From Edaphocola aurantiacus (lineage in GTDB: Bacteria; Bacteroidota; Bacteroidia; Chitinophagales; Chitinophagaceae), in the NCBI RefSeq assembly GCF_019797745.1, contig NZ_VOSI01000003.1, forward strand, positions 558,001-622,000: 64,000 nt of DNA, in the 5' to 3' direction. How positions within the stretch are numbered: the stretch's first letter is position 1; each line of letters starts with the position of its first letter. Made by a program: the position numbers and the translations under genes. Under the pieces are notes generated by a model. That model ran no database searches and was not told the origin of the DNA. It saw nothing but the letters and a program-made list of their open reading frames with translations. Of the stretch, positions 1 through 64,000 are shown piece after piece.

Positions 1-1133
1 TTTTGTTTAGAGCTTTCCGGGAAATATTTAGCGGCAAACAATTTACCTAAAGGCATACCCATGATGCCATTGGTTGCAGTGGTCGCTCTTTCTTCCAGGG
101 ATTTACGTTGTTTCACACCACGCATTACCGTGCTACCGAAACGGAAATCTTCATTCTGAAGGTCTTCTGATAAATAGCCTGCGAAAGAAGACAGTAACTG
201 CCAGCGGCTGTATTGTTTCAGTGTTTCTACAGGTGTATTATTCAGCAACGCATTCAGGCTGCTCAGGTATTCTTTATTCTGAACGATTACTTCTTCAATT
301 TTAAAACCCTGATGGCTCAGGTAACCATCCAAGTCAAAATCCTTAACCAGCGCCTTCATTTCTGCATAAGGCATCTTGTTATAGGTTTTTACAGGATCTC
401 TCAACTCAACATTGGATAACTGTAATGCAGCCAGTGCCGTTTCAAATCTAAGGATGTTTTCTCCCGGATTTTTATCTTTCCAACCGGCCAGGGCAAACAT
501 TTTGTTGATATGAACGGTGAATTCTTTACGGATAGCAACTGCGCTGGAATCATCGCGGGAGTAGAATCCTTTTTCACCCAGGCTCAGACCGCTTTGTCCT
601 GCGTATATCGCATTCCATTTGCTGTTCTTTTTATCGGCGTATATACCGAAACCCAGTACACCATCAACACCGGCAAGATCCAGTGATCCTGTCAGTTTGG
701 TCCATTCTTTTACCGTCTTTACAGCAGTGATCTGGTCTACATATTTCTGGATCGGTTTAATGCCCAGTTTATTTAAAGTAGCTACATCTGAATAGGCACG
801 GTAAAAATCTGCGATCTGCTGTGCTTCAGTTCCCTTTTTAAGGTTAGGCTGTGCCAGTATTTCAGTGATAATGCCTTTGATGCGTACATCTTTATTTTCT
901 TTATCCAGGATACCGAATGCACCCCAGCGACTTTCTGTGCTTGGAATCGGATTATTCTTCTTCCAGCCGCCGTTGGCAAACTGGTCGAAATCATCACAGG
1001 CATGTGCTGTACGATCCATATCGCTGATCGGATATGCCGGTACTTTTTCTTGTGCTTGAATTGGATTTTGCGCCATAAATAATGCAGTGGCTGAAAGTAA
1101 TAACCACTTTTTAGAATACAATTTTGAATACAT
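1..1133 (-). CDS. M13 family metallopeptidase (PepO/neprilysin-like), 3' partial
   Basis: The gene runs off the left edge, so only about 377 N-terminal residues are visible. It opens at ATG 1133 with a signal peptide ending in the residues IQAQ, followed by the M13 hallmark around 'DDFDQFANGGW'. M13 enzymes are zinc endopeptidases that act on short peptides; in Bacteroidota they are normally exported or envelope-associated. The HExxH and ExxxD zinc motifs lie in the C-terminal half, outside the window, so catalytic competence cannot be judged. A TAnnTTTG element lies 19 bases upstream of the start. The gene is downstream of pnp on the same strand but separated from it by a terminator. Confidence 0.88.
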   Translation of the reverse strand, partial: MYSKLYSKKWLLLSATALFMAQNPIQAQEKVPAYPISDMDRTAHACDDFDQFANGGWKKNNPIPSTESRWGAFGILDKENKDVRIKGIITEILAQPNLKKGTEAQQIADFYRAYSDVATLNKLGIKPIQKYVDQITAVKTVKEWTKLTGSLDLAGVDGVLGFGIYADKKNSKWNAIYAGQSGLSLGEKGFYSRDDSSAVAIRKEFTVHINKMFALAGWKDKNPGENILRFETALAALQLSNVELRDPVKTYNKMPYAEMKALVKDFDLDGYLSHQGFKIEEVIVQNKEYLSSLNALLNNTPVETLKQYSRWQLLSSFAGYLSEDLQNEDFRFGSTVMRGVKQRKSLEERATTATNGIMGMPLGKLFAAKYFPESSKQ

Positions 1134-1151
1134 AACCTAATGTTTGGGTCT

Positions 1152-1186
1152 CAAAGATAAGCTATTCAGTGCTAAAAAAGAGCAAA
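1152..1186 (-). promoter_or_regulatory. Promoter of the M13 peptidase
   Basis: Read on the minus strand, TATCTTTG occupies 1159-1152 and a TTTG occupies 1186-1183, with a 23-nt gap. This fits the Bacteroidota TTG-N(17-23)-TAnnTTTG promoter. The predicted transcript starts about 13 bases before the ATG. Confidence 0.5.
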
Positions 1187-1189
1187 AGA

Positions 1190-1225
1190 AAAAGGTGCAC
1201 CGGGATTAATTCCGGTACACCTTTT
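1190..1225 (-). terminator. Terminator after pnp
   Basis: An inverted repeat of 14-bp arms (1190-1203 and 1212-1225, one mismatch) is followed on the minus strand by a U-rich run. It lies 20 bases past the pnp stop and upstream of the M13 peptidase promoter. Confidence 0.75.
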
Positions 1226-1244
1226 ATATCATTTTCAGATCGGC

Positions 1245-3575
1245 TTACAGTGCCAGGTCCGCATCCGATGGATCGATTGCAGGGCTTTCATTGTTTGCCG
1301 GCTGTGTGTTTTGTGCTTCAGCTTGTTCACGTGGTTTTCTGTCACCGCGATCATTTCTTCTGTCGCCACCGCGATCACCGCGATCGTTACGATCTCTGCG
1401 ATCACGATCACCGTTTTCTCTGCGTGGTTTTCTTTCACCTTCCGGTTGCTCTACATAACCTTCTGGTTTAGGCATCAGTACTTTTCTGCTCAGTCGGAAT
1501 TTACCGGTTTTCTGGTCTACACCCAGCAGTTTTACTTTGATCACCTCGTTTTCATTCAGTACACCTTCCAGTGTTTCCAGGCGTTTCCAGCTTACTTCAG
1601 AGATATGCAGTAAACCTTGTTTGCCCGGCATGAATTCTACGAATGCACCATATGGCATGATAGATTTAACGGTAGATTCGTATACTTCACCAACCTCAGG
1701 AATCGCTACGATACCTTTGATCCAGTTCATTGCTGCATTCAGGCTCTCACCGTTGTTAGAGAATACTTTTACTACACCAGTTTCACCAACTTCTTCGATG
1801 TTGATTTCAGCACCGGTAGTACGTTGGATTTCCTGGATGATTTTACCACCTGGTCCGATTACCGCACCAATAAACTCACGATCAATGATCAGTTGTTCAA
1901 TACGTGGTGTTTGTGGTTTCAGTTCTGGTCTGTATTCCGGCATAGCCTCATACATCGCATCCAGGATATGTAAACGACCTTTATTAGCCTGTGCCAATGC
2001 CTGACGCATTACATCCATGCTTAAGCCATCTACTTTAATATCCATCTGGATACCGCAGATACCATCACGGGTACCGGTTACTTTAAAGTCCATATCACCC
2101 AGGTGATCTTCATCACCTAAGATATCGGTCAGTACAGCCCATTTACCATCGCTGGCACGGCTGATCAGACCCATCGCTACACCACTTACGTGTTTAGGGA
2201 AAGGAACACCAGCATCCATCAGCGCCAGAGAACCGGCACATACAGTAGCCATAGAAGAAGAACCGTTAGACTCCAGGATGTCAGAAACTACACGTACAGT
2301 ATACGCATAATCTTTTGGCATCATTTGGTACAGGGAACGTTTTGCAAGGTTACCATGTCCTACCTCTCTGCGGCTCGGACCACGCATTGGCTTGGTCTCA
2401 CCAGTAGAGAATGGCGGGAAGTTATAGTGTAACAGGAATTTTTGATAATTAGATGTACCTGCAGTTTCGATCAGTAATTCATCGTCTTTGGTACCTAAAG
2501 TTACGGTGGTCATAGATTGTGTCTCACCGCGTGTAAATAATGCAGAACCGTGTGGGGTTGGTAATGCACTTGTTTCAATATACAAGCCACGTACTTCATC
2601 CAGTTTACGACCATCTAAGCGACGGCTTTCATCCAGGATCATATCACGTACTTTGTAGTATTGCATATCGTCGAAATAACGTTTTGCAAAAGAAATAGTT
2701 TCATCAGAAGGCTCTTCGCCGAAGCTCGCCATTAATTCTTCTTTCAAAGCTTTAATCGCGTCTGTACGATCATGTTTGCTGCTACCAGCTCTTGCGATTT
2801 CCAGCATACGCTCAGTAGCAAATGCTTCAACAGCAGCTTTTACTTCTTCGTTTTCTGCAAATGGAGCTACTTCTCTTTTTGCAGGAGAACCAACTTTTGC
2901 TCTTAATTCTTCCTGAGCTTTTACTTGCTGGCGAATAGCATTGTGTGCTACTTCGATCGCTTTGATCATGTCTTCTTCCTGACATTCTTTCGCCTCACCT
3001 TCTACCATCATGATGTTTTTCTCAGTGGCAGCGATGATGAAGTCCATATCAGCATCTACAATCTGTGCAGGGGAAGGGTTTACGACCATTTCACCAGCGA
3101 TGCGGGCAACACGTACTTCAGAAATGATTTCCTGGATAGGTACAGTAGATACAGCCAGTGCAGCAGATGCAGCCAGACAAGCCAGTGCATCAGGCATTAC
3201 CTCGTCATCATTAGAGATCAGGGAAACCAGTACCTGTACTTCACACAGGTAGCTTTCAGGGAACAGAGGACGTAATGCTCTGTCGATCAGACGGCAAATT
3301 AATATTTCATAATCGCTGATTCTGCCTTCACGTTTGAAGAATGAACCCGGGATACGGCCGGCAGAAGCGAATTTTTCTTGATAATCAACAGTCAGCGGGA
3401 AGAAAGATTGACCTGGTTTAGGTTCTTTGCTCGCCACTACTGTAGCTAATATTACGCAATCGCCGCAGCGAACGGTAACCGCACCGTCAGCCTGACGGGC
3501 GAGTTTTCCTGTCTCGATTATTACCTCTTTACCATTTTCTAAAGTAAAGGAAACCGAAGTTGGATTTAATGTCAT
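1245..3575 (-). CDS. pnp: Polyribonucleotide nucleotidyltransferase (PNPase)
   Basis: PNPase is a phosphate-dependent 3'-5' exoribonuclease of mRNA turnover and can also act as a 3' polymerase. The 776-residue product has the full family layout: an RNase PH domain (about 10-230), a helical linker, a second RNase PH domain (about 320-550, with 'FPPFSTGE' and 'MDFKVTGT'), a KH domain ('IGPGGKIIQEIQ', about 570) and an S1 domain ('GAFVEFMPGKQGLLH', about 640). A low-complexity tail of about 60 residues rich in Arg, Asp and Gly follows S1; such RGD/RDR tails often bind RNA. Unlike in many bacteria, rpsO is not the upstream neighbour. A structured leader precedes the gene. Confidence 0.97.
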   Translation of the reverse strand: MTLNPTSVSFTLENGKEVIIETGKLARQADGAVTVRCGDCVILATVVASKEPKPGQSFFPLTVDYQEKFASAGRIPGSFFKREGRISDYEILICRLIDRALRPLFPESYLCEVQVLVSLISNDDEVMPDALACLAASAALAVSTVPIQEIISEVRVARIAGEMVVNPSPAQIVDADMDFIIAATEKNIMMVEGEAKECQEEDMIKAIEVAHNAIRQQVKAQEELRAKVGSPAKREVAPFAENEEVKAAVEAFATERMLEIARAGSSKHDRTDAIKALKEELMASFGEEPSDETISFAKRYFDDMQYYKVRDMILDESRRLDGRKLDEVRGLYIETSALPTPHGSALFTRGETQSMTTVTLGTKDDELLIETAGTSNYQKFLLHYNFPPFSTGETKPMRGPSRREVGHGNLAKRSLYQMMPKDYAYTVRVVSDILESNGSSSMATVCAGSLALMDAGVPFPKHVSGVAMGLISRASDGKWAVLTDILGDEDHLGDMDFKVTGTRDGICGIQMDIKVDGLSMDVMRQALAQANKGRLHILDAMYEAMPEYRPELKPQTPRIEQLIIDREFIGAVIGPGGKIIQEIQRTTGAEINIEEVGETGVVKVFSNNGESLNAAMNWIKGIVAIPEVGEVYESTVKSIMPYGAFVEFMPGKQGLLHISEVSWKRLETLEGVLNENEVIKVKLLGVDQKTGKFRLSRKVLMPKPEGYVEQPEGERKPRRENGDRDRRDRNDRGDRGGDRRNDRGDRKPREQAEAQNTQPANNESPAIDPSDADLAL

Positions 3576-4009
3576 ATATCTTTTTTTTAAGATTCAGCTT
3601 AGAAGCCATATTCAGCTAAAAAATAATACGGTTAAGGCTTCTAAATAATTAACCATATTATAAGGTGTTGCGAAGGTAAGTATTAAAAGCGATAAAAAAT
3701 TACAATTTATTGTAAACACAATATGATCTTATAACACTCTGATAATAAGTGTTTTTTGAGCAATATGCAAAGAGAAGTAAGGGCAGGACAATCTGTTTAC
3801 CCCTTAAACGGTTATATATTTTGGATTGCTTTATGTTGATGTAAAGATGCTCAAAAATGCACTTGAATTTACCCTAACTCCCAATAGGATAAGGGTTTAT
3901 TTTTTCATTACTGAATTTCATATGATATAATTCACTATCTTGTGGCTCTACTCTACTCGAATCTTACCACTGATATATTAATAAAGGAGTATTGACTTTT
4001 TAATTTTAT
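3576..4009. other. Divergent intergenic region pnp / outer-membrane protein
   Basis: These 434 A/T-rich bases separate divergent genes. They hold the pnp leader hairpin and its probable promoter on the left side. On the right is a 5' region for the outer-membrane gene with a TATCTTGT sequence near 3936 that only loosely resembles TAnnTTTG, and a purine-rich AAAGGAG at about 3983, one of the few Shine-Dalgarno-like stretches in the window, although it is about 20 bases from the ATG. I see no coding potential on either strand. Confidence 0.5.
3599..3644 (-). promoter_or_regulatory. Inverted repeat in the pnp leader
   Basis: Perfect 9-base arms TTAGAAGCC (3599-3607) and GGCTTCTAA (3636-3644) flank a 28-nt A/T-rich loop that also carries a direct copy of ATTCAGCT. 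It sits 24 bases upstream of the pnp ATG. A degenerate promoter element (TACCTTCG on the minus strand, 3678-3671) would give a leader of about 90 nt containing the hairpin. In E. coli, pnp is autoregulated through a leader hairpin; a similar role here is inference. Confidence 0.4.
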
Positions 4010-4804
4010 ATGAAAGGTGTTTTTTTGTTTTTATGCTTGCTTGGTACAGGCAATATGATTATGGCACAGGGCGTAACGCGTTATGTTCCCCGTCCTGATC
4101 GTCAGTATGTCAGCGTATTTGCTGACCTTAATCAGAATATGACTGCAATGGGTGGTCCGGGAACGAATAAGAGCAGAGTAGCGCCATTTGTTCGCCTTGG
4201 CTTCCAGTATCGCTATCAGTTTACGCCAGGCTTCTTCCTGGCTGGTGGTGTAGCAATCGGTAATGGAAACTTTGCGTATCGCTATCGTAAGACTTATGCC
4301 CCCACCTCCGATACAACCTATGCGAAGGGGGAACTGGGTAGTGGTGGTCTTTCAGTCCTGGTATTTGAGCCGCATATCGAAGTGGGTAAAGTAATGACCT
4401 ATGGCGGTAAACATCAGATTACGGTTAGTGCCGGTGTATCTCTGCCTATGTATCTTCCAGGGATCAGCTCTATATCAGATACGACATACAGTACCACTGT
4501 GCTGTCCACCAAAGAGCGCGTACGGTTTGGAACCACGGAAACTATATCCATCAACAATGACGGGAAACATTTCGGAGTAGGTAATGCTAATCTGTATTTG
4601 GGGTACAAAAGGCTCAATTATAATGCACTGACTAATAAACTCGGACTTGGATTGATTTTCAGTTACTCGTTTTATACCAGTAATGCAGGTCTGGCGGTAA
4701 GCCGCAGTTATAATGTCAGCTATAAATACGAGATGGGCAATGCTGCAGTACAAAAGCTGACCTATGCTTCATTTGGTATCCGCCTGACTTATGATCTGCT
4801 TTAG
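4010..4804 (+). CDS. Outer-membrane beta-barrel protein, unknown function
   Basis: The 264-residue product starts with a signal peptide cleaved before Gln ('MIMA|QGVTR'). The rest is a run of alternating hydrophobic/polar segments with many Gly, Tyr and Phe residues and an aromatic-ending C-terminus ('FGIRLTYDLL'), as expected for a small 8-12 strand outer-membrane barrel. I do not recognise a specific family. It stands alone, and its stop codon overlaps by four bases with that of the convergent oxidoreductase gene, with no terminator hairpin between them. Confidence 0.65.
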   Translation: MKGVFLFLCLLGTGNMIMAQGVTRYVPRPDRQYVSVFADLNQNMTAMGGPGTNKSRVAPFVRLGFQYRYQFTPGFFLAGGVAIGNGNFAYRYRKTYAPTSDTTYAKGELGSGGLSVLVFEPHIEVGKVMTYGGKHQITVSAGVSLPMYLPGISSISDTTYSTTVLSTKERVRFGTTETISINNDGKHFGVGNANLYLGYKRLNYNALTNKLGLGLIFSYSFYTSNAGLAVSRSYNVSYKYEMGNAAVQKLTYASFGIRLTYDLL

Positions 4805-6306
4805 GCTTTATTGATCTTATCTAGTAAGTATTCCATACCTACAAAATCTGCTGTTGAAGAAATGGCCGTCATGCTTACGCCCAGTACACCGTGCAGGTTT
4901 ACATTTTGCCCCGTAAGGTAAAGGTTGGGTATTCTTGTTTTAGTGGTAAGGCTGGATTGATTCAGCATATTTACATCCTTTTCTATACCATATAGCTCTC
5001 CTTTCATAGAGCCCTGGTAATCTCTGTAACTGAGTGGTGTCGCCACTTTGCAGGATTTCGTATGTTGCCTCAATTCCGGGTGACGTTGTGCTACTACATT
5101 CATCAATGTATCTGCCAGGGAGGCTTTGAATTCCTGGTATGCATTATCGCGTCCCGATGGTGCCAGGGTATTGTTATACGTATCCTGCCATGCTTCAAAC
5201 GCATCAGTATTGATGTAGCTGAGGATAGATACAGATTCTGCATATCCCGGATGCTGCCGGTCTTCGGTATAGTAAATGGAATAATTTACGGGAAACTCCT
5301 GTGGTAGTAAATCAATAGCCTCAAGGCTGTTCGTTTTATTCCAGTTGATATTGTAGTTTTTATAGAGAACCTGTTGTGGTTGCAATACAATATTGACCAT
5401 AACTGACCCTACCGTAAGTGGTGCCTGCTGTATACGGTTTCTGAAGACAGGCTTGAGTATAGCCTGATCAGATAACAGAGCAATCGTCTGTTGCGGAGCT
5501 ATATTGGAGATAAAATGATCCGCCAGGTATTCCGCTCCCGATGTACATACAGCCTTCTCAATTTTGCCGTTTTGTACCATCAGTTCTTTTACCTGCTCAT
5601 GCCGGTATATGGTGCCCCCGTAAGCCATCAATTGCTTCCAAAGCTGTTTTGAGATCTGTCCGCTGCCTCCGGTGCAACGCCAGGAGCTGTCAATGTAACT
5701 TTTGCTGACCAGTGCATGCTGGTAGAAGGGTGTCTTATCGTGATGGCCTGCATATAGAATAGCATTGCCGGTCAGTGCCTGCTGTAATGCAGGACTTGCT
5801 TTTATTTCCTGTAGTACTGATGATAACTTCCAGTCCGAAACTTTATGCTTCTCACTGGCATCACCCATGCGCAGGTTGTATAAGGGGAAATGATCGCAGG
5901 TATATTGCAGCAGCCGGGCATACTCTTTTATAGCCGCCTGTTCTTTCGGGAAATAGCTGTTCAGCTGCTCGGTAAAATGATCCAGGTTTTGCGCCAGTGC
6001 ATAGGACTTATCGTCTGCACCGGATATGATCTGGTCAAAGCAATCCATGTCCAGGCGCTGCAATTGCAGGTGCTGTTGTATGCCCGCATAATTAAATATG
6101 CGATGCAGTACCTCACCCTCATTCAGTGAGCCGATATAGTGCACAGCACTATCAAATATTTTCTTGTCGAATGAAAAAGACTGAAGGCAGCCCCCGATCT
6201 GTTTGTTTTGCTCCAGCACCGCTACATCAAAGCCTTCTTTGGCTAACAGTACAGCCGTCAGCAATCCACCCAGCCCGGAGCCGATAATAACAACCTGGTG
6301 TTTCAT
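4801..6306 (-). CDS. Phytoene desaturase / retinol saturase-like FAD oxidoreductase
   Basis: This is a member of the CrtI/CrtISO/RetSat flavoprotein family (about 501 residues). An N-terminal Rossmann FAD-binding motif 'IGSGLGGLLTAVLLAKEG' is followed by the ADP-ribose contact 'VLEQNKQIGG', and the C-terminal flavin segment reads 'YLTGQNVNLHG'. Family members desaturate, isomerise or saturate polyene chains. No other carotenoid gene is nearby, so the substrate is unknown; the sequence resembles the retinol 13,14-reductase branch as much as phytoene desaturases. I start it at ATG 6306, because the longer reading uses a TTG that lies inside a TAnnTTTG promoter element (6323-6316). Confidence 0.8.
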   Translation of the reverse strand: MKHQVVIIGSGLGGLLTAVLLAKEGFDVAVLEQNKQIGGCLQSFSFDKKIFDSAVHYIGSLNEGEVLHRIFNYAGIQQHLQLQRLDMDCFDQIISGADDKSYALAQNLDHFTEQLNSYFPKEQAAIKEYARLLQYTCDHFPLYNLRMGDASEKHKVSDWKLSSVLQEIKASPALQQALTGNAILYAGHHDKTPFYQHALVSKSYIDSSWRCTGGSGQISKQLWKQLMAYGGTIYRHEQVKELMVQNGKIEKAVCTSGAEYLADHFISNIAPQQTIALLSDQAILKPVFRNRIQQAPLTVGSVMVNIVLQPQQVLYKNYNINWNKTNSLEAIDLLPQEFPVNYSIYYTEDRQHPGYAESVSILSYINTDAFEAWQDTYNNTLAPSGRDNAYQEFKASLADTLMNVVAQRHPELRQHTKSCKVATPLSYRDYQGSMKGELYGIEKDVNMLNQSSLTTKTRIPNLYLTGQNVNLHGVLGVSMTAISSTADFVGMEYLLDKINKA

Positions 6307-6315
6307 ATATCCGGT

Positions 6316-6323
6316 CAAATATA
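6316..6323 (-). promoter_or_regulatory. TAnnTTTG element of the CrtI-like gene
   Basis: TATATTTG on the minus strand lies 10 bases before ATG 6306, implying a nearly leaderless transcript. It argues against the upstream TTG start. Confidence 0.4.
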
Positions 6324-6369
6324 ATAAAGATTTTACTGGATATATACGGAACCTTAAAATTGCATTTTA

Positions 6370-8235
6370 CTATTGCGCGATGAATACCGGAATATCTACT
6401 TTGTGGCGAAGGTTGTTTACCGTTTCCCCGTAAATGAAATCTTTAAGCCCCCTGTGCCCGTGACTGCCCACTACAAGCAGGTCCGCACTATATTCTTTAC
6501 AGATACCGGCAATCTCCGTCACGCGGTTATTATAACCCAGTATAGGCAATACATTGTATCCTTTCTCTGCAATAAAGGCGGCATAGTTATCGAGGTGTTG
6601 CTGGTCTTTCAGTGTTTCTGCATCCTGGGTATCGTGGCCCGAACGTTTGGCAGCAGCACTTTCCACAATATGGATCAGTACCAGCCTGGACTGCGTATTC
6701 GCCAGCTTCAGTGCATAGCTCAGGGTCTTGTTATCTACCTCGGAATAGTCGAGTGCCACCGCAATGGTATTGAATTCGTTGACGCCGGTTGTACTGATAT
6801 GTAACTGGTGATGGATATCCAGATTAACTCTGTGTCTGCGACGATACAGCGGATAAAGGATGGTTAGTAACAGGAGCACGACTAGGCCTATACCGCCTGC
6901 AACGACCAGGGTTTTAAGCCCCTCACTCACATCCATGGCCAGCACATCAGTTACCGACTCATAGACCAGTTTCATGTTCAATCCACCGACCAGTACTACT
7001 ATAGACCAGCCAATGATTTTGCTGAACATAGAGATTGCAAAGCGGCCCATTTTTTCCTTATCACTCACAAAATAGATCAGCGGAATAATGGCAAATGATA
7101 ATTGCATACTGAGCAGCACCTGGCTAAAAATCAATAGCCTCCCTACCCCCTTGTTACCCATGACCAGGATCACAATTACTGCAGGTACTACCGCTAACAG
7201 ACGGGTAATGATACGGCGTAATGCCGGGCTGATTCTTAATTGCAGGTAGCCCTCCATAACGATTTGTCCGGCCAGTGTACCGGTAATAGTAGAGCTTTGC
7301 CCGGCAGCAATCAGTGCAATGGCAAATAGCCTGGAAGCCCATTCTGTGCCCAGTGTCGGGGCCAATAACTGGTGTGCATCCTCCAGCTCTGCCACCTGTG
7401 TCATGCCGTTACGGTGAAATACAGATGCAGCAAGGATCAGGATGGCGGCATTCACAAAGAATGCCAGGTTAAGGGCAATCGTACTATCCCAGAAGTTATA
7501 TTTTAATGCTTTTTTTATAGATATATCATCTTTCTCAATCTTACGGGTCTGTACCAGTGCCGAGTGCAGGTACAGGTTATGGGGCATTACAGTTGCCCCA
7601 ATGATACCAATAGCAATATATAAGGCTTGCGTATTGGGTATAGATGGAATGAAACCCTGAACCAGCGCGTGCATATCCGGTTTGGCCAGGAACATTTCGA
7701 TCAGGAAGCACATACCGATGATGAATATGGTACCGATGATGAACAGCTCCATTTTGCGGATACCCAGCCTTTGCAGATACAACAACAAGAAAGTATCTCC
7801 GAAACTGATGAGTACACCCCAGATCAGGTCCAGTCCGAATAACAATTGCAACCCGATCGCCATACCGAGTATTTCTGCAAGATCACAGGCCGCGATCGCA
7901 ATTTCTGCCAGCAGATAAAGGATGAAGTTCATCCCTTTAGGATAGGTCTCCCGGTTACATTGTGCCAGATCTTGTCCTCTTACGATACCCAGTCGGGTGC
8001 AGAGCGATTGCAGGAAGAGCGCGATAATATTGCTGCATAAAAGCACCCAGATAAGGGTGTAGCCAAACTGTGATCCGCCGGCCAGGTCTGTAGCCCAGTT
8101 GCCCGGGTCCATATAACCTACACTGACAAGGTATGCCGGACCGAAAAAGGCCATGATCTTGCGCCAGGACGACTTCTTAGAAGCTATATCTACACTGCTG
8201 TGTACATCATGTAATGATTTATGCTGCCCGCTCAA
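6370..8235 (-). CDS. Nramp divalent metal transporter fused to a universal stress protein domain
   Basis: Residues about 25-430 form an Nramp/MntH proton-coupled Mn/Fe importer with 10-11 membrane helices. The two metal-binding signatures are intact: 'DPGNW' in helix 1 and 'MPHNLYLHS' in helix 6. After a last hydrophobic helix near 450, residues about 480-621 form a UspA-type nucleotide-binding domain ('IAVALDYSE' at its start, 'VGSHGHRG' near its end). Typical MntH is about 410-450 residues, so the C-terminal domain is an addition, presumably cytosolic and regulatory. The start is a TTG: no ATG lies between it and the upstream in-frame stop, and the next ATG (8154) would remove an N-terminal tail that I recall from Bacteroidota homologues. 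Confidence 0.9.
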   Translation of the reverse strand: MSGQHKSLHDVHSSVDIASKKSSWRKIMAFFGPAYLVSVGYMDPGNWATDLAGGSQFGYTLIWVLLCSNIIALFLQSLCTRLGIVRGQDLAQCNRETYPKGMNFILYLLAEIAIAACDLAEILGMAIGLQLLFGLDLIWGVLISFGDTFLLLYLQRLGIRKMELFIIGTIFIIGMCFLIEMFLAKPDMHALVQGFIPSIPNTQALYIAIGIIGATVMPHNLYLHSALVQTRKIEKDDISIKKALKYNFWDSTIALNLAFFVNAAILILAASVFHRNGMTQVAELEDAHQLLAPTLGTEWASRLFAIALIAAGQSSTITGTLAGQIVMEGYLQLRISPALRRIITRLLAVVPAVIVILVMGNKGVGRLLIFSQVLLSMQLSFAIIPLIYFVSDKEKMGRFAISMFSKIIGWSIVVLVGGLNMKLVYESVTDVLAMDVSEGLKTLVVAGGIGLVVLLLLTILYPLYRRRHRVNLDIHHQLHISTTGVNEFNTIAVALDYSEVDNKTLSYALKLANTQSRLVLIHIVESAAAKRSGHDTQDAETLKDQQHLDNYAAFIAEKGYNVLPILGYNNRVTEIAGICKEYSADLLVVGSHGHRGLKDFIYGETVNNLRHKVDIPVFIAQ

Positions 8236-8273
8236 TGTTTCAAATGTTAGATTTGTAAAACAATTTTATTAAG

Positions 8274-8281
8274 CAAATATA
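8274..8281 (-). promoter_or_regulatory. TAnnTTTG element of the Nramp-Usp gene
   Basis: TATATTTG on the minus strand lies 38 bases upstream of the TTG start. No TTG box was found at the right distance. Confidence 0.35.
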
Positions 8282-8307
8282 GGAATTGTGCGAGCAAATC
8301 GCATATA

Positions 8308-8958
8308 TTATTTTTTATAGTAGTTCGAAGGGCCGTGTATGTTAATATCCCCTCCGTGAAAACGGGGTTTGCGCCCGATGTGTACGTCCGCAAATGATTT
8401 TAGTAATGCGAGGTATTCTCTCATCTTATTTTTCTGCATGAGTGCATAGCCACCCTCGCGGTCTGCGGCATAGCCATAAGATTTGATGCCCATTGCCTCG
8501 CCCAGGTATACCGCGCGGTCCAGGTGATAGTTCTGGCTGATCATGATTGCTTCATCTACCTTAAACAAGTCTTTGGCCCGGTATACGGTAGAGTACGTAT
8601 CAAAACCTGCATAGTCCACAAATATATCTTCGGCCGGTATTCCATGTGCGGTACAGTATTCTTTCATTACCGTCAGTTCATCATACTCATCCTGACCATT
8701 ATCTCCCGAGAGCAGGAGTCTTTTTACTTTCCCGGATTTATAGAGTTCAATTCCTGCATCCAAACGGTCCTGCAGGTAAGCGCTGGGCTTATTATTGCGA
8801 ATGCCTGCACCAAATATAATTGCAGTATAGGTTTGAGGTAGCTTTTCTATATTGCTGTAGCAAAGCGGGTTCACTTTCTTTTTAATGCCGTATACCAGTC
8901 CGGCAGCGAAAATGCTTAGTGCACCGGCAGCAATCAGGGGGATTTTTAGTTTTTTCAT
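8308..8958 (-). CDS. SanA/YdcF-like DUF218 envelope protein
   Basis: The 216-residue product has one N-terminal membrane anchor (about 6-26) and a periplasmic DUF218 domain with the characteristic 'IIFGAGI', 'LLLSGDNG', 'AGFDTYSTVYRA' and 'ISQNYHLDRAVYL' stretches. SanA of enterobacteria affects vancomycin resistance at high temperature; the biochemical activity of the family is unsettled. It is transcribed alone, with a TATTTTGCA sequence at its 5' side. The assignment to the SanA branch is from these motifs and overall size. Confidence 0.8.
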   Translation of the reverse strand: MKKLKIPLIAAGALSIFAAGLVYGIKKKVNPLCYSNIEKLPQTYTAIIFGAGIRNNKPSAYLQDRLDAGIELYKSGKVKRLLLSGDNGQDEYDELTVMKEYCTAHGIPAEDIFVDYAGFDTYSTVYRAKDLFKVDEAIMISQNYHLDRAVYLGEAMGIKSYGYAADREGGYALMQKNKMREYLALLKSFADVHIGRKPRFHGGDINIHGPSNYYKK

Positions 8959-8987
8959 AGATCAATTATCTACTGCAAAATAATCCT

Positions 8988-9015
8988 TTGTTTTTGAAAT
9001 AAAATCTTAATTTTC
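8988..9015 (+). promoter_or_regulatory. Probable promoter of the DinB-like gene
   Basis: TTG (8988-8990), 17 nt, then TAATTTTC (9008-9015), one mismatch from TAnnTTTG. The ATG at 9038 follows 22 bases later. Confidence 0.4.
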
Positions 9016-9037
9016 GTCCCCCTAACGATTGCGTTTT

Positions 9038-9562
9038 ATGAAGAAGATCAATAAGCCCAGAGATGTAGAATATGCTTTGTATTATGATACCTATATAGCC
9101 ATGGTGCCGGCAGAAACGAGTGTACTGGATCAGCTGAAAGGCTCTGCCAGGGAAGTTACTGCATTATACAAGTCCCTGAGTCCGGAAGCTTTGACGACGC
9201 CTTATGCAGAGGGTAAATGGTCTCTGAAAGACCTGCTGATGCACCTGATTGATGTAGAGCGCGTATTTGTTTATCGTGCGATGCGTTTTGCACGTATGGA
9301 TCGTACACCGCTGCCATTTTTTGATGAAAATGAATTTGCCAAACAAGCCCTGGCTGATAAGGTTCCCCTGACCAAGCTACTGAAGGAGTATAATGCCTGT
9401 CGCAACCTGACGATAGCTTTCTTTAATAACCTGACAGCGAAACAGACAGAACGCTCGGGTATTGCCAGTCAGGCGGCTATGTCGGTACGTGCCTGTGCCT
9501 GGATTATTATGGGCCATGAACTACATCACCGTAAGATTATTACAGAACGATACTTAAAATAA
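9038..9562 (+). CDS. DinB family (DfsB-like) four-helix-bundle protein
   Basis: DinB/DfsB proteins are four-helix bundles with a three-histidine metal site; many act as thiol-dependent transferases or hydrolases, but most are uncharacterised. The 174-residue product shows the expected metal-site histidines: one in 'LLMHLIDVERV' and a pair in 'GHELHHRKII'. The ATG at 9038 is preferred over the TTG nine bases upstream. The stop lies at the left foot of a terminator shared with the convergent rarA. The substrate thiol is unknown; this phylum is reported to make bacillithiol, which would be a candidate. Confidence 0.8.
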   Translation: MKKINKPRDVEYALYYDTYIAMVPAETSVLDQLKGSAREVTALYKSLSPEALTTPYAEGKWSLKDLLMHLIDVERVFVYRAMRFARMDRTPLPFFDENEFAKQALADKVPLTKLLKEYNACRNLTIAFFNNLTAKQTERSGIASQAAMSVRACAWIIMGHELHHRKIITERYLK

Positions 9563-9590
9563 AAAATACGGGTCTAGTACCCGTATTTTT
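9562..9590. terminator. Bidirectional terminator between dinB-like gene and rarA
   Basis: Perfect 12-bp arms (9562-9573, 9579-9590) with A- and T-runs on both sides form a terminator that works in both directions. The rarA stop codon is in the 5-nt loop and the DinB-like stop ends at the left arm. Confidence 0.9.
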
Positions 9591-10848
9591 CTTTCCAGCA
9601 TTGTCGCAAATAAGCCCTGAGCTTATCTTCTGAAGGATTGGGTCCCGGATCATATATCTTCGTTCCGGCAAGGGCTTCGGGCAGGAATTCCTGCTCTACA
9701 AAATGTCCTTCAAAACTATGAGCATATTTATAGTTATCGCCGTAACCGATATCTTTCATCAGTTTGGTCGGTGCATTGCGAATGTGCAGCGGTACCGAAA
9801 GGTCTCCGGTCTGCCGTACAATAGCCTGTGCCATATTAATGGCTTCATAAGAAGCATTACTTTTTACAGAAGAGGCCAGGTAGGTAACAGCCTGTGACAA
9901 AATAATACGGCATTCGGGATAGCCAATCATTTCCACTGCAGAAAAGCAGGAGGTCGCCAGCAATAGCGCATTGGGATTAGCATTGCCGATATCTTCACTG
10001 GCAAATATGACCATGCGCCGGGCAATAAACTTCGGGTCTTCCCCACCCTCTATCATCCGGGCCAGATAATATACTGCTGCATTGGGATCGCTGCCCCGCA
10101 TAGATTTGATGAAGGCCGAAATAATATCATAGTGCTGCTCTCCGGTCTTGTCATACAAGGCCATTTTCTTTTGTATGATGGATTGTACCTTTTCATTCGT
10201 GATGACTTTAGTGCCTTCAGGAAGAGCCGTCACCACAATCTCAAACAGGTTCAGCATACGGCGGCCATCACCACCACTCAATTGCAGTAATGCTTCCCAT
10301 TCTTCAATACGGATATCCATCTGTGTAATGAACTCATCCTGCTCTATCGCGCGTTGCACCAATTGCTTCAGATCCTCTACGGTAAAAGGTTTGAGGATAT
10401 ATACCTGACAACGGCTCAGTAAGGCGCTGATGACTTCAAAAGACGGATTTTCGGTAGTGGCACCGATCAGTACGATATAACCCCGCTCTACAGCACCGAG
10501 CAGGCTGTCCTGCTGGGCTTTGTTGAAGCGGTGTATCTCATCTATAAACAATAAGGCTTTGCCGGCCTTTTTCGAAAGGTCAATGATCTGGCGTATTTCT
10601 TTAACGCCGCTTTCAATAGCACTGAGACTGAAAAACGGAAGACCGGACTCATGGGCTATGATCTGCGCCAGGGTGGTCTTACCGATGCCCGGAGGTCCCC
10701 AGAAAATGAGCGAATGTGGTTGCTTCTGATCTATCATATTCCGCAATACACTACCCGCTCCTACCAGGTGTTCCTGTCCTACATAATCTTCCAGGCGCTG
10801 CGGGCGCATGCGCTCTGCCAATGGTGGTGTGCCGGATTTATTATTCAT
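9574..10848 (-). CDS. rarA: Replication-associated recombination protein A (RarA/MgsA) AAA+ ATPase
   Basis: RarA is a clamp-loader-like AAA+ ATPase that acts at stalled replication forks and recombination intermediates. At 424 residues it is of normal length. Walker A is 'GPPGIGKTT' (about 50), Walker B 'LLFIDEIHRFNKAQQD' (about 98), and sensor 1 is 'LIGATTENPS'. The C-terminal tetramerisation domain contains 'SAFIKSMRGSDPNAAVYYLA' and 'ARRMVIFASEDIGNANP'. It is monocistronic and divergent from the thioredoxin-fold gene; its TAnnTTTG element overlaps the 5' end of that gene's longest reading frame. Confidence 0.96.
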   Translation of the reverse strand: MNNKSGTPPLAERMRPQRLEDYVGQEHLVGAGSVLRNMIDQKQPHSLIFWGPPGIGKTTLAQIIAHESGLPFFSLSAIESGVKEIRQIIDLSKKAGKALLFIDEIHRFNKAQQDSLLGAVERGYIVLIGATTENPSFEVISALLSRCQVYILKPFTVEDLKQLVQRAIEQDEFITQMDIRIEEWEALLQLSGGDGRRMLNLFEIVVTALPEGTKVITNEKVQSIIQKKMALYDKTGEQHYDIISAFIKSMRGSDPNAAVYYLARMIEGGEDPKFIARRMVIFASEDIGNANPNALLLATSCFSAVEMIGYPECRIILSQAVTYLASSVKSNASYEAINMAQAIVRQTGDLSVPLHIRNAPTKLMKDIGYGDNYKYAHSFEGHFVEQEFLPEALAGTKIYDPGPNPSEDKLRAYLRQCWKEKYGY

Positions 10849-10872
10849 GAAAATGCACTATTTTTATGGACT

Positions 10873-10880
10873 CAAAATTA
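10873..10880 (-). promoter_or_regulatory. TAnnTTTG element of rarA
   Basis: TAATTTTG on the minus strand, 25 bases upstream of the rarA ATG. Its position is one reason to start the divergent thioredoxin-fold gene at 10887. Confidence 0.4.
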
Positions 10881-10886
10881 CGTCAA

Positions 10887-11417
10887 ATGATACAGAAAAT
10901 AGCGCTTTCCTTATGTTTGTCAATGCTTTCGATGACATATGTACAGGCGCAACAAGTGAGTACAGCAGTAACCGACGACCTGGATCAGTATAAACAGATC
11001 AGTGCGCCGATACCGGCTTTCAGCATTGAAACCAGTGATGGACATTTTCATTCAGAAAAGGATATTCCCGCAAAGTCTGCTATTGTTGTATTGTTCAACC
11101 CGACCTGCGATCACTGCCAGGATCTGGCAAAGGATATTGTGAAGCATAAAGAAAAGTTTGAGGCCATTTCGCTGGTGTTTATCGGGGCCAAAGACATGAA
11201 GCCTTATCTGGATGATTTTATTAAAGCCACAGGGCTAAAACAGTTGCCACACGCAATTGTAGGCGCTGATCGTTCTGATGTAATTTACCAGTTGTATGAG
11301 TTTAAGGCGCTGCCTCAAACGAATGTGTATACCGAAAAACATACACTGAAGTATAAGCATAATGGAAGTATCAGTGCTAAAGAGCTGTTGTCTATTATCT
11401 CCGGAAAGGGAAAGTAG
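10887..11417 (+). CDS. Periplasmic thioredoxin-fold protein (TlpA-like)
   Basis: A signal peptide with the cleavage site 'VQA|QQ' leads to a thioredoxin-like domain with the active-site dithiol 'NPTCDHCQDL' (CxxC) and a cis-Pro region ('KALPQTNVY'). Proteins of this kind are thiol-disulfide reductants or isomerases of the periplasm. No cytochrome-maturation gene is adjacent, so the partner is unknown. ATG 10887 begins directly with a good n-region; the alternative start at 10866 would add seven residues and overlap the rarA promoter. A very strong terminator follows. Confidence 0.82.
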   Translation: MIQKIALSLCLSMLSMTYVQAQQVSTAVTDDLDQYKQISAPIPAFSIETSDGHFHSEKDIPAKSAIVVLFNPTCDHCQDLAKDIVKHKEKFEAISLVFIGAKDMKPYLDDFIKATGLKQLPHAIVGADRSDVIYQLYEFKALPQTNVYTEKHTLKYKHNGSISAKELLSIISGKGK

Positions 11418-11430
11418 CCGGAACGGAATA

Positions 11431-11477
11431 ATATAAAAACGGGTATTTTGTGTGTAACAAAATACCCGTTTTTATAT
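11431..11477. terminator. Terminator after the thioredoxin-fold gene
   Basis: Two perfect 21-bp arms (11431-11451 and 11457-11477) with a 5-nt loop; A-run before and T-run after make it usable in both directions. Confidence 0.9.
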
Positions 11478-11594
11478 GCTTAAAATATTAACTGAGTGTC
11501 CGCTTAAAGGAAACAAAGTCTTGCATTATGATTTAAGTAGCTTATAGTAAGGACGAATAAAATAATTGCCTACATGCAGCTAGTCAGTATATAT

Positions 11595-12347
11595 TTATTT
11601 TCCGAAGCGTGCGGTAATCCCCACGGATACTTTTGGGGTGAAAAAGTTGTCATCCAGGTCCGGACCTCCCGGGGCTACGGCAAAACCCGCCTGCAGGTTG
11701 AAGCGGATATTGGAAGAACCGGCTTCAAAGTTGAAATAGGGTTCGAAGATCGGATACAGCGTATTCGATACACTGTTGTAATGCTCCTGTGTATAATGCA
11801 TATTGTAAGCACTAATATCGTAGAACTGATAGAAACCAAGTCTCACGCCACCCACAAGGCTGACATTCTTCTTAGCCATACCCACAGCCGGTTGCAGAGA
11901 GAAGGCTCTGAAGCGGGAGTTCAGGCGATCTCTTACCTGGTTATTGGAGGTGTAATAGGAATGGTCGCGGTTCACACCTGCCGCAAAGTTACCATAAACA
12001 GATACCAGCCCGTTAGTGCCGAAACGGTTATAATACCCGATACCGCCTTCGAATGAGCTGCCTCCCATCTTGCGGATGTAGTCATCATTATCTATAGAGC
12101 CATTGCTGTTAAAGCCACGGTTGCGCCAGGATGCTTTAAGACCCAGGCTCTGAACCGGCGAATAGCCCACATTCAGATCGAAAGACGGAAAATTATATAC
12201 GCCTGCTACCAGCACAGAGGCATTGGCAGCGACTTCTCCCTGTTTGCTCAGCATGGGGTCATACACCGATTCTGCACGGTACAGCGGACGGTAACAGGAG
12301 CTGAGGGTAAGGGTTGCGAGGGAAATGTACAGTAGATTTTTTTTCAT
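11595..12347 (-). CDS. Lipoprotein with outer-membrane barrel-like C-terminus
   Basis: Starting at ATG 12347 the product (250 residues) has a lipoprotein signal peptide with lipobox 'TLSSC' (Cys about 17). The remainder is rich in Gly, Tyr, Phe and Asn with amphipathic strands and ends 'VSVGITARFGK', resembling a small beta-barrel. No family is recognised. A longer frame from 12395 adds 16 residues before the signal peptide and is not credible. A nested hairpin separates it from the HMG-CoA lyase gene upstream. Confidence 0.65.
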   Translation of the reverse strand: MKKNLLYISLATLTLSSCYRPLYRAESVYDPMLSKQGEVAANASVLVAGVYNFPSFDLNVGYSPVQSLGLKASWRNRGFNSNGSIDNDDYIRKMGGSSFEGGIGYYNRFGTNGLVSVYGNFAAGVNRDHSYYTSNNQVRDRLNSRFRAFSLQPAVGMAKKNVSLVGGVRLGFYQFYDISAYNMHYTQEHYNSVSNTLYPIFEPYFNFEAGSSNIRFNLQAGFAVAPGGPDLDDNFFTPKVSVGITARFGK

Positions 12348-12355
12348 ATAAAAGC

Positions 12356-12415
12356 AAATATGTTGTGATTTCAGACAGGGATGCAGTATCCCCATCTGAA
12401 AATTACAACATATTT
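12356..12415 (-). terminator. Nested long hairpin downstream of the HMG-CoA lyase gene
   Basis: Three nested perfect stems: 12356-12366/12405-12415 (11 bp), 12369-12375/12395-12401 (7 bp) and 12378-12382/12388-12392 (5 bp, loop GCAGT). It lies between two minus-strand genes, immediately before the lipoprotein ATG. There is no long U-run, so it could be a leader structure of the lipoprotein gene instead of a terminator. Confidence 0.5.
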
Positions 12416-12435
12416 TGATAATTTAATATTTTAGA

Positions 12436-13281
12436 TCAGATAAAGACGCTTGAGGCCATGAGCATTGCTTCGTTAAAAGCTGCTCTGTCGATGGACAAAG
12501 GAATGTTATTTTTATCTGCAAAGTCCAGTAAACGTTCTGTAGCGATATTGCCAACCAGATCATCATTAGCCATCGGACAACCCCCTATACCTTTGATAGA
12601 GGTGTCGAAGCTGGTACAACCTGCATCCCAGGCTGCCTGCAGTTTTTCCTCTGTAGACTGTGCGGTGGAATGGAAGTGTGCCCCGATATGGATCTGCGGA
12701 AATTCAGGGATCAGTTTTTTATAAATATTGGTAATATTCTCCGGGTTGGAAACCCCAACAGTATCGGCCAGGGCAATATGTTTCACCCCTAACTGTACCA
12801 GGGTCTGGAACCATTTGTATACGATATCGGCATTGTACTCATCTCCATAAGGATTACCGAAACCCATAGACAGGTATAACACGGCCTCTTTATTGTTCTG
12901 GGTACATAAGTTCTGAATCGTTTCTACCTGCTCCAGAGACTCTGCAATCGTTTTATTGGTATTGCGCATCTGGAAAGTTTCGGAGATAGAGAACGGGAAT
13001 CCTAGATAAGTAATTTCATCATAGACAACTGCATCCTGCGCCCCGCGTACATTGGCAATGATCGCCAGCAGCTTGCTGCGGGTATTACTCATATCCAGTT
13101 GATGGATCACTTCTTTAGTATCTACCAGTTGCGGAATAGCTTTGGCTGATACAAAAGAACCGAAATCCAGGATATCGAAACCTACTTTTAATAACTGATT
13201 CAGGTAAGCCACTTTAGTGGCGGTGGGTATGAAATGAGACCAGCCTTGCATGGCGTCTCTTGGACATTCTATTAAAGTCAT
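12436..13281 (-). CDS. Hydroxymethylglutaryl-CoA lyase
   Basis: HMG-CoA lyase cleaves HMG-CoA to acetyl-CoA and acetoacetate, the last step of leucine degradation. The 281-residue product has the DRE-TIM barrel pattern: 'ECPRDAMQG' at the N-terminus (metal-binding Asp), 'HFHSTAQ' with two metal-binding His, and the signature 'GIGGCPMAN' with the catalytic Cys. Residues after the N-terminal motif ('FGSFVSAKAIPQLVD') also match the family. Other leucine-pathway genes are not adjacent, although a biotin carboxylase lies 6.6 kb away. Confidence 0.92.
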   Translation of the reverse strand: MTLIECPRDAMQGWSHFIPTATKVAYLNQLLKVGFDILDFGSFVSAKAIPQLVDTKEVIHQLDMSNTRSKLLAIIANVRGAQDAVVYDEITYLGFPFSISETFQMRNTNKTIAESLEQVETIQNLCTQNNKEAVLYLSMGFGNPYGDEYNADIVYKWFQTLVQLGVKHIALADTVGVSNPENITNIYKKLIPEFPQIHIGAHFHSTAQSTEEKLQAAWDAGCTSFDTSIKGIGGCPMANDDLVGNIATERLLDFADKNNIPLSIDRAAFNEAMLMASSVFI

Positions 13282-13320
13282 GATTAATGCTTATGTCGTG
13301 ATTGCGTTTCAAACGCTTGT

Positions 13321-13328
13321 CAAAAATA
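13321..13328 (-). promoter_or_regulatory. TAnnTTTG element of the HMG-CoA lyase gene
   Basis: TATTTTTG on the minus strand, 40 bases upstream of the ATG and within the short gap after the yigZ stop. Confidence 0.4.
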
Positions 13329-13350
13329 CGGATTATTGCTTATATCGTCA

Positions 13351-13947
13351 TCAGCCATCCACTATGGTGAGCCCGTAGATGTCGGCCAGTCGTTGCAGGC
13401 AGGCTTCTTTATGGATGAGGGGAATACCGATAGTATACTCGCAGAATAACTGCATATCCTGTTTCAGGATGCTTACTTCATATTGTTTCAGCACAGTCAT
13501 CACTTCGTTCATGATCGTATAATCAAAACTCAGGCCAAGTGTGTATTCAATATTCTTCTCTACAACTTCACAAAGTGCCAGCGCATCTGTGGTCACGTTC
13601 TTGTAGGCATTGATCAGCCCTGGTACACCTAATAAGGTGCCGCCGAAATAGCGGACTACTACGACCAGTACATTGGTCAGTCCGGCACTATCGATCTGAC
13701 CCAGTATGGGCCTTCCTGCACTGCCCGATGGCTCGCCGTCATCATTGGCACGGAACTGTTGTCCGTCAATACCGATCCGGTATGCATAGCAATGATGTAC
13801 TGCTTTCGGATGCTCTTTCTTTAAGATCTGTATATGTGTCTTCAGTTCATCAGCATGATTCAAAGGATAGGTATAGGCCAGGAATTTACTGCCCCTGTCC
13901 CTGAACTCTGCTGTGGTCGTGCTTTTGATCGTCTTATAAGTATTCAT
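13351..13947 (-). CDS. yigZ: YigZ/IMPACT family protein
   Basis: The 198-residue product has the UPF0029 N-terminal domain with 'FRANDDGEPSGSAGRPILGQI' in part visible as 'NDDGEPSGSAG', and 'VVVRYFGGTLLGVPGLI', the two most conserved stretches of the family. A DUF1949-like C-terminal domain follows. Related eukaryotic IMPACT proteins bind translation regulators; the bacterial function is unknown. Its ATG lies 14 bases inside the end of ribD, suggesting co-transcription and translational coupling with that gene. Confidence 0.92.
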   Translation of the reverse strand: MNTYKTIKSTTTAEFRDRGSKFLAYTYPLNHADELKTHIQILKKEHPKAVHHCYAYRIGIDGQQFRANDDGEPSGSAGRPILGQIDSAGLTNVLVVVVRYFGGTLLGVPGLINAYKNVTTDALALCEVVEKNIEYTLGLSFDYTIMNEVMTVLKQYEVSILKQDMQLFCEYTIGIPLIHKEACLQRLADIYGLTIVDG

Positions 13948-14986
13948 GATTGGGTCTGGTATATTGCTGGATGATGTTGTCGTCCAGGATAATGCGTTCT
14001 TGCTTTACGGCAGGATGCAGCACCGGTGCAGGTGTGCCGCTGTGGAGCTGAACAGGTGTTTCTATACAAAAGGCTTCATCCCATAAACCTGCATGAATAA
14101 AGGATTGCAGGGTTTGCGTGCCCCCTTCTACAATCAGGCTGTTGATGCCTTTTTGATACAGGTCCTGTAAGAGTGAGGATATGAAATCCTGTCCTGAAGG
14201 TAATTTTATATAGGATGTTTGCGCCTCAATGCCTTCGTACATTTCAGTATAAATCCAGGTAGCTAAGCCATCAGTCTTTACATGCAGTGTTTCCGGCAAT
14301 TCATTTTTCGGGTCGATAATGATACGGAGTGGTTGCTGTGTGCCAAAGAAACGATTAGTCAGGTAAGGGTTGTCTTGCGCTGCGGTACGGTAACCTACTA
14401 AAATAGCCTGCTCTTCACTGCGCATACGATGTACCCATCGTTGGCTCAAAGCATTACTGAGCATTACTTTGCGGCCTGCTTCTGGAGCAATAAAGCCATC
14501 GGCACTTTGCGCCCATTTCAGGATGATATAGGGTCTCTGATGCTGATGGTAGGTAAAGAATCTTTTGTTTAATGCGCGGGCTTCCTGTTCCAGTACACCG
14601 GTAATCACCGGTATGCCTGCGTCACGGATCATGGCTATGCCCTTGCCGGCCACTTTTGCAAACGGATCTTCGCAGGCCACTACCACCTCTTTTACACGTT
14701 TCAGAATCACCAGTTCCGCACAGGGTGGTGTTTTACCATAATGGGCACAGGGTTCCAGACTTACATATAGTGTACTCTCCCCGATCAGGTGCTGATCTGC
14801 TGCGGCCACACTGTTAAAGCAGTTGACCTCGGCATGTGCCTGGCCATATTGCCGGTGCCAGCCCTCCCCGATGATACGGTCCTGGTACACCAGAACTGAA
14901 CCCACGACAGGATTGGGTGCTACATGGCCCTGCCCTTTCATGGCCAGTTCCAGGCAGCGGTACATATATTTTGCGTGTGTCTCCAT
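13934..14986 (-). CDS. ribD: Riboflavin biosynthesis protein RibD (deaminase/reductase)
   Basis: RibD catalyses two consecutive steps of riboflavin synthesis: deamination of the GTP-derived pyrimidine and NADPH reduction of its ribose. The N-terminal cytidine-deaminase-like domain shows the zinc motif 'HAEVNCF' and 'LEPCAHYGKTPPCAE'; the C-terminal reductase domain includes 'KWAQSADGFIA' and 'IVEGGTQTLQSF'. I start it at ATG 14986 ('METHAKYMYRC'), which aligns with family N-termini; ATG 15001 and TTG 15007 add five or seven residues. Other rib genes are not in the window. Confidence 0.95.
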   Translation of the reverse strand: METHAKYMYRCLELAMKGQGHVAPNPVVGSVLVYQDRIIGEGWHRQYGQAHAEVNCFNSVAAADQHLIGESTLYVSLEPCAHYGKTPPCAELVILKRVKEVVVACEDPFAKVAGKGIAMIRDAGIPVITGVLEQEARALNKRFFTYHQHQRPYIILKWAQSADGFIAPEAGRKVMLSNALSQRWVHRMRSEEQAILVGYRTAAQDNPYLTNRFFGTQQPLRIIIDPKNELPETLHVKTDGLATWIYTEMYEGIEAQTSYIKLPSGQDFISSLLQDLYQKGINSLIVEGGTQTLQSFIHAGLWDEAFCIETPVQLHSGTPAPVLHPAVKQERIILDDNIIQQYTRPNHEYL

Positions 14987-15005
14987 TAATCCATTTTGCA
15001 TCAGC

Positions 15006-15065
15006 AAAAATGTTCGTTACAGGCTGCCCGGTATCGATACCCGACAAACTGTGACGAACATTTTT
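15006..15065 (-). terminator. Terminator between the YHS lipoprotein gene and ribD
   Basis: Perfect 12-bp arms (15006-15017, 15054-15065), extended by a few more pairs after a one-base mismatch, with A/T runs at the feet. It separates the minus-strand YHS lipoprotein gene from ribD, and may overlap the ribD start region. Confidence 0.75.
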
Positions 15066-15078
15066 TACCGTTGACGGT

Positions 15079-15363
15079 TTATTTTTTAGCGAATTTCGCC
15101 GGATCTTTATCAAATGTTTCTTTACAGTGCGGGCTGCAGAACCAGGTAGTATCGCCACCGTAAACGGTGTATTGATCCCAGTCTGCTTTTTTGTCCATCT
15201 CACATACCGGATCTTTAGGTCCGTTCGCAGGTGCTGCTGCTGCTGTTGCGGCCATCTCTGAAGTTTTTGTTTCAGCAGCTGTCGCTTTTTCTTCTGTTTT
15301 ATTGCTGTTGCCGCAGGCAGCGAAAGTCAGTGCCAGTGCAGAAAATAAAAAGATCTGTTTCAT
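15079..15363 (-). CDS. YHS-domain lipoprotein
   Basis: A 94-residue lipoprotein with lipobox 'TFAAC', an Ala/Thr/Glu-rich linker and a C-terminal YHS domain ('DPVCEMDKK', 'WFCSPHCKETF'). YHS domains are small metal-binding modules seen in heavy-metal ATPases and monooxygenases; the cysteines suggest binding of Cu or a similar ion in the periplasm. It sits three bases downstream of the purine nucleoside phosphorylase gene on the same strand, so it is probably co-transcribed with it, though no functional link is evident. Confidence 0.8.
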   Translation of the reverse strand: MKQIFLFSALALTFAACGNSNKTEEKATAAETKTSEMAATAAAAPANGPKDPVCEMDKKADWDQYTVYGGDTTWFCSPHCKETFDKDPAKFAKK

Positions 15364-15366
15364 AAC

Positions 15367-16182
15367 TTATAATGATTTTATTAATTCACTTACAATTTTA
15401 GCCAGTTTAGGTGCCGCTTCATTAGCCGCAGCAAGTACCTCTTCATGGGTGATCGTATTCAGCTCTTCGCGGATACCCAGGTCGGTAATAATGCTTGCAG
15501 CAAACACCTTCATACCTCCGTGAATGGCTACAATCACTTCTGGTACCGTGCTCATACCTACAGCATCACCACCGATAACATGCAGCCAGTAATACTCTGC
15601 TCTTGTTTCAAAGGTCGGACCCTGTAAACCGATATAAACGCCTTCCTGTACCGGTATGCCGGCAGTTGCTGCAACAGCTTTAGCCTTATCCAGCAGGTCA
15701 TAACTATATGGTTCGCTCATATCCGGAAATCGGGTGCCCAGGCGGGTATCGTTCTTACCTCTCAGCGGATGTTCCGGGAACAGGTTGATATGATCTTTAA
15801 TGAACATGATATCGCCGATCTTAAAGTCTTTGTTCATGCCTCCGGCAGCATTGCTGACAAAAAGAGTATGTACACCCAGTGCTTTCATTACCCTTACAGG
15901 GAAGGTTACTTCCTGCATGTCATAGCCTTCGTAATAGTGAAAACGACCGGCCATCATGATTACCTGTTTGTCTCCGATAGTTCCGAAGATCAGCTTACCG
16001 GCATGACCTTCTACTGTTGACTGCGGGAAGTTCGGAATTACTGTGTATGGCAGTTCTTTGGTAACGGTTACCGCTTCGGTAAGCCCGCCCAGACCGCTGC
16101 CCAGGATAACGCCGTATTCCGGCAGGGATTCCAGTTGTGCTTTTATATATTCGGCTGTCTCTTGGATTTGCTCAAAAGTCAT
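15367..16182 (-). CDS. punA: Purine nucleoside phosphorylase (trimeric, PNP-I)
   Basis: This enzyme phosphorolyses purine nucleosides to the base and (deoxy)ribose 1-phosphate in purine salvage. The 271-residue product has the trimeric-PNP signature: 'GSGLGGL' near the N-terminus, phosphate-site 'VEGHAGKL' and 'GRFHYYEGY', 'VSNAAGGMN', and the base-site 'GPTFETRAEY' followed by 'GGDAVGMSTVPE'. It belongs to the class with human PNP and B. subtilis PunA, not the hexameric DeoD class. It is flanked on the same strand by a two-helix membrane protein (21 bases upstream) and the YHS lipoprotein. Confidence 0.94.
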   Translation of the reverse strand: MTFEQIQETAEYIKAQLESLPEYGVILGSGLGGLTEAVTVTKELPYTVIPNFPQSTVEGHAGKLIFGTIGDKQVIMMAGRFHYYEGYDMQEVTFPVRVMKALGVHTLFVSNAAGGMNKDFKIGDIMFIKDHINLFPEHPLRGKNDTRLGTRFPDMSEPYSYDLLDKAKAVAATAGIPVQEGVYIGLQGPTFETRAEYYWLHVIGGDAVGMSTVPEVIVAIHGGMKVFAASIITDLGIREELNTITHEEVLAAANEAAPKLAKIVSELIKSL

Positions 16183-16203
16183 TTCTGTTTCTGTTTTTAG
16201 CTT

Positions 16204-16791
16204 TTATAGTAAAGAATCCTCTGGGTTTTCTGTATCGGTCTGATTAATAGGACTGATAGAATCTATATTGATGTCGGTACGGGGCAGGGTCATGACATGC
16301 TTCTGCTCCAGTGCATCGATATGGCTCTTACGGTTCAGGTGCTGACCTGTAATGGTTTTCATATTTTTACCAGCAAGACTCAGCGTACTGTTTTTCTTAC
16401 GGATGTTGGCCAGCATACGGCCAATGATCAGGAATAAAAGAGCCAGCAGTACAAACATTCCTTTTACAGAATATTCAAATTGCTGCATTTCCATTGAGCT
16501 GATCTTTCCCGGTACAATTTCAGGGTAGCCTGTCATCTTGCCCATCACAAAGAATGGACCAAGGTTGTTCATGAAAAACAGGTATACAATACTGCCCATA
16601 CTCAGGAGATACATGATAATCTCCATCAGTATATTCAGCGATGCATTCAGGAAACGGGTGGCCATAGATCTGCGCAGGGAAGTCGCCATAGGATCGATCA
16701 GTGCGATCTGTTCCTTGATCATGACTTTCTGTTCCTGCCAGTCTTCGATCAGGTCCTGGTAAAGAGATTCTTTAGGTGAAATTTCGGTCAT
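16204..16791 (-). CDS. Two-helix membrane protein, unknown function
   Basis: No family is recognised. The 195-residue product has two hydrophobic helices (about 52-74 and 107-128), a charged N-terminal helix and a polar Asn/Asp/Thr-rich tail. The loop between the helices is about 30 residues. It lies between rsmD and the purine nucleoside phosphorylase gene with short gaps (19 and 21 bases), so it is probably part of the DUF3822-rsmD-this gene-punA-YHS operon. Confidence 0.6.
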   Translation of the reverse strand: MTEISPKESLYQDLIEDWQEQKVMIKEQIALIDPMATSLRRSMATRFLNASLNILMEIIMYLLSMGSIVYLFFMNNLGPFFVMGKMTGYPEIVPGKISSMEMQQFEYSVKGMFVLLALLFLIIGRMLANIRKKNSTLSLAGKNMKTITGQHLNRKSHIDALEQKHVMTLPRTDINIDSISPINQTDTENPEDSLL

Positions 16792-16810
16792 ATGGTAATG
16801 GATTTATTAT

Positions 16811-17359
16811 TTATGCCTGGGGCTTTGCGGTAAAAAATGAAAATATAGTAGTACCGTAGTTTTTAACCCGCAGCAGGTTTGGATGATTTTCATAATTGTT
16901 ACGTGGCGTATGTTCCAGTACAAAAATGCCATCCTCTGCAATCAGTTCACGTTCGATAACGATTCTTGGCAGATCGTCTATTTCCTGCAGCGCATAAGGC
17001 GGTCCTGCAAAGATGAAATCATACTTATCTGTACACTGTGCCAGGAATTTAAACACATCGCCCTGTATGAGGTTGAAGTTCTCGATATTCAGTTCCTGTG
17101 CGGTTTTGCGAATGAATGTTGCCGGTACTTTATCTCTTTCTACAATGGTCAGGTTTGTGGCCCCGCGAGACGCCAGTTCGTAACTGATGCTGCCGGTACC
17201 ACCGAAGATGTCCAGTGTTTTGGCTCCTTCAAAGTCAACCAGGTTCTGCAGCGTATTGAATAAACCTTCTTTAGCAATATCAGTAGTTGGTCTGGTATTG
17301 GGTAATTTTGCCGGCGGATGAAATTTTCTGCCTCCGAATCTGCCCCCGATTATGCGCAT
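16811..17359 (-). CDS. rsmD: RsmD-family 16S rRNA (guanine-966 N2)-methyltransferase
   Basis: RsmD methylates G966 of 16S rRNA using S-adenosylmethionine. The 182-residue product has the N-terminal 'RIIGGRFGGRKF' and 'TRPTTDIAKEGLFN', and a SAM site 'LDIFGGTGSISYE'. The catalytic tetrapeptide, normally (D/N)PPY, reads GPPY (119-122; codon GGA). The whole protein is otherwise normal in length and order. The pairing with the upstream DUF3822 gene (10-base overlap) is common in Bacteroidota. Whether Gly at this position is a lineage feature or a loss of activity is unresolved. Confidence 0.88.
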   Translation of the reverse strand: MRIIGGRFGGRKFHPPAKLPNTRPTTDIAKEGLFNTLQNLVDFEGAKTLDIFGGTGSISYELASRGATNLTIVERDKVPATFIRKTAQELNIENFNLIQGDVFKFLAQCTDKYDFIFAGPPYALQEIDDLPRIVIERELIAEDGIFVLEHTPRNNYENHPNLLRVKNYGTTIFSFFTAKPQA

Positions 17360-18147
17360 TTAATAATCTGTTTAATAAGTTGTAAAATAGGTCCTTTGTC
17401 GCCGGTAATGATCTGCACATCGTCAAAATACGTTTTGAGATCCAGTGCAAACTCCTCCACATTTTCAATAATCCCGGATACGTTGAATTGTGCCAGGGAT
17501 GGATCGAAATCATTTTTCTCTGCGATCAGGGCGATCTTAAACACCACATTCTCTACCGTTTCAAATTCAAATGTCTGATGCGCCAGTAATTTACCGGAAT
17601 TGGTTACACTGAGCAATGCCTCATTCTGTAACAGGATCAGGTTGGCTACACTGCCACCATGATCAGTAGCAATATTGCCCAGCGAAAAACGGGATAAGGA
17701 TACCACCTGCAAATGATTGAAGTAACGCTTCATTAGTTGCGCGATCTTGCTGTCGTAAGCGTATACCACATGGGCATTGATTTCCGGTATTTTATTGTCG
17801 AAAATGTCATCATCAGGACCGATATGATGCAATCTTTTCAGCCACAGACGTGATTCTTCGCCCAGGAACAATTTTTCCGGGATAATGAGTGCACGCTCAT
17901 CAGCCACCCAGATTTTTTTAATTTTCTGGTTATGCAGGCCCATGGCCTCGTGCAGGAATATTTTTTCAAAAAATGCTTCGTCCCAGTTTTGTGTATTGGT
18001 ATAGACGTAAGCTTCAAGTATATCTGTATCGTTATACAGGTACACACAACATCCGTTCTTCCAGATAATCAGTTCCTCTCCTGTAACATCAGTTGCCTTA
18101 AAACCTTCTACGCTATAGCTCCAATACGGTGTAAGATTATCTAACAT
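17350..18147 (-). CDS. DUF3822 family protein
   Basis: This 265-residue protein belongs to a Bacteroidota family that is repeatedly found next to rsmD. It resembles an actin/ASKHA-like fold in pattern (two similar halves, 'VVYAYDSKIAQLMKRYF' and a C-terminal 'GDKGPILQLIKQ'), but no catalytic residue is known to me. It starts at ATG 18147; the longer frame uses TTG. A TAnnTTTG element lies 30 bases upstream, so it probably leads the operon continuing through rsmD. The assignment rests on context and general similarity. Confidence 0.75.
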   Translation of the reverse strand: MLDNLTPYWSYSVEGFKATDVTGEELIIWKNGCCVYLYNDTDILEAYVYTNTQNWDEAFFEKIFLHEAMGLHNQKIKKIWVADERALIIPEKLFLGEESRLWLKRLHHIGPDDDIFDNKIPEINAHVVYAYDSKIAQLMKRYFNHLQVVSLSRFSLGNIATDHGGSVANLILLQNEALLSVTNSGKLLAHQTFEFETVENVVFKIALIAEKNDFDPSLAQFNVSGIIENVEEFALDLKTYFDDVQIITGDKGPILQLIKQIIKCA

Positions 18148-18176
18148 ATTAAAATATAACAAGCGATCTAAAAGGG

Positions 18177-18184
18177 CAAAGATA
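18177..18184 (-). promoter_or_regulatory. TAnnTTTG element before the DUF3822-rsmD operon
   Basis: TATCTTTG on the minus strand, 30 bases upstream of ATG 18147. No TTG box at the usual distance. Confidence 0.4.
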
Positions 18185-18210
18185 ATGAATCTGAATTACT
18201 CCGATACAGG

Positions 18211-19248
18211 CTAAGTGCCTGATTTTACCAGTTCTTTATTCCCTTTGACAAAAGCCTGAACCAGGTAGGCCAGTAACTTGCCTATAGAAGGATACGTCAT
18301 GCCATCTGCCCGCTGTGCCACGCCTTCCGGCAAATGCAGGTAAGCAGCCTTTTCATGACTGGCGGCAGTGTGTATATACTGTAATGCTTCGGTACGGGAA
18401 AAGCCTACCGGAGATAAGGCACTGCTTAAGGTATCCGTGATGGAATCCAGGTCCAGCTCAATACCGTAAGCAGTGGTACATACATGCTCCAGGCATTGCT
18501 TGAGGCCTTGCTCAAATGACTGCTTCCGGCGCAGGTATATGTCCTCAAAGGTTACAAAGCACAGGTCTTCGTTCTGGTTAAAATGGTTCCAGATGTCGGT
18601 ATTATTATAGCCTTCGTGCAGGCCGAATGCTGCATAATGCTTCAGGTAACCTTCTTTATAAGCATAATGGAATCCGTTGCCGCTGTGCCTTCCTTCCAGT
18701 GCGCGGAAATCGGCATGTGCATCCATATTGATAACATTGATGGGTGATTGTCGTGCTTCAGACAAGCCTTTCAGTAAAGGATAGGCATTATTATGTCCGC
18801 CCCCGATTACTACCGGTATCTTACCTGCAGCCACTATATGACGGATAACAGGTGTTACGACCAGGTCAATAGCAGCAGTAGCCTTTCTCAGTTGCTCCGG
18901 TTCCGCAGCATGTTCTGTATGAGCCACCTGATCCAGTAATGCAGTACAGTCTATATGACCTAAGAGGAAGAAGTCTTTGCCGCACAGGTAACTATTGTCC
19001 TGAATATTTAAAAAGGCAGACAGAAAAGCGGTCCAGCCGGTATGGGCGCCCCCTATACCATTATTGGCCCTTACGCCTATATCTTCGGGTATACCCAGCA
19101 ATACATATGGCGCTTCGGTCTCCTTTAATGCTGTTTCCCAGGCATGATTGCCGGGGTACGAAATGGTCTGTCCCAGCTTCTCTTCTCCGGCTCTGGTGCT
19201 GAAAAAATGCTGGATATCTGCGAAGGAATATGGCTTAAGTGAGGGCAT
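18211..19248 (-). CDS. Arginase/agmatinase-family hydrolase, probable formimidoylglutamase
   Basis: Ureohydrolases use two Mn ions bound by conserved His and Asp residues. The 345-residue product has 'GGGHNNAYP', 'MDAHADFRALEGRHSGNGF' and 'ELDLDSITD', the three metal-ligand blocks. The length and the 'GIPEDIGVRANNGIGG' stretch match the Bacteroidota formimidoylglutamase (HutG-type) branch, which releases formamide from N-formimidoylglutamate in histidine degradation. No hut gene is adjacent, so arginase or agmatinase activity cannot be ruled out. A full promoter lies just upstream. Confidence 0.82.
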   Translation of the reverse strand: MPSLKPYSFADIQHFFSTRAGEEKLGQTISYPGNHAWETALKETEAPYVLLGIPEDIGVRANNGIGGAHTGWTAFLSAFLNIQDNSYLCGKDFFLLGHIDCTALLDQVAHTEHAAEPEQLRKATAAIDLVVTPVIRHIVAAGKIPVVIGGGHNNAYPLLKGLSEARQSPINVINMDAHADFRALEGRHSGNGFHYAYKEGYLKHYAAFGLHEGYNNTDIWNHFNQNEDLCFVTFEDIYLRRKQSFEQGLKQCLEHVCTTAYGIELDLDSITDTLSSALSPVGFSRTEALQYIHTAASHEKAAYLHLPEGVAQRADGMTYPSIGKLLAYLVQAFVKGNKELVKSGT

Positions 19249-19267
19249 AAAACTTATTTGTTTGCTA

Positions 19268-19295
19268 CAAAAATAGTATTTATAACCTTTTCCAA
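19268..19295 (-). promoter_or_regulatory. Promoter of the formimidoylglutamase gene
   Basis: On the minus strand TTG (19295-19293), 17 nt, then TATTTTTG (19275-19268), an exact match to TTG-N(17-23)-TAnnTTTG. The ATG follows 19 bases later. Confidence 0.6.
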
Positions 19296-19316
19296 TACGG
19301 GGTTAAAGTGAATTTA

Positions 19317-19347
19317 TTGTATCGTGTCAATAATAGAATTAACTTTG
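19317..19347 (+). promoter_or_regulatory. Promoter of the bacilliredoxin gene
   Basis: TTG (19317-19319), 20 nt, TAACTTTG (19340-19347), matching the Bacteroidota consensus. It lies back to back with the formimidoylglutamase promoter. Confidence 0.6.
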
Positions 19348-19379
19348 CCATCATTACTTAAAATAAATAGTATCAGAAT

Positions 19380-19793
19380 ATGTATCCAGCAGAATTAGTG
19401 AATCCGATGAAACAAGAGTTGACTCAACACGGATTCCAGGAAATAGTAAATACAGCACAGGTTCAGGACGCAATGAAGCAAAGTGGCACTACTTTATTGG
19501 TTATCAATTCAGTATGTGGTTGTTCTGCAGGTACTGCCCGTCCGGGAGTTGTTGCTTCTTTGAATGGTGAAGGAAAGAAACCAGATCACCTGGTGACTTC
19601 ATTTGCCGGTTTTGACGCAGAAGGTGTACAGGAAGCAAGAAAATTCTTACTGCCTTACCCACCATCTTCTCCGGCTATCGCTTTATTAAAAGATGGTCAG
19701 CTGGTACATATGATCGAACGTCATATGATTGAAGGCCGTTCTGCCGCAATGATTGCCGCTAACCTGCAGCAAGCGTACGAAATGTACTGCTAA
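19380..19793 (+). CDS. BrxA/BrxB family bacilliredoxin
   Basis: Bacilliredoxins remove bacillithiol from S-bacillithiolated proteins. The 137-residue product has the CGC active site in 'INSVCGCSAGTARPG' and the thioredoxin-like 'PPSSPAIALLKDGQLVHMIE' with cis-Pro, as in B. subtilis YphP/YqiW. An additional Cys is the last residue ('MYC'). Bacillithiol synthesis is reported for Bacteroidota, so a redox-repair role is likely. It is monocistronic with its own promoter and terminator; the product ends 119 bases before biotin carboxylase. Confidence 0.9.
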   Translation: MYPAELVNPMKQELTQHGFQEIVNTAQVQDAMKQSGTTLLVINSVCGCSAGTARPGVVASLNGEGKKPDHLVTSFAGFDAEGVQEARKFLLPYPPSSPAIALLKDGQLVHMIERHMIEGRSAAMIAANLQQAYEMYC

Positions 19794-19822
19794 AACAGGA
19801 ATTTTATAATTGTGTTGATAAG

Positions 19823-19854
19823 TGTGCCGGTAAATTTTCCGGCACATTTTATTT
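19823..19854 (+). terminator. Terminator after the bacilliredoxin gene
   Basis: Stem TGTGCCGG/CCGGCACA (19823-19830, 19839-19846) followed by a T-rich run. Confidence 0.75.
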
Positions 19855-19911
19855 GTACGCACTTTTGTTCTAAATTTGACCTCCAAAAATTACGCAATTA
19901 TTTCATTGAGT

Positions 19912-21387
19912 ATGCAGAAGATATTAGTTGCCAATCGTGGCGAAATTGCACTGCGCGTTATGCGTTCTGCAAAAGAAATGGGCATCAAGACCGTTGCCGT
20001 CTATTCCGAGGCTGACCGTACTATGCCCTTTGTACAATATGCAGACGAGGCAGTTTGTATCGGACCGGCTCCTTCAGCCCAGTCTTATCTGAGAGCAGAT
20101 AAGATTATTGAAGTGGCGAAGCAACTGGGTGTTGATGGTATCCATCCGGGTTACGGATTCCTGAGTGAGAATGCAGAATTCTCCAAAGCAGTGACCGATG
20201 CCGGTATCACCTTTATCGGGCCTAGTGCTCACTCTATCAATATGATGGGGAGCAAGATTGCTGCTAAACAAGCCGCTCAGACCTTTGATGTGCCAATGGT
20301 TCCGGGTACGGATAAGCCACTGGTAAGTGTAGAAGAGGCTCATGAGATTGCAGATCGTGTAGGCTACCCTATCCTGATCAAAGCCAGCGCCGGTGGTGGT
20401 GGTAAAGGTATGCGTGTAGTGAACAATACAGAGGAGCTGGAAGAGCAGATGCGCATGGCTAAAAGTGAAGCCCTGAGTGCCTTCAGCAATGACGATGTAT
20501 TTATTGAAAAATATGTAGGTTCTCCTAAACATATCGAAATCCAGATCCTGGGCGACCAGCATGGCAATTACGTATACCTGTTCGAAAGAGAATGTTCTAT
20601 ACAGCGCAGACACCAGAAGCTGATCGAAGAAGCGCCTTCTTCCTGCCTGACTACCGATGTACGTAAAGCTATGGGTGAATGTGCCGTAAATGTGGCCAAA
20701 GCCTGTAAATACTATGGTGCAGGTACGGTAGAGTTCCTGGTAGATGATGACCTGAATTTCTATTTCCTGGAGATGAATACCCGTCTGCAGGTAGAGCACT
20801 GTGTAACAGAATACATTACCGGTGTAGACCTGGTTAAAGAACAGATCCGTGTAGCCCGTGGCGAGAAATTGTCTTTCAGCCAGGAAGAGCTCACTATCAA
20901 TGGTCACTCTATTGAACTGCGTGTATGTGCCGAAGATCCTTTAGATAATTTCGTACCGGATACCGGTAAACTGGAAATCTATGTGCGCCCGCAAGGTAAT
21001 GGTGTGCGTGTAGATGATGGTTATGAGCAGGGAATGGATATTCCTATCTTCTATGACCCGATGATCGCTAAACTGGTGGTTTGGGGTAAAGATCGTGCAG
21101 AGGCTATTGACCGCCTGTGCCGTGCTGTGGATGAATATAAGATTAAAGGCATTAAAACTACTCTGCAGTTCGGTAAATGGGCTGTACGCCAGCCGGCATT
21201 TGCAGAAGGTAAGTTCGATACCAACTTCATCAATAAATATTACAAACCGGAATACCTGGTCGTACAGGATGATGCGGAAATGAATGTTGCCGCTTCGCTT
21301 GCAGGTGTATTATGGGAGCAAGGTAAGAAAACCGCTCCTGTAGCCAGTCAGACTGCTGCCGGTAGTAAATGGAAAATGAAACGATAA
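19912..21387 (+). CDS. accC: Biotin carboxylase (acyl-CoA carboxylase subunit)
   Basis: Biotin carboxylase transfers CO2 to biotin in ATP-dependent acyl-CoA carboxylases. The 491-residue product starts at ATG 19912 ('MQKILVANRGEIALRV') and has the ATP-grasp motifs 'SAGGGGKGMR' and 'FLEMNTRLQVEHCVTE', with the catalytic Glu/Arg region present. The longer frame from 19876 uses TTG. No biotin carrier (accB) or carboxyltransferase is adjacent, so it may serve acetyl-, propionyl- or methylcrotonyl-CoA carboxylase; the extra Gly/Ala/Lys-rich tail lacks a biotin-attachment MKM context. It ends in a perfect terminator. Confidence 0.9.
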   Translation: MQKILVANRGEIALRVMRSAKEMGIKTVAVYSEADRTMPFVQYADEAVCIGPAPSAQSYLRADKIIEVAKQLGVDGIHPGYGFLSENAEFSKAVTDAGITFIGPSAHSINMMGSKIAAKQAAQTFDVPMVPGTDKPLVSVEEAHEIADRVGYPILIKASAGGGGKGMRVVNNTEELEEQMRMAKSEALSAFSNDDVFIEKYVGSPKHIEIQILGDQHGNYVYLFERECSIQRRHQKLIEEAPSSCLTTDVRKAMGECAVNVAKACKYYGAGTVEFLVDDDLNFYFLEMNTRLQVEHCVTEYITGVDLVKEQIRVARGEKLSFSQEELTINGHSIELRVCAEDPLDNFVPDTGKLEIYVRPQGNGVRVDDGYEQGMDIPIFYDPMIAKLVVWGKDRAEAIDRLCRAVDEYKIKGIKTTLQFGKWAVRQPAFAEGKFDTNFINKYYKPEYLVVQDDAEMNVAASLAGVLWEQGKKTAPVASQTAAGSKWKMKR

Positions 21388-21406
21388 ATTGATTTATCCT
21401 GATGAT

Positions 21407-21446
21407 AAAAGTAAAAGTCACCCGTTTTCGGGTGACTTTTACTTTT
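21407..21446. terminator. Bidirectional terminator accC / tail-fibre-like gene
   Basis: Perfect 18-bp arms (21407-21424, 21429-21446) with a TTTT loop and runs of A and T on both sides; serves both convergent genes. Confidence 0.9.
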
Positions 21447-21462
21447 ATGTCTGCATACAGGA

Positions 21463-23100
21463 TTAGCGATCAGCGATCACCATTCTTTTCGAACCTACTA
21501 TTTTACCATCGGCAATGATAGAATAGATGTACATTCCTGCTGCCAGTTGACCAGCTGTGAAGGTAACAGATGAGTTACCGCGATCTTTGATCGGCATGGT
21601 TTTTACCTGCTTGCCCTGTAAGTCATACACGGTCAGGAAAGCACTGTTTACCTGTGCCGGTAAGGTAAAGCGGATTACCGTTTCATGAGAGAACGGGTTA
21701 GGTACGTTCTGCTCAATGCTAGCATCACTCATAAAGTTCTGCTCCAGGCTGGTCGTACCACCCTGCACTTTTTGCAGTTCGCTGAGTTGCTGTTGTAGCT
21801 GATCGATTACTTTTTGCTGATCTTCGATCATTTTTTGCTGCTCCTGCATTCCTTTTACCAGCGGCACCACGAATTCAGCATAAGCAATGCCGTAGTTGTC
21901 CTGGTCATTGGCCGGAACATGCACACCATTGAAGTCATAGCTGACATCTTTCGCAGCCTGTTCAACTTCCTGTGCAATAAAGCCTGTCTGACGGATCTTT
22001 GTAGATGCCGTGAAGTCCTGGTTCATATAGTGTTTGCGGGCTTCTTCTGTCATGTTTTTTGTCCAGAATTCGCTTAACTTACGGGTATCAACATTATAAA
22101 CGACTGGTCTTAGTTTTTTGATAAACTCCAGACCTTTTACCTCTTCCGTGATATTGGTTTTGAAGCGACCATCAGAAACCGTCACATAAGTCGGACCTTC
22201 TACGATTGTCGCAGTGGTGCTACCCAGGCGGATCTTATCATCAGCATTTACCACGGCGCTGTTACCGATTGCAGTAGCATTGTTCAGGTTGTTAGCCGCT
22301 ACATCTGCGCTATAGCCCAGGGCTGTATTGCTGCCACCGGTACTGTTGTTATATAATGCTGCAAAGCCTACAGCAGTATTGTTCGGACCGCTGGTGCTCA
22401 GGTACAGGGAACGGAAACCTACAGAAGTATTGTTACTGGCGGTAGTACCGTACAGGGCCTGGTATCCCAGTGCAGCGTTGTACTGGCCGGCCACATTGAA
22501 GTGCATGGAGTAAGAACCCACTGCAGCATTGTAACCACCGGTAGTATTATTCATCAGGGACTGGTAGCCACCGGCATAGTTGTCACGGCCACTTGTATTG
22601 GCATACATAGAGTTATACCCGATCGCGGTATTGTTCACCCCATTGTTATTGTAAAGTGACTGAAAACCGTTAGCCACATTATAACTACCGGTAGAGTTGG
22701 TATACAGGGCAGCGAAACCAATGGCCGTATTATCTGCTCCGCTGGAATTGATATACATGGATCTGAAGCCAACAGATGTATTGTTGCTGCCGGTATTGCT
22801 GTACAACGACTGGTAACCCAGTGCAGAGTTATACATACCGGAAACGTTGAAGGCAAGTGAGTAGCCGCCCACTGCAGCATTGTATCCCCCACCGGCATTC
22901 GCATTCAGCGCACGAAAACCAATACCGGTATTCGCCGTTCCTGTATTAGACGTCAGGGCCGCCGAACCTAAAGCAACACTCTGTCCGCCGCCGATAGGTA
23001 CGGAGTTGAGGTTATATGAAACATTCTGGGCCTGCACCTGGGCTGATAAAGCCATTAAGGTTACAAAACCGGCAACAAAGGGAAATCTTTTCGTCTTCAT
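21463..23100 (-). CDS. Repetitive tail-fibre-like protein with S74 chaperone domain and T9SS sorting domain
   Basis: From ATG 23100 (545 residues) the order is: signal peptide cleaved 'VQA|QN'; about 12 units of 16-17 residues with the pattern N-T-x-x-G-F-x-x-L-Y-x-N (YadA-head-like beta-roll, about 50-265); a peptidase S74 intramolecular chaperone domain starting 'SDGRFKTNI' (about 309-430); a Gln-rich coiled coil (about 440-470); and a T9SS type A sorting domain ('EQNVPNPFSHET' to the end). The S74 domain shows the Ser-Asp-x-x-x-Lys spacing of the self-cleavage dyad (S309, K314). It is probably a trimeric surface adhesin. Starts at 23136 or 23319 are possible but would bury the signal peptide. 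Confidence 0.85.
   Translation of the reverse strand: MKTKRFPFVAGFVTLMALSAQVQAQNVSYNLNSVPIGGGQSVALGSAALTSNTGTANTGIGFRALNANAGGGYNAAVGGYSLAFNVSGMYNSALGYQSLYSNTGSNNTSVGFRSMYINSSGADNTAIGFAALYTNSTGSYNVANGFQSLYNNNGVNNTAIGYNSMYANTSGRDNYAGGYQSLMNNTTGGYNAAVGSYSMHFNVAGQYNAALGYQALYGTTASNNTSVGFRSLYLSTSGPNNTAVGFAALYNNSTGGSNTALGYSADVAANNLNNATAIGNSAVVNADDKIRLGSTTATIVEGPTYVTVSDGRFKTNITEEVKGLEFIKKLRPVVYNVDTRKLSEFWTKNMTEEARKHYMNQDFTASTKIRQTGFIAQEVEQAAKDVSYDFNGVHVPANDQDNYGIAYAEFVVPLVKGMQEQQKMIEDQQKVIDQLQQQLSELQKVQGGTTSLEQNFMSDASIEQNVPNPFSHETVIRFTLPAQVNSAFLTVYDLQGKQVKTMPIKDRGNSSVTFTAGQLAAGMYIYSIIADGKIVGSKRMVIADR
22330..22530 (-). repeat. Higher-order repeat block B in the tail-fibre-like gene
   Basis: This block encodes four 16-17-residue units starting 'NAAVGSYSMHFN' that match, unit by unit, the block at 22681-22881. 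The two copies are seven units apart. Confidence 0.75.
22681..22881 (-). repeat. Higher-order repeat block A in the tail-fibre-like gene
   Basis: This block encodes four units starting 'NAAVGGYSLAFN'. Corresponding units of block B are clearly more similar than neighbouring units, showing duplication of a multi-unit segment. Confidence 0.75.
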
Positions 23101-23467
23101 AGAGACATTGGGCAATGCATGTGTACTTGCTTTCATAAGATTAACTGTTTTGAAATGTTTTGCGTACTCTGTCAGATTTTCCGCTACCTCTTTATGCGTA
23201 TTGAAGGATGGTACCAATACCCTTTTCTTTTCGTTTGGTGTAGGTAATAGTTTTAACTGTGTTTTGTTTTTAGTGATAATTCTCTTAGATGTGAATACTA
23301 AAGTATATATTATTCTCATAATGGTGAAATTAATTATTGGTTAAGTGTGTAAAATTTTTATGATATTGACCGGTATTGTCTATTGTTAAGCTTCTGAGCA
23401 CGGCTTTAATAATTTTTCGGAATTTGGGGATCAGGGTTATCTTTGTACACTACATAAAGATCGAAAC
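23101..23467. other. Divergent region between the tail-fibre-like gene and suhB
   Basis: The frame of the tail-fibre-like gene stays open to 23319, giving 73 extra residues rich in Lys and Thr that do not look like a signal peptide or a known domain; I treat it as leader. On the other strand a TATCTTTG element (23438-23445) precedes suhB. No other structure was recognised. Confidence 0.4.
23438..23445 (+). promoter_or_regulatory. TAnnTTTG element of the suhB-dut-pfkA operon
   Basis: TATCTTTG, 22 bases upstream of the suhB ATG. No TTG at the usual spacing. Confidence 0.4.
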
Positions 23468-24232
23468 ATGAAAGAAGTACTGTTAAGTACGATTAAAGCG
23501 GCCGGAGCCCTGGTGAAAGAAGGATTCAGCCAGGAATTTGAGATCAGCCATAAAGACGGGATCAATAATCTTGTCACTACGATTGATAAGGCTTCTGAAG
23601 AACTTATCGTGCATACAATTAAAGCGCATTTTCCGGATCATGGTTTTGTGGGTGAGGAATTCGGGAATGAAAATGAAGATGCGGAATATAAATGGATCAT
23701 TGATCCGATCGATGGTACGGTAAACTTCGCGCATCGTGTGCCGCTTTGCTGTGTCAGTATTGCCCTGGCGCGTAATGAAGAGGTGATCATGGGGGCTGTA
23801 TATAATCCTATGATGAATGAACTGTTCTTTGCCGAAAAAGGTAAAGGTGCATTTTTAAATGACCAGCCGATATCGGTATCTGCTAAAAGCACGATTCAGA
23901 ATGCGTTTCTGGTGACTGGTTTTCCTTATCATTTCCCTGAAACGAAAGTGCATCCTGTAGATATTTTTGCTAAAATAGTGAAGCAGGGATTCCCGGTACG
24001 CCGTCTGGGTTCTGCTGCGCTGGATCTGTGCTGGGTGGCCTGTGGCCGCTTTGATGCCTTCTGGGAGTTTAACCTGCAGGCATGGGATATTGCTGCCGGT
24101 TACCTGTTGGTAGAAGAAGCCGGAGGCAAAGTGACCAATTTCTCTAACCAGCCTTATACCATCTGGGATAAGGAAAGCCTGGCAACAAACAAAGTATTGC
24201 ACGAGGACATGCTGCAATTATTATTCTCTTAA
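23468..24232 (+). CDS. suhB: Inositol monophosphatase family protein
   Basis: Mg-dependent phosphatases of this family hydrolyse inositol phosphates and related sugar phosphates. The 254-residue product has 'GEEFGNE' (metal-binding Glu), '[14 protein letters not shown]' (the double-Asp motif) and '[15 protein letters not shown]', all complete. Length is standard. It opens an operon with dut (22-base gap) and pfkA. The substrate is not fixed by sequence: inositol-1-phosphatase, fructose-bisphosphatase or 3'-phosphoadenosine phosphatase activity are all seen in relatives. The gene symbol follows general usage. Confidence 0.88.
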
Positions 24233-24254
24233 ATTCTGTTATCTTAAATTATAT

Positions 24255-24689
24255 ATGCAAGTAAAAATCATCAACCGTTCTAAAAATCCGCTGCCGCAAT
24301 ATCAGACCCTGGGCTCTGCCGGTATGGACCTCTCTGCCAACCTGGATTACCCTATTGAGCTGAAACCGCTGGAAAGAGCACTGGTACCTACCGGTCTGTT
24401 TATGGAGCTTCCACTGGGCTATGAAGCACAGATACGCCCGAGAAGCGGTATGGCGATCAAGAAAGGGATTACCGTGATCAATACACCGGGTACAATCGAC
24501 AGCGATTACCGCGGAGAAATTAAAATTCCGATTGTAAACCTTTCTGCAGATACGCAGGTTATCGAACATGGTGAGCGTGTGGCACAAATGGTGATCGCAA
24601 AGCATGAACACATTATCTGGGAACTGACGGATATACTGGAAGACAGCGAGCGTGGTGCGGGTGGTTTTGGCCATACCGGAACGAAATAA
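24255..24689 (+). CDS. dut: Deoxyuridine 5'-triphosphate nucleotidohydrolase (dUTPase)
   Basis: dUTPase hydrolyses dUTP to dUMP, limiting uracil incorporation and feeding thymidylate synthesis. The 144-residue product has all five trimeric-dUTPase motifs in order: 'AGMDLSANL', '[11 protein letters not shown]', '[10 protein letters not shown]', 'ERVAQMVI' and the C-terminal '[10 protein letters not shown]' arm that closes over the nucleotide. It is the middle gene of suhB-dut-pfkA; the pfkA ATG follows the stop by 16 bases. Confidence 0.96.
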
Positions 24690-24705
24690 TCAGAAAAAGA
24701 ACTTT

Positions 24706-25677
24706 ATGATACAAAAGATTGCGGTGCTGACCTCCGGAGGAGATGCACCCGGTATGAATGCGGCAATACGTGCTGTGGTGCGTACAGCTATATATCATGG
24801 CATTGCTGTAATGGGTGTTCGTTATGGGTACCAGGGGCTTATCGACGATGATATCTTTCCAATGGAATCCAGGGATGTGGCCAACATCATACAGATGGGT
24901 GGCACCATGCTGAAAACAGCACGCAGCAAGGATTTTATGACGGAAGAAGGTCGCAGTAAAGCGGCAGCTAACCTGAAGAAGCATGGTGTGGAAGGCCTGG
25001 TTGTGATTGGCGGAGACGGTAGTTTCAGGGGGGCTTGTGCCCTGCATGCCGAGCACCAGATGCCGATTATCGGTATTCCGGGTACTATAGATAAAGACAT
25101 ATCCGGTACTGACTATACGATTGGTTTTGATACTGCAGTAAATACTGCGATTGAAGCGATTGATAAGATCAGGGATACAGCGGCGGCACATGATCGCCTA
25201 TTCATTATTGAGGTAATGGGTCGTGATGCAGGTTATATTGCCCTGAACAGTGGCATCGCCACCGGTGCTGAATCAGTACTGGTTCCGGAGCGCATTACTA
25301 ATGTAGAGCGTGTGGCGGCAATGATTGACTATGATCAGAAGCGCCGGAAAAATGTACATATTATCGTGGTTGCAGAGGGCGATGATTTCGGTGCAGAACC
25401 ATTGACGCATGTACTGCAACATAAATTCCCGGCTATGGAGATACGCCATACGGTGCTGGGTCATATACAGCGCGGAGGATCGCCTACTTATTACGACCGC
25501 GTACAGGCCAGCCGCCTCGGATACCATGCCGTACTGGCTTTGAAAGAAGGTAAATCTCAAGAGATGGTGGGTATTGTCAATAATCATATTGCCTTCGCGC
25601 ATATGGATAGTGTGGTAAAGAAGCACCAGCCTATTGATGATGATCTGCTGGATATGGTGCGGGTATTGTCTTCTTAA
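24706..25677 (+). CDS. pfkA: ATP-dependent 6-phosphofructokinase
   Basis: PfkA phosphorylates fructose 6-phosphate in glycolysis. From ATG 24706 the product is 323 residues, typical for the bacterial enzyme. ATP-site 'SGGDAPGMN' and 'GGDGSFRGA', catalytic 'TIDKDISGTD' with the base Asp, 'MGRDAGYIAL' and 'HIQRGGSPTYYDR' are intact. The Gly after GGD and the Gly before TID mark the ATP-using rather than the pyrophosphate-using form. The longest frame begins upstream inside dut and is rejected. A strong terminator ends the operon. Confidence 0.96.
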   Translation: MIQKIAVLTSGGDAPGMNAAIRAVVRTAIYHGIAVMGVRYGYQGLIDDDIFPMESRDVANIIQMGGTMLKTARSKDFMTEEGRSKAAANLKKHGVEGLVVIGGDGSFRGACALHAEHQMPIIGIPGTIDKDISGTDYTIGFDTAVNTAIEAIDKIRDTAAAHDRLFIIEVMGRDAGYIALNSGIATGAESVLVPERITNVERVAAMIDYDQKRRKNVHIIVVAEGDDFGAEPLTHVLQHKFPAMEIRHTVLGHIQRGGSPTYYDRVQASRLGYHAVLALKEGKSQEMVGIVNNHIAFAHMDSVVKKHQPIDDDLLDMVRVLSS

Positions 25678-25701
25678 ATTAAAAGATAAAAGTAAAAATG
25701 T

Positions 25702-25736
25702 AAAACGGTATTAAGTCAAACACTTAATACCGTTTT
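25702..25736 (+). terminator. Terminator after pfkA
   Basis: Perfect 15-bp arms (25702-25716 and 25722-25736) with loop CAAAC. Confidence 0.9.
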
Positions 25737-25740
25737 GCTT

Positions 25741-26110
25741 GCATGCCTGGGCAAATAAATTGCTTTTCAAAAAAGAGATGCTTTGATCATGACATTACCC
25801 TTCAAGGACCTCATGGGACGAAACTTTCGGTTGCCAGGGCTCGCGAAGCATCAACCAAAATAGCTATTGTTATGATGAAAATAGTAAGTGATCCGTATCG
25901 AACAGATCGCTCAAAAAGGCCTTATAAATCCGGCGTCAAGAAAATCATTGGCTCGGTCGATAAAGTCGAAAACCACTGTCTGAGCGCAGCGAGTCTGGTT
26001 TGCGACCGGCCGACACCTTGATTTTTAGCCAGGGATTTATACAGCCTTGATTTTTTGGCGCTACCTTTTGCATCAAGGCAAAAGGTAGCAAAGACTATAA
26101 AGAGAAAACC
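25741..26110. repeat. Non-coding region resembling a dispersed Bacteroidota intergenic repeat
   Basis: About 370 bases without a credible gene. The right half has 'CCTTGATTTTT' twice (26016-26026, 26045-26055), then a hairpin with 12-bp arms and a 6-base loop (26060-26089), and an AAAGA-rich end. A 19-base stretch reading CTGAGCGCAGCGAGTCTGG sits at about 25980. Similar 'CTTGAT..., loop ATCAAG, arm' patterns recur between genes in many Bacteroidota genomes, from memory. A 92-codon reading frame in this region (25743-26021) has no family resemblance and is judged spurious. Confidence 0.5.
26060..26089. repeat. Hairpin GCTACCTTTTGC/GCAAAAGGTAGC
   Basis: Perfect 12-bp arms (26060-26071, 26078-26089) around ATCAAG. 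The loop can instead pair with CCTTGAT at 26045-26051, giving two mutually exclusive folds. Confidence 0.7.
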
Positions 26111-26156
26111 AAAGAGTGCTATATGCTTTTGTTTCTTAAAGCGGAATCATTAAAAT

Positions 26157-28601
26157 CTAATTCGGATCTACATCAGCAAAGATCTGTAATGCAGAGAAGC
26201 CGCGGTTTTGCGGTACAGTCTGTATCAGGCTGTTTATATGAGCCTTTACCTGTTGTATATAAGCCATGTCCAGTGGCAGCTTGATCAGCAACTCCTGTAT
26301 ATACATATTGCGTACACGCGGTACAATAGCCTCTGCCGGGCCTTGTATGTAGATATCAGGAAGGGCTTCCTTCAATCCTACAGCAAACATTGCTGCTCCC
26401 TGTGCTGCTTTCAGCGGATCTTTGTGCTTGATGATCATCTTGATCAGGCGCACAAAAGGCGGGTAGGTAAACTGCTGGCGATTGCCGATTTCGAAAAGAT
26501 AAAACTGTTTGAAATCATGCTGCTTGATATACTGTATGATCGGGTGTGTGGGTTTATGTGTCTGAATCAGCACCTTCCCGTTTCCGTCCATACGCCCTGC
26601 CCTGCCGCTTACCTGTTCCATAAGCTGGAAGGCACGTTCATATACCCTGAAGTCGGGATAACTGAGCAAGCTGTCAGCACTCAGGATGCCCACCAGGGCT
26701 ACGTTTTCGAAGTCCAGGCCTTTAACCACCATCTGGGTACCCACCAGAATATCAATCTTACCGGCAGAGAAATCTTCAATGAGCTGCAATTGCCTGTTTT
26801 TGGTACGCATACTGTCCCAGTCCATACGGGCCACTTTAAAATGCGGGAAGATGCGTTGCAGGTCTTCTTCAATCTTTTCTGTACCAAAAGTACGGGCACT
26901 GATCTGTGCATTGCCGCATTGCGGACAATGCTTTATGGGCGCGGTTTTGGTGCCACAGTAATGGCAATGTAATTTGTCGGTCGCTTTATGATAGGTCAGG
27001 GATACATCGCAGTATTTACACTGCGGTACAAAACCACAGGATCCGCACATCAGGAAAGGCGCATAGCCCCTTTTGTTCTGAAACAGGATTACCTGTTTAC
27101 CTTCCTTAATCGCATCCTGTATGCCGGAAAGTAGGTCAAGCGTGAGTATGGGCGATAAAGCCGTCTGTGTATTCCTGGCATTTACGGTCTCTATTACCGG
27201 CATAGATACACCCCTGAAGCGCTCTGTAAGCGCAACAAAGCCGTACTTGCCTTTCTGCACATTATAGGCAGACTCAATAGAAGGTGTTGCTGTGCCCAGC
27301 AATACTTTGGACTGATGCAGTTGTGCGAGGTAGATGGCGACATCTCTTGCATGAAACTTGGGACTGGGCTCCTGTTGTTTATAAGAACCGTCATGCTCTT
27401 CATCAACAATGATCAGGCCCAGTTCGTTAAACGGTAACCAGAGCGCAGAGCGCGGACCGATCACAACTTTATAGCGCTGATCGGCTACCTTTTTCCATAT
27501 TTCTATACGTTCGTTATTGCTGTATTTAGAGTGATAGACACCGAGTTCTTCCCCGAAATAGGCTCTTAATCGGGCCAGTATCTGGGTGGTCAGTGCAATC
27601 TCCGGAAGCAGGAACAGTACCTGCTTGCCCTGCTCTATCTGTTCTTTGATCAGGCGTATGTACAGCATGGTCTTACCACTGCCGGTTACGCCTTGCAATA
27701 ATGTTGTGGTATGTTTATCCCAGGAGTCCAGTACTTTGTTATAAGCCTGTTCTTGTGCATCACTTAAGTGCAGGTCTCTGGTTTGGGTATTGGCAATATC
27801 CAGTATACGGTCGGTAGCAATCTCTTCTGCATAGAAAATGCCTTTGCTCACCATACCTTTAATCTGTTCTGATGTGGCATTGGTGCGTTTACAGAGATCG
27901 GCCTGGGCTATGCCTTTCAGGGCCTTGCGCAGGTGCAGGAAGGTCATGAGTATAGACAGCTGCTTTGGTTTTTTCTCCAGTTCATCAAACAGTGCTCTCA
28001 GTGCTTCCTCATCTTCATACTGCTGCTGCAGGAAGATGTATTTTTCTTTTTTGACTTTATATCTTTCTTCGAGAATCTCCGACACCACAGCTGCACCGGT
28101 TTCCAGCACCTCATTAATGGCTTTTACCGAGTGTTTACTGTTCTGCAATAACTGATGTACTTCAGAAATGGTCAGTTGTTTGCGGATCAGTAATGCTTCT
28201 GCAATGATAAAGGCATCATCGCTCAGACCATCGGGTACCTGTTCATACATATCTGTCCATACCAGCAGACTCTCGCTCATGAGCTTGAGGTGTGCCGGCA
28301 ATGCAGCCTGCATCACATCTCCCAGTGTCGCAATATAGTAAGACGATACCCATTGCCATAAACGAAGCTGTGTAGGATTGACGATAGGATGATCATCAAT
28401 GATACTGCGGATTGGTTTTACATGATATTGTTCCGGGGCACGCTCATGCAGCTCGGCTACAATGCCGGCATAGAGCTTGTTACGGCCCATATTGACCTCT
28501 ACCCGCATGCCTACCCTGATCTGGTCTTGCAGATCAACCGGTACGCCGTAGGTAAGGGTTCTGGATAAATGTAAGGGTAATATAATTTCTGCGAATAACA
28601 C
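26157..28601 (-). CDS. priA: Primosomal protein N' (PriA helicase)
   Basis: PriA restarts collapsed replication forks as a 3'-5' helicase that loads the primosome. The 814-residue product has an N-terminal DNA-binding domain, Walker A 'GVTGSGKTMLYIRL' (about 310), Walker B 'DEEHDGSYKQ', and the paired zinc fingers 'CGSCGFVPQCKYC' and 'CHYCGTK' to 'CPQCGN', ending in the C-terminal helicase and binding domains. It is monocistronic and divergent from coaX; no promoter consensus was found between them. Confidence 0.97.
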   Translation of the reverse strand: MLFAEIILPLHLSRTLTYGVPVDLQDQIRVGMRVEVNMGRNKLYAGIVAELHERAPEQYHVKPIRSIIDDHPIVNPTQLRLWQWVSSYYIATLGDVMQAALPAHLKLMSESLLVWTDMYEQVPDGLSDDAFIIAEALLIRKQLTISEVHQLLQNSKHSVKAINEVLETGAAVVSEILEERYKVKKEKYIFLQQQYEDEEALRALFDELEKKPKQLSILMTFLHLRKALKGIAQADLCKRTNATSEQIKGMVSKGIFYAEEIATDRILDIANTQTRDLHLSDAQEQAYNKVLDSWDKHTTTLLQGVTGSGKTMLYIRLIKEQIEQGKQVLFLLPEIALTTQILARLRAYFGEELGVYHSKYSNNERIEIWKKVADQRYKVVIGPRSALWLPFNELGLIIVDEEHDGSYKQQEPSPKFHARDVAIYLAQLHQSKVLLGTATPSIESAYNVQKGKYGFVALTERFRGVSMPVIETVNARNTQTALSPILTLDLLSGIQDAIKEGKQVILFQNKRGYAPFLMCGSCGFVPQCKYCDVSLTYHKATDKLHCHYCGTKTAPIKHCPQCGNAQISARTFGTEKIEEDLQRIFPHFKVARMDWDSMRTKNRQLQLIEDFSAGKIDILVGTQMVVKGLDFENVALVGILSADSLLSYPDFRVYERAFQLMEQVSGRAGRMDGNGKVLIQTHKPTHPIIQYIKQHDFKQFYLFEIGNRQQFTYPPFVRLIKMIIKHKDPLKAAQGAAMFAVGLKEALPDIYIQGPAEAIVPRVRNMYIQELLIKLPLDMAYIQQVKAHINSLIQTVPQNRGFSALQIFADVDPN

Positions 28602-28696
28602 TGATGGTCGTCTGTAAGCCTGCGAATTTAAGATTTGTCTCGTTAAAGAGTTGTTGTCGAAACATAAAAATAACTATTTTGCAGGAAAAAGAGCAC

Positions 28697-29422
28697 ATGA
28701 ACCTTTGTTTAGACTTCGGAAATACCCTTTGTAAAGCAGCTTTATTCGATAAAGACCAGTTAGTAGACCGTTTTAGTTTTCCTGCTGAGCAGGCTTTACA
28801 GGCGGTAGAAGATATTATTGACACCTATTCCCCCTCAAAGGCTATCCTGTCTTCGGTTATTAATCATGATACGGCAATCAATACTTTATTGGCTGATAAG
28901 TGTGCTTATTTTCATGTGCTGAACGAACATAGTGCTTTACCGGTTGTGAATGCTTATGCCAGTCCGGGCACTTTAGGTATGGACCGTGTAGCATTGGCTG
29001 TAGCGGCACAACATCATTATCCGGGACGCAATTGCCTGGTGATCAGCATTGGTACTGCTATTACTTATAATTTCATTACGCATAATAAATTTTTCCGCGG
29101 CGGAGCCATCTCTCCGGGTTTACGATTAAGATTTGAGTCCTTAAATACGCAAACGGATAAATTGCCGTTAATAGAAGAAATAGGTTACGTACAGCTGTTA
29201 GGATATGATACGGAAAGTAGTATCAAGAGCGGTGTAATCAACGGAATTGCAGGTGAGCTGAATTATTTTATTGATGAATATGAGCAGACTTACGAAAACC
29301 TGGCCGTGATCATTACCGGTGGTAACCTGTCCTTTTTTGAAAACAAAATAAAAAAACAGATATTTGCAGACCCGAAATTCCTGTTTAAGGGATTAAACTT
29401 AATTTTAGACTATAATGCGTAG
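28697..29422 (+). CDS. coaX: Type III pantothenate kinase
   Basis: CoaX phosphorylates pantothenate, the first step of coenzyme A synthesis. From ATG 28697 the product (241 residues) has the ASKHA-fold motifs: 'LDFGNTLCKAAL', 'GTLGMDRVALA' with the pantothenate-binding GxDR, 'SIGTAITYNFI' and 'IITGGNLSFF'. Type III enzymes are insensitive to CoA feedback and use a monovalent cation. It overlaps the following outer-membrane gene by 8 bases, and lptC follows, a coaX-OMP-lptC order common in Bacteroidota. Confidence 0.94.
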   Translation: MNLCLDFGNTLCKAALFDKDQLVDRFSFPAEQALQAVEDIIDTYSPSKAILSSVINHDTAINTLLADKCAYFHVLNEHSALPVVNAYASPGTLGMDRVALAVAAQHHYPGRNCLVISIGTAITYNFITHNKFFRGGAISPGLRLRFESLNTQTDKLPLIEEIGYVQLLGYDTESSIKSGVINGIAGELNYFIDEYEQTYENLAVIITGGNLSFFENKIKKQIFADPKFLFKGLNLILDYNA

Positions 29423-30752
29423 TAACAAACACCTTACTCTTTCCTTATTATTCACTTTTTCTGCTATTGGCGCCTGGGCTCAGGCTACTGTTAATACAAA
29501 CGATCCGAAGTCCGGCAGAATCAACTCTCCGTATACCCGCTACGGTATCGGAAACATGGTAGACACCAGGAGTGCAGGCTTAAGAGGAATGGGTGGTATT
29601 GCCAATGGTTATGCCAAAGATTATACAATCAATGCTTATAACCCTGCGAGTTATACTTACCTGAACAGAACCACACTGGAATTTGCAATAGATATGCAGT
29701 CCAACAATGTGCGCATCGGGGATAATGTAACTAAGTCTGGTACCTTCACGATCAGTCAGTTTAACCTTGCTTTCCCATTGAAACAACGCCACCTGGCTAT
29801 GAACCTGGGGTATACGCCTATTTCTAAGGTGTATTATAACTCTGCTGACAGTGTTATGGTGCAGGGACTGGGAAAAACGTTACAGACACACAATGGTGAA
29901 GGGAACTTAAACTTTGCTTATATCGGTTTATCTGGTGGTGCTAAAGGATTCAGTGTAGGGGTAAATGCGGGTTACCTGTTCGGTAACATCCGTAATTCTT
30001 CTTACTTTAATGTGATCGATTCCAATTCCAGCTATACCCGTAATACCGATATCTCCCGTAAGGATATATACGGCGGCTTGTACTGGAAAGGTGGTGCGAT
30101 GTACAAAGCGAGCTTAAAAAATAATCAATACATCAGTGCAGGTGCAACCGGTACTTTATCGCAGAAGATCAATACTTCCCGTTCAGAGTATTTTGTCGCC
30201 GGTACCGATACTGTATTAAACAACCCGGGTGGTGCGATTACAGATACAGTAAGTGCTGTGTATGATAAGAAAGGTAAGATGACTATGCCGGCTGAGTTTG
30301 GTTTTGGTATCCACTACGGAAAAGCAAATAACTACGATTTCGGTCTGGACATTACTTATGCAGACTGGTCTGTATTTAATCGTTTCGGTGCTTCTGAAGC
30401 GAATATCGGACAGAATGCTTACCGCATTTCTATCGGTGGAGAGGTGATTCCGAATGTGAAGGCAACTCCCAAACAGTATTTTTCTGCAATGACATACCGT
30501 TTTGGTGCATACTATGGTAAAGATTATGTGTATTGGGATCAGACTAATACCAATATCAATTACTATGGTCTGACTGTAGGTTTACAATTACCATTCAGAC
30601 CTTATTACGAGCAGAGCGGTGCCTTAAACATGTCACTGGATATGGGCAACAGAGGTACTATTGCTAATGATCTGGCCCGTGAGTTTTATGTGAAATTCAC
30701 AGTGGGATTACGTTTCAATGACCTTTGGTTCCGCAGACCGAAATACGACTAA
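29415..30752 (+). CDS. Outer-membrane beta-barrel protein in the coaX-lptC operon
   Basis: The 445-residue product has a signal peptide ending 'AWA|QA' and a long Gly/Tyr/Asn-rich barrel-like body, with 'NSPYTRYGIGNMVDTRSAGLRGMGGIA', seen in part as 'SPYTRYGIG', typical of a Bacteroidota barrel family distantly similar to FadL/PorV-type proteins. The function is unknown. Position between coaX (8-base overlap) and lptC (start immediately after its stop) suggests a role at the outer membrane together with lipopolysaccharide export, which is inference. Confidence 0.75.
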   Translation: MRSNKHLTLSLLFTFSAIGAWAQATVNTNDPKSGRINSPYTRYGIGNMVDTRSAGLRGMGGIANGYAKDYTINAYNPASYTYLNRTTLEFAIDMQSNNVRIGDNVTKSGTFTISQFNLAFPLKQRHLAMNLGYTPISKVYYNSADSVMVQGLGKTLQTHNGEGNLNFAYIGLSGGAKGFSVGVNAGYLFGNIRNSSYFNVIDSNSSYTRNTDISRKDIYGGLYWKGGAMYKASLKNNQYISAGATGTLSQKINTSRSEYFVAGTDTVLNNPGGAITDTVSAVYDKKGKMTMPAEFGFGIHYGKANNYDFGLDITYADWSVFNRFGASEANIGQNAYRISIGGEVIPNVKATPKQYFSAMTYRFGAYYGKDYVYWDQTNTNINYYGLTVGLQLPFRPYYEQSGALNMSLDMGNRGTIANDLAREFYVKFTVGLRFNDLWFRRPKYD

Positions 30753-31346
30753 ATGAATCCAATTAGAAAAACATATTTACGAAGCAGGTCATTATATTGT
30801 ATAATGACCTGTCTCGCTTTGATACCTGCCGGTTGTAAAGAAGATTCTATTTCACAATCTAATAAGATGGTGACTAAAGAGGAAATGCTGATAGACCGTG
30901 CGGATAGTGTGACCGTAATTCTCAGTAAAGAAGGCCATACCAAAGCCCGCCTGAGGACTAAAGAATTCATACAGAATGAAGAGGCGAAACCTCCGTACCT
31001 GGATATGAACAAAGGGCTTAAAGTAGAATTCTATAATGACAGTATGAAGGTGGAAAGTGTACTGACAGCCAAAACAGCGCGTTTTTATACCCAAAGCAGT
31101 AATATACTGGTACAGGATAGTGTACTGGTGGTCAATGATAAGGGCGAGCAGTTAAAGACCCAGCAGATGGTCTGGAATAACGACCTGCAGAAATTCTATA
31201 CGCAGAAACCGGTACAGATTATCCGGGGTACCTCCATTACCTATGGTACAGGTCTTGAAGCCAATCGCGATTTTTCCTGGATACGCATCTTTAACCAAAC
31301 CGGCACAATACCGGTAGAGAAAGACCAGATGCCCCCTACAGAATAA
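30753..31346 (+). CDS. lptC: LPS export ABC transporter periplasmic protein LptC
   Basis: LptC connects the LptBFG ABC transporter to the LptA bridge in lipopolysaccharide transport. The 197-residue product is a lipoprotein with lipobox 'IPAGC', followed by an OstA/LptC-type beta-jellyroll region ('KAKTARFYTQSSNILVQDSV' in part). In Bacteroidota LptC is typically a lipoprotein, unlike the membrane-anchored E. coli form. It is the third gene of the coaX operon and is followed by a strong terminator. Confidence 0.85.
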   Translation: MNPIRKTYLRSRSLYCIMTCLALIPAGCKEDSISQSNKMVTKEEMLIDRADSVTVILSKEGHTKARLRTKEFIQNEEAKPPYLDMNKGLKVEFYNDSMKVESVLTAKTARFYTQSSNILVQDSVLVVNDKGEQLKTQQMVWNNDLQKFYTQKPVQIIRGTSITYGTGLEANRDFSWIRIFNQTGTIPVEKDQMPPTE

Positions 31347-31354
31347 AAAGAAGT

Positions 31355-31386
31355 AAAAGGCCCGCTCAATTGAGCGGGCCTTTTTT
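31355..31386. terminator. Terminator between lptC and the T9SS paralogue array
   Basis: A 30-bp palindrome (arms 31355-31369 and 31370-31384) with A/T feet; serves lptC and also the converging array. Confidence 0.9.
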
Positions 31387-31406
31387 ATGGTGTTCATACA
31401 ATCGGG

Positions 31407-32996
31407 TTATTTTTTAATCACCGTTTGGGAAGCGATTTTAGCTCCGTTAACGGTACTGTTCAGGAAGTATACTCCCGATGTGATGTTTGCCAGGCCATCC
31501 AGTTGCAGGGTATGCGTACCCGCTGCCAGAGCAGATTTCTGCTGTGCCACCAGTTTGCCGGTCACGTCAAACAGTTCCAGTTTCACGGTGCCCGCTGCGT
31601 TCAGGTTTACAGAAGTATTGATCACATTGCTGAATGGATTCGGATAGGTGCCCTGCCCTGTTTTCAGGTCTTTGGTACCTTTGAATGTACTCGTGCCCCA
31701 TGGCTTGAATGCATGGTGCAGGCGATACTCACCAATGCTTTCATCAAAATCATAGTATGCCGCATACAGGTAGTTCGTTGTGCCTTCCAGGTCCGATTTA
31801 CTGTAGGCAATACCCGGAGGACTTTGTATCACGTTAGGCATTTCAGAATTAGGCAGCCCCATATAATCCGGCGCGCTTACATAAGTAGAGCCATCAGCTT
31901 TCATCTGTATACCGGCATACAGGTTGCGGTCATTGCCATTGGTGGCATACCATCCTGTAGATACATGATCTGTCCAGGAGTTGCCATATTCAGTAAGACC
32001 GTAGTGTATGGTCGGAGAGAATGCTTTGAAACCTGTGGTAGGATTATTGCCCAGCGCACCGGAGTTTACCCCTACCGTGAAGGGCACGCCTGTGCTGAAG
32101 TGATCTCTGCTGCGTACAAAAACAGTCTGTCCGTCGCTATAGGTATAGCCCCAGTTCTGATAGATACACAGATCCGGACAATCCAGTACTGTTTTGCCAT
32201 ACAGGTTAGTGCCATAGTCTACATCTTCTATATTCAGAAACGCAACTGCTGGTGTTGTTTGTGCCATCACAAAATTCCAGTCCAGGTTACCCACGGTTAT
32301 AGTACCCAGGCTATTGTCTGTAACCATATATATCGTACTGTTACCTGCGGCACGGGTAACGGCTACATCAGGGTCTTTCTGGTCTGTACTGGTGATCATG
32401 GTAACCGGCGCACTCCATTGCCCGTAGTAATTACCAGCCATAACCTGTATGCCTACACCCGGGTTATTCCATACCACTGCTGCCATACTTTTATTGAAGC
32501 AGTCTATGCGGATGCGGCCATACTTCTGTGAGGCAGACAGCTGCATGGTATTGGTCAGTACCGGAGTGGTAGAGGTTGGTGTAATATCGTAGAAATCCAG
32601 GAAGTGCCCTGCACCATAGCGGTAGTACGCTACTACAATCTGGGTATTGACACCGTTCTGTATGGCTGCTACATCCAGTTCTGCTACATCATCATAAGGC
32701 AGTACTCCTCTGTCTATTACAGTAACCGAATACGGGTCAACGTAATGCCAGACTACTTCGCTATAATTACCCTTGTTGGCATTACCCCAGCCGGCCAATA
32801 CCAGGTTGTGCGTACCGTAGGCACTTTCAACATTCAGCAATGAATAGGCAGAAACGTTAGTCGGATCTTTAATCTGAGGACTGCCAAATACATGTTCCGG
32901 TGCTACACCAGTAGTAAAAGTTTGTGCATAAGATAAGCTTCCTGCAGCGGCGATCAGGCATGCGGCGAGGGCCAATGTTTTAAATGGTTTTAACAT
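31407..32996 (-). CDS. Secreted T9SS-cargo paralogue P1 (predicted seven-bladed beta-propeller)
   Basis: No named family is recognised. The 529 residues show a signal peptide ('LSYA|QTFT'), then seven stretches of strand-rich sequence that each end in a hydrophobic-aromatic core, e.g. 'VVAYYRYGAGHFLDFYDI', 'AAVVWNNPGVGI', 'NWGYTYSDG', 'STGWYATNG' and 'YLYAAYYDFDE', which I read as propeller blades. Residues about 449-529 are a type A T9SS sorting domain. P1 shares with P3 the 'DCPDLC' motif (Cys 273 and 277). It is the last gene of the minus-strand array. Confidence 0.75.
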   Translation of the reverse strand: MLKPFKTLALAACLIAAAGSLSYAQTFTTGVAPEHVFGSPQIKDPTNVSAYSLLNVESAYGTHNLVLAGWGNANKGNYSEVVWHYVDPYSVTVIDRGVLPYDDVAELDVAAIQNGVNTQIVVAYYRYGAGHFLDFYDITPTSTTPVLTNTMQLSASQKYGRIRIDCFNKSMAAVVWNNPGVGIQVMAGNYYGQWSAPVTMITSTDQKDPDVAVTRAAGNSTIYMVTDNSLGTITVGNLDWNFVMAQTTPAVAFLNIEDVDYGTNLYGKTVLDCPDLCIYQNWGYTYSDGQTVFVRSRDHFSTGVPFTVGVNSGALGNNPTTGFKAFSPTIHYGLTEYGNSWTDHVSTGWYATNGNDRNLYAGIQMKADGSTYVSAPDYMGLPNSEMPNVIQSPPGIAYSKSDLEGTTNYLYAAYYDFDESIGEYRLHHAFKPWGTSTFKGTKDLKTGQGTYPNPFSNVINTSVNLNAAGTVKLELFDVTGKLVAQQKSALAAGTHTLQLDGLANITSGVYFLNSTVNGAKIASQTVIKK

Positions 32997-33039
32997 GATT
33001 GTTTATTAGAGGATAAGTAAATGTCTGCTGAGGTTATAA

Positions 33040-33072
33040 ACATCCGGAGCTTTATGCTAAAGCTCCGGATGT
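33040..33072. terminator. Hairpin between paralogues P2 and P1
   Basis: Perfect 15-bp arms (33040-33054, 33058-33072), loop TGC, with little U-run on the minus strand. It may be a partial terminator or an mRNA-stabilising structure in the operon. Confidence 0.65.
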
Positions 33073-33080
33073 CGGAAATA

Positions 33081-34712
33081 TTACTGTTGCTTAACAACGG
33101 CTTTGCTATCAGTTTTCAGGCCGTTAATGGTTGTATTCATGAAATAAACACCTGGTGTGATGTTTTGCAGCCCGTTTAACTGGAGGCTATGTGTACCTGC
33201 AGTCAGCGATGCCTTTGTTTGTGCGATTACTTTACCGGTAATATCAAACAGCTCTACGGTTGCTACGCTTGCTTCTTTAAGGGTAACAGATGTATTGATG
33301 GTTTCATTGAACGGATTCGGATAAGTGCCCGTAACCGCTTTCAGGTCTTTGGTGCCTTTAAAGGCTCCTGTGCCCCAGTCGTGGAAGGCATGATGCAGGT
33401 TGAACTGACCACTAGGTCCGTCATAATCATAAAACACAGCGTACATGTAATCCGGTGCATATTTAAGATCGCCTTTGCTGAAGGCAATACCTGAGTACGG
33501 AAGCAGCGGATAAGTGGTCGCGTTGCTGCCATTAGGCAAGTCCAGGTAGTCTGCCGGACTGATTAATCCACTGCCGCTTTCATTCATTTCTAGCGCGATA
33601 TACCGGTTAAATCCTATACCGTCAGAGCTATACCAGCCCACATGGATCTGGTCTGTTGCACCCGGATTTCCCGGAGCGAGCGCACCCATACCGTAATGTA
33701 CGGTCGGTGTAAATACTTTCAGCGAACCTACGGTGCCGACATTACCCAATGCCCCTGAACTGACACTTACATTACCAGCCGTACTACTGGTATTATGATC
33801 CATATACTGGACAGATACATCTATATGATTGTCGGTATAGGTATAAGCCCAGTTGTCTACATTATAGTCATCCGGTGCATCCAGCATCAGTCTGGATCTG
33901 AGCGGATTACTCAATACATTAACATCTTCCACTGAAGGATAAACAATTGATCCGCCACCCAGCAGTGCCGAATAAGGAACTACAGATTCTGTAATCACCA
34001 TGCCCACTTTGTGGTGTACATAATGGACATTAATGCCGTTGTTTGTACGACAGAAAGCCACATCGGGACCTGCTTCGCCGAAGGTGTTATCCAGGGTCTT
34101 TGGCGCGTACCAGGTACCATCTCTTCCGGCCATCGTTCTGATGCCCACACCCGGTTCTTCCCACACAATAACCATGTCGCGCAGCTCGGTACTATGTGAA
34201 TCCATACGGATGCGGCCATATGTCGGCGAGGAAGATAAGTTCATCGTTGTGTTGTACACAACAGGATTGATAGGCGATGTGGTGATATCATAAATATCTA
34301 CAAAATGCCCCGAACCAATTTTGTAATAAGCCACATAGATCTGTGTCGTATTGGTGGCCAGGTTGCGCATAGCCCCTACTTCGAGATCGGCTACATCTGT
34401 GTACAGCTGGCTGCCCTGGTATAACAGTGCCGTAGGGCTACCGGATACGGAAAATTGCCAGGTTACCTCACTTACTGCTCCCGGATCGGGATTGGTCCAG
34501 GCCGCCAGATAAACGTCAGTCTGTCCGAATGCCATCGGGGTATTGAGCCCCCTGAATGCATAACAGGAAATGCTTTGGGGTTTGCTTACAGATGGGTCTC
34601 CGTAGATAAATTCAGGCCCGATAGGTGGCACATAATACTGTGCAGCGGCATTGAAAATGGTTCCTGCAATCAGGCAAGAACTTAAGGTCAGTGTTTTTAA
34701 TGGTCGTAACAT
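33081..34712 (-). CDS. Secreted T9SS-cargo paralogue P2 (predicted beta-propeller)
   Basis: A 543-residue protein (ATG 34712; 34718 also possible) with a signal peptide ending 'AAA|QYY', seven strand-rich blade-like stretches and a C-terminal sorting domain starting 'GTYPNPFNET'. It is closest to P4 in the propeller: both have 'DAPDDY' in place of 'DCPDLC', 'APGNPGATDQIHVGWYS' and a single early Cys ('SISCYAF'). Its sorting domain, in contrast, is closest to that of P1. No catalytic motif is evident. Ligand-binding or adhesive function is the simplest guess. Confidence 0.75.
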   Translation of the reverse strand: MLRPLKTLTLSSCLIAGTIFNAAAQYYVPPIGPEFIYGDPSVSKPQSISCYAFRGLNTPMAFGQTDVYLAAWTNPDPGAVSEVTWQFSVSGSPTALLYQGSQLYTDVADLEVGAMRNLATNTTQIYVAYYKIGSGHFVDIYDITTSPINPVVYNTTMNLSSSPTYGRIRMDSHSTELRDMVIVWEEPGVGIRTMAGRDGTWYAPKTLDNTFGEAGPDVAFCRTNNGINVHYVHHKVGMVITESVVPYSALLGGGSIVYPSVEDVNVLSNPLRSRLMLDAPDDYNVDNWAYTYTDNHIDVSVQYMDHNTSSTAGNVSVSSGALGNVGTVGSLKVFTPTVHYGMGALAPGNPGATDQIHVGWYSSDGIGFNRYIALEMNESGSGLISPADYLDLPNGSNATTYPLLPYSGIAFSKGDLKYAPDYMYAVFYDYDGPSGQFNLHHAFHDWGTGAFKGTKDLKAVTGTYPNPFNETINTSVTLKEASVATVELFDITGKVIAQTKASLTAGTHSLQLNGLQNITPGVYFMNTTINGLKTDSKAVVKQQ

Positions 34713-34778
34713 GTTCATTAGAGGGTTGTATTTTATAGTTGAATAAAAAAATGCGGATGATATATTCCAGACAATGAT

Positions 34779-36374
34779 TTACAGCTTGATCAAAGTCTGC
34801 GTCTGTTGCGCCGTACCATTTACAATGATGGACAGGAAATAAGTACCCGGAACCGTTCCCTGTAACTGGTCCAGCTGCAGCTGATGTGTACCTGCCGGCA
34901 CTGCCTGTCTTTTCTGGCTTACGATGCGACCGGTGATGTCAGATAATTGTACCTGTACCATAGCTGCTCCCTCGACGGTAACTGCAGTATTGATCCGGTC
35001 ATTAAAGGGATTCGGGTAAGTATTGATCGCAGCTGCTTTCGGCGCTGCAGTGCCTTTAAATACAGTATTGCCCCAGCTATGATATGCGTGATGCAGACTG
35101 AACTGATCTGTAGCCGGATTGTAATCATAATAAGTTGCATACAGGAACTCCGGAGCCAGTTGCTGATCACTTTTACTCAGCGCAATACCCGGCAGGCCAT
35201 GATATTGATCGGCCGTGAACGAATTGGGCAGCGCCATATAATCGGGGCCGCTCAGTAAGGTTGTGCCGTCTGCAGTCATTTGTATACCTGCATATCCGTT
35301 GGTGCCGGAGAGGTCTGTAACATACCAGGCTACGGTAATATTATCAGTCGGATGAATGCCATAAGCGTCGGTCAGGCCATAGTGTATTGTCGGGCTATAA
35401 GTTTCATGCACATCCAGCGGTGCATTACCCAGTACTCCGGAGGTTACGGTTACCGAGGTTGGTGTTGCTGTAGAGAAATAGTCGATATAGCGGACATAAA
35501 CGTACCGGTTGTCGGAATAGGTATAAGCCCAGTTATCTTCACTGCACAGATCCGGACAGTCTATCACCGGGTTGCTGATGGTATGGTTGAGTACATTTAC
35601 ATCTTCTACAACCGGGCTCAGCACCCCACTGGTTGCATTCTTCAGGGTATTCCAGTCCAGGGTAGACTCTGTAACGACACCATTGCCATTGTGATAAACG
35701 TAGTGAATGCGCGCAGGATTCGCACCTCCGCCATGTTTCACCGCCACATCTGGTTCATGCTGGTATTCTGTACCTGCAAAGGTTTGTACCATGCCCCAGC
35801 TACCGGCGTTGTCCAGTGCGCAACTCTGAATGCCGATACCCGGATATTCCCAGGTAAACACCATCTGGTGCTGGAAAAAGCCATCTACCCTTATGCGGCC
35901 GTAGTCGGCTGAATTGGATAGCTGTACCGTATTATTAAACACTACAGGAGTGAATGTAGAATTGGTAACGTCGTAAATGTCTACAAAGTGCCCGATACCT
36001 ATACGGTAATACGCTACCAGTATCTGTGTCGCAGTGCCGTTAAATACGGCGCTTACGTCCAGACCTACAACATCGTTATACGGAATAGAGCCTTGTTGTA
36101 GTATGCTGGTTGTGCCTCCCTGCAAAAATTGCCAGGTAACCTCACTTTTGCTCCCGTTCTTTGGATACCAGGAAGCTAGGTACATATCTACCAGTCCGAA
36201 ACCTGTTGGGATCATTGTGGCAGAATAAGCTGAGGTACCTGTAGCATCTGTCACAGACACATCGTTATATACATATTCTGTGGCCAGCGGGCTGGTAAAT
36301 GTTTGTGCATGGGATAAAATACCAGTTCCGGCAAGGAGACTGCCTAATACCATTACTTTCAATGGTTGTAACAT
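34779..36374 (-). CDS. Secreted T9SS-cargo paralogue P3 (predicted beta-propeller)
   Basis: A 531-residue paralogue with signal peptide ending 'SHA|QTFT', the same order of seven blade-like stretches and a sorting domain from 'NTYPNPFNDRI' to the terminal Leu. In the propeller it matches P1: 'DCPDLCSEDNWAYTYSDN', 'GLTDAYG' and 'AGIQMTADG'. Its sorting domain matches P4. The gene is 60 bases from P2 with no clear hairpin in the gap. Function unknown. Confidence 0.75.
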   Translation of the reverse strand: MLQPLKVMVLGSLLAGTGILSHAQTFTSPLATEYVYNDVSVTDATGTSAYSATMIPTGFGLVDMYLASWYPKNGSKSEVTWQFLQGGTTSILQQGSIPYNDVVGLDVSAVFNGTATQILVAYYRIGIGHFVDIYDVTNSTFTPVVFNNTVQLSNSADYGRIRVDGFFQHQMVFTWEYPGIGIQSCALDNAGSWGMVQTFAGTEYQHEPDVAVKHGGGANPARIHYVYHNGNGVVTESTLDWNTLKNATSGVLSPVVEDVNVLNHTISNPVIDCPDLCSEDNWAYTYSDNRYVYVRYIDYFSTATPTSVTVTSGVLGNAPLDVHETYSPTIHYGLTDAYGIHPTDNITVAWYVTDLSGTNGYAGIQMTADGTTLLSGPDYMALPNSFTADQYHGLPGIALSKSDQQLAPEFLYATYYDYNPATDQFSLHHAYHSWGNTVFKGTAAPKAAAINTYPNPFNDRINTAVTVEGAAMVQVQLSDITGRIVSQKRQAVPAGTHQLQLDQLQGTVPGTYFLSIIVNGTAQQTQTLIKL

Positions 36375-36405
36375 GTTTATTTGTTTTTACAGTTGAAATG
36401 GGAAT

Positions 36406-36435
36406 CACTACTGTCCGAAAGATCGAACAGTAGTG
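36406..36435. terminator. Hairpin between paralogues P4 and P3
   Basis: 13-bp arms (36406-36418, 36423-36435) with one G-U pair and loop AAGA; no T-run. As in the P2-P1 gap, it may tune relative expression within the operon. Confidence 0.55.
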
Positions 36436-36453
36436 GTATGGTTGATGTGTTTG

Positions 36454-38088
36454 TTATTGCTTGATGAGTGTTTGTGTACCCTGCTTTTTACCATTGATAC
36501 TGGTCGTCAGGAAGTAAGTACCGGCAACGGTTTGCTGCAGTTGGCCCATCTGTACCTGATGTGTTCCGGCCTGTACCGATTCTCTTTTCTGAGCGACCAT
36601 GCGACCGGCAATGTCAAACAGTTGCAGTTGTACGGTAGCAGCTTCCTGCAGGGTAACCGATGTACTGATCCTGTCATGGAATGGATTAGGATAGGTATTT
36701 ACAGCAGTTTGTTTGAGGGTAAGCTCTTTGGAGAATGCTGTACTGCCCCACGGGTGGAAGGCATGGTGGAATTCATACTGACTGGTTGTGGCATTGTAAT
36801 CGTAGTAAACGGTATACAGGAAGTCAGGAGCATATTTTAAATCGGCCTTACTGAAAGCAATGCCGGTAGCCGGGAATTGCGGGTAGATAGATGGTGTAGC
36901 CGCATTAGGTAACAGTAAATAATCTCCTGCACTGGCCACACCGCTTCCATCTGCATACATTTCCAGTCCCAGGTATTGATTGGACGAAGCGCCATCTGTG
37001 CTGTACCAGCCTACATGGATCTGGTCAGTTGCACCCGGATTACCTGGTGCCAGTGCAGCCATACCATAGTGCAGTGCCGGGCTCTGTATTTTATAATATC
37101 CGGTGGTCGGGTAATTGAACAGAGAGCCATCAGTCATACTTTTTGTGGTCGGAGGAGTACCGCTGTTATAATCAATATAGCGTACATAAGGATCTATCAT
37201 GCCACCATCAACATAGGTATAGGCCCAGTTATCTGCAGTATAATCATCCGGTGCATCCAGTACAATGCGGGATTGCAGAGAGTAAGTCAGTGCATTGACA
37301 TCTTCTATATTTGGCGTAACAGATCCTGCAGAACCCAGCAAGGTGCCAAAGTCAACATAAGATTCTGTGATCTCATTAGTGGCATTGTTATAGTATACAT
37401 AGTGCACATTTATGCCACCATTTGAGCGGCAGAAAGCCACATCCGGTCCAGACTCACCGTTAGTGCCGCTCAGGTTCAGGATATTGGCAAAGTTTCCGTC
37501 ATTGCCCACCAGGGTATTGATACCCGCGCCCGGTTCTTCCCATACAATCGCCAGAGATCTGATGCCAATGCTATGCGTGTCCATACGAATACGGCCATAG
37601 ACCGGTGAGTTGGACAGCTGATGGGTACCGATAAACTGTACGGGATTAAAAGGATTGGTCGGCACATAATCATATACATCCAGGAAGTGTCCCTGGCCTA
37701 ATTTGTAATAAGCAACATAAATCTGCACGGTGCTGGTGCTGGTATTGTACATAGTACCTACTTCCAGGTCTGCAACATCACCATACAGGAAGGAGCCTGA
37801 AAAGGCTATCGTGGTGGTACCGGCATTTGCAATCTGCCAGGTAAATTCACTTTTAGCACCATACTGCGGACAAGTCCAGGCAGCCAGGTAGACATCTACA
37901 GGGCCGTATCCGGGCATAATACCTGCCCTGAATGCATAGCAGGAAGCACTTTCCGGTTTGCTGATAGCCGGGTCTCCGAATACAAATTCTGCAGCCACAG
38001 GAGATGTATACGTTTGTGCTGAAGCATTGATCAGCCCCAGGCTCAACAGTCCGGAACATAAAGTAAGCGTTTTTAAAGATGGTAACAT
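36454..38088 (-). CDS. Secreted T9SS-cargo paralogue P4 (predicted beta-propeller), first gene of the array
   Basis: A 544-residue paralogue, the promoter-proximal gene of the array. The signal peptide ends 'ASA|QTYT', a single Cys in 'SASCYAF' and 'DAPDDYTADNWAYTY' place its propeller with P2, and a sorting domain 'NTYPNPFHDRI' places its C-terminus with P3. No enzymatic signature was seen. The array promoter and a palindrome lie in the gap between P4 and the ftsK terminator. Confidence 0.75.
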   Translation of the reverse strand: MLPSLKTLTLCSGLLSLGLINASAQTYTSPVAAEFVFGDPAISKPESASCYAFRAGIMPGYGPVDVYLAAWTCPQYGAKSEFTWQIANAGTTTIAFSGSFLYGDVADLEVGTMYNTSTSTVQIYVAYYKLGQGHFLDVYDYVPTNPFNPVQFIGTHQLSNSPVYGRIRMDTHSIGIRSLAIVWEEPGAGINTLVGNDGNFANILNLSGTNGESGPDVAFCRSNGGINVHYVYYNNATNEITESYVDFGTLLGSAGSVTPNIEDVNALTYSLQSRIVLDAPDDYTADNWAYTYVDGGMIDPYVRYIDYNSGTPPTTKSMTDGSLFNYPTTGYYKIQSPALHYGMAALAPGNPGATDQIHVGWYSTDGASSNQYLGLEMYADGSGVASAGDYLLLPNAATPSIYPQFPATGIAFSKADLKYAPDFLYTVYYDYNATTSQYEFHHAFHPWGSTAFSKELTLKQTAVNTYPNPFHDRISTSVTLQEAATVQLQLFDIAGRMVAQKRESVQAGTHQVQMGQLQQTVAGTYFLTTSINGKKQGTQTLIKQ

Positions 38089-38165
38089 AGTGTTGTGCTT
38101 TTTAGAGGATAAATGAATACACTAATGTACTTGTAATACACATAAAAGAGAAGTAAATTCTGTCA

Positions 38166-38197
38166 CAAAAATATTAAGTCACCATTTATTGACTTAA
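38166..38197 (-). promoter_or_regulatory. Promoter and overlapping palindrome of the paralogue array
   Basis: TATTTTTG on the minus strand at 38173-38166, immediately next to the inverted repeat TTAAGTC (38174-38180) - N10 - GACTTAA (38191-38197), placed where a repressor or activator would sit relative to the start. No TTG box is present at the usual distance, which would fit activator dependence. Confidence 0.45.
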
Positions 38198-38207
38198 ATT
38201 AACCCGG

Positions 38208-38256
38208 GATAATAAAAAGGCACCTGTACAGAACGTACAGGTGCCTTTTTATTATC
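38208..38256 (-). terminator. Terminator after ftsK
   Basis: Perfect 22-bp arms (38208-38229, 38235-38256), loop AGAAC, with A/T runs inside the stem feet. It insulates the array promoter from ftsK transcription. Confidence 0.9.
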
Positions 38257-38272
38257 AGAAAATATATAGAAT

Positions 38273-40999
38273 CTAGAGGAATGATTGCAGGATTTCCTGC
38301 AGTTCATACTCGGTTTTAACCAGTACATCTCTCGGTTTGGAACCTTGTGTAGAGCCCACAATTCCTGCGGCTTCCAGCTGGTCCATAATACGGCCGGCAC
38401 GGTTATAACCCAGGTTGAATTTGCGCTGCAGCATAGAGGTAGAGCCACTTTGAGAGTTGACTACCATATAAGCACATTCTTCAAACATCTTATCTCTTTT
38501 AGAAAGGTCGATGTTCTTCTCTTCCATGCCTTCGTTTTCAGCACCCTCATATTCCGGCAGCTCAAATGCGGATGGATAGCCTCTTTGTTCTCCGATGAAT
38601 TCCACGATTCTTTCTACTTCAGGTGTATCTACGAATGCACATTGCAGACGGATCAGTTCACTGCCATGAGAGATCAGCATATCCCCGCGACCAATCAGCT
38701 GGTCTGCCCCACCCGTATCCAGGATGGTGCGGCTATCGATTTTAGAAGATACACGGAAGGCAATACGTGCAGGGAAGTTGGCCTTGATAATACCAGTAAT
38801 AACGTTTACCGAAGGTCTCTGTGTCGCCACGATGATGTGAATACCAATCGCACGGGCCAGCTGCGCCAGTCGGGCAATCGGCATTTCTACTTCCTTACCT
38901 GCGGTCATGATCAGGTCGGCAAATTCATCAATCACCAGTACAATAAACGGAAGGTATTTGTGGCCATCATTAGGATTCAGGCGACGCTTGATGAACTTCT
39001 CATTGTATTCTTTGATGTTACGGGCACCGGCATCTTTCAGCAGCTCATAACGGTTATCCATCTCAATACACAGTGCATTCAGTGTATTGATCACTTTCTT
39101 CGTATCGGTGAGAATGGCTTCTTCTTCATTCGGCAACTTGGCCAGGAAGTGCTTTTCGATCAGGCGGTAAATAGATAATTCTACCTTTTTAGGATCCACC
39201 ATAACAAACTTCAACTGAGAAGGATGCTTTTTATATAATAGTGATACCAGGATGGCATTGATCCCTACAGACTTACCCTGGCCGGTAGCACCCGCCATCA
39301 GTAAGTGTGGCATCGTAGCCAGGTCCACAATATAGTTTTCATTGTCGATCTTCTTGCCCAATGCGATCGGCAAGCTCATCTTATTATTGACAAACTTTTC
39401 GCTGGATAATAAGGCCCGCATGGATACAATTTGCTTATTGGCATTAGGTACCTCAATACCAATCGTACCTTTACCCGGAATCGGGGCAATCATACGTATA
39501 CCCAGTGCTGCAAGGCTCAGGGCAATATCATCTTCCAGGTTACGGATTTTAGAAATACGCACCCCTTCTGCCGGTATAATCTCATACAGGGTTACCGTTG
39601 GTCCTACCGTAGCCGATATTTTCTGTATCTCAATTCCAAAACTCTTCAGGGTAGCAATGATCTGGTTCTTATTACGCTCCAGTTCTTCGCGGTCATAAGC
39701 GATATCGCCTTGTGCGAATTGCTCCAGCAGGTCCAGTGTCGGGAAGCGGTAATTGGGCAGATCCAGTGATGGATCGTATGGTTCACCGCTTTCAATACTG
39801 ATATGACCACCGTTACTCGGAATACTTTTTTCTTCAATAACGGGCTTGTTCACGATAAAGTCATCATCTTCCTGCTCATCATCCGATTCAAAGGTATCAA
39901 AGGCCAGGTCATCATGTTGTTCCGCACCCTGCTGTACATATATTTCCGGGTCAAAATCTTCCTCCTCTTCTTCTTCAACAGGTAATTCCATTTCCAGTGC
40001 AGGTGCGGTAGGTACCGTAATGGTTTCCGGCACAGCCGATACCGGTGCAATAATCATATGATCCGGTATATTCAGCTCCTGTTCAGGGCTATGGTACTGC
40101 ATTGGAGCAGGTTCATTTACATCAATCAGTTTCATGCCCAGGTCCTGGACATCCTCTTCAAGATGTATTTTATGAGGTAAGGCATCGTCGGCCAGTAAAC
40201 GGTTCTCCCCGTTCATGTCCTCTTTTGCCGGAATATCTTCATCATCAGGATAAACGGTAGAAAATGGATAAGCTGGCTTCTCGGTAGCATCCTCTGTATT
40301 TTCTTCATCCATTACCGTATCAGTATCGCGTTCCGGATCGGTAACCGTGCGTTTAGCCAATAGTCTAGCTTTAGCCATCCATGGTTTAATGTCGAAATTA
40401 AATACAATAAATGCGAAGATGAGGAATACCGTGATCAGTACAAATACAGTACCCAGCTTACCGGCAAAGCCTTCTGTCCAGGATACAATACCATTACCCA
40501 ATGCACCACCATAAGGGAATGCCTGTTCGCCCATAGTGAAGGACAGCAGCGGGCTCACAAACAGGAAGGCCAATGCCATCCAGCGGATCCATTTGGAGGT
40601 ATTGATATAACGAGTTCCGTATAATATATTTATACCCTTTGCAATGATCCAGGCCGTAAATACGATAGCCATAACCCCTACCCCTCTGAATACCAGGAGG
40701 TGCGACATGGCAGCACCCAGACGGCCGCCCCAGTTGCGTACCGGAGATTTATCATCAAATAAGAATTCCCCAAGAGACAAACCGGATATCAGTTTGTTCT
40801 GATCATGGCGCCAGTTAAAACAATAGCTGATGATAGAAAGCGTCCAGATACAACCGATCAGGGTTACCAGGAAGCCAATGGTCAGTCGGATATTCTTTTT
40901 ACGTTGCGCAATGATGGCCGGGTCCGTAGGTTTGGGAACCGGTTTGGGATTAATTTTCGGGCTTGGTTTCTGTTCTTTTTTAATAGCTTCTTTAGGCAT
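38273..40999 (-). CDS. ftsK: DNA translocase FtsK
   Basis: FtsK couples cell division to chromosome segregation by pumping DNA and activating XerCD recombination. The 908-residue product has four to five N-terminal membrane helices (within about 30-215), an acidic linker (about 230-400), and a RecA-like motor with Walker A 'GATGQGKSVGIN', Walker B 'LVIDEFADL' and 'MLISHGSELIR'. The C-terminal gamma winged-helix ('QRKFNLGYNRAGRIMDQLE') that reads KOPS is complete. It lies upstream of the T9SS array on the same strand, insulated by a terminator. The start ATG follows a gap with no recognised promoter. Confidence 0.96.
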   Translation of the reverse strand: MPKEAIKKEQKPSPKINPKPVPKPTDPAIIAQRKKNIRLTIGFLVTLIGCIWTLSIISYCFNWRHDQNKLISGLSLGEFLFDDKSPVRNWGGRLGAAMSHLLVFRGVGVMAIVFTAWIIAKGINILYGTRYINTSKWIRWMALAFLFVSPLLSFTMGEQAFPYGGALGNGIVSWTEGFAGKLGTVFVLITVFLIFAFIVFNFDIKPWMAKARLLAKRTVTDPERDTDTVMDEENTEDATEKPAYPFSTVYPDDEDIPAKEDMNGENRLLADDALPHKIHLEEDVQDLGMKLIDVNEPAPMQYHSPEQELNIPDHMIIAPVSAVPETITVPTAPALEMELPVEEEEEEDFDPEIYVQQGAEQHDDLAFDTFESDDEQEDDDFIVNKPVIEEKSIPSNGGHISIESGEPYDPSLDLPNYRFPTLDLLEQFAQGDIAYDREELERNKNQIIATLKSFGIEIQKISATVGPTVTLYEIIPAEGVRISKIRNLEDDIALSLAALGIRMIAPIPGKGTIGIEVPNANKQIVSMRALLSSEKFVNNKMSLPIALGKKIDNENYIVDLATMPHLLMAGATGQGKSVGINAILVSLLYKKHPSQLKFVMVDPKKVELSIYRLIEKHFLAKLPNEEEAILTDTKKVINTLNALCIEMDNRYELLKDAGARNIKEYNEKFIKRRLNPNDGHKYLPFIVLVIDEFADLIMTAGKEVEMPIARLAQLARAIGIHIIVATQRPSVNVITGIIKANFPARIAFRVSSKIDSRTILDTGGADQLIGRGDMLISHGSELIRLQCAFVDTPEVERIVEFIGEQRGYPSAFELPEYEGAENEGMEEKNIDLSKRDKMFEECAYMVVNSQSGSTSMLQRKFNLGYNRAGRIMDQLEAAGIVGSTQGSKPRDVLVKTEYELQEILQSFL

Positions 41000-41046
41000 A
41001 CTTTAATAATCGCAATTCTTTAAAACAATATACATTCCGCATGCGT

Positions 41047-41574
41047 CTATGCATCAAGGTATACATCCAGTAATCCTTCCGGCAGGTTCAGATGCAGGGT
41101 TTTGGTGGCTATATTTACTGATTTTATTGTTTGTTCATTTAGTGGTACAATCACTTCCTGCTCACCTTTATAAAGGATGGTCGCCAGTAGTTGTCCCGGT
41201 GTCTCCAGCAGTTCATCTACCTTTCCGATCTGGCCAAAGGTTTCATCCCAAACCTCAAAGCCCACGAAATTCACTTCCTGATCTTTAGGTTTTACTCTTT
41301 CATATTGTTCGGTACTGAGGTAGACTGCTTTGCCACTTAAGGCCTTTGCTGCTTCCATGGTATCCACTTCATCCAGGTCTACATATAGTTCCTTTTCATT
41401 ACCAACAGTGATCTTTTTAATGAAAAATGGGATATAACTTTCCCGTTTCAGCTCAATGAAGATATGCTTCAGTTGTTTTAATTCCTTATTTTTTCCCAGG
41501 TGATGCATCAGCATTACCGTACCGTCCAGGCCATGCGTATGGGTTATTTTTCCAATTTGGATGTACTCATTCAT
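41047..41574 (-). CDS. rimM: Ribosome maturation factor RimM
   Basis: RimM binds the 30S head and assists 16S rRNA processing near S19. The 175-residue product begins 'YIQIGKITHTHGLDG' (N-terminal barrel) and has a C-terminal PRC barrel ('FEVWDETFGQIGKVDELLETPG' in part). It follows rpsP on the same strand, as in many bacteria, but with a hairpin terminator in the gap; trmD and rplS, often next in the cluster, are absent. Confidence 0.93.
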   Translation of the reverse strand: MNEYIQIGKITHTHGLDGTVMLMHHLGKNKELKQLKHIFIELKRESYIPFFIKKITVGNEKELYVDLDEVDTMEAAKALSGKAVYLSTEQYERVKPKDQEVNFVGFEVWDETFGQIGKVDELLETPGQLLATILYKGEQEVIVPLNEQTIKSVNIATKTLHLNLPEGLLDVYLDA

Positions 41575-41596
41575 AAAGTGGTAAAATTACAACATT

Positions 41597-41630
41597 AAAA
41601 AAGGAAATAACGCTAGTTATTTCCTTTTTT
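41597..41630 (-). terminator. Terminator between rpsP and rimM
   Basis: Perfect 15-bp arms (41597-41611, 41616-41630), loop GCTA, with A6/T6 feet. It should end most rpsP transcripts, so rimM may be read at reduced level. Confidence 0.85.
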
Positions 41631-41657
41631 ACAATAATATCGAAAGTGCTTTTCAGC

Positions 41658-42197
41658 TTATTCAGCCGCTGGAGTTTCACCTTCAGTAGCAGGAGCTTCA
41701 GTTGGTGCTTCTTCAGTTGCAGTAGCTTCAGCTTCCGCTTGTACTTTAGCTTGTGCTTTTGCAGCTTCTTTCTCTTCTACGCGACGTACAGACTCTTGAG
41801 TTGTAGCGTGACGTTTGTCGCTTTTGTGTTTACGGTGAGCTTCTTCACGGTTAGCAACCAGAACTTCATGCTCAGCGTTCCATTTTTCAAATTTATCTTT
41901 AGCAGCTGTTTCGTCGAACAGACCTAAAGCTACACCGCGCATTAAGTGCTTCATGTATAACACACCTTTGAAAGAAAGGATACGACGTACGGTGTTAGTT
42001 GGTTGAGCACCTTTGTTTAACCATTCCAGAGCGCTTTCGCGATTGATACGGATAGTTGCAGGTACCGTTAATGGGTTATAAGTACCCAGTTTCTCGATGA
42101 ATTTACCATCACGAGGAGACGTGCTGTTAGCAGCTACGATGAAATAAAATGGGCGTTTTTTAGACCCATGGCGTTGCAGGCGGATTTTTACTGCCAT
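41658..42197 (-). CDS. rpsP: 30S ribosomal protein S16
   Basis: S16 is a structural 30S protein. The first about 85 residues form the normal S16 domain ('[18 protein letters not shown]' in part, '[20 protein letters not shown]'). A C-terminal extension of about 95 residues follows, mostly Glu/Ala/Lys with a run '[14 protein letters not shown]', likely helical then disordered. Such extensions are usual in Bacteroidota S16 and may contact the ribosome surface. A full consensus promoter precedes it. Confidence 0.95.
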
Positions 42198-42237
42198 AAT
42201 AATTGAAATTATTTGCGTTTAACAAAAAAATGAACTG

Positions 42238-42268
42238 CAAATGTACAATCAAAATCCAAAAAAGCCAA
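42238..42268 (-). promoter_or_regulatory. Promoter of rpsP
   Basis: On the minus strand TTG (42268-42266), 20 nt, TACATTTG (42245-42238), an exact consensus match, 40 bases upstream of the ATG. Confidence 0.6.
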
Positions 42269-42391
42269 AAACTATTTAGAACAAAAAAAGGTCTTTCTGA
42301 ATTATTGTACAACATTCAGAAATGTGCTGTATCTTTACCGCAATTTTATCAAAAATAATCGTTTTACAAATACTAAGAATAATTTAAAATT

Positions 42392-43375
42392 ATGCCAGAA
42401 ATAGCTTTTCGTCAGGCCTTACGTGAGGCATTGCAGGAAGAAATGCGCAGAGATGAACGTGTTTTTTTAATGGGAGAGGAAGTAGCTCAGTACAACGGAG
42501 CATATAAGGTGAGTCAGGGAATGTTGGATGAATTTGGCGCTAAGCGAGTTATCGATACCCCGATTGCTGAATTAGGTTTTGCTGCGATTGCAGTAGGCGC
42601 TGCTACCAATGGTCTGCGTCCTGTAGTAGAATTCATGACCTGGAACTTTGCTGTACTGGCACTGGATCAGATCCTGAACCACTCTGCTAAAATGTTATCT
42701 ATGAGCGGTGGCCACTTCGGTAACCCGATCGTGTTCAGAGGACCAAATGCATCTGCAGGTCAGCTGGGTGCACAGCACTCTCAGGCATTCGAAAGCTGGT
42801 ATGCTAATATTCCTGGCCTGAAAGTAATTTCAGTATCCAACCCTTACGATGCAAAAGGATTATTGAAATCAGCTATCCGTGACGATGATCCGGTTGTTTT
42901 CATGGAATCTGAAGTAATGTATGGTGACCTGGGTGAAGTACCGGAAGAAGAATACCTGATCCCGATCGGTAAAGCCCGTATCGCAAGAGAAGGTACTGAT
43001 GTTACCATCATTTCTTATAATAAAATGATGAAAGTAGCACTGGGTGCTGCTGAAGAACTGGCTAAAGAAGGTATCAGTGCCGAGGTAATTGACCTGCGTA
43101 CGATCCGTCCTTTAGATCACGAAACAATCCTGAATTCTGTAAAGAAAACAAATCGTTGTGTGATTGTTGAAGAACAATGGCCATTTGCTTCTGTATCTTC
43201 CGAGATCGCATACCGCGTACAGAAAGATGCATTCGATTACCTGGATGCACCGGTACTGCGCCTGTGTTCAGCAGATACTAATATGCACTACGCACCAAAC
43301 CTGGTGGCTGCATATCTGCCGGATGTAGCCCGTACGGTGAAAATGGTAAAAGAAGCCATGTACATTAAAAAATAA
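42392..43375 (+). CDS. pdhB: Pyruvate dehydrogenase E1 component, beta subunit
   Basis: E1-beta together with E1-alpha performs thiamine-diphosphate-dependent decarboxylation of pyruvate. The 327-residue product has the family's N-terminal 'FRQALREALQEEM' and 'IDTPIAELGFA', the thiamine-loop region 'GMLDEFGAKRVIDTPI' in part, and the C-terminal 'VIDLRTIRPLDHETI'. The alpha subunit is not adjacent, which is common in Bacteroidota, where alpha, beta and E2 are split. A TATCTTTA sequence at 42330-42337 may be its -7 element. A hairpin terminator follows. Confidence 0.93.
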   Translation: MPEIAFRQALREALQEEMRRDERVFLMGEEVAQYNGAYKVSQGMLDEFGAKRVIDTPIAELGFAAIAVGAATNGLRPVVEFMTWNFAVLALDQILNHSAKMLSMSGGHFGNPIVFRGPNASAGQLGAQHSQAFESWYANIPGLKVISVSNPYDAKGLLKSAIRDDDPVVFMESEVMYGDLGEVPEEEYLIPIGKARIAREGTDVTIISYNKMMKVALGAAEELAKEGISAEVIDLRTIRPLDHETILNSVKKTNRCVIVEEQWPFASVSSEIAYRVQKDAFDYLDAPVLRLCSADTNMHYAPNLVAAYLPDVARTVKMVKEAMYIKK

Positions 43376-43392
43376 ATTTTAAACATAATTTT

Positions 43393-43423
43393 AAAGGTGT
43401 AAACAAGAGTTTGCACCTTTTTT
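43393..43423 (+). terminator. Terminator after pdhB
   Basis: Stem AAAGGTGTAAAC/GTTTGCACCTTT (43393-43404, 43409-43420, one G-U) followed by a T-run. Confidence 0.8.
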
Positions 43424-43448
43424 ATGCTGTTCACAATTGATTAATCGT

Positions 43449-43456
43449 TAATTTTG
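43449..43456 (+). promoter_or_regulatory. TAnnTTTG element before rpiB
   Basis: TAATTTTG, 8 bases upstream of the rpiB ATG, implying a nearly leaderless message. Confidence 0.4.
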
Positions 43457-43464
43457 CAATCCTT

Positions 43465-43917
43465 ATGACACACACATTCGATAAATCGTTACCATTGGCT
43501 ATCGGCTGCGACCACGCCGGATTTGCATACAAAGAAAAGATCAAGGCTTACCTGATCGAAAACGGCTGGACCGTAGAAGATAAAGGCACCTACTCTACCG
43601 ATAGTACTGACTATCCTGACTATGCACACCCTGTAGCGGAAATGGTAGAAAGCGGAGCGGCTACAGCCGGTATCCTGATCTGCGGTAGTGGTAATGGCGT
43701 TTGTATGACGGCAAATAAGCACAACGGTATTCGTGCAGCACTGTGCTGGAATGAAGAACTGGCAGGCCTGGCGAGACAACATAATAATGCTAATGTATTA
43801 TGTATGCCGGAACGCTTTGTTTCTTATGAAACTGCACAGGCGATGACACAGATCTTCCTTTCTACAGATTTTGAAGGAGGACGTCATGAAAAAAGAGCCG
43901 AAAAGATCAGCCTGTAA
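43465..43917 (+). CDS. rpiB: Ribose-5-phosphate isomerase B
   Basis: RpiB interconverts ribose 5-phosphate and ribulose 5-phosphate. The 150-residue product carries 'IGCDHAGFAYKE' at the N-terminus, the catalytic Cys in 'LICGSGNGVCMTANK', and 'NNANVLCMPERF'. It belongs to the RpiB/LacAB fold, unrelated to RpiA. It begins a two-gene unit with tatC (19-base gap). Confidence 0.94.
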   Translation: MTHTFDKSLPLAIGCDHAGFAYKEKIKAYLIENGWTVEDKGTYSTDSTDYPDYAHPVAEMVESGAATAGILICGSGNGVCMTANKHNGIRAALCWNEELAGLARQHNNANVLCMPERFVSYETAQAMTQIFLSTDFEGGRHEKRAEKISL

Positions 43918-43936
43918 TAGCATAAATTAAGATTCG

Positions 43937-44797
43937 TTGAGTATTTTAGATAAATTTCTCGCAAAACGCGCCACGGGCAATCCCAATGGCGAAATGGTTT
44001 TTATGGACCATATCGAAGCGTTGAGATGGCATATCGTGCGTGCATTCATTGCCATTATTATTGCCTCAATATTTGTATTTTTCAATATTGAGTGGGTATT
44101 CCAGTACGTGATCCTCGGACCGGCCAATAAGGACTTTATCGCCTATCAGTGGTTTTGCTCCCTGGGCAAACTGCTGCATGTAGATGCCTTGTGTATGGAG
44201 CCGATTACGGTTCAGTTTCAGAATACAGAATTGAGCGGTCAGTTTATGATGAGCTTCTCTTCCAGTTTTATGATCGGCTTTATTGCAGCATTCCCGTATG
44301 TGTTCTGGGAGTTCTGGAAATTTGCCCGTCCGGCACTGACCGAAAATGAGCTGAAACATACCCGTGGTATTGTATTCTGGGCCAGCAGCTTATTCCTTAT
44401 GGGGGTACTGTTCTCCTACTTCATCATTGCACCGTTTACGATTAATTTCTTTGCCACATATAAGCTCAGCCCGCAGTTTGAAAACATCATTACGATTTCC
44501 AACTACTACGACACGATGAGTGACCTGGTATTCGGTATGGGTATTGTATTTGAACTGCCAATCCTGGTGTATATCCTGGCTAAGATCGGTATCTTAACAC
44601 CAAAACTGATGCGTGATAACCGTCGCTATGCGATTGTGATCATTATGGTACTGGCGGCTATTATTACTCCTCCGGACTGGTTCAGTATCTTCCTGGTAGC
44701 CATACCACTGGTATTGCTGTACGAAGTGAGTATCAATATCAGCGCCCGTCTGACTAAAGAAAGAGAAAAGAAAGCGAAAGAAACCTTACCCTGGTAA
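43937..44797 (+). CDS. tatC: Sec-independent protein translocase TatC (TTG start)
   Basis: TatC is the receptor core of the twin-arginine pathway for folded proteins. The 286-residue product has six membrane helices and the signature 'MDHIEALRWHIVRAFIA' in the N-terminal region. An in-frame stop (43928) lies just upstream and no ATG precedes the conserved helix 1 region except one that would cut the N-terminal tail, so TTG 43937 is the best start. The extended N-terminus ('SILDKFLAKRATGNPNGE') resembles other Bacteroidota TatC. It follows rpiB and ends in a strong terminator. Confidence 0.93.
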   Translation: MSILDKFLAKRATGNPNGEMVFMDHIEALRWHIVRAFIAIIIASIFVFFNIEWVFQYVILGPANKDFIAYQWFCSLGKLLHVDALCMEPITVQFQNTELSGQFMMSFSSSFMIGFIAAFPYVFWEFWKFARPALTENELKHTRGIVFWASSLFLMGVLFSYFIIAPFTINFFATYKLSPQFENIITISNYYDTMSDLVFGMGIVFELPILVYILAKIGILTPKLMRDNRRYAIVIIMVLAAIITPPDWFSIFLVAIPLVLLYEVSINISARLTKEREKKAKETLPW

Positions 44798-44811
44798 GCG
44801 CTAATCAATAT

Positions 44812-44856
44812 TATAAATAATAAAGCCGGAACTATATTCCGGCTTTATTATTTATA
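44812..44856. terminator. Terminator after tatC
   Basis: Perfect 20-bp arms (44812-44831, 44837-44856), loop CTATA, with A- and T-rich feet. Confidence 0.9.
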
Positions 44857-44888
44857 GGTGCTTCCGGTCTTATTCCATGAAGAACCTT

Positions 44889-44896
44889 TACTTTTG
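44889..44896 (+). promoter_or_regulatory. TAnnTTTG element of the SRPBCC gene
   Basis: TACTTTTG, 15 bases upstream of the ATG at 44912. No TTG at the usual spacing. Confidence 0.4.
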
Positions 44897-44911
44897 TAAC
44901 AAAATTGACAT

Positions 44912-45301
44912 ATGCAGGATTTTAAGAAATATTTTATCATACCGGCCAGCCCGGAAGAAGTATACCTGGCGCTGACCCGCGAGGAAACTGTAGCCCTTTG
45001 GACGGGTGCAGAAACGGAAATGAATGCTGTGGTCGACGGCGAGTTCTCTATGTGGGACGGGGCAATTGTGGGCCGTTTCCTGGAACTGGAACCGGGAAAG
45101 AAAATAGTACAGGAATGGTATTTCGGAGAGCAGGAAGAAGCGTCGATTGCGACCATAAAACTGCATGAAGATAAAAAAGGTACCTCACTGGAACTGCGAC
45201 ATACCAACATCCCGGATGAAGCATATGAGGATATTTCGGAGGGATGGGAAGATCCGTACATTGCTTCTCTGATCGAGTTTTATCTCGATGAACGCGGCTG
45301 A
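44912..45301 (+). CDS. SRPBCC/AHSA1-like START-domain protein
   Basis: A 129-residue protein of the START/Bet v1-like superfamily (Aha1-type domain). Its pattern ('IPASPEEVYLALTREETVALWTG' in part, 'GAIVGRFLELEPGKKIVQEW') matches small cytosolic bacterial AHSA1 proteins that bind hydrophobic ligands; a specific ligand or partner is unknown. No Hsp90 gene is nearby. It is monocistronic, with a promoter just upstream. Confidence 0.8.
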   Translation: MQDFKKYFIIPASPEEVYLALTREETVALWTGAETEMNAVVDGEFSMWDGAIVGRFLELEPGKKIVQEWYFGEQEEASIATIKLHEDKKGTSLELRHTNIPDEAYEDISEGWEDPYIASLIEFYLDERG

Positions 45302-45414
45302 TATAGTCGTTAAATTAATACAAATTTCCGGAGAGGTGTTGAAATTGAGCTTACTTTTAAAGTGGAAACAGATTAACCATTGGTTGACTATTTGATCATT
45401 AAAATCAGACAAAC

Positions 45415-45900
45415 ATGAAAAAAGTAATCTTAATCTGCGCAGTTGCAGCGTCATTAACTGCTTGTAAAAACACTGCAGAAACAAGTACTACAGATATGAA
45501 GAATGATCCAATGTCTAGTACTACCCCTCCTGTATCTACACCTTATACAGTAACGGAAGGTGATATTATGCGCAAAGGTGGTGTCGTTGTGGTATATGAA
45601 AACGGTCAATGGGTACCGGTTACCGGCGAGATCATTCTGGCTGATGGTACTGTAGTGACACAGCGCGGAGAAGTGAAAAAAGAAGGCAGAATGGTAGTCC
45701 TTGATGAGGGGTATACCTTAAGCCGTACCGGAGCATTCTTCGACAAGGCCGGTGCTGCTGTAGAAAATGCCTGGGATGCGACTAAGGATGCTACAAAAGA
45801 AGCGGCAAAGGATATTAAAGAGGGTACTCAAAAAGCCGTTGATAATACCAAAGAGGCCATTCGCGATGTAAGAGACAAGATGCGTGATACTACACGCTAA
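45415..45900 (+). CDS. Lipoprotein with DUF6799-like and LEA-like regions
   Basis: The 161-residue product has a lipoprotein signal with lipobox 'SLTAC', a central 'IMRKGGVVVVYENGQWVPV' DUF6799-like repeat region (about 50-105), and a C-terminal Lys/Ala/Asp-rich helix with repeated 'ATKDATKEAAKD' units reminiscent of LEA or YtxH proteins. A stress-protective role in the periplasm is possible but is inference. It stands alone between a gap of 113 bases and a strong shared terminator. Confidence 0.65.
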   Translation: MKKVILICAVAASLTACKNTAETSTTDMKNDPMSSTTPPVSTPYTVTEGDIMRKGGVVVVYENGQWVPVTGEIILADGTVVTQRGEVKKEGRMVVLDEGYTLSRTGAFFDKAGAAVENAWDATKDATKEAAKDIKEGTQKAVDNTKEAIRDVRDKMRDTTR

Positions 45901-45914
45901 ATACTATTGAGTGA

Positions 45915-45959
45915 TTATAAGAATAGGGCCTGCTGATCCAGCAGGCCCTATTCTTATAA
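45915..45959. terminator. Bidirectional terminator between the DUF6799-like lipoprotein gene and oxyR
   Basis: Perfect 21-bp arms (45915-45935, 45939-45959), loop ATC, serving both convergent genes. Confidence 0.9.
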
Positions 45960-45972
45960 TATAAACTATATA

Positions 45973-46929
45973 CTACAGTTTTGCAGTTTGTATGCGTAAT
46001 ACTTTACGGTCCGATTTCTGCACCTTCATTTTCTCCGGTACCATTTCCAGTATCTCATCAATGATCGTTTGCAGTACCGCAAGTTTCACAAAGTGATTAT
46101 TGGTCACCAGTGAAATTTCTCTTACCGGCTCCGGGTTTTCAAAATAACGAATGCGTTCCTGGGCATCTTCATTAAAGTCAAAGGTTGCCAGTTCTGGAAG
46201 AACCGTTACACCACCATTCATATCCACCATTTTACGCAGCATATCTACATTGCCTGATTCGAAGCTGTAGGGCTTTTCATCCTGTAGTTTCATGATATTT
46301 TCTGAACATAAATTCAATACCTGGTTGCGCAGACAGTTTCCTTCATTCAGCAACCAGATGTTGTTCAGGTCAATGTCTTTAGGGTTAACCATTCTCTTCT
46401 GTAAAGCCTCAGTACCCTCGGCAAAGTAAGCAACTAATGGTTCAAAAAACAGGGGGTATTCTTTGATATTATTATTCTCCAGCGGAGTACTCAGTAAACC
46501 GGCATCCAGTTCATCTGCGGCCAGTCCGGCAATAATATCTTCGGTCTGCATTTCGGTAACCACCAGTTTTATCTTCGGGTATTTTTCTGCATAAGCAGAT
46601 AAAAATTTAGGCAGTATATAAGGAGAAATAGTAGGGATAACCGCCAGTTTGAATACACCGTTAACCTCACTCTGGCTTTGCTGGATCAGTTGACTGATCT
46701 TAGCAGATTCTGCCAGGATATTTTTGGCCTGTGCCACGATCTGTGCACCGATTTCAGTCGCTGCGATCGGATGTTTATTGCGGTCAAATATCTTTACGCC
46801 GAATTCTTCTTCCAGCTTATGGATTTGCATGCTTAAGGTAGGCTGTGTTACAAAACACTTTTCCGCAGCAGCAACGAAACTTTTATAAGTGGCTACGGCT
46901 ACTACGTATTCTAGTTGAGTTAATGTCAT
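45973..46929 (-). CDS. oxyR: LysR-family redox regulator OxyR
   Basis: OxyR senses peroxide through a reversible disulfide and activates antioxidant genes. The 318-residue product has an N-terminal winged helix-turn-helix ('FVAAAEKCFVTQPTLSMQIH' in part) and a LysR co-inducer domain. The two redox cysteines are at residues 199 and 208 in 'CLRNQVLNLC', exactly the E. coli positions and spacing. It is divergent from a thioesterase; the gap holds the palindrome CACAATTTGTG. No catalase or peroxiredoxin gene is in the window. Confidence 0.92.
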   Translation of the reverse strand: MTLTQLEYVVAVATYKSFVAAAEKCFVTQPTLSMQIHKLEEEFGVKIFDRNKHPIAATEIGAQIVAQAKNILAESAKISQLIQQSQSEVNGVFKLAVIPTISPYILPKFLSAYAEKYPKIKLVVTEMQTEDIIAGLAADELDAGLLSTPLENNNIKEYPLFFEPLVAYFAEGTEALQKRMVNPKDIDLNNIWLLNEGNCLRNQVLNLCSENIMKLQDEKPYSFESGNVDMLRKMVDMNGGVTVLPELATFDFNEDAQERIRYFENPEPVREISLVTNNHFVKLAVLQTIIDEILEMVPEKMKVQKSDRKVLRIQTAKL

Positions 46930-46953
46930 AAGGTCTTCAATTACATCTATCTA

Positions 46954-47004
46954 CAAACTTAACACAATTTGTGAGATTAGATCTGTAAAATTCTGTTACT
47001 TTTG
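46954..47004. promoter_or_regulatory. Divergent promoters oxyR / thioesterase with a palindrome
   Basis: TAAGTTTG on the minus strand (46961-46954) precedes oxyR; TACTTTTG (46997-47004) precedes the thioesterase. Between them is CACAATTTGTG (46963-46973), a perfect inverted repeat with one central base, suited to binding by a LysR-type dimer, for example OxyR autoregulation. Confidence 0.5.
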
Positions 47005-47022
47005 TGCCCTCAAAATACGGAT

Positions 47023-47466
47023 ATGAAATTGTCTCTTTCTTTATTACAATCGCTCATCGGACAGGAATTGAATAATACCCCATCGCCTGCGGGCAGCTGG
47101 CTGAATGTGCGTATGGAAGCGATAGAAAAGAATAAAGCAGTTGTGTCTATGCTGGTGAGACCGGAGATGTGTAATCCTTACGGGAATATCCACGGTGGCA
47201 TGATGAGCCTGGTGATTGATGAAGTGATCGGCTTTGCAGTGTTATCAATGGAGGCCGAAACGCACTATACCAGCATCAATCTGAATGTAGATTTCCTGTA
47301 CGCCATTAAAAACGGTGAACGTTTGAAAGCCACGGCAGAAGTGATTCGTATGGGTAAGAAGATCATGCATGTAGAGGTAAGGGTACATCATTTTGAAAAC
47401 AATACCCTGCTGGCCAAAGCGACCAGTAACCTGAGTTCGACCTCTATGCAATACAGTATGGTCTAG
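47023..47466 (+). CDS. PaaI-type hotdog-fold thioesterase
   Basis: Hotdog thioesterases hydrolyse acyl-CoA esters. The 147-residue product has the PaaI-like motif 'PYGNIHGGMMSLVIDEVIG' with His-Gly-Gly and a conserved Asp/Glu on the central helix. Start ATG 47023 lies just behind a TACTTTTG element; the longer frame from 47002 begins inside that element with TTG. The stop overlaps the stop of the convergent clpS by four bases. The acyl substrate is unknown. Confidence 0.85.
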   Translation: MKLSLSLLQSLIGQELNNTPSPAGSWLNVRMEAIEKNKAVVSMLVRPEMCNPYGNIHGGMMSLVIDEVIGFAVLSMEAETHYTSINLNVDFLYAIKNGERLKATAEVIRMGKKIMHVEVRVHHFENNTLLAKATSNLSSTSMQYSMV

Positions 47467-47780
47467 CCTATACTGGCTGAAATTCCTCTGTCCAGCAGTG
47501 CTTCGCACATTGGTTTTAAGGTGTCGAAGTCTCCTTTTTTTACGGCATATTTACCGCTGAAATGTACAATCAGTGCACATTGTTCTGCACTTTCAGGTGT
47601 ATGATTGCAAATATCTACCAGGGACTCTATCACCCAGTCAAAGGTATTTACTTCATCATTCCAAACGATAAGACTGTTGATCAGTGCTGATTTCTCTGCA
47701 AGCAGTACATCACTGTCAATATCAATTTGTGTATGCGCCTTGGTGCTGTACGGCGACATATTCATCATATCAGGATACAT
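47463..47780 (-). CDS. clpS: ATP-dependent Clp protease adaptor ClpS
   Basis: ClpS delivers N-degron substrates to ClpAP. The 105-residue product has the adaptor core 'LIVWNDEVNTFDWVIESL' and 'KYAVKKGDFDTLKPMCEALLDRG' in part. The residues that form the hydrophobic pocket are present in the expected order, including the Asn-Asp pair. It is monocistronic, with TAATTTTG at 47818-47811 as probable -7 element. Its stop overlaps the convergent thioesterase by four bases. Confidence 0.92.
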   Translation of the reverse strand: MYPDMMNMSPYSTKAHTQIDIDSDVLLAEKSALINSLIVWNDEVNTFDWVIESLVDICNHTPESAEQCALIVHFSGKYAVKKGDFDTLKPMCEALLDRGISASIG

Positions 47781-47810
47781 ACTTATATTAATATAGAATT
47801 AAATGTCTGG

Positions 47811-47818
47811 CAAAATTA
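47811..47818 (-). promoter_or_regulatory. TAnnTTTG element of clpS
   Basis: TAATTTTG on the minus strand, 30 bases upstream of the ATG. Confidence 0.4.
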
Positions 47819-47867
47819 TACAAAAAACCATTAGCCGGACACCAACATTTTGTTATTTTGCAATCTT

Positions 47868-48413
47868 ATGACATCTCCAATGTTCCGTAAAAAAGAAATG
47901 AATGAATTGCAGCGCCTCAGCGTTGCCGATGCCAAAGCAGCACATACTTTTCCCCTCACTATAGTACTGGATAGCGTGCGTAGCATGCATAATGTGGGCT
48001 CGGTCTTCCGCACGGCAGATAGTTTCGGCCTGGAATCGATTGTACTCTGCGGGTACACCCCCAGCCCTCCGCATCGGGAAATTCATAAAACTGCATTGGG
48101 CGCAACAGAGACGGTACACTGGCAGTATGAAAAAGACATTGTTCCGGTACTGGAAAAGCTTAAAGCAGACGGGTACCGCATTATAGCAGCAGAACAGGTG
48201 CATAACAGCATCTCCCTGGAAACGATACAATATAATCCCACAGAGAAAATTGCCGTTATATTTGGTAATGAGGTTGAGGGCGTAAGCAATGATGCACTGG
48301 CACTTTGTGATCAGGTAGTGGAGATTCCGCAATTCGGAGCCAAGCACTCACTGAATATCTCTGTTTCAGTCGGAATCATAGTTTGGGAACTGATTCGTAC
48401 CTTTAATCAATAA
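47868..48413 (+). CDS. SpoU-family (TrmH-like) RNA methyltransferase
   Basis: SPOUT-fold 2'-O-methyltransferases modify tRNA or rRNA using S-adenosylmethionine bound in a trefoil knot. The 181-residue product has the three SpoU motifs: 'DSVRSMHNVGSVFRTAD', 'VIFGNEVEGVS' and 'IPQFGAKHSLNISVSVGI', with the catalytic Arg and Asn in place. The short length (no N-terminal binding domain) resembles TrmH/TrmL-like enzymes. Target nucleotide unknown. ATG 47868 is preferred; the following DUF58 gene starts 10 bases after its stop. Confidence 0.9.
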   Translation: MTSPMFRKKEMNELQRLSVADAKAAHTFPLTIVLDSVRSMHNVGSVFRTADSFGLESIVLCGYTPSPPHREIHKTALGATETVHWQYEKDIVPVLEKLKADGYRIIAAEQVHNSISLETIQYNPTEKIAVIFGNEVEGVSNDALALCDQVVEIPQFGAKHSLNISVSVGIIVWELIRTFNQ

Positions 48414-48423
48414 AAATCCGCTT

Positions 48424-49785
48424 TTGAAGCAGCTGCTCCTTAAAATAAGGTTTATACTCACCCACAGCCCGGTCCGGTTTAATCTATTCCTGATCGGTTT
48501 GCTGGCATGGCTGACTTATCGTTATGTATACCCGGTCGATGCTTCAAATGATAGTGATCACAATAGCTATCAGTCCTTACTGGTCTTGCTGGTCAGGATT
48601 GCAGGGCTGCTCGCACTTATACTGATAGGATTATCATTGCTTACCACTATCCTGGCCTATATCCGTTATCGCATACTGAACCGTAGCGGCAGGGCATCGT
48701 TTAAACTGGATCTGCAGACAGGCGATATGCAGGATGCGGCTTTGCACATTCACCCTACCCTTCAGTATGACTGGCGACCTTTCCTCGGTTTTATTTCCGG
48801 CAGGCTTCGTATAGACCGTTATGGACTGAGCAAATCTTTTGTACTGGCTTCTGTGCTAAGGCGCAGCCATAGCCTTAGAGCGCAGCAGTTTTCCGGTACA
48901 AGCGATCTGTATTTCAGAGATATCAAAGCATACCAGGTGACAGGGGCTACTCTATACTTTGAAGATATGTTCCGCCTGATACGCCTTTATATGCCGCAAC
49001 CCTTACAGGGCGAGTTTTATCATCCACCGCAGGCAAACAGGATCAATGCTGCAGAGGTATTACCACAGGCACAACAGGAAATGGATGTACGTATAGAACA
49101 GATGCGTAAGGTAGAAGGCGAATACCTCAACTATAAGCAATTTGAATACGGTGATGATGTGCGCCGCATTGTCTGGAAAATATACGGACGCAACCGCGAG
49201 TTGGTTGTACGCAACCCGGAGATCCGCAACCCGTATGCTTCTGAGTGTTATTTCTATGCCAGTTTTTATAACCATATCGGTGGCTTATTGCTGGATGACG
49301 GCCTTGCAGATGAAATGCTCAATTATTACAAACAGGCAGTCTGGAGCCTCTATATGCAATTGCAGCAAAATGACGGACTGATGATCCATTATGTATCCGA
49401 ACAGAACGTAAAGGCAGACAGGACAGATCGTCCGGAGGCGGAACAGGTGCAACACCGCATTACACAGGCAGTCTGGCAACAGGAAACAACTTTGCTGCAT
49501 TATGCCGATCCGCAGAAAGGAAGCATATTCTGTATCCATTCCCTGAGCGATTATCATGAAGTAAAACAATTGCTGGAAAAGCTTTCCGATGATCAATATG
49601 TACACATGGTATCTTTATCAGAAGGCTTTGATCATTTTTCTTTTTCCTGGCTGAAACGGGTATTCATGAAACATCCGCAACCGGAAACAGAACAAAGGCA
49701 TACAGCCTGGATGATTTCTCCGCAGCGAAAAGCGATCCTCAAAAATGAAGCTGCATTAAAACAGTTATTAAAGCAATACAGATAA
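48424..49785 (+). CDS. DUF58-domain membrane protein (TTG start)
   Basis: The 453-residue product has two N-terminal membrane helices (about 15-35 and 50-75) and a cytosolic domain with the DUF58 core 'NYKQFEYGDDVRRIVWKIYG'. DUF58 proteins often work with MoxR ATPases and VWA proteins, which are not seen here. The only possible start is TTG 48424, 10 bases after the SpoU-type methyltransferase gene, so the two are probably co-transcribed. The stop codon lies inside a 52-bp palindrome. Function unknown. Confidence 0.8.
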   Translation: MKQLLLKIRFILTHSPVRFNLFLIGLLAWLTYRYVYPVDASNDSDHNSYQSLLVLLVRIAGLLALILIGLSLLTTILAYIRYRILNRSGRASFKLDLQTGDMQDAALHIHPTLQYDWRPFLGFISGRLRIDRYGLSKSFVLASVLRRSHSLRAQQFSGTSDLYFRDIKAYQVTGATLYFEDMFRLIRLYMPQPLQGEFYHPPQANRINAAEVLPQAQQEMDVRIEQMRKVEGEYLNYKQFEYGDDVRRIVWKIYGRNRELVVRNPEIRNPYASECYFYASFYNHIGGLLLDDGLADEMLNYYKQAVWSLYMQLQQNDGLMIHYVSEQNVKADRTDRPEAEQVQHRITQAVWQQETTLLHYADPQKGSIFCIHSLSDYHEVKQLLEKLSDDQYVHMVSLSEGFDHFSFSWLKRVFMKHPQPETEQRHTAWMISPQRKAILKNEAALKQLLKQYR

Positions 49786-49830
49786 AAAAGGATCGGCCCG
49801 GAATATTCCGGGCCGATCCTTTTTTATCTG
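49779..49830. terminator. Perfect 52-bp palindrome, bidirectional terminator
   Basis: Two perfect 26-bp arms (49779-49804, 49805-49830) with no central mismatch, containing the stop codon of the DUF58 gene and ending upstream of the convergent porin stop. A6 and T6 runs lie within the arms. Confidence 0.9.
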
Positions 49831-49839
49831 TATATATGA

Positions 49840-51186
49840 TTAGAAACTGAATTGTGCACGACAGGTAAAGTTGTCGTCCTTTAGGTCATTTTCCATGCCT
49901 TTGATGCTTGTTTTTTCATTTACCGGATGCTCATACCATAAAGTTACTTTCAGGTTTGGTGTCACGTAGTATACATAACCACCTCCAAAAGTATTATACT
50001 TTACATCTGCCGCAGTCAGGTTTTTAGCAGTGCTTACTGCATTGCCCGATACACGGGTATTCGGGTCGTACCAGTCATACTTCAGTACCAGCTGATGTTT
50101 GGTAGAACCCAGGTGTTGTAAATAATAGAAATAAGCACCGTTAAAGTCTCTTACGGCCAGTGGAGCAATACTACCCGTACTGGTCAGAGGGTAAGATCCC
50201 GGAGTTATGGTAGTGCTTAATGTACCCGTTTGCTTACCGGCAATATACTCACCACGGAACTCGGTCCAGCCTTTTTTATTAGAGATCTGTACCTGTGCAT
50301 CAGCACCATAATATTGTCTTGGCAATATCTTACCTGTATTCTTCGCAGCACTGTCCGCTATCATCATATCATTGCTGTAACGATAATAGGTATTGTTCTG
50401 GCTAGCCAGGCCACCATTGAAATAGCTGACACCGGCAGAGAATTGTACCCTGCTGTTCGGAATATGTATTTTCTTAAAAGATAATTTAGATACCACATCT
50501 TTATGGCTGTCAAATTCCTGGGTACCGGTCAGGCCTTGTCCGTTGTAGATACCAACATCAACACCCAGCCATTTCATTTTGGCATTTTTCTTTCTTGGTG
50601 CAAAGGAGAACATGAAACCGAGGTCACGCTCCGTATTCATCAGTATTTGGGACATACGGCCACGCTCCGGTGCCTCACGGTTTACAGAGGAGTACAGCAG
50701 TTCAAAACCGAACGGACGTGCCATCATACCGGCAGAAAAGTGAAACAGTTCCAGCTCATTCTCGTAATAACGACCCCAGAAGTCACGCACATTTACGCCA
50801 CGCTCTGTACCGTCAAATTGTAAAACGAAATAAGCAGAAGGTCTTCCTTTGCTGTCGTATCCGGTATAGTCCATACGTAAACGGCCGCGGCGTATACGGA
50901 AACGATTATCTGAATTGGGTGCAAAGTCACCACCATTGTAGCTGGCAGCACCCGGTGTCTGTATATATTGAAACTGCGGTTGCAAGTAACCGGAGAAACT
51001 GATATTTCCGAATTTAGTTGCAATGGATAACATTTTTTTACCCATAGCAGTGGTCGTATCAATCATGTCGATCAGGAGATCATTACCCATATTGCGCTTA
51101 GGATATACATCCAGTTTGGTGTCCTGAGCCCATATGGCTGATGCAGTCATTAGTGTAGTACCGCCGATCAGTAATAATTTCTTCAT
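49840..51186 (-). CDS. Outer-membrane porin (phosphate-selective OprO/P-like)
   Basis: A 448-residue outer-membrane barrel with signal peptide 'AIWA|QDTK', a short N-terminal coiled region and the OprO/OprP-type pattern: 'FGNISFSGYLQPQFQY', 'RFRIRRGRLRMDY', 'GMMARPFGFELLYSS' and an aromatic end 'CRAQFSF'. In Bacteroidota this family is annotated as porin or phosphate-selective porin, but the substrate is not fixed by sequence. It is monocistronic; a promoter-like TACTTTTG lies upstream (51234-51227). Confidence 0.85.
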   Translation of the reverse strand: MKKLLLIGGTTLMTASAIWAQDTKLDVYPKRNMGNDLLIDMIDTTTAMGKKMLSIATKFGNISFSGYLQPQFQYIQTPGAASYNGGDFAPNSDNRFRIRRGRLRMDYTGYDSKGRPSAYFVLQFDGTERGVNVRDFWGRYYENELELFHFSAGMMARPFGFELLYSSVNREAPERGRMSQILMNTERDLGFMFSFAPRKKNAKMKWLGVDVGIYNGQGLTGTQEFDSHKDVVSKLSFKKIHIPNSRVQFSAGVSYFNGGLASQNNTYYRYSNDMMIADSAAKNTGKILPRQYYGADAQVQISNKKGWTEFRGEYIAGKQTGTLSTTITPGSYPLTSTGSIAPLAVRDFNGAYFYYLQHLGSTKHQLVLKYDWYDPNTRVSGNAVSTAKNLTAADVKYNTFGGGYVYYVTPNLKVTLWYEHPVNEKTSIKGMENDLKDDNFTCRAQFSF

Positions 51187-51603
51187 AATTAAATAATGAT
51201 TTCGTAATCTGATTTTAAAATTTCGGCAAAAGTAATTTTCTCTTTTTACCTCGCATATAGTTCAATGTTATCTTATTATTAAGTGTTTCGGCTCCGGCTT
51301 CGGGAAGCAGAAGACTTTTTCTTTAATGAAATTGTGTTAAAGCACTGATTAAAAATATATTATGATGTTTTTTATTTAATAACCGCCGATACAGGATGAC
51401 GTCGGTGGCGGAGTGACTTTTTGGAGGCTGATGGTTATAACGATAAAATTCCTATGTTTTAAACTAGTGAAGGGTAACCGGAGCATATCATATCTGTGTG
51501 CGAAGAAAGCAGTATAAATTGACTGCTTTCTGGTCTCCGATCACTGGTCCTGAACGCTCTATTGCAATTTTTTTAGTTTCCGGCGATCCAGTATCTTCGT
51601 CCA
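51187..51603. other. Divergent region porin / polA
   Basis: 417 bases. On the porin side, TACTTTTG (minus, 51234-51227). In the middle, an A/T-rich stretch and a G/C-rich patch (about 51395-51420) of imperfect inverted repeats. On the polA side, a hairpin AGAAAGCAGT/ACTGCTTTCT (51504-51513, 51522-51531) without T-run, and TATCTTCG (51592-51599) directly before the polA ATG. No credible gene. Confidence 0.45.
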
Positions 51604-54411
51604 ATGAAAAAATTGTTCCTTCTGGATGCCTTTGCACTTATATTCAGAGCATATTATGCCCTTATCCGCAGCCCGAGGATTACCTCTGCCGGAAAAAATA
51701 CAAATGCGCAGTTCGGCTTTACCAATACCCTTATTGACCTGATCAAAAAATACCAGCCCTCACATATCGCGATCTGTTTCGATACACCCGGCGATACAGA
51801 GCGTCATGCTGATTTTGCAGATTATAAGGCCAACAGACAGGAAGCCCCGGAAGATTTGCTGGCCGCTATTCCGGATATTAAACGCATTATAGAAGGCTTC
51901 AATATTCCGATTATTGAAAGCCATGGTTACGAGGCCGATGATATTATCGGTACACTGGCCTGGCAGGCAGCCGATGCCGGATATGAGGTGTATATGGTGA
52001 CACCGGACAAGGACTATGGACAACTGGTCTGCAAAGACAATGTATATATTTTCAAGCCTGCTTATATGGGCAATAAAGAAGAGATTCTGGATGGGGAGAA
52101 GATATGTGCCAAATGGGATATTAAACGTTGTGAGCAGGTAATAGATATACTGGGCCTGATGGGCGATGCAGTAGATAATATTCCGGGTATTGCCGGTGTG
52201 GGTGAAAAAACAGCCGCAAAACTGCTTAAAGAATATGATACGCTGGAGAATGTACTGGCCAATGCGGATAGCATTAAGGGTGCATTAGGTGAGAAGGTGC
52301 GTGCGGGTAAAGAAAGTGCGATTCTTTCTAAAAAACTGGCTACCATCATTACCAATGTACCGGGAGTGCATTTTCATGAAGAGGATTTCTGCCTGAGCGA
52401 GATGAATGAAGCGGATCTGGTAGAAGTATTTACCGAACTGGAATTCCGTACACTGGGCAAACGTATCCTGGGTGATGCCTTTAAAGTGACCACCAATGAA
52501 AAAGTACAATTAGATCTTTTTGGTAATGAAGTTGCGGTTGCAGAAAGCAAAAGCAATACAACAACAGCTGCCCCGGAATTGTTTGTATCCTTCAAAACCG
52601 CAAAAGACACACCACACCAGTATCATACAGTAGATACACCAGAGGCGATCGATTCACTGATCGGGCAACTGAAGCAATATAAAGAGATCTGTTTCGATAC
52701 CGAAACAACCGGTACCGATCCTAATAATGTACAGATGGTAGGCATGAGCTTTGCCGTAGAAAAAGGTACAGCTTATTATGTGCCCGTAAGTGCAGACCAG
52801 GATGAGGCGATGAAGACTGTTGCCGCTTTCGCCCCACTCTTCAACGATGATGCTATTACCTGGATCGGACAGAATATTAAATATGATATTATTATACTGA
52901 AATGGTATCAGCAATTTATTGCCGGACCAGTATTCGATACCATGGTAGCGCATTATGTAATAGAGCCGGAAGGCAGACGCAGCATGGATTTGCTGGCACA
53001 GCAATTCTTGCAGTACGATCCGATCTCCATCACCGAACTGATCGGTAAAAAAGGGAAAGGACAGCTTACGATGCGCGATGTACCGGTACCGCAGGTGGCC
53101 GAATATGCTGCAGAGGATGCAGATATCACCTTGCAGTTAAAAGAAGCTCTGGCTCCGCTGATTATCGAAAAAGCAGTAGAAAGAGTGTTTAATGAAGCCG
53201 ATAATCCGCTGGTAAAAGTACTGGCGAATATGGAAGTGGAAGGTGTACGGATAGATGAGCAGTTCCTGCAGGACTATTCTAAAGAGCTGGAGCGTGATGC
53301 AAGAATCTTTGAAGAGAATGTATACCAGTCAGCCGGTGTGCGCTTTAATCTGGCCTCTCCTAAGCAATTGGGTGAAGTACTGTTTGATAAATTAAAGCTC
53401 GATCCCAAAGCGAAAAAAACAAAGACCGGACAATATGCAACCGGTGAGGATGTATTGCTGAAGCTTGCGAATGAACATAAGATCGTAGATGATATTCTCG
53501 GTTTCCGGGAACTGACCAAACTGCGCAATACTTATGTAGATGCCCTGCCACTGATGATCAATCCGAAAACAGGCAGAGTACATACCTCTTACAGCCAGAC
53601 GACCGCTGTAACGGGCCGTCTGAGCAGCAACAATCCTAACTTACAGAATATACCGGTGCGTACCGATCGCGGGCGGGAGATCAGAAAAGCATTTATCCCA
53701 AGAGATGAGCAGCATATCCTGCTGAGTGCCGATTATTCCCAGATCGAATTGCGTATTGTAGCGGCGATCAGCGGCGATCCTAATATGTGTGAAGCTTTCC
53801 GCAGTGGTGCCGATATTCACGCAGCTACAGCAGCTAAAGTATATGGTATTGATATTGCCGATGTGACCAAGGAACAGCGTTATAAAGCCAAGAGTGTAAA
53901 CTTCGGTATTATATACGGACAAGGCGCATTTGGTCTGGCAGCTAACTTAGGCATCAGTCGTACCGAGGCCAAGGAGATCATTGATAATTATAAACGTGAG
54001 TTTGCAGGCATCAACCAATATATGGATGATATGATGAACTTCGCCAAAGAAAACGGCTTTGTACAAACCTTACTGGGCCGTAAGACCTGGTTAAGAGATA
54101 TTCAGTCTGGTAATGCAGTCGTGAGAGGATACGCGGAGCGTGCTGCGATCAATGCACCGATACAGGGTACGGCTGCAGATATGATCAAACTGGCGATGAT
54201 ACGTATTGATGCGGCTTTACGTGACGCGCAATTACGTTCCAAAATGATCTTACAGGTACACGATGAGTTGATCCTGGATGTATATAAAGAAGAACTGGAT
54301 ACCGTGAAAGCATTGGTACTGGAACATATGCGTGCAGCCTTACCATTGCCGAATGATGTGCCTGTAGAAGCAGAAGCAGGTCATGGCCTGAACTGGCTGG
54401 AAGCACACTAG
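51604..54411 (+). CDS. polA: DNA polymerase I
   Basis: Pol I fills gaps and removes RNA primers. The 935-residue product has all three domains: 5'-3' exonuclease (1 to about 290; 'GYEADDIIGTLA', 'LMGDAVDNIPGIAGVG'), a proofreading 3'-5' exonuclease domain with the catalytic 'DTETTGTD', so likely active, and the polymerase domain with motif A 'SADYSQIELRI', motif B 'RYKAKSVNFGIIYG' and motif C 'LQVHDELILD'. It is monocistronic. Its stop overlaps by four bases (CTAG) with the convergent phosphatase gene. Confidence 0.97.
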   Translation: MKKLFLLDAFALIFRAYYALIRSPRITSAGKNTNAQFGFTNTLIDLIKKYQPSHIAICFDTPGDTERHADFADYKANRQEAPEDLLAAIPDIKRIIEGFNIPIIESHGYEADDIIGTLAWQAADAGYEVYMVTPDKDYGQLVCKDNVYIFKPAYMGNKEEILDGEKICAKWDIKRCEQVIDILGLMGDAVDNIPGIAGVGEKTAAKLLKEYDTLENVLANADSIKGALGEKVRAGKESAILSKKLATIITNVPGVHFHEEDFCLSEMNEADLVEVFTELEFRTLGKRILGDAFKVTTNEKVQLDLFGNEVAVAESKSNTTTAAPELFVSFKTAKDTPHQYHTVDTPEAIDSLIGQLKQYKEICFDTETTGTDPNNVQMVGMSFAVEKGTAYYVPVSADQDEAMKTVAAFAPLFNDDAITWIGQNIKYDIIILKWYQQFIAGPVFDTMVAHYVIEPEGRRSMDLLAQQFLQYDPISITELIGKKGKGQLTMRDVPVPQVAEYAAEDADITLQLKEALAPLIIEKAVERVFNEADNPLVKVLANMEVEGVRIDEQFLQDYSKELERDARIFEENVYQSAGVRFNLASPKQLGEVLFDKLKLDPKAKKTKTGQYATGEDVLLKLANEHKIVDDILGFRELTKLRNTYVDALPLMINPKTGRVHTSYSQTTAVTGRLSSNNPNLQNIPVRTDRGREIRKAFIPRDEQHILLSADYSQIELRIVAAISGDPNMCEAFRSGADIHAATAAKVYGIDIADVTKEQRYKAKSVNFGIIYGQGAFGLAANLGISRTEAKEIIDNYKREFAGINQYMDDMMNFAKENGFVQTLLGRKTWLRDIQSGNAVVRGYAERAAINAPIQGTAADMIKLAMIRIDAALRDAQLRSKMILQVHDELILDVYKEELDTVKALVLEHMRAALPLPNDVPVEAEAGHGLNWLEAH

Positions 54412-54959
54412 TGTTGCTTTATAGCCAATCGAAACTTTTCGATATCTATGTTCCGGATCAGCCGGGGCAGATTGCCAAATATTTTATGAAAGCCATATCC
54501 GCCATACATCATTTCGGATATGGCTTTCTCTTTGTCCCAACCCTGGTACAGAATGCGGTACATGGCCACTACTGTTCCTGTACGGTCCGATCCGTGCCAG
54601 CAATGAATCAGTACCTTGCCCTCAGATTGTTCTATCTGCCTGAAAATAGCCACAAGATCCTCTTCTGTCATGCTTGCAGTTACTACTTTAATATGATGCA
54701 GGTTGATTTTTGCCTGTCCGCTGCGACAGCGATCAGACCAGATTGTACGCAGGTTGATCACGTCTGTAAATCCTGCGGTTTCCAAAGCCTTAAAACCCTT
54801 ACGGTGCGGCTGTCCTGAACGGTACAAGTGTGCACTTACCAGATGTATATTTTTGATAGGTAAAATAGTATCCTGTGCCCGGAGCGATTGCGACAGGCCC
54901 AGCATCAGTAATGCCGGTAGTAACCAGGGGTAGCGGCCGGTATATAGTGAATGACGCAT
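54408..54959 (-). CDS. Secreted dual-specificity/tyrosine phosphatase-like protein
   Basis: The 183-residue product has an N-terminal signal peptide ('LRA|QDT') and a cysteine-phosphatase domain with the P-loop 'HCWHGSDRTG' (C120, R126), an intact CX5R active site. The 'NLRTIWSDRC' region resembles the DSP/PTP family with a shortened core. Periplasmic phosphatases of this type may act on phosphoproteins, lipids or sugars. It starts one base inside the stop of the upstream ABC permease gene, indicating translational coupling. Confidence 0.82.
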   Translation of the reverse strand: MRHSLYTGRYPWLLPALLMLGLSQSLRAQDTILPIKNIHLVSAHLYRSGQPHRKGFKALETAGFTDVINLRTIWSDRCRSGQAKINLHHIKVVTASMTEEDLVAIFRQIEQSEGKVLIHCWHGSDRTGTVVAMYRILYQGWDKEKAISEMMYGGYGFHKIFGNLPRLIRNIDIEKFRLAIKQH

Positions 54960-56020
54960 TAATTCAGTTTTACGCGCGGGTCCAGTTTGGTGTACAGCAG
55001 ATCGGTCAGTACACTCACTACTACAAAGATAGCTGCGGACAGCAATACGGCACCCATCACGACAGGGAAGTCAAATTTATCCAGGGCATCAACCGTTAGT
55101 TTACCCAGGCCTTTCCAGCTGAAGATAAATTCTACGAAGAAAGAACCTGCGAGCAATTCAGCCAGCCAGCCAGAAATGGCCGTCACTACGGGATTGAGTG
55201 CATTGGGCAAAGCATGGCGGAATACTACTTTTGTTTTACTTAATCCCTTGGCATAAGCCGTGCGGATATAGTCCTGCGACAATACATCCAGCAGCGCGCT
55301 TCGGGTTAGTTGTGCAATGATAGCCAGTGGACGTATGCCGAGTGTCAGCGCCGGTAAGATCAGGTGCTGTATGGCCAGTCTCCTGCCTCCGAAGGCATCA
55401 TACTCCCATAGACTCCCTACCATAGGCAGACCGGTAATACTGCTGAGCAGGTACCCGAAAATATAGGCAATGATGAGCCCTGCAAAAAAAGATGGAGCAG
55501 AGATACCTACTACAGAACCCAGGATAGCACTGATGTCCCAGAAGGTGTCTTTCTTCACTGCGGCCAGCATACCGAGCAGAATGCCGATCACCGTTGCAAA
55601 GATCATGGCTGAAAGTGCCAGGACCATAGTGCCCGGCATCGCATCTGCCAGCACATCCCATACCAGCCGCTTGGTCTGGTAAGAACGGCCGAAATATGGT
55701 TTTTTCCAGACCAGTGCATGGTCAGCACCAAAGTTTACTAAAGATGCATACTGATACTTAGCCTGGTTTACAGAATCACGTTCATGCACCGTCAGGGGCA
55801 GCATATCATTCAGGTAGTAACCGTAACGGGTCAGCAAAGGCTTATCCAGGTTCAGTTCTTTGCGTACATGTTCGATAGAAGCCAGGTCACTGCGTTGCCC
55901 CAAAGTAAGCCTTGCCGGATCACCGGGCAGGGCATTGAAAAGTACAAACACAAGTGTAATCACCCCCCAGAGTACAGAGAGTGCATAACCGATCTTCTTT
56001 ATGAAATACGCAAATGTCAA
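54959..56020 (-). CDS. Oligopeptide-type ABC transporter permease (DppB-like, TTG start)
   Basis: The 353-residue product has six predicted membrane helices and the permease EAA-loop 'AYAKGLSKTKVVFRHALPNA', with the family N-terminus 'VLWGVITLVFVLFNALPGDP'. It resembles DppB/OppB-type permeases of peptide/nickel importers. The partner permease, ATPases and binding protein are not in the window. TTG 56020 is the only start before an in-frame stop (TAG at 56026-56024). Its stop overlaps the phosphatase start by one base. Confidence 0.88.
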   Translation of the reverse strand: MTFAYFIKKIGYALSVLWGVITLVFVLFNALPGDPARLTLGQRSDLASIEHVRKELNLDKPLLTRYGYYLNDMLPLTVHERDSVNQAKYQYASLVNFGADHALVWKKPYFGRSYQTKRLVWDVLADAMPGTMVLALSAMIFATVIGILLGMLAAVKKDTFWDISAILGSVVGISAPSFFAGLIIAYIFGYLLSSITGLPMVGSLWEYDAFGGRRLAIQHLILPALTLGIRPLAIIAQLTRSALLDVLSQDYIRTAYAKGLSKTKVVFRHALPNALNPVVTAISGWLAELLAGSFFVEFIFSWKGLGKLTVDALDKFDFPVVMGAVLLSAAIFVVVSVLTDLLYTKLDPRVKLN

Positions 56021-56037
56021 ATGCTATAATGATTAAT

Positions 56038-56646
56038 TTATGGATGCAGCTGCTGCTGTAATTGTTCTTTCTTTCCGTTCTGCCATTCTTCTTTCAATAT
56101 ACTCAGTACAATACTGTCTCTGCGGCTGCCATCTGCTGTAAGGCAATGACTGCGTAGTGTGCCCTCTATAGTACACCCGATGCGTTGCATAGCGGCTATA
56201 CTCCGGGCATTGCGGGTATCGGCACGCAGTTCTACCCTTTCGATTCCCCATTGCTCAAAAGCAAAAGACAGGAGCAGATACTTGCAGTGTTTGTTCAGTC
56301 CCGTTCCCTGTTGGGCTTTGGCGTACCAGGTATACCCCAGCTGCAGGCTTCGGTGTTGCGGTTGAATATCATAAAACCGGGTGCTGCCTACATAGGTGCC
56401 GGTTTGTTTATCAAACACGATAAAGGGATATTCCCTGCCCTCTTCACGGGCAGTTACCGCATTGTGTACATATGCCGTCATACTTTCTTCATCAGAAGGA
56501 CGTACCAGGGAATATTGCCAGATATCCGGCTCGTTCAGTACGTAGGGTATGAAGTATTGTATATCACTTTCTTCCAAAGGGCGTAATAATACCCTTTCAT
56601 CTTCCAGCACAACATCTTTATCTAAACTAATGCTCGGTGTAAACAT
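56038..56646 (-). CDS. GNAT acetyltransferase (RimJ/RimL-like)
   Basis: A 202-residue GCN5-type N-acetyltransferase of the RimJ/RimL branch. The core pattern 'RLGYTWYAKAQQGTGLNKHCKYLLL' in part, and 'RVELRADTRNARSIAAMQRIGCTIEG' in part, give the acetyl-CoA-binding and C-terminal regions. The acceptor is unknown; relatives acetylate N-termini of ribosomal proteins or small molecules. It lies 17 bases upstream of the ABC permease on the same strand, so co-transcription is likely. Confidence 0.85.
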   Translation of the reverse strand: MFTPSISLDKDVVLEDERVLLRPLEESDIQYFIPYVLNEPDIWQYSLVRPSDEESMTAYVHNAVTAREEGREYPFIVFDKQTGTYVGSTRFYDIQPQHRSLQLGYTWYAKAQQGTGLNKHCKYLLLSFAFEQWGIERVELRADTRNARSIAAMQRIGCTIEGTLRSHCLTADGSRRDSIVLSILKEEWQNGKKEQLQQQLHP

Positions 56647-56670
56647 AGAGGTTGGTTTTCGATTGAAATA

Positions 56671-57630
56671 TTATAGCGTGTATATATACTGCAGCAATGT
56701 TTGTCCTACCGCTTTGAGGGTATTTTTATCTACATTGCTCATATCATCTTTAGTGGTATGCCAGTAATGGGCAAAACCGGTATTGGTATTGGCCGGGAGG
56801 TCAATGATATCAATTGTAGGGATGCGGGCTATTTCATTTACCGGCATATGATCATCGGTAATGGTAGCGCCTTGCTCAAATACAAAATAAGAAGAGTAAC
56901 CGGCTTTGGCTGCAGCTTCCCAAACCCCCTGCTGAATAGCACCGGCATATTGTTTAGAGTTGCCTTCCAGCGCAAAGCGGGCATTTTTACTGCCTACCAT
57001 ATCCAGCAGAATACCGCCAATGGCTTTATAGCCCGGCGTATGCGGGTTCTTAGCCCAGTACTGTGTACCCAGTGCATAAGAGTCTTCACCCCACTCACTT
57101 TTACCATAATCCTCAACATCCGTCAACAGGATATCGATACCCAGGTCGCCGTCAAATTTATTTTGCTTCAGTACATTAGCCAATTCGATCAGTACACCTA
57201 CACCACTGGCGCCGTCATTGGCTCCCAGTACAGGTTTAGTCTTATCTTCCTGGTCAGCCCATGGTCTGCTGTCCCAGTGTGCGAGTAACAGCAAGCGATG
57301 TGTTGCTTTAGGATTGATGGCACCGATCAGGTTGATGCAACGCAGGCTCTTACCATCTTTTGCGGTAAAGCTGGTCTCCTGGCGGTACACAGTATCGCAT
57401 GATTTTTTGAGTTCGCTTTCCATCCAGGCAGCGCATTGTTCCTGTGCTGGAGAGTTGGGCAGGCGTGGACCGAAATCTACCTGTTTTTGTATATGACTAT
57501 AGGCATTATCCGCGTTGAAGGCAGGTACTTTCACTTCTGTCTGCTCCGTAACTGTTTCTGTCTGGTTCCCGTTACCACAGGAAGAGAACAGTAAAGATGC
57601 AGCCGTCAGTGAGGTTAAAATGAGTTTCAT
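56671..57630 (-). CDS. Glutaminyl-cyclase-like M28 family lipoprotein
   Basis: The 319-residue product has a lipoprotein signal ('LLFSSC') and an M28-type aminopeptidase/QC domain with 'AHWDSRPWAD', 'GANDGASGVGVLIEL', 'TDVEDYG' and 'HYWHTTKDDMSNVD', giving the Asp, Glu and His zinc ligands of QC enzymes. Glutaminyl cyclases convert N-terminal Gln to pyroglutamate. Bacteroidota QCs are envelope-bound and fit the many '|Q' signal peptidase sites of the window. An aminopeptidase role is the alternative. Confidence 0.83.
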   Translation of the reverse strand: MKLILTSLTAASLLFSSCGNGNQTETVTEQTEVKVPAFNADNAYSHIQKQVDFGPRLPNSPAQEQCAAWMESELKKSCDTVYRQETSFTAKDGKSLRCINLIGAINPKATHRLLLLAHWDSRPWADQEDKTKPVLGANDGASGVGVLIELANVLKQNKFDGDLGIDILLTDVEDYGKSEWGEDSYALGTQYWAKNPHTPGYKAIGGILLDMVGSKNARFALEGNSKQYAGAIQQGVWEAAAKAGYSSYFVFEQGATITDDHMPVNEIARIPTIDIIDLPANTNTGFAHYWHTTKDDMSNVDKNTLKAVGQTLLQYIYTL

Positions 57631-57651
57631 ATGTCTTGTATTTGCTAATGT

Positions 57652-59175
57652 TTATTTTAAAAATTTACCGATTACCGGCATTGCTTTCAGTTCATTGCGC
57701 TCTAATCGCAGCACTAAAAATAAGAAAGAAATAAATAGGATAACCCCTGAAGCCAGTCTGATTACGGCATTGCTGTCCGGGAATACATAAGTGATGATTC
57801 CTTTATGCAGCAGATATAATGATATAATAACGGTAAGATAGGTCAGAATACGTTTGATCGGGTATGGAACCGGATAATATTTTTGCCCGGAGATATAACA
57901 GACCACCACCATACTGGCATAACAGATCAGGGTTGTCCAGGCCGATGCCAGCATTTCGTATTTAGGGATGAAGAGGTAGTTGCCCGCAAACGTAATCGCC
58001 GCTCCGAATAAGGTAATGTAAATGCCTACGCGCATACGGTCCGTGATCTTATACCAGATCGACAGGTTGTAATATATACCACTGAATACATTTGCAATCA
58101 GCAATATCGGCACTACAAACAGGCCCACACGATAAGGTGCACCCATATAATATTTCCATACATCATCCAGGAACAGAGCTGTCGTCAGGAAGGCAAGACA
58201 TACGGTGATGACAAACCACTTCATGACCCTGGCATATAATTCCGGGGCATTTTTATCCTGCGAGCGGCTGAAAAAGAAGGGTTCTGCAGCCATGCGGAAG
58301 GCCGTTACAAATAAGGTAATAATAATAGACAGCTTATAGTTCTGAGAGTAAATAGCCTGTATCCTCATTGCGTATTCCTTTGTATTCGGAATCAGCTTCA
58401 CCAGCATCTGGCGATCTATCACCTCATTCACCATACCCGCCAGACCAATAATGATCATGGGAGAGCTGTAGGCAAACATTTTTTTCCATAATGTCTTGTC
58501 TATTTTAAAGGTGAATTGCTTCCACTCATTGAACAGCATCAGGAATACAAAAATACTCTGTATCAGGTTTGCGATCAGTACGAAGGAGACCACCGTAAAA
58601 CTATTGACCAGCCAGCTCCAGATACTATCCGGATAATGATTGGCCAACTTGGGTAAAATCACGACAAAGAAGGTAACCATGATGATATTGACCACAATAC
58701 CGAAGACCTTTATGAAAGCATACTTTCTTGGCTTCTGTTCCTGGCGCAGTAATGCAAAAGGAATGGTCTGTATAGTATCAAAGAAAAGAATCAATGCTGT
58801 AAGACTGATATACTCGGTATGCCCCTCCAGTTCTACAAAGCGCTCTACCGGTACCCGTAATGCGTATAAAAGCAGGCAGAGAATGATGGTACTGAACAGC
58901 AGCGAACCGAACGCGGTATTGAAAAAGTCTTTCTGCCGCTCTTTCTGCCTGGAACAAAAACGGAAATAAGCCGTTTCCATACCATAAGTAAAGATTACAT
59001 TCAGTAAGGCAAAATAGGAATAAATAAGGGTCACACTACCCTGCTGTACCATCTGTGCTTTCGATACCAGCAGGTAAGAAAGCAAGGGAAGTATCAAACT
59101 GTTGAGTAAACGTGCGGCCACGTTACTCATGCCATACCATAGTGTTTGTCCGGCTAATTGTTTTACTGCTGCCAA
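57652..59175 (-). CDS. Wzx/MATE-like polysaccharide flippase (TTG start)
   Basis: The product (507 residues from TTG 59175) has about 12-14 hydrophobic helices and the N-terminal pattern 'AAVKQLAGQTLWYGMSNV', typical of the oligosaccharide flippase/MVF superfamily. Bacteroidota have several such genes for O-antigen, lipid or lipoprotein-linked glycans. TTG 59175 is preferred over 59196, because the latter sits inside a TTG-N18-TAAGTTTG promoter (59222-59194). The C-terminal loops are Lys-rich. The gene is probably monocistronic. Confidence 0.8.
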   Translation of the reverse strand: MAAVKQLAGQTLWYGMSNVAARLLNSLILPLLSYLLVSKAQMVQQGSVTLIYSYFALLNVIFTYGMETAYFRFCSRQKERQKDFFNTAFGSLLFSTIILCLLLYALRVPVERFVELEGHTEYISLTALILFFDTIQTIPFALLRQEQKPRKYAFIKVFGIVVNIIMVTFFVVILPKLANHYPDSIWSWLVNSFTVVSFVLIANLIQSIFVFLMLFNEWKQFTFKIDKTLWKKMFAYSSPMIIIGLAGMVNEVIDRQMLVKLIPNTKEYAMRIQAIYSQNYKLSIIITLFVTAFRMAAEPFFFSRSQDKNAPELYARVMKWFVITVCLAFLTTALFLDDVWKYYMGAPYRVGLFVVPILLIANVFSGIYYNLSIWYKITDRMRVGIYITLFGAAITFAGNYLFIPKYEMLASAWTTLICYASMVVVCYISGQKYYPVPYPIKRILTYLTVIISLYLLHKGIITYVFPDSNAVIRLASGVILFISFLFLVLRLERNELKAMPVIGKFLK

Positions 59176-59193
59176 GTTGGGGGTTTTAACCCG

Positions 59194-59222
59194 CAAACTT
59201 AAAGATTTAAACTATATCGCAA
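59194..59222 (-). promoter_or_regulatory. Promoter of the flippase gene
   Basis: TTG (59222-59220), 18 nt, TAAGTTTG (59201-59194), a full consensus match whose start site would lie between 59190 and 59185, before TTG 59175. Confidence 0.6.
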
Positions 59223-59310
59223 GCAATGATCCATAAAAGTTTTAACAGAATAGCTATGCACAAAACTTAATCGGCCCGGCTGACAAAAAATTAGTAATCT
59301 TGTAGCCTGT

Positions 59311-60105
59311 ATGGAAAGGACAACAACTTACAAACCAACGATATTAATCGTTAATGATGATGGTATTACCGCACCGGGACTCGCCAACCTGATTGAAGCT
59401 GTGGCGGACCTGGGCGAAATTATTGTAGTAGCACCGGACAGCCCTCAATCCGGTATGGGACATGCTGTAACCATAGGCAATACCCTGCGGCTGGTAAAAG
59501 TGAACCTGTTTGAAGAAATGGGTATTGAAGCATATCAGTGTAGTGGTACACCGGTAGATTGCGTAAAGATGGCACAGGATATCCTGTTGCACCGCAAACC
59601 GACCATTTGCCTGAGTGGGATCAACCACGGCTCTAATGCCTCTATTAATGTCATCTATTCGGGAACCATGTCTGCAGCTATGGAAGCGGCGATAGACGGT
59701 ATACCTGCTGCCGGTTTTTCCCTGCAGGATTTTAGGTGGGATGCCGATTTCAGTATTGCTAAAAAAGTAGTGCGTACGGTAACACAGCAAATGCTGGGCA
59801 GCCACCTTCCTGAAAATTTCCTGGTGAATGTTAACATACCCAAGGTTTCAGAAGCCGATTTTAAAGGAATTAAAGTATGCCGTCAGGCCAGTGCGCAGTG
59901 GAAGGAGAATTTTGAAAAACGCGTAGATCCCCGTGGAAATGACTATTACTGGATGACCGGTAAGTTTGTGAACAATGATATGGGCGCTGATACAGACCTG
60001 GAAAACCTGAAACAGGGCTATGCCTCTGTCGTTCCGGTGAAGTTTGATCTTACGGATGAAGTAGTAGGCAGCTGGATTCGCAGAAACTGGGAAGTAGAAG
60101 GATAA
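59311..60105 (+). CDS. surE: 5'/3'-nucleotidase SurE
   Basis: SurE is a metal-dependent nucleotidase and exopolyphosphatase. The 264-residue product has the metal-binding N-terminus 'ILIVNDDGITAPG', 'CSGTPVDCVKMAQD', and the signature 'SGINHGSNASINVIYSGTM'. Length is slightly above average. It starts 20 bases after a TAATCTTG sequence that is one mismatch from the promoter element, and ends before a strong terminator. Confidence 0.94.
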   Translation: MERTTTYKPTILIVNDDGITAPGLANLIEAVADLGEIIVVAPDSPQSGMGHAVTIGNTLRLVKVNLFEEMGIEAYQCSGTPVDCVKMAQDILLHRKPTICLSGINHGSNASINVIYSGTMSAAMEAAIDGIPAAGFSLQDFRWDADFSIAKKVVRTVTQQMLGSHLPENFLVNVNIPKVSEADFKGIKVCRQASAQWKENFEKRVDPRGNDYYWMTGKFVNNDMGADTDLENLKQGYASVVPVKFDLTDEVVGSWIRRNWEVEG

Positions 60106-60114
60106 ACTACATTT

Positions 60115-60148
60115 CTGGCGCAAGTTTGCAACTTGCGCCAGTATTTTT
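60115..60148 (+). terminator. Terminator after surE
   Basis: Perfect 12-bp arms (60115-60126, 60130-60141), loop TGC, followed by a T-run. Confidence 0.85.
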
Positions 60149-60223
60149 AAGCTTTTTGCACCGATACAATCAGCCATATTTCTTCGGTCTTAGTAGACTA
60201 TGAAACACTAATACCTGTAAATA

Positions 60224-60742
60224 TTATTTTGTAGTTGTACTGCCCATGCTCTGCCCCAGGCGTTCAAACTCAATATCATTGGCCTCCCAGAGCTCAATCT
60301 TGTTGCCTTCGATATCCATAATATGAACGAACTTGCCATAAGAATAGCTTTCTATGGTATCTAATACCGTAACACCTTCTGTCTTTAACTGTTCTACCAG
60401 CCGGCTAAGATCAGCCACACGGTAATTGATCATAAAATCCTTCTCAGAAGGGGCAAAGTATTTAGTTGTTTCCTTAAACGGACTCCATTGCGTGAAACCC
60501 TTACGGGTACTGTCTGCGCCCTGATACCATTCAAATACAGATCCGTAATCATTTACATTCAGGTCTAAATGCTGAGCATACCATTCCCTGATCTTTTTAG
60601 GATCCTTGCATTTAAAAAATATGCCACCGATACCGGTTACTCTTTTAGGTTTAGCCTGGTCTTTACCCACGAGTTCTTTAGCGCTGAAACCCAGTCCGAA
60701 TGAGGTGATCAGGGCCAGTGCCGGGAATAAAATTCTTTTCAT
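60224..60742 (-). CDS. VOC (glyoxalase/bleomycin-resistance) family protein, exported
   Basis: From ATG 60742 the product (172 residues) has a probable signal peptide ('SFGLGFSAKEL') and a VOC domain with the paired beta-alpha-beta-beta-beta halves: 'GIFFKCKDPKKIREWY' and 'DFMINYRVADLSRLVEQL', ending 'MDIEGNKIELWEAND'. The metal ligands are partly visible (Glu of 'KIELWE'). The substrate is unknown. A longer frame to 60811 precedes the signal peptide and is rejected. It is followed on the same strand by nothing; upstream lies a four-helix membrane gene. Confidence 0.8.
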   Translation of the reverse strand: MKRILFPALALITSFGLGFSAKELVGKDQAKPKRVTGIGGIFFKCKDPKKIREWYAQHLDLNVNDYGSVFEWYQGADSTRKGFTQWSPFKETTKYFAPSEKDFMINYRVADLSRLVEQLKTEGVTVLDTIESYSYGKFVHIMDIEGNKIELWEANDIEFERLGQSMGSTTTK

Positions 60743-60761
60743 AATAAATGTATATTTTGAT

Positions 60762-61151
60762 TTATGCAGTAGCCACCACCCTGCTATACCGGTAATATCT
60801 GATCGTGGCAATGCCGGTTACCACAAAAGGTATGGAAGAGATCACAATACTGATATTGGAACTGATCAGACCTACAATGCCCATAAACAGGATCAGTAGG
60901 GCTATAGCCGCCATTCCGAAATAGGTCAGGTAGGGCGAAACTTTTTTCTGAAATAAGGTAAACAACAATAAGAGCTGGCCAGCCAGCGGCAACAGAATCA
61001 GGGGGTGTAATACCGATTGCGGATCGGTAAAAAGTTTATTCAGTATCTGCAATTCTGCCTGGAAGAAAAATACCGATGCATCCTTACCCCACTCCAGGTA
61101 ACCAATGATGGAAGTCAGGACCAGCAATATATTCAGGGTTTTTGCTTTCAT
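60762..61151 (-). CDS. Four-helix membrane protein, unknown function
   Basis: No family is recognised. The 129-residue product has four hydrophobic helices (about 7-25, 45-65, 72-95, 100-120) with very short loops and a basic C-terminus. It is 19 bases upstream of the VOC gene and 11 bases downstream of a GNAT gene on the same strand, so the three form a probable operon. Function unknown. Confidence 0.6.
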   Translation of the reverse strand: MKAKTLNILLVLTSIIGYLEWGKDASVFFFQAELQILNKLFTDPQSVLHPLILLPLAGQLLLLFTLFQKKVSPYLTYFGMAAIALLILFMGIVGLISSNISIVISSIPFVVTGIATIRYYRYSRVVATA

Positions 61152-61162
61152 TGTATCAATAC

Positions 61163-61777
61163 TTATAATCTATCTGTATAAAAACGCACCATAGGTCTGT
61201 GTTTTGAACTACGGTCTACAATTTCAAATCCCGCCCGTTCAAATGATTTGTACAAACCGATCCAGGCAAATGCATCCGGTAGCTTGTCCTGTGTCGGAAT
61301 GGTAGGATACGCTTCTATAATACGGATTCCGTTTGCTTTGGCATATTCAATCACTCCTTTTAAAAGTGCAACGGATACCCCCAGTCTGCGGTAGGCCTTA
61401 TCGATAAACATACAGGGTATAGACCATACAGGCTCCTCATCTATAGGCTTATGTACACGGGATCGTTTCAGTTTATCAAAATCAGTCCGGGGAGCAAAAG
61501 CACACCAGGCAATAGGAATGTCCTCATAAAAGCAGATGATGCCGGTGGGTTGATCGTCCCAGACCAGGGCCTTCATGGCCTCCTTATTACCATCCTCCGT
61601 TTTACCCTCATCAAAATCAGCTTTTGATCTCCGGAAATACATACACCAGCAATTGGCACATGCTCCCTTGGGTCCGAAGAGCCGGGTAAATTGTGACCAG
61701 TTGGTGGTGCTGAGGGCTTCAACCCTGAGGCCATTTGCAAAGTCCTCTTCCGGTATGTCTGGCAGGTTCATGCGCAT
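61163..61777 (-). CDS. GNAT acetyltransferase with Cys-rich N-terminal region
   Basis: A 204-residue GCN5-type acetyltransferase ('FIDKAYRRLGVSVALLKGVIEYAKANG' in part gives the acetyl-CoA loop). The N-terminal region has an unusual cluster 'GACANCWCMYFR' (three Cys within six residues). Such clusters occur in a subfamily of bacterial GNAT proteins and could bind metal or form a disulfide. The acceptor is unknown. It is the first gene of the GNAT-membrane protein-VOC unit. Confidence 0.78.
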   Translation of the reverse strand: MRMNLPDIPEEDFANGLRVEALSTTNWSQFTRLFGPKGACANCWCMYFRRSKADFDEGKTEDGNKEAMKALVWDDQPTGIICFYEDIPIAWCAFAPRTDFDKLKRSRVHKPIDEEPVWSIPCMFIDKAYRRLGVSVALLKGVIEYAKANGIRIIEAYPTIPTQDKLPDAFAWIGLYKSFERAGFEIVDRSSKHRPMVRFYTDRL

Positions 61778-61833
61778 AGCAGGTTCAAATTTGATCTGAA
61801 ACTAAATAAAAAATATGAATTTCTATAATATAC

Positions 61834-63042
61834 TTAGCGGGCAGCGTCTGTTTTTTCCGCGCTACTCATATTACGGAAACGCTGTAACAGCATCAGGGAA
61901 ATAAGGTATGCAAGGGCACCGCAGGCAACAGATAATACTGTGCCACCGAGAAAGAATGCTGCACCGGCTTCCCTGAACTGCTCCAGGCTCATGTCCTGTG
62001 GCTTAAAGGTCCAGTCGGTATAGCCTAAGATCCATTTGCCACACATCAGGCTCAGTGCCCACCAGATGGGCGTTATGGGAAATATACTGATATTGGCGGC
62101 CAGGAGGAATAATCCTTTATTCAGGCGAAAAAATATAGACAACGGAATACCTATAGCCAGCTGGAAACCCCATACCGGTACAATACCCATAAATACCCCG
62201 AAGCCAATACTGGAGGCTTTGCGGGCATTAGACTCTTCCGGTTTGAGCAATACCGATTGGTATAAGCCTTTCCAACCCTCTTTGGTTGTTAGTTTCAGGA
62301 TGAAATTGCGCGGGTGTATCCACAACAGGGCAATAAATGTAAGAAAAGTATTAAGGATACTGATCCTGGTGAAATCTTTAAACGGTCTGAAATGCGATAT
62401 TCTTTCGGCCGCAGGCGGATAATATACCTGGATAGGAATATAACTGACCGGGATACCTTTCCAGGCAATGCGTACCGGAGCTTCGATCTCCAGTTCATAT
62501 TTACGGGTAAAGTATTTCAGTTTGCCGGCCTGCTCCAACGGATATAAACGATAACCGGATTGTGTATCGGGCAGTGTAATACCTGTCTCCACCCAGAACC
62601 AGAAATTGGAAAATTTATTACCGAAGCTGCTTTTCGTTGGCACGTTTTCCTGGTTCAGGTTACGTGCACCAATGATCAGCCGGTTGGGTTGCGTTTCTAT
62701 CGCATCTATAAACAAAGGCAGATCGGATGGGTAATGCTGTCCGTCGCTATCTATAGTAATTGCATAGGCATAGCCTATAGATAAGGCCTTGCGGAAACCG
62801 GTTTTTAAGGCATGTCCTTTACCCCTGTTAGGGCTGTAAGATACGACCTCAATCTGTGGGTAATTAGCAAGAATAGCGGACGTCTCATCGGTAGATCCGT
62901 CGTTCACTACCAGTACCTGGTCGGTATGCTGTAAAATGCCGTCCAGAACGGATGACAGCGTTCCTGCATTGTTGTAGGTAGGCACCAGTACACAGGTACG
63001 GGAGGCCTTAAAACGCTCTTGTATAGACAGCTGATTTTCCAT
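61834..63042 (-). CDS. Glycosyltransferase family 2 fused to DUF2062
   Basis: Residues 1 to about 230 are a GT2 (DPM1/Alg5-like) domain: 'VLVPTYNNAGTLSSVLDGIL', 'VVNDGSTDET' and 'TIDSDGQHYPSD' with the DxD-like motif. Residues about 270-380 form a DUF2062 domain with two hydrophobic segments ('IGFGVFMGIVPVWGFQLAIG' in part). The transferase likely uses a nucleotide sugar and a lipid carrier, with the C-terminal part as membrane anchor; the sugar is unknown. It is monocistronic and 101 bases from tRNA-Pro. Confidence 0.87.
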   Translation of the reverse strand: MENQLSIQERFKASRTCVLVPTYNNAGTLSSVLDGILQHTDQVLVVNDGSTDETSAILANYPQIEVVSYSPNRGKGHALKTGFRKALSIGYAYAITIDSDGQHYPSDLPLFIDAIETQPNRLIIGARNLNQENVPTKSSFGNKFSNFWFWVETGITLPDTQSGYRLYPLEQAGKLKYFTRKYELEIEAPVRIAWKGIPVSYIPIQVYYPPAAERISHFRPFKDFTRISILNTFLTFIALLWIHPRNFILKLTTKEGWKGLYQSVLLKPEESNARKASSIGFGVFMGIVPVWGFQLAIGIPLSIFFRLNKGLFLLAANISIFPITPIWWALSLMCGKWILGYTDWTFKPQDMSLEQFREAGAAFFLGGTVLSVACGALAYLISLMLLQRFRNMSSAEKTDAAR

Positions 63043-63143
63043 GAATTCGCTGCAAAGTTTCTTTTTTTATTTGATTGAAAAAAGAAAAAAATTGGTATAT
63101 ATTTGCTACCCTGTTAACCCTGATGCAGCAATGCATTCATGCT

Positions 63144-63217
63144 CGAGACGTAGCGCAGCCCGGTAGCGCACTTGCATGGGGTGCAAGGGGTCGCTAGTTC
63201 GAATCTAGTCGTCTCGA
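63144..63217 (+). tRNA. tRNA-Pro (anticodon GGG)
   Basis: A 74-nt tRNA with acceptor stem CGAGACG/CGTCTCG, D-arm GCGC, anticodon stem CTTGC/GCAAG with loop ATGGGGT (anticodon GGG, reads CCC and CCU/CCC by wobble rules), T-arm with TTCGAAT and discriminator A. CCA is not encoded. It is read alone toward the right and is followed by a terminator at 63238-63279. Confidence 0.95.
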
Positions 63218-63237
63218 CAAGTATAGATATTCATCTA

Positions 63238-63287
63238 CGAGAAATCCCTGTAAGCATTGCTGCTTACAGGGATTTCTCGTTTTTTTA
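63238..63287 (+). terminator. Terminator after tRNA-Pro
   Basis: Perfect 19-bp arms (63238-63256, 63261-63279), loop TTGC, followed by an eight-base T-run. Confidence 0.9.
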
Positions 63288-63299
63288 TTAATACCAGCA

Positions 63300-64000
63300 T
63301 CAGTAATACGTATATGTTTTAAACACCACAGTTTTCAACTGTTGCTCATGGGCATTGTCGTATATATACAGCACACGTGGATTATCGTGTTTATCATATT
63401 CCTTAACAACCCAAATGCTTATGGAGTTATTGGTCTTTCCATCCATTTTGGCGGTTGAGCGGGTAATCACCTTTGCAATCCTGCCGTTTTTATAAATGGT
63501 TTCCCTTTGGTCGACAGCATAAAACGAGTCTTGTTCGGTGACCATTTTTATAATCCTGAAATCTTTATCCAGCGTAATGATTTGCCGGGATGTTGTATCC
63601 TCTGTATTGATGATTTGGTAAGTATAATCATCCTGCCAGACATATTGGTAATGCGCCTCCTTTTCTTTACCCTCTTCAAGGGCTGAATGCAATTTATAGC
63701 TGATGTCCTTACCCTTTCCTGAATATATAGTCCGGCTTGTCGGTGTTATGCCCCCGGACCTCATTGGGCTATACACATTGTAAGTTTCTATGGCATTGCC
63801 CGGCTCATCAAAGGTCATTTTGAATTTTGAAATAAAACCGGTAGTATCTTTAGGTATCTGGTCATTGTTCGCGATACAGCAATAGGTGTTCACTTCTTTT
63901 ACTGCACCTTTAAGACCATATTCTAATCTTGAAGAATAGGTTTTGATTTGCGCTTCGCAAGCCGTAAAAAACGGCAACAGGGCCAGTAACAATAATTTTC
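63300..64000 (-). CDS. Lipoprotein, unknown function, 5' partial at the right edge
   Basis: No family is recognised. The coding frame stays open to the window end and reads 'KLLLLALLPFFTAC', a lipoprotein signal with lipobox 'FTAC', so the real start (probably ATG-AAA...) is just outside; the TTG at 63992 is not the true start. The mature region (about 215 residues) has alternating strands and Thr/Lys-rich turns resembling repeats that lack known motifs, with 'AHEQQLKTVVFKTYTYY' at the end. It converges on tRNA-Pro, whose terminator lies 12 bases from its stop. Confidence 0.65.
   Translation of the reverse strand, partial: KLLLLALLPFFTACEAQIKTYSSRLEYGLKGAVKEVNTYCCIANNDQIPKDTTGFISKFKMTFDEPGNAIETYNVYSPMRSGGITPTSRTIYSGKGKDISYKLHSALEEGKEKEAHYQYVWQDDYTYQIINTEDTTSRQIITLDKDFRIIKMVTEQDSFYAVDQRETIYKNGRIAKVITRSTAKMDGKTNNSISIWVVKEYDKHDNPRVLYIYDNAHEQQLKTVVFKTYTYY

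Follow-up and report, generated by a model that had tools for sequence, protein, structure and literature searches.

Differing body and sorting-tail histories in a tandem array of predicted T9SS-exported propeller proteins of Edaphocola aurantiacus

Introduction

How do neighbouring secreted proteins come to have one set of relatives for their bodies and another for their sorting tails? This question is raised by four adjacent genes, P4, P3, P2 and P1, within a 64,000-nucleotide window of the Edaphocola aurantiacus genome (contig NZ_VOSI01000003.1, positions 558,001 to 622,000). The Edaphocola host is a soil bacterium. The initial annotation had read the genes as tandem paralogues exported by the type IX secretion system (T9SS), produced by duplication of a two-gene unit and by subsequent exchange of C-terminal ends between neighbours. 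Here we examine that reading with profile searches, phylogenetic trees, structure models and comparisons with related genomes.

Results

Organization of the array

Four intact open reading frames lie in tandem on the minus strand in the order P4-P3-P2-P1, with body types alternating between B (P4 and P2) and A (P3 and P1). The array begins with P4 (36454..38088, 544 aa) and continues with P3 (34779..36374, 531 aa), P2 (33081..34718, 545 aa) and P1 (31407..32996, 529 aa), each encoding a predicted propeller cargo of its type. All four proteins matched the sorting-domain profiles PF18962 (33–42 bits, curated cut-off 27) and TIGR04183 (38–45 bits, curated cut-off 23), in agreement with their annotation as tandem T9SS cargo. 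The sorting domains occupy residues 466–544 of P4 (36457..36693), 453–531 of P3 (34782..35018), 466–545 of P2 (33084..33323) and 451–529 of P1 (31410..31646), all on the minus strand; the tails pair P4 with P3 and P2 with P1. At the N-termini, a hydrophobic stretch ends just before a glutamine, consistent with a putative signal peptide, and the loose pattern A/S/G-Q occurs within the first 75 residues of 43/43 family members. The four T9SS cargo paralogues of the array each join an all-beta body to a type A T9SS tail and begin with a putative signal peptide.

The same genome encodes the T9SS translocon (SprA_N, E 1.1e-150, in a 2,495-aa frame; 0/14 control genomes matched) and has 137 T9SS tail matches. 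Sec would export each of P1–P4, the T9SS would take each protein across the outer membrane by means of its C-terminal tail, and each propeller would be displayed on the cell surface or released from it.

The flanking genes on both sides are presumably housekeeping-like, and the array showed no sign of a multi-part system around P1–P4, so that the earlier suggestion of an undescribed secreted system reduces to a cargo array. A 22-bp hairpin in the gap between an ftsK-like gene and P4 (38208..38256, minus strand) sets the array apart from that gene, and a terminator-like hairpin lies at the array end (31355..31384, minus strand). Hairpins are also predicted after both B genes, of 13 bp in the P4/P3 gap (36406..36435, minus strand) and of 16 bp in the P2/P1 gap (33039..33073, minus strand); the P3/P2 gap has none comparable to these. 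Scans for promoters and terminators gave sites not above shuffled-sequence level, and hence no promoter is claimed for the array. The four genes may be transcribed jointly.

Conflict between body and tail trees

Separate trees of bodies and tails conflicted with each other. Body trees joined P2 with P4 (100/98–99), and tail trees joined P3 with P4 (99/94–96) and P1 with P2 (96–98/94–96). In approximately unbiased (AU) tests on the body, the tail groupings were rejected with both 30 rows (P3+P4, p 1.3e-4; P1+P2, p 6.5e-8) and 43 rows (p 1.9e-4 and 3.6e-4, respectively). On the tail, P2+P4 was rejected in both sets (p 0.005 with 30 rows, 0.003 with 43) and P1+P3 with 30 rows (p 0.035). Three of the four groupings in the initial annotation were thereby upheld. 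The fourth, P1 with P3 in the body, is weaker than annotated: it was not rejected when constrained (AU p 0.39 and 0.34 with 30 and 43 rows), and the body tree placed G004_C10a, a singleton from another genome, with P1 and apart from P3 (89/93).

The tail alignment comprised 80 usable columns, and in the larger set the bootstrap of the tail tree had not settled. Several branches of the tail trees were unresolved. The long-branch members G005_C7, G001_C8 and G004_C6c were part of the first body and tail trees and absent from later sets; the later sets gained 13 of 34 further candidate frames, and of the others 15 ran off the end of their locus and 6, distant or duplicate, were left out by choice. 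The pair motifs named earlier were present and, among 43 members, were private to their pairs and the Edaphocola flava orthologues with two exceptions (two motifs were searched in shorter form): GTYPNPF occurred in one extra member and GTYFL in 10.

A site scan located the switch within P1 residues 379–409 (31770..31862, minus strand). Before this interval 24/29 informative sites favoured the 13|24 split, and after it 13/15 favoured 12|34, with the 10 of 54 informative sites that show the third split left out; 0/20,000 permutations reached the observed division (p 5e-5). The mosaic pattern of P1–P4, with differing histories of body and tail, is confirmed.

Tail exchange between neighbours

Among pairs of family members within the same genome, tail identity exceeded body identity by 21 to 24 percentage points in 5/7 adjacent pairs (3/5 when orthologous copies were counted once), whereas 0/62 non-adjacent pairs reached +21, the largest value being +17. 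By a one-sided Mann-Whitney test this difference has p 0.0036, and 0.041 when the reduced set of 5 adjacent pairs is used. The excess was only +3 for the adjacent P2/P3 pair and +0 for the tandem pair of MAG 43-16.

A tandem gene pair common to Taibaiella helva and T. koreensis provided a further comparison. Its bodies group by gene (a+a 100/100, b+b 100/99). The T. koreensis tails, by contrast, form a clade with each other (97/98), and clades of orthologous tails were rejected (p 0.016 and 0.003). Over codons 535–564, DNA identity was 87–89% between neighbours and 74–76% between orthologues, the reverse of what the body shows, and third codon positions followed the same course (70–73% vs 47–50%). 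The clade of the two T. helva tails was unsupported (27/0), and in the last 16 codons the T. helva neighbours (81%) fell below one orthologue pair (88%). Taken together, these comparisons support the Taibaiella pair as an independent second case of apparent tail exchange.

Three other T9SS arrays of the E. aurantiacus genome, in which locus ends truncate two of the nine genes, had tails more alike than bodies in 2/9 pairs, by at most 8 points. A T9SS-wide rule of tail copying was dropped on the ground that these arrays do not clearly show it.

Predicted fold and distribution of the body

AlphaFold2 models of two bodies were all-beta (pLDDT 83.0 and 84.3), with one body of about 420 residues followed by the tail. 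The models are consistent with four-stranded radial blades, and the strands listed for them group into about seven sets of four, so that the blades probably number seven. The blades, cut from the strand listing, were mutually dissimilar, with 21/21 blade pairs below 5% hhalign probability. The Foldseek matches listed were mostly propellers, namely lectins, sialidases and WD40 proteins. For P3, the best 50 PDB matches included 27 chains of propeller lectins, many of them repeats of about eight proteins; for P4, the best 50 included 11 sialidases or neuraminidases and 4 lectins. Normalized by query length, the best TM-scores among the listed matches were 0.47 (P3) and 0.44 (P4), below 0.5 in every case, and WD40 chains scored as high as lectins. 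The models and the listed matches support a predicted beta-propeller, in line with the propeller-like body of the initial annotation.

As that annotation had also supposed, the body matched no described family in Pfam-A, NCBIfam or PDB sequences. Against PDB chains, sequence matches were at chance level (a jacalin at E 0.14 for A1, a reductase at E 0.061 for A4). A Pfam match to Rhodopsin_N in one of 24 bodies (E 0.0057) was weak and taken as chance. Among the open-access literature matches listed, there was no report of this body family, nor of paralogous T9SS cargo genes converting each other's tails; in the portion of PMC5714932 available, "gene conversion" occurs only in a reference title.

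A full-length profile matched 194/294 genomes and 76/101 genera, mostly by the tail alone, and a body-only profile was therefore used instead. This profile found the body in 7/101 sampled genera of the bacterial family; with up to four candidates scored per genome, copy numbers are at least those counted. Outside the bacterial family but within its order, genome G037 gave a partial match (query 354–516), mostly in the tail.

Origin of the array

P1 and P2 each have an E. flava orthologue that is 97% identical, and with dN of 0.010–0.020 against dS of 0.19–0.33, both genes are under purifying selection. In E. flava a P4-like leader runs into the P2 leader (34719..34740, minus strand, in our window), from which we conclude that the P4-P3 unit is missing there; exactly this unit (3,370 bp, start to start) is absent. 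An empty site in KBW10 retained no array remnant (best E 0.49). Body distances were 1.56 changes per column for P1–P3 and 0.85 for P2–P4, a roughly twofold difference. The proposed duplication of a two-gene unit is accordingly borne out in part: P2 and P4 are clear sisters, and since the sisterhood of the P1 and P3 bodies is neither shown nor rejected, the same holds for a single duplication of the unit.

Discussion

The likeliest mechanism for the mosaic is conversion of tails between neighbours, in keeping with the exchange that the initial annotation had proposed and that the array trees and the Taibaiella case together support. Once the bodies were distinct, one gene would have overwritten the 3' end of its neighbour with its own within each B-A unit, that is, within P4/P3 and P2/P1 and not across P3/P2, over a gene conversion tract of approximately the last blade plus the sorting domain. 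The B gene is the likelier donor, because P2 and P4 are about as far apart in the tail (0.83, or 0.96 with 43 rows) as in the body, because the P1–P2 distance drops from about 1.82 in the body to 0.52 in the tail, and because a single clade of all four tails was not rejected (p 0.53 and 0.34) while one of all four bodies was (p 0.011).

That no exchange took place, and that the tail pairs are an artefact of trees built on a short sorting domain under constraint, appears very improbable: this explanation can draw on the small number of columns (80) and the unresolved tail branches, but the body groupings are rejected on the tail by AU, the excess is found in none of the 62 non-adjacent pairs of the same genomes, the third codon positions of Taibaiella codons 535–564 share it, and 7/9 pairs of the other arrays show lower similarity in the tail than in the body. 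For the origin of the array itself, a stepwise course, in which the A genes diverged early, the B genes more recently, and rearrangement to the B-A order followed, is a serious contender, to which we give somewhat less than even chances. The greater distance between the P1 and P3 bodies and the placement of G004_C10a with P1 rather than P3 speak for it, whereas the non-rejection of P1+P3, the strong hairpins that follow both B genes and not P3, and the absence of exactly the P4-P3 unit from E. flava speak against it. Whether selection maintains tail copying is a more speculative matter. With matched sorting domains, the two different propellers of each B-A unit might be exported and anchored in a coordinated way and form a two-part surface receptor, the body pair being the working unit, although we regard this as rather improbable.

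As to function, the leading reading is that the propellers bind glycans at the cell surface as lectins or adhesins, a tentative assignment from the predicted fold that we place a little short of an even chance. The bodies could instead be secreted propeller enzymes that cleave glycans, as might be suggested by the sialidases that top the P4 list, by an arabinanase among the listed matches of both P3 and P4, and by six aspartates and one arginine invariant across 24 bodies. This we consider unlikely, given that the strict Asp-box SxDxGxxW occurs in 0/43 proteins, that no enzyme of Pfam or NCBIfam matched the body, and that the arginine triad of sialidases is not reproduced by conservation, with a single invariant arginine column and two more at 21/24 and 20/24 (two of the three columns being two residues apart). 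Least probable of all is a role as accessory parts of the secretion machine: the T9SS also exports PorZ, a beta-propeller that carries a tail of its own, but PorZ has two propellers (PMC5445135), and the body family occurs in 7/101 sampled genera against 76/101 for the profile that includes the tail. Tandem T9SS propeller cargo, tail conversion between neighbours and glycan-binding propellers, taken as one explanation, we hold to be slightly favoured; its strength, like that of glycan binding, is limited by the lack of any listed Foldseek match at TM 0.5 by query length.

With the Taibaiella pair, at least two separate cases now suggest that a T9SS sorting tail can evolve apart from its cargo and move from one gene to the adjacent one. 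This is relevant to the question of whether such tails are interchangeable or tuned to the cargo. The array also marks a secreted propeller family that has no Pfam or NCBIfam model and, in our sampling, is confined to part of one bacterial family.

Compared with known systems, P1–P4 resemble T9SS type A cargo (TIGR04183/PF18962) in their four sorting domains above cut-off and in the putative signal peptide, and differ in a body outside the families of Pfam-A and NCBIfam and in tails apparently exchanged between neighbours. The propeller lectins AAL, AFL, AOL and AofleA of fungi and PLL and PHL of Photorhabdus have six and seven blades. They share the propeller fold (TM up to 0.65 normalized by target), but the lectin matches of P3 are only 7–13% identical and the blades in our models, unlike those of PLL/AAL-type lectins, are mutually dissimilar. 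Bacterial sialidases are the first Foldseek matches of P4, at TM 0.30–0.36, and differ from this family, which has no strict Asp boxes and one invariant arginine. PorZ is a T9SS-exported beta-propeller with a tail, two propellers and a secretion-machine role (PMC5445135), whereas each of P1–P4 has one body plus tail. The gingipain and HagA surface polyproteins of Porphyromonas gingivalis, also T9SS cargo, show rearranged domains and recombination among related genes; in them the adhesin domains are the variable part and the tail is described as conserved (PMC5266723), whereas in P1–P4 it is the tail that appears to pass between genes while the bodies remain distinct.

Organization of the array

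All four genes of the tandem array are intact. They follow one another on the minus strand in a head-to-tail arrangement, in the transcription order P4 (36454-38088), P3 (34779-36374), P2 (33081-34718) and P1 (31407-32996). Each protein ends in a C-terminal type A T9SS sorting domain (hereafter the tail) scoring above curated cut-offs. The T9SS tail model gave at least 137 matches in the genome (150 of 165 candidates scored), which also contains the translocon gene SprA, and a genome search for full-length paralogues returned six, namely P1-P4 and two singletons (G000:C3:685980 and C3:206948, on the genome containing the window). Purifying selection acts on P1 and P2. Strong hairpins, scored with no shuffle control, were found 3' of both B-type genes (P4 and P2) and not after P3, an A-type gene like P1, which fits a repeated B-A unit. 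The A bodies carry DCPDLC (residues 273 and 277 in P1 and P3), and the B bodies carry DAPDDY with cysteines in SCYAFR and AFCR (P2 residues 52 and 223; P4 residues 50 and 220); judged from these residues, the two types possibly form different disulphides.

Conflict between body and tail

Body and tail trees were built separately from 33 family members of seven genomes; in later sets three long-branch rows were removed, and 13 members were then added to give 43 rows. The body trees joined P2 and P4 (branch supports 100/98-99), whereas the tail trees joined P3 with P4 (99/94-96) and P1 with P2 (96-98/94-96). AU tests rejected the P3+P4 and P1+P2 groupings for the body, and P2+P4 and P1+P3 for the tail, P2+P4 being rejected again with 43 rows. 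An informative-site scan placed the switch at P1 residues 379-409 (p 5e-5), approximately where the sixth blade ends and the last begins: 24 of 29 sites before it favoured P1+P3 versus P2+P4, and 13 of 15 after it favoured P1+P2 versus P3+P4. Trees, AU tests and site scan thus bear out the mosaic of body and tail proposed in the initial annotation, except that P1 and P3 were not confirmed as sisters; their bodies fall together with those of two other family members (94/92), and within this group G004_C10a, a singleton from another genome, joins P1 (89/93).

Tail similarity between neighbours

Among within-genome pairs of the 43-row set, tail identity exceeded body identity by 21 points or more in five of seven adjacent pairs, compared with none of 62 non-adjacent pairs. 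The adjacent exceptions were P2/P3 (+3), which spans two units, and the pair of MAG 43-16 (+0). A general tail excess was not seen in three other T9SS arrays of the genome, where only two of nine pairs had one (3 and 8 points). Outside the window, L121 (G000:C4:601500-609000) is a tandem array of three T9SS cargo paralogues of ~600 aa, with tails more alike than bodies in one of three pairs (65 vs 57%). L122 (G000:C2:235500-250500) and L123 (C4:152500-170000) hold large T9SS cargo with lengths reaching 1,985 aa. In each of these two arrays one gene is truncated by the locus end, and tails were less alike than bodies in five of their six pairs.

In a tandem pair common to Taibaiella helva and T. 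koreensis, each body clusters with its orthologue in the other species (100/100, 100/99). The tails behave differently: those of T. koreensis form one group (97/98), those of T. helva stand beside it in no resolved grouping, and orthologue tail clades were rejected (p 0.016, 0.003). At the DNA level, neighbours are 87-89% identical over codons 535-564 and orthologues 74-76%, and the body shows the reverse. In the last 16 codons this neighbour excess holds in T. koreensis (94%) and is not clear in T. helva (81% vs 77-88%).

Gene conversion at the 3' end, acting between directly adjacent genes, would explain both the tail excess in adjacent pairs and the Taibaiella case. The P2-P4 distance is similar in tail (0.83 or 0.96) and body (0.85), whereas that of P1-P2 is far smaller in the tail (0.52) than in the body (about 1.82); hence, the A genes were probably the recipients of B tails. 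The P2/P1 event is older than the split from Edaphocola flava, because the E. flava copies have the same pattern; this dating covers P2/P1 only, as P4/P3 has no orthologue by which to date its tail event.

History of the array

P1 and P2 with their flanking DNA are 94.6% identical to E. flava HME-24 over 7,738 bp, which we read as placing the window in an Edaphocola species (Chitinophagaceae). At the same place in E. flava, P2 and P1 are present and P4 and P3 absent. The P4-P3 unit may have been gained by transfer. Its loss in E. flava fits better than a recent gain, since P3/P4 have diverged from P1/P2 far beyond the divergence between the two species; moreover, the E. flava leader resembles first the P4 and then the P2 leader, which is what excision of the unit between similar leaders would leave behind. 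The flanking genes, which we take to be ftsK-like and lptC-like, are 410 bp apart in Taibaiella sp. KBW10, and no trace of an array remnant was found in that gap. Two MAGs (ftsK-lptC loci L119 and L120) carry ~7 kb of other, unrelated genes there, so that the junction seems tolerant of insertions.

Predicted fold and possible function of the body

The AlphaFold2 models of P4 and P3 (pLDDT 83.0 and 84.3) are nearly all-beta, and by our own grouping the modelled strands fall into about seven sets of four. The blades do not resemble each other, and no family match to the body sequence was found in Pfam-A, NCBIfam or PDB sequences. Foldseek matches to both models were mostly propellers, with TM-scores by query length below 0.5 throughout both lists. 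Propeller lectins made up 27 of the 50 chains listed for P3 (about eight distinct proteins). The 50 matches listed for P4 included 11 sialidases and 4 lectins, and the best TM-score by target length among them was 0.64, to WD40 chains. Sialidase features are absent from the bodies, and we consider an enzyme unlikely; binding of glycans at the cell surface is the best-supported function, though a tentative one. A body-only profile matched 22 of 394 genomes and 7 of 101 genera sampled in Chitinophagaceae, and in wider samples 4 of 396 genomes from the order and 2 of 395 from the phylum, the latter all Chitinophagaceae.

Comparison with known T9SS cargo

In searches of one open-access library, we found no report of tail copying between tandem cargo genes. 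Recombination and domain rearrangement of T9SS cargo are described for the gingipains of P. gingivalis (PMC5266723), in which it is the adhesin modules that vary.
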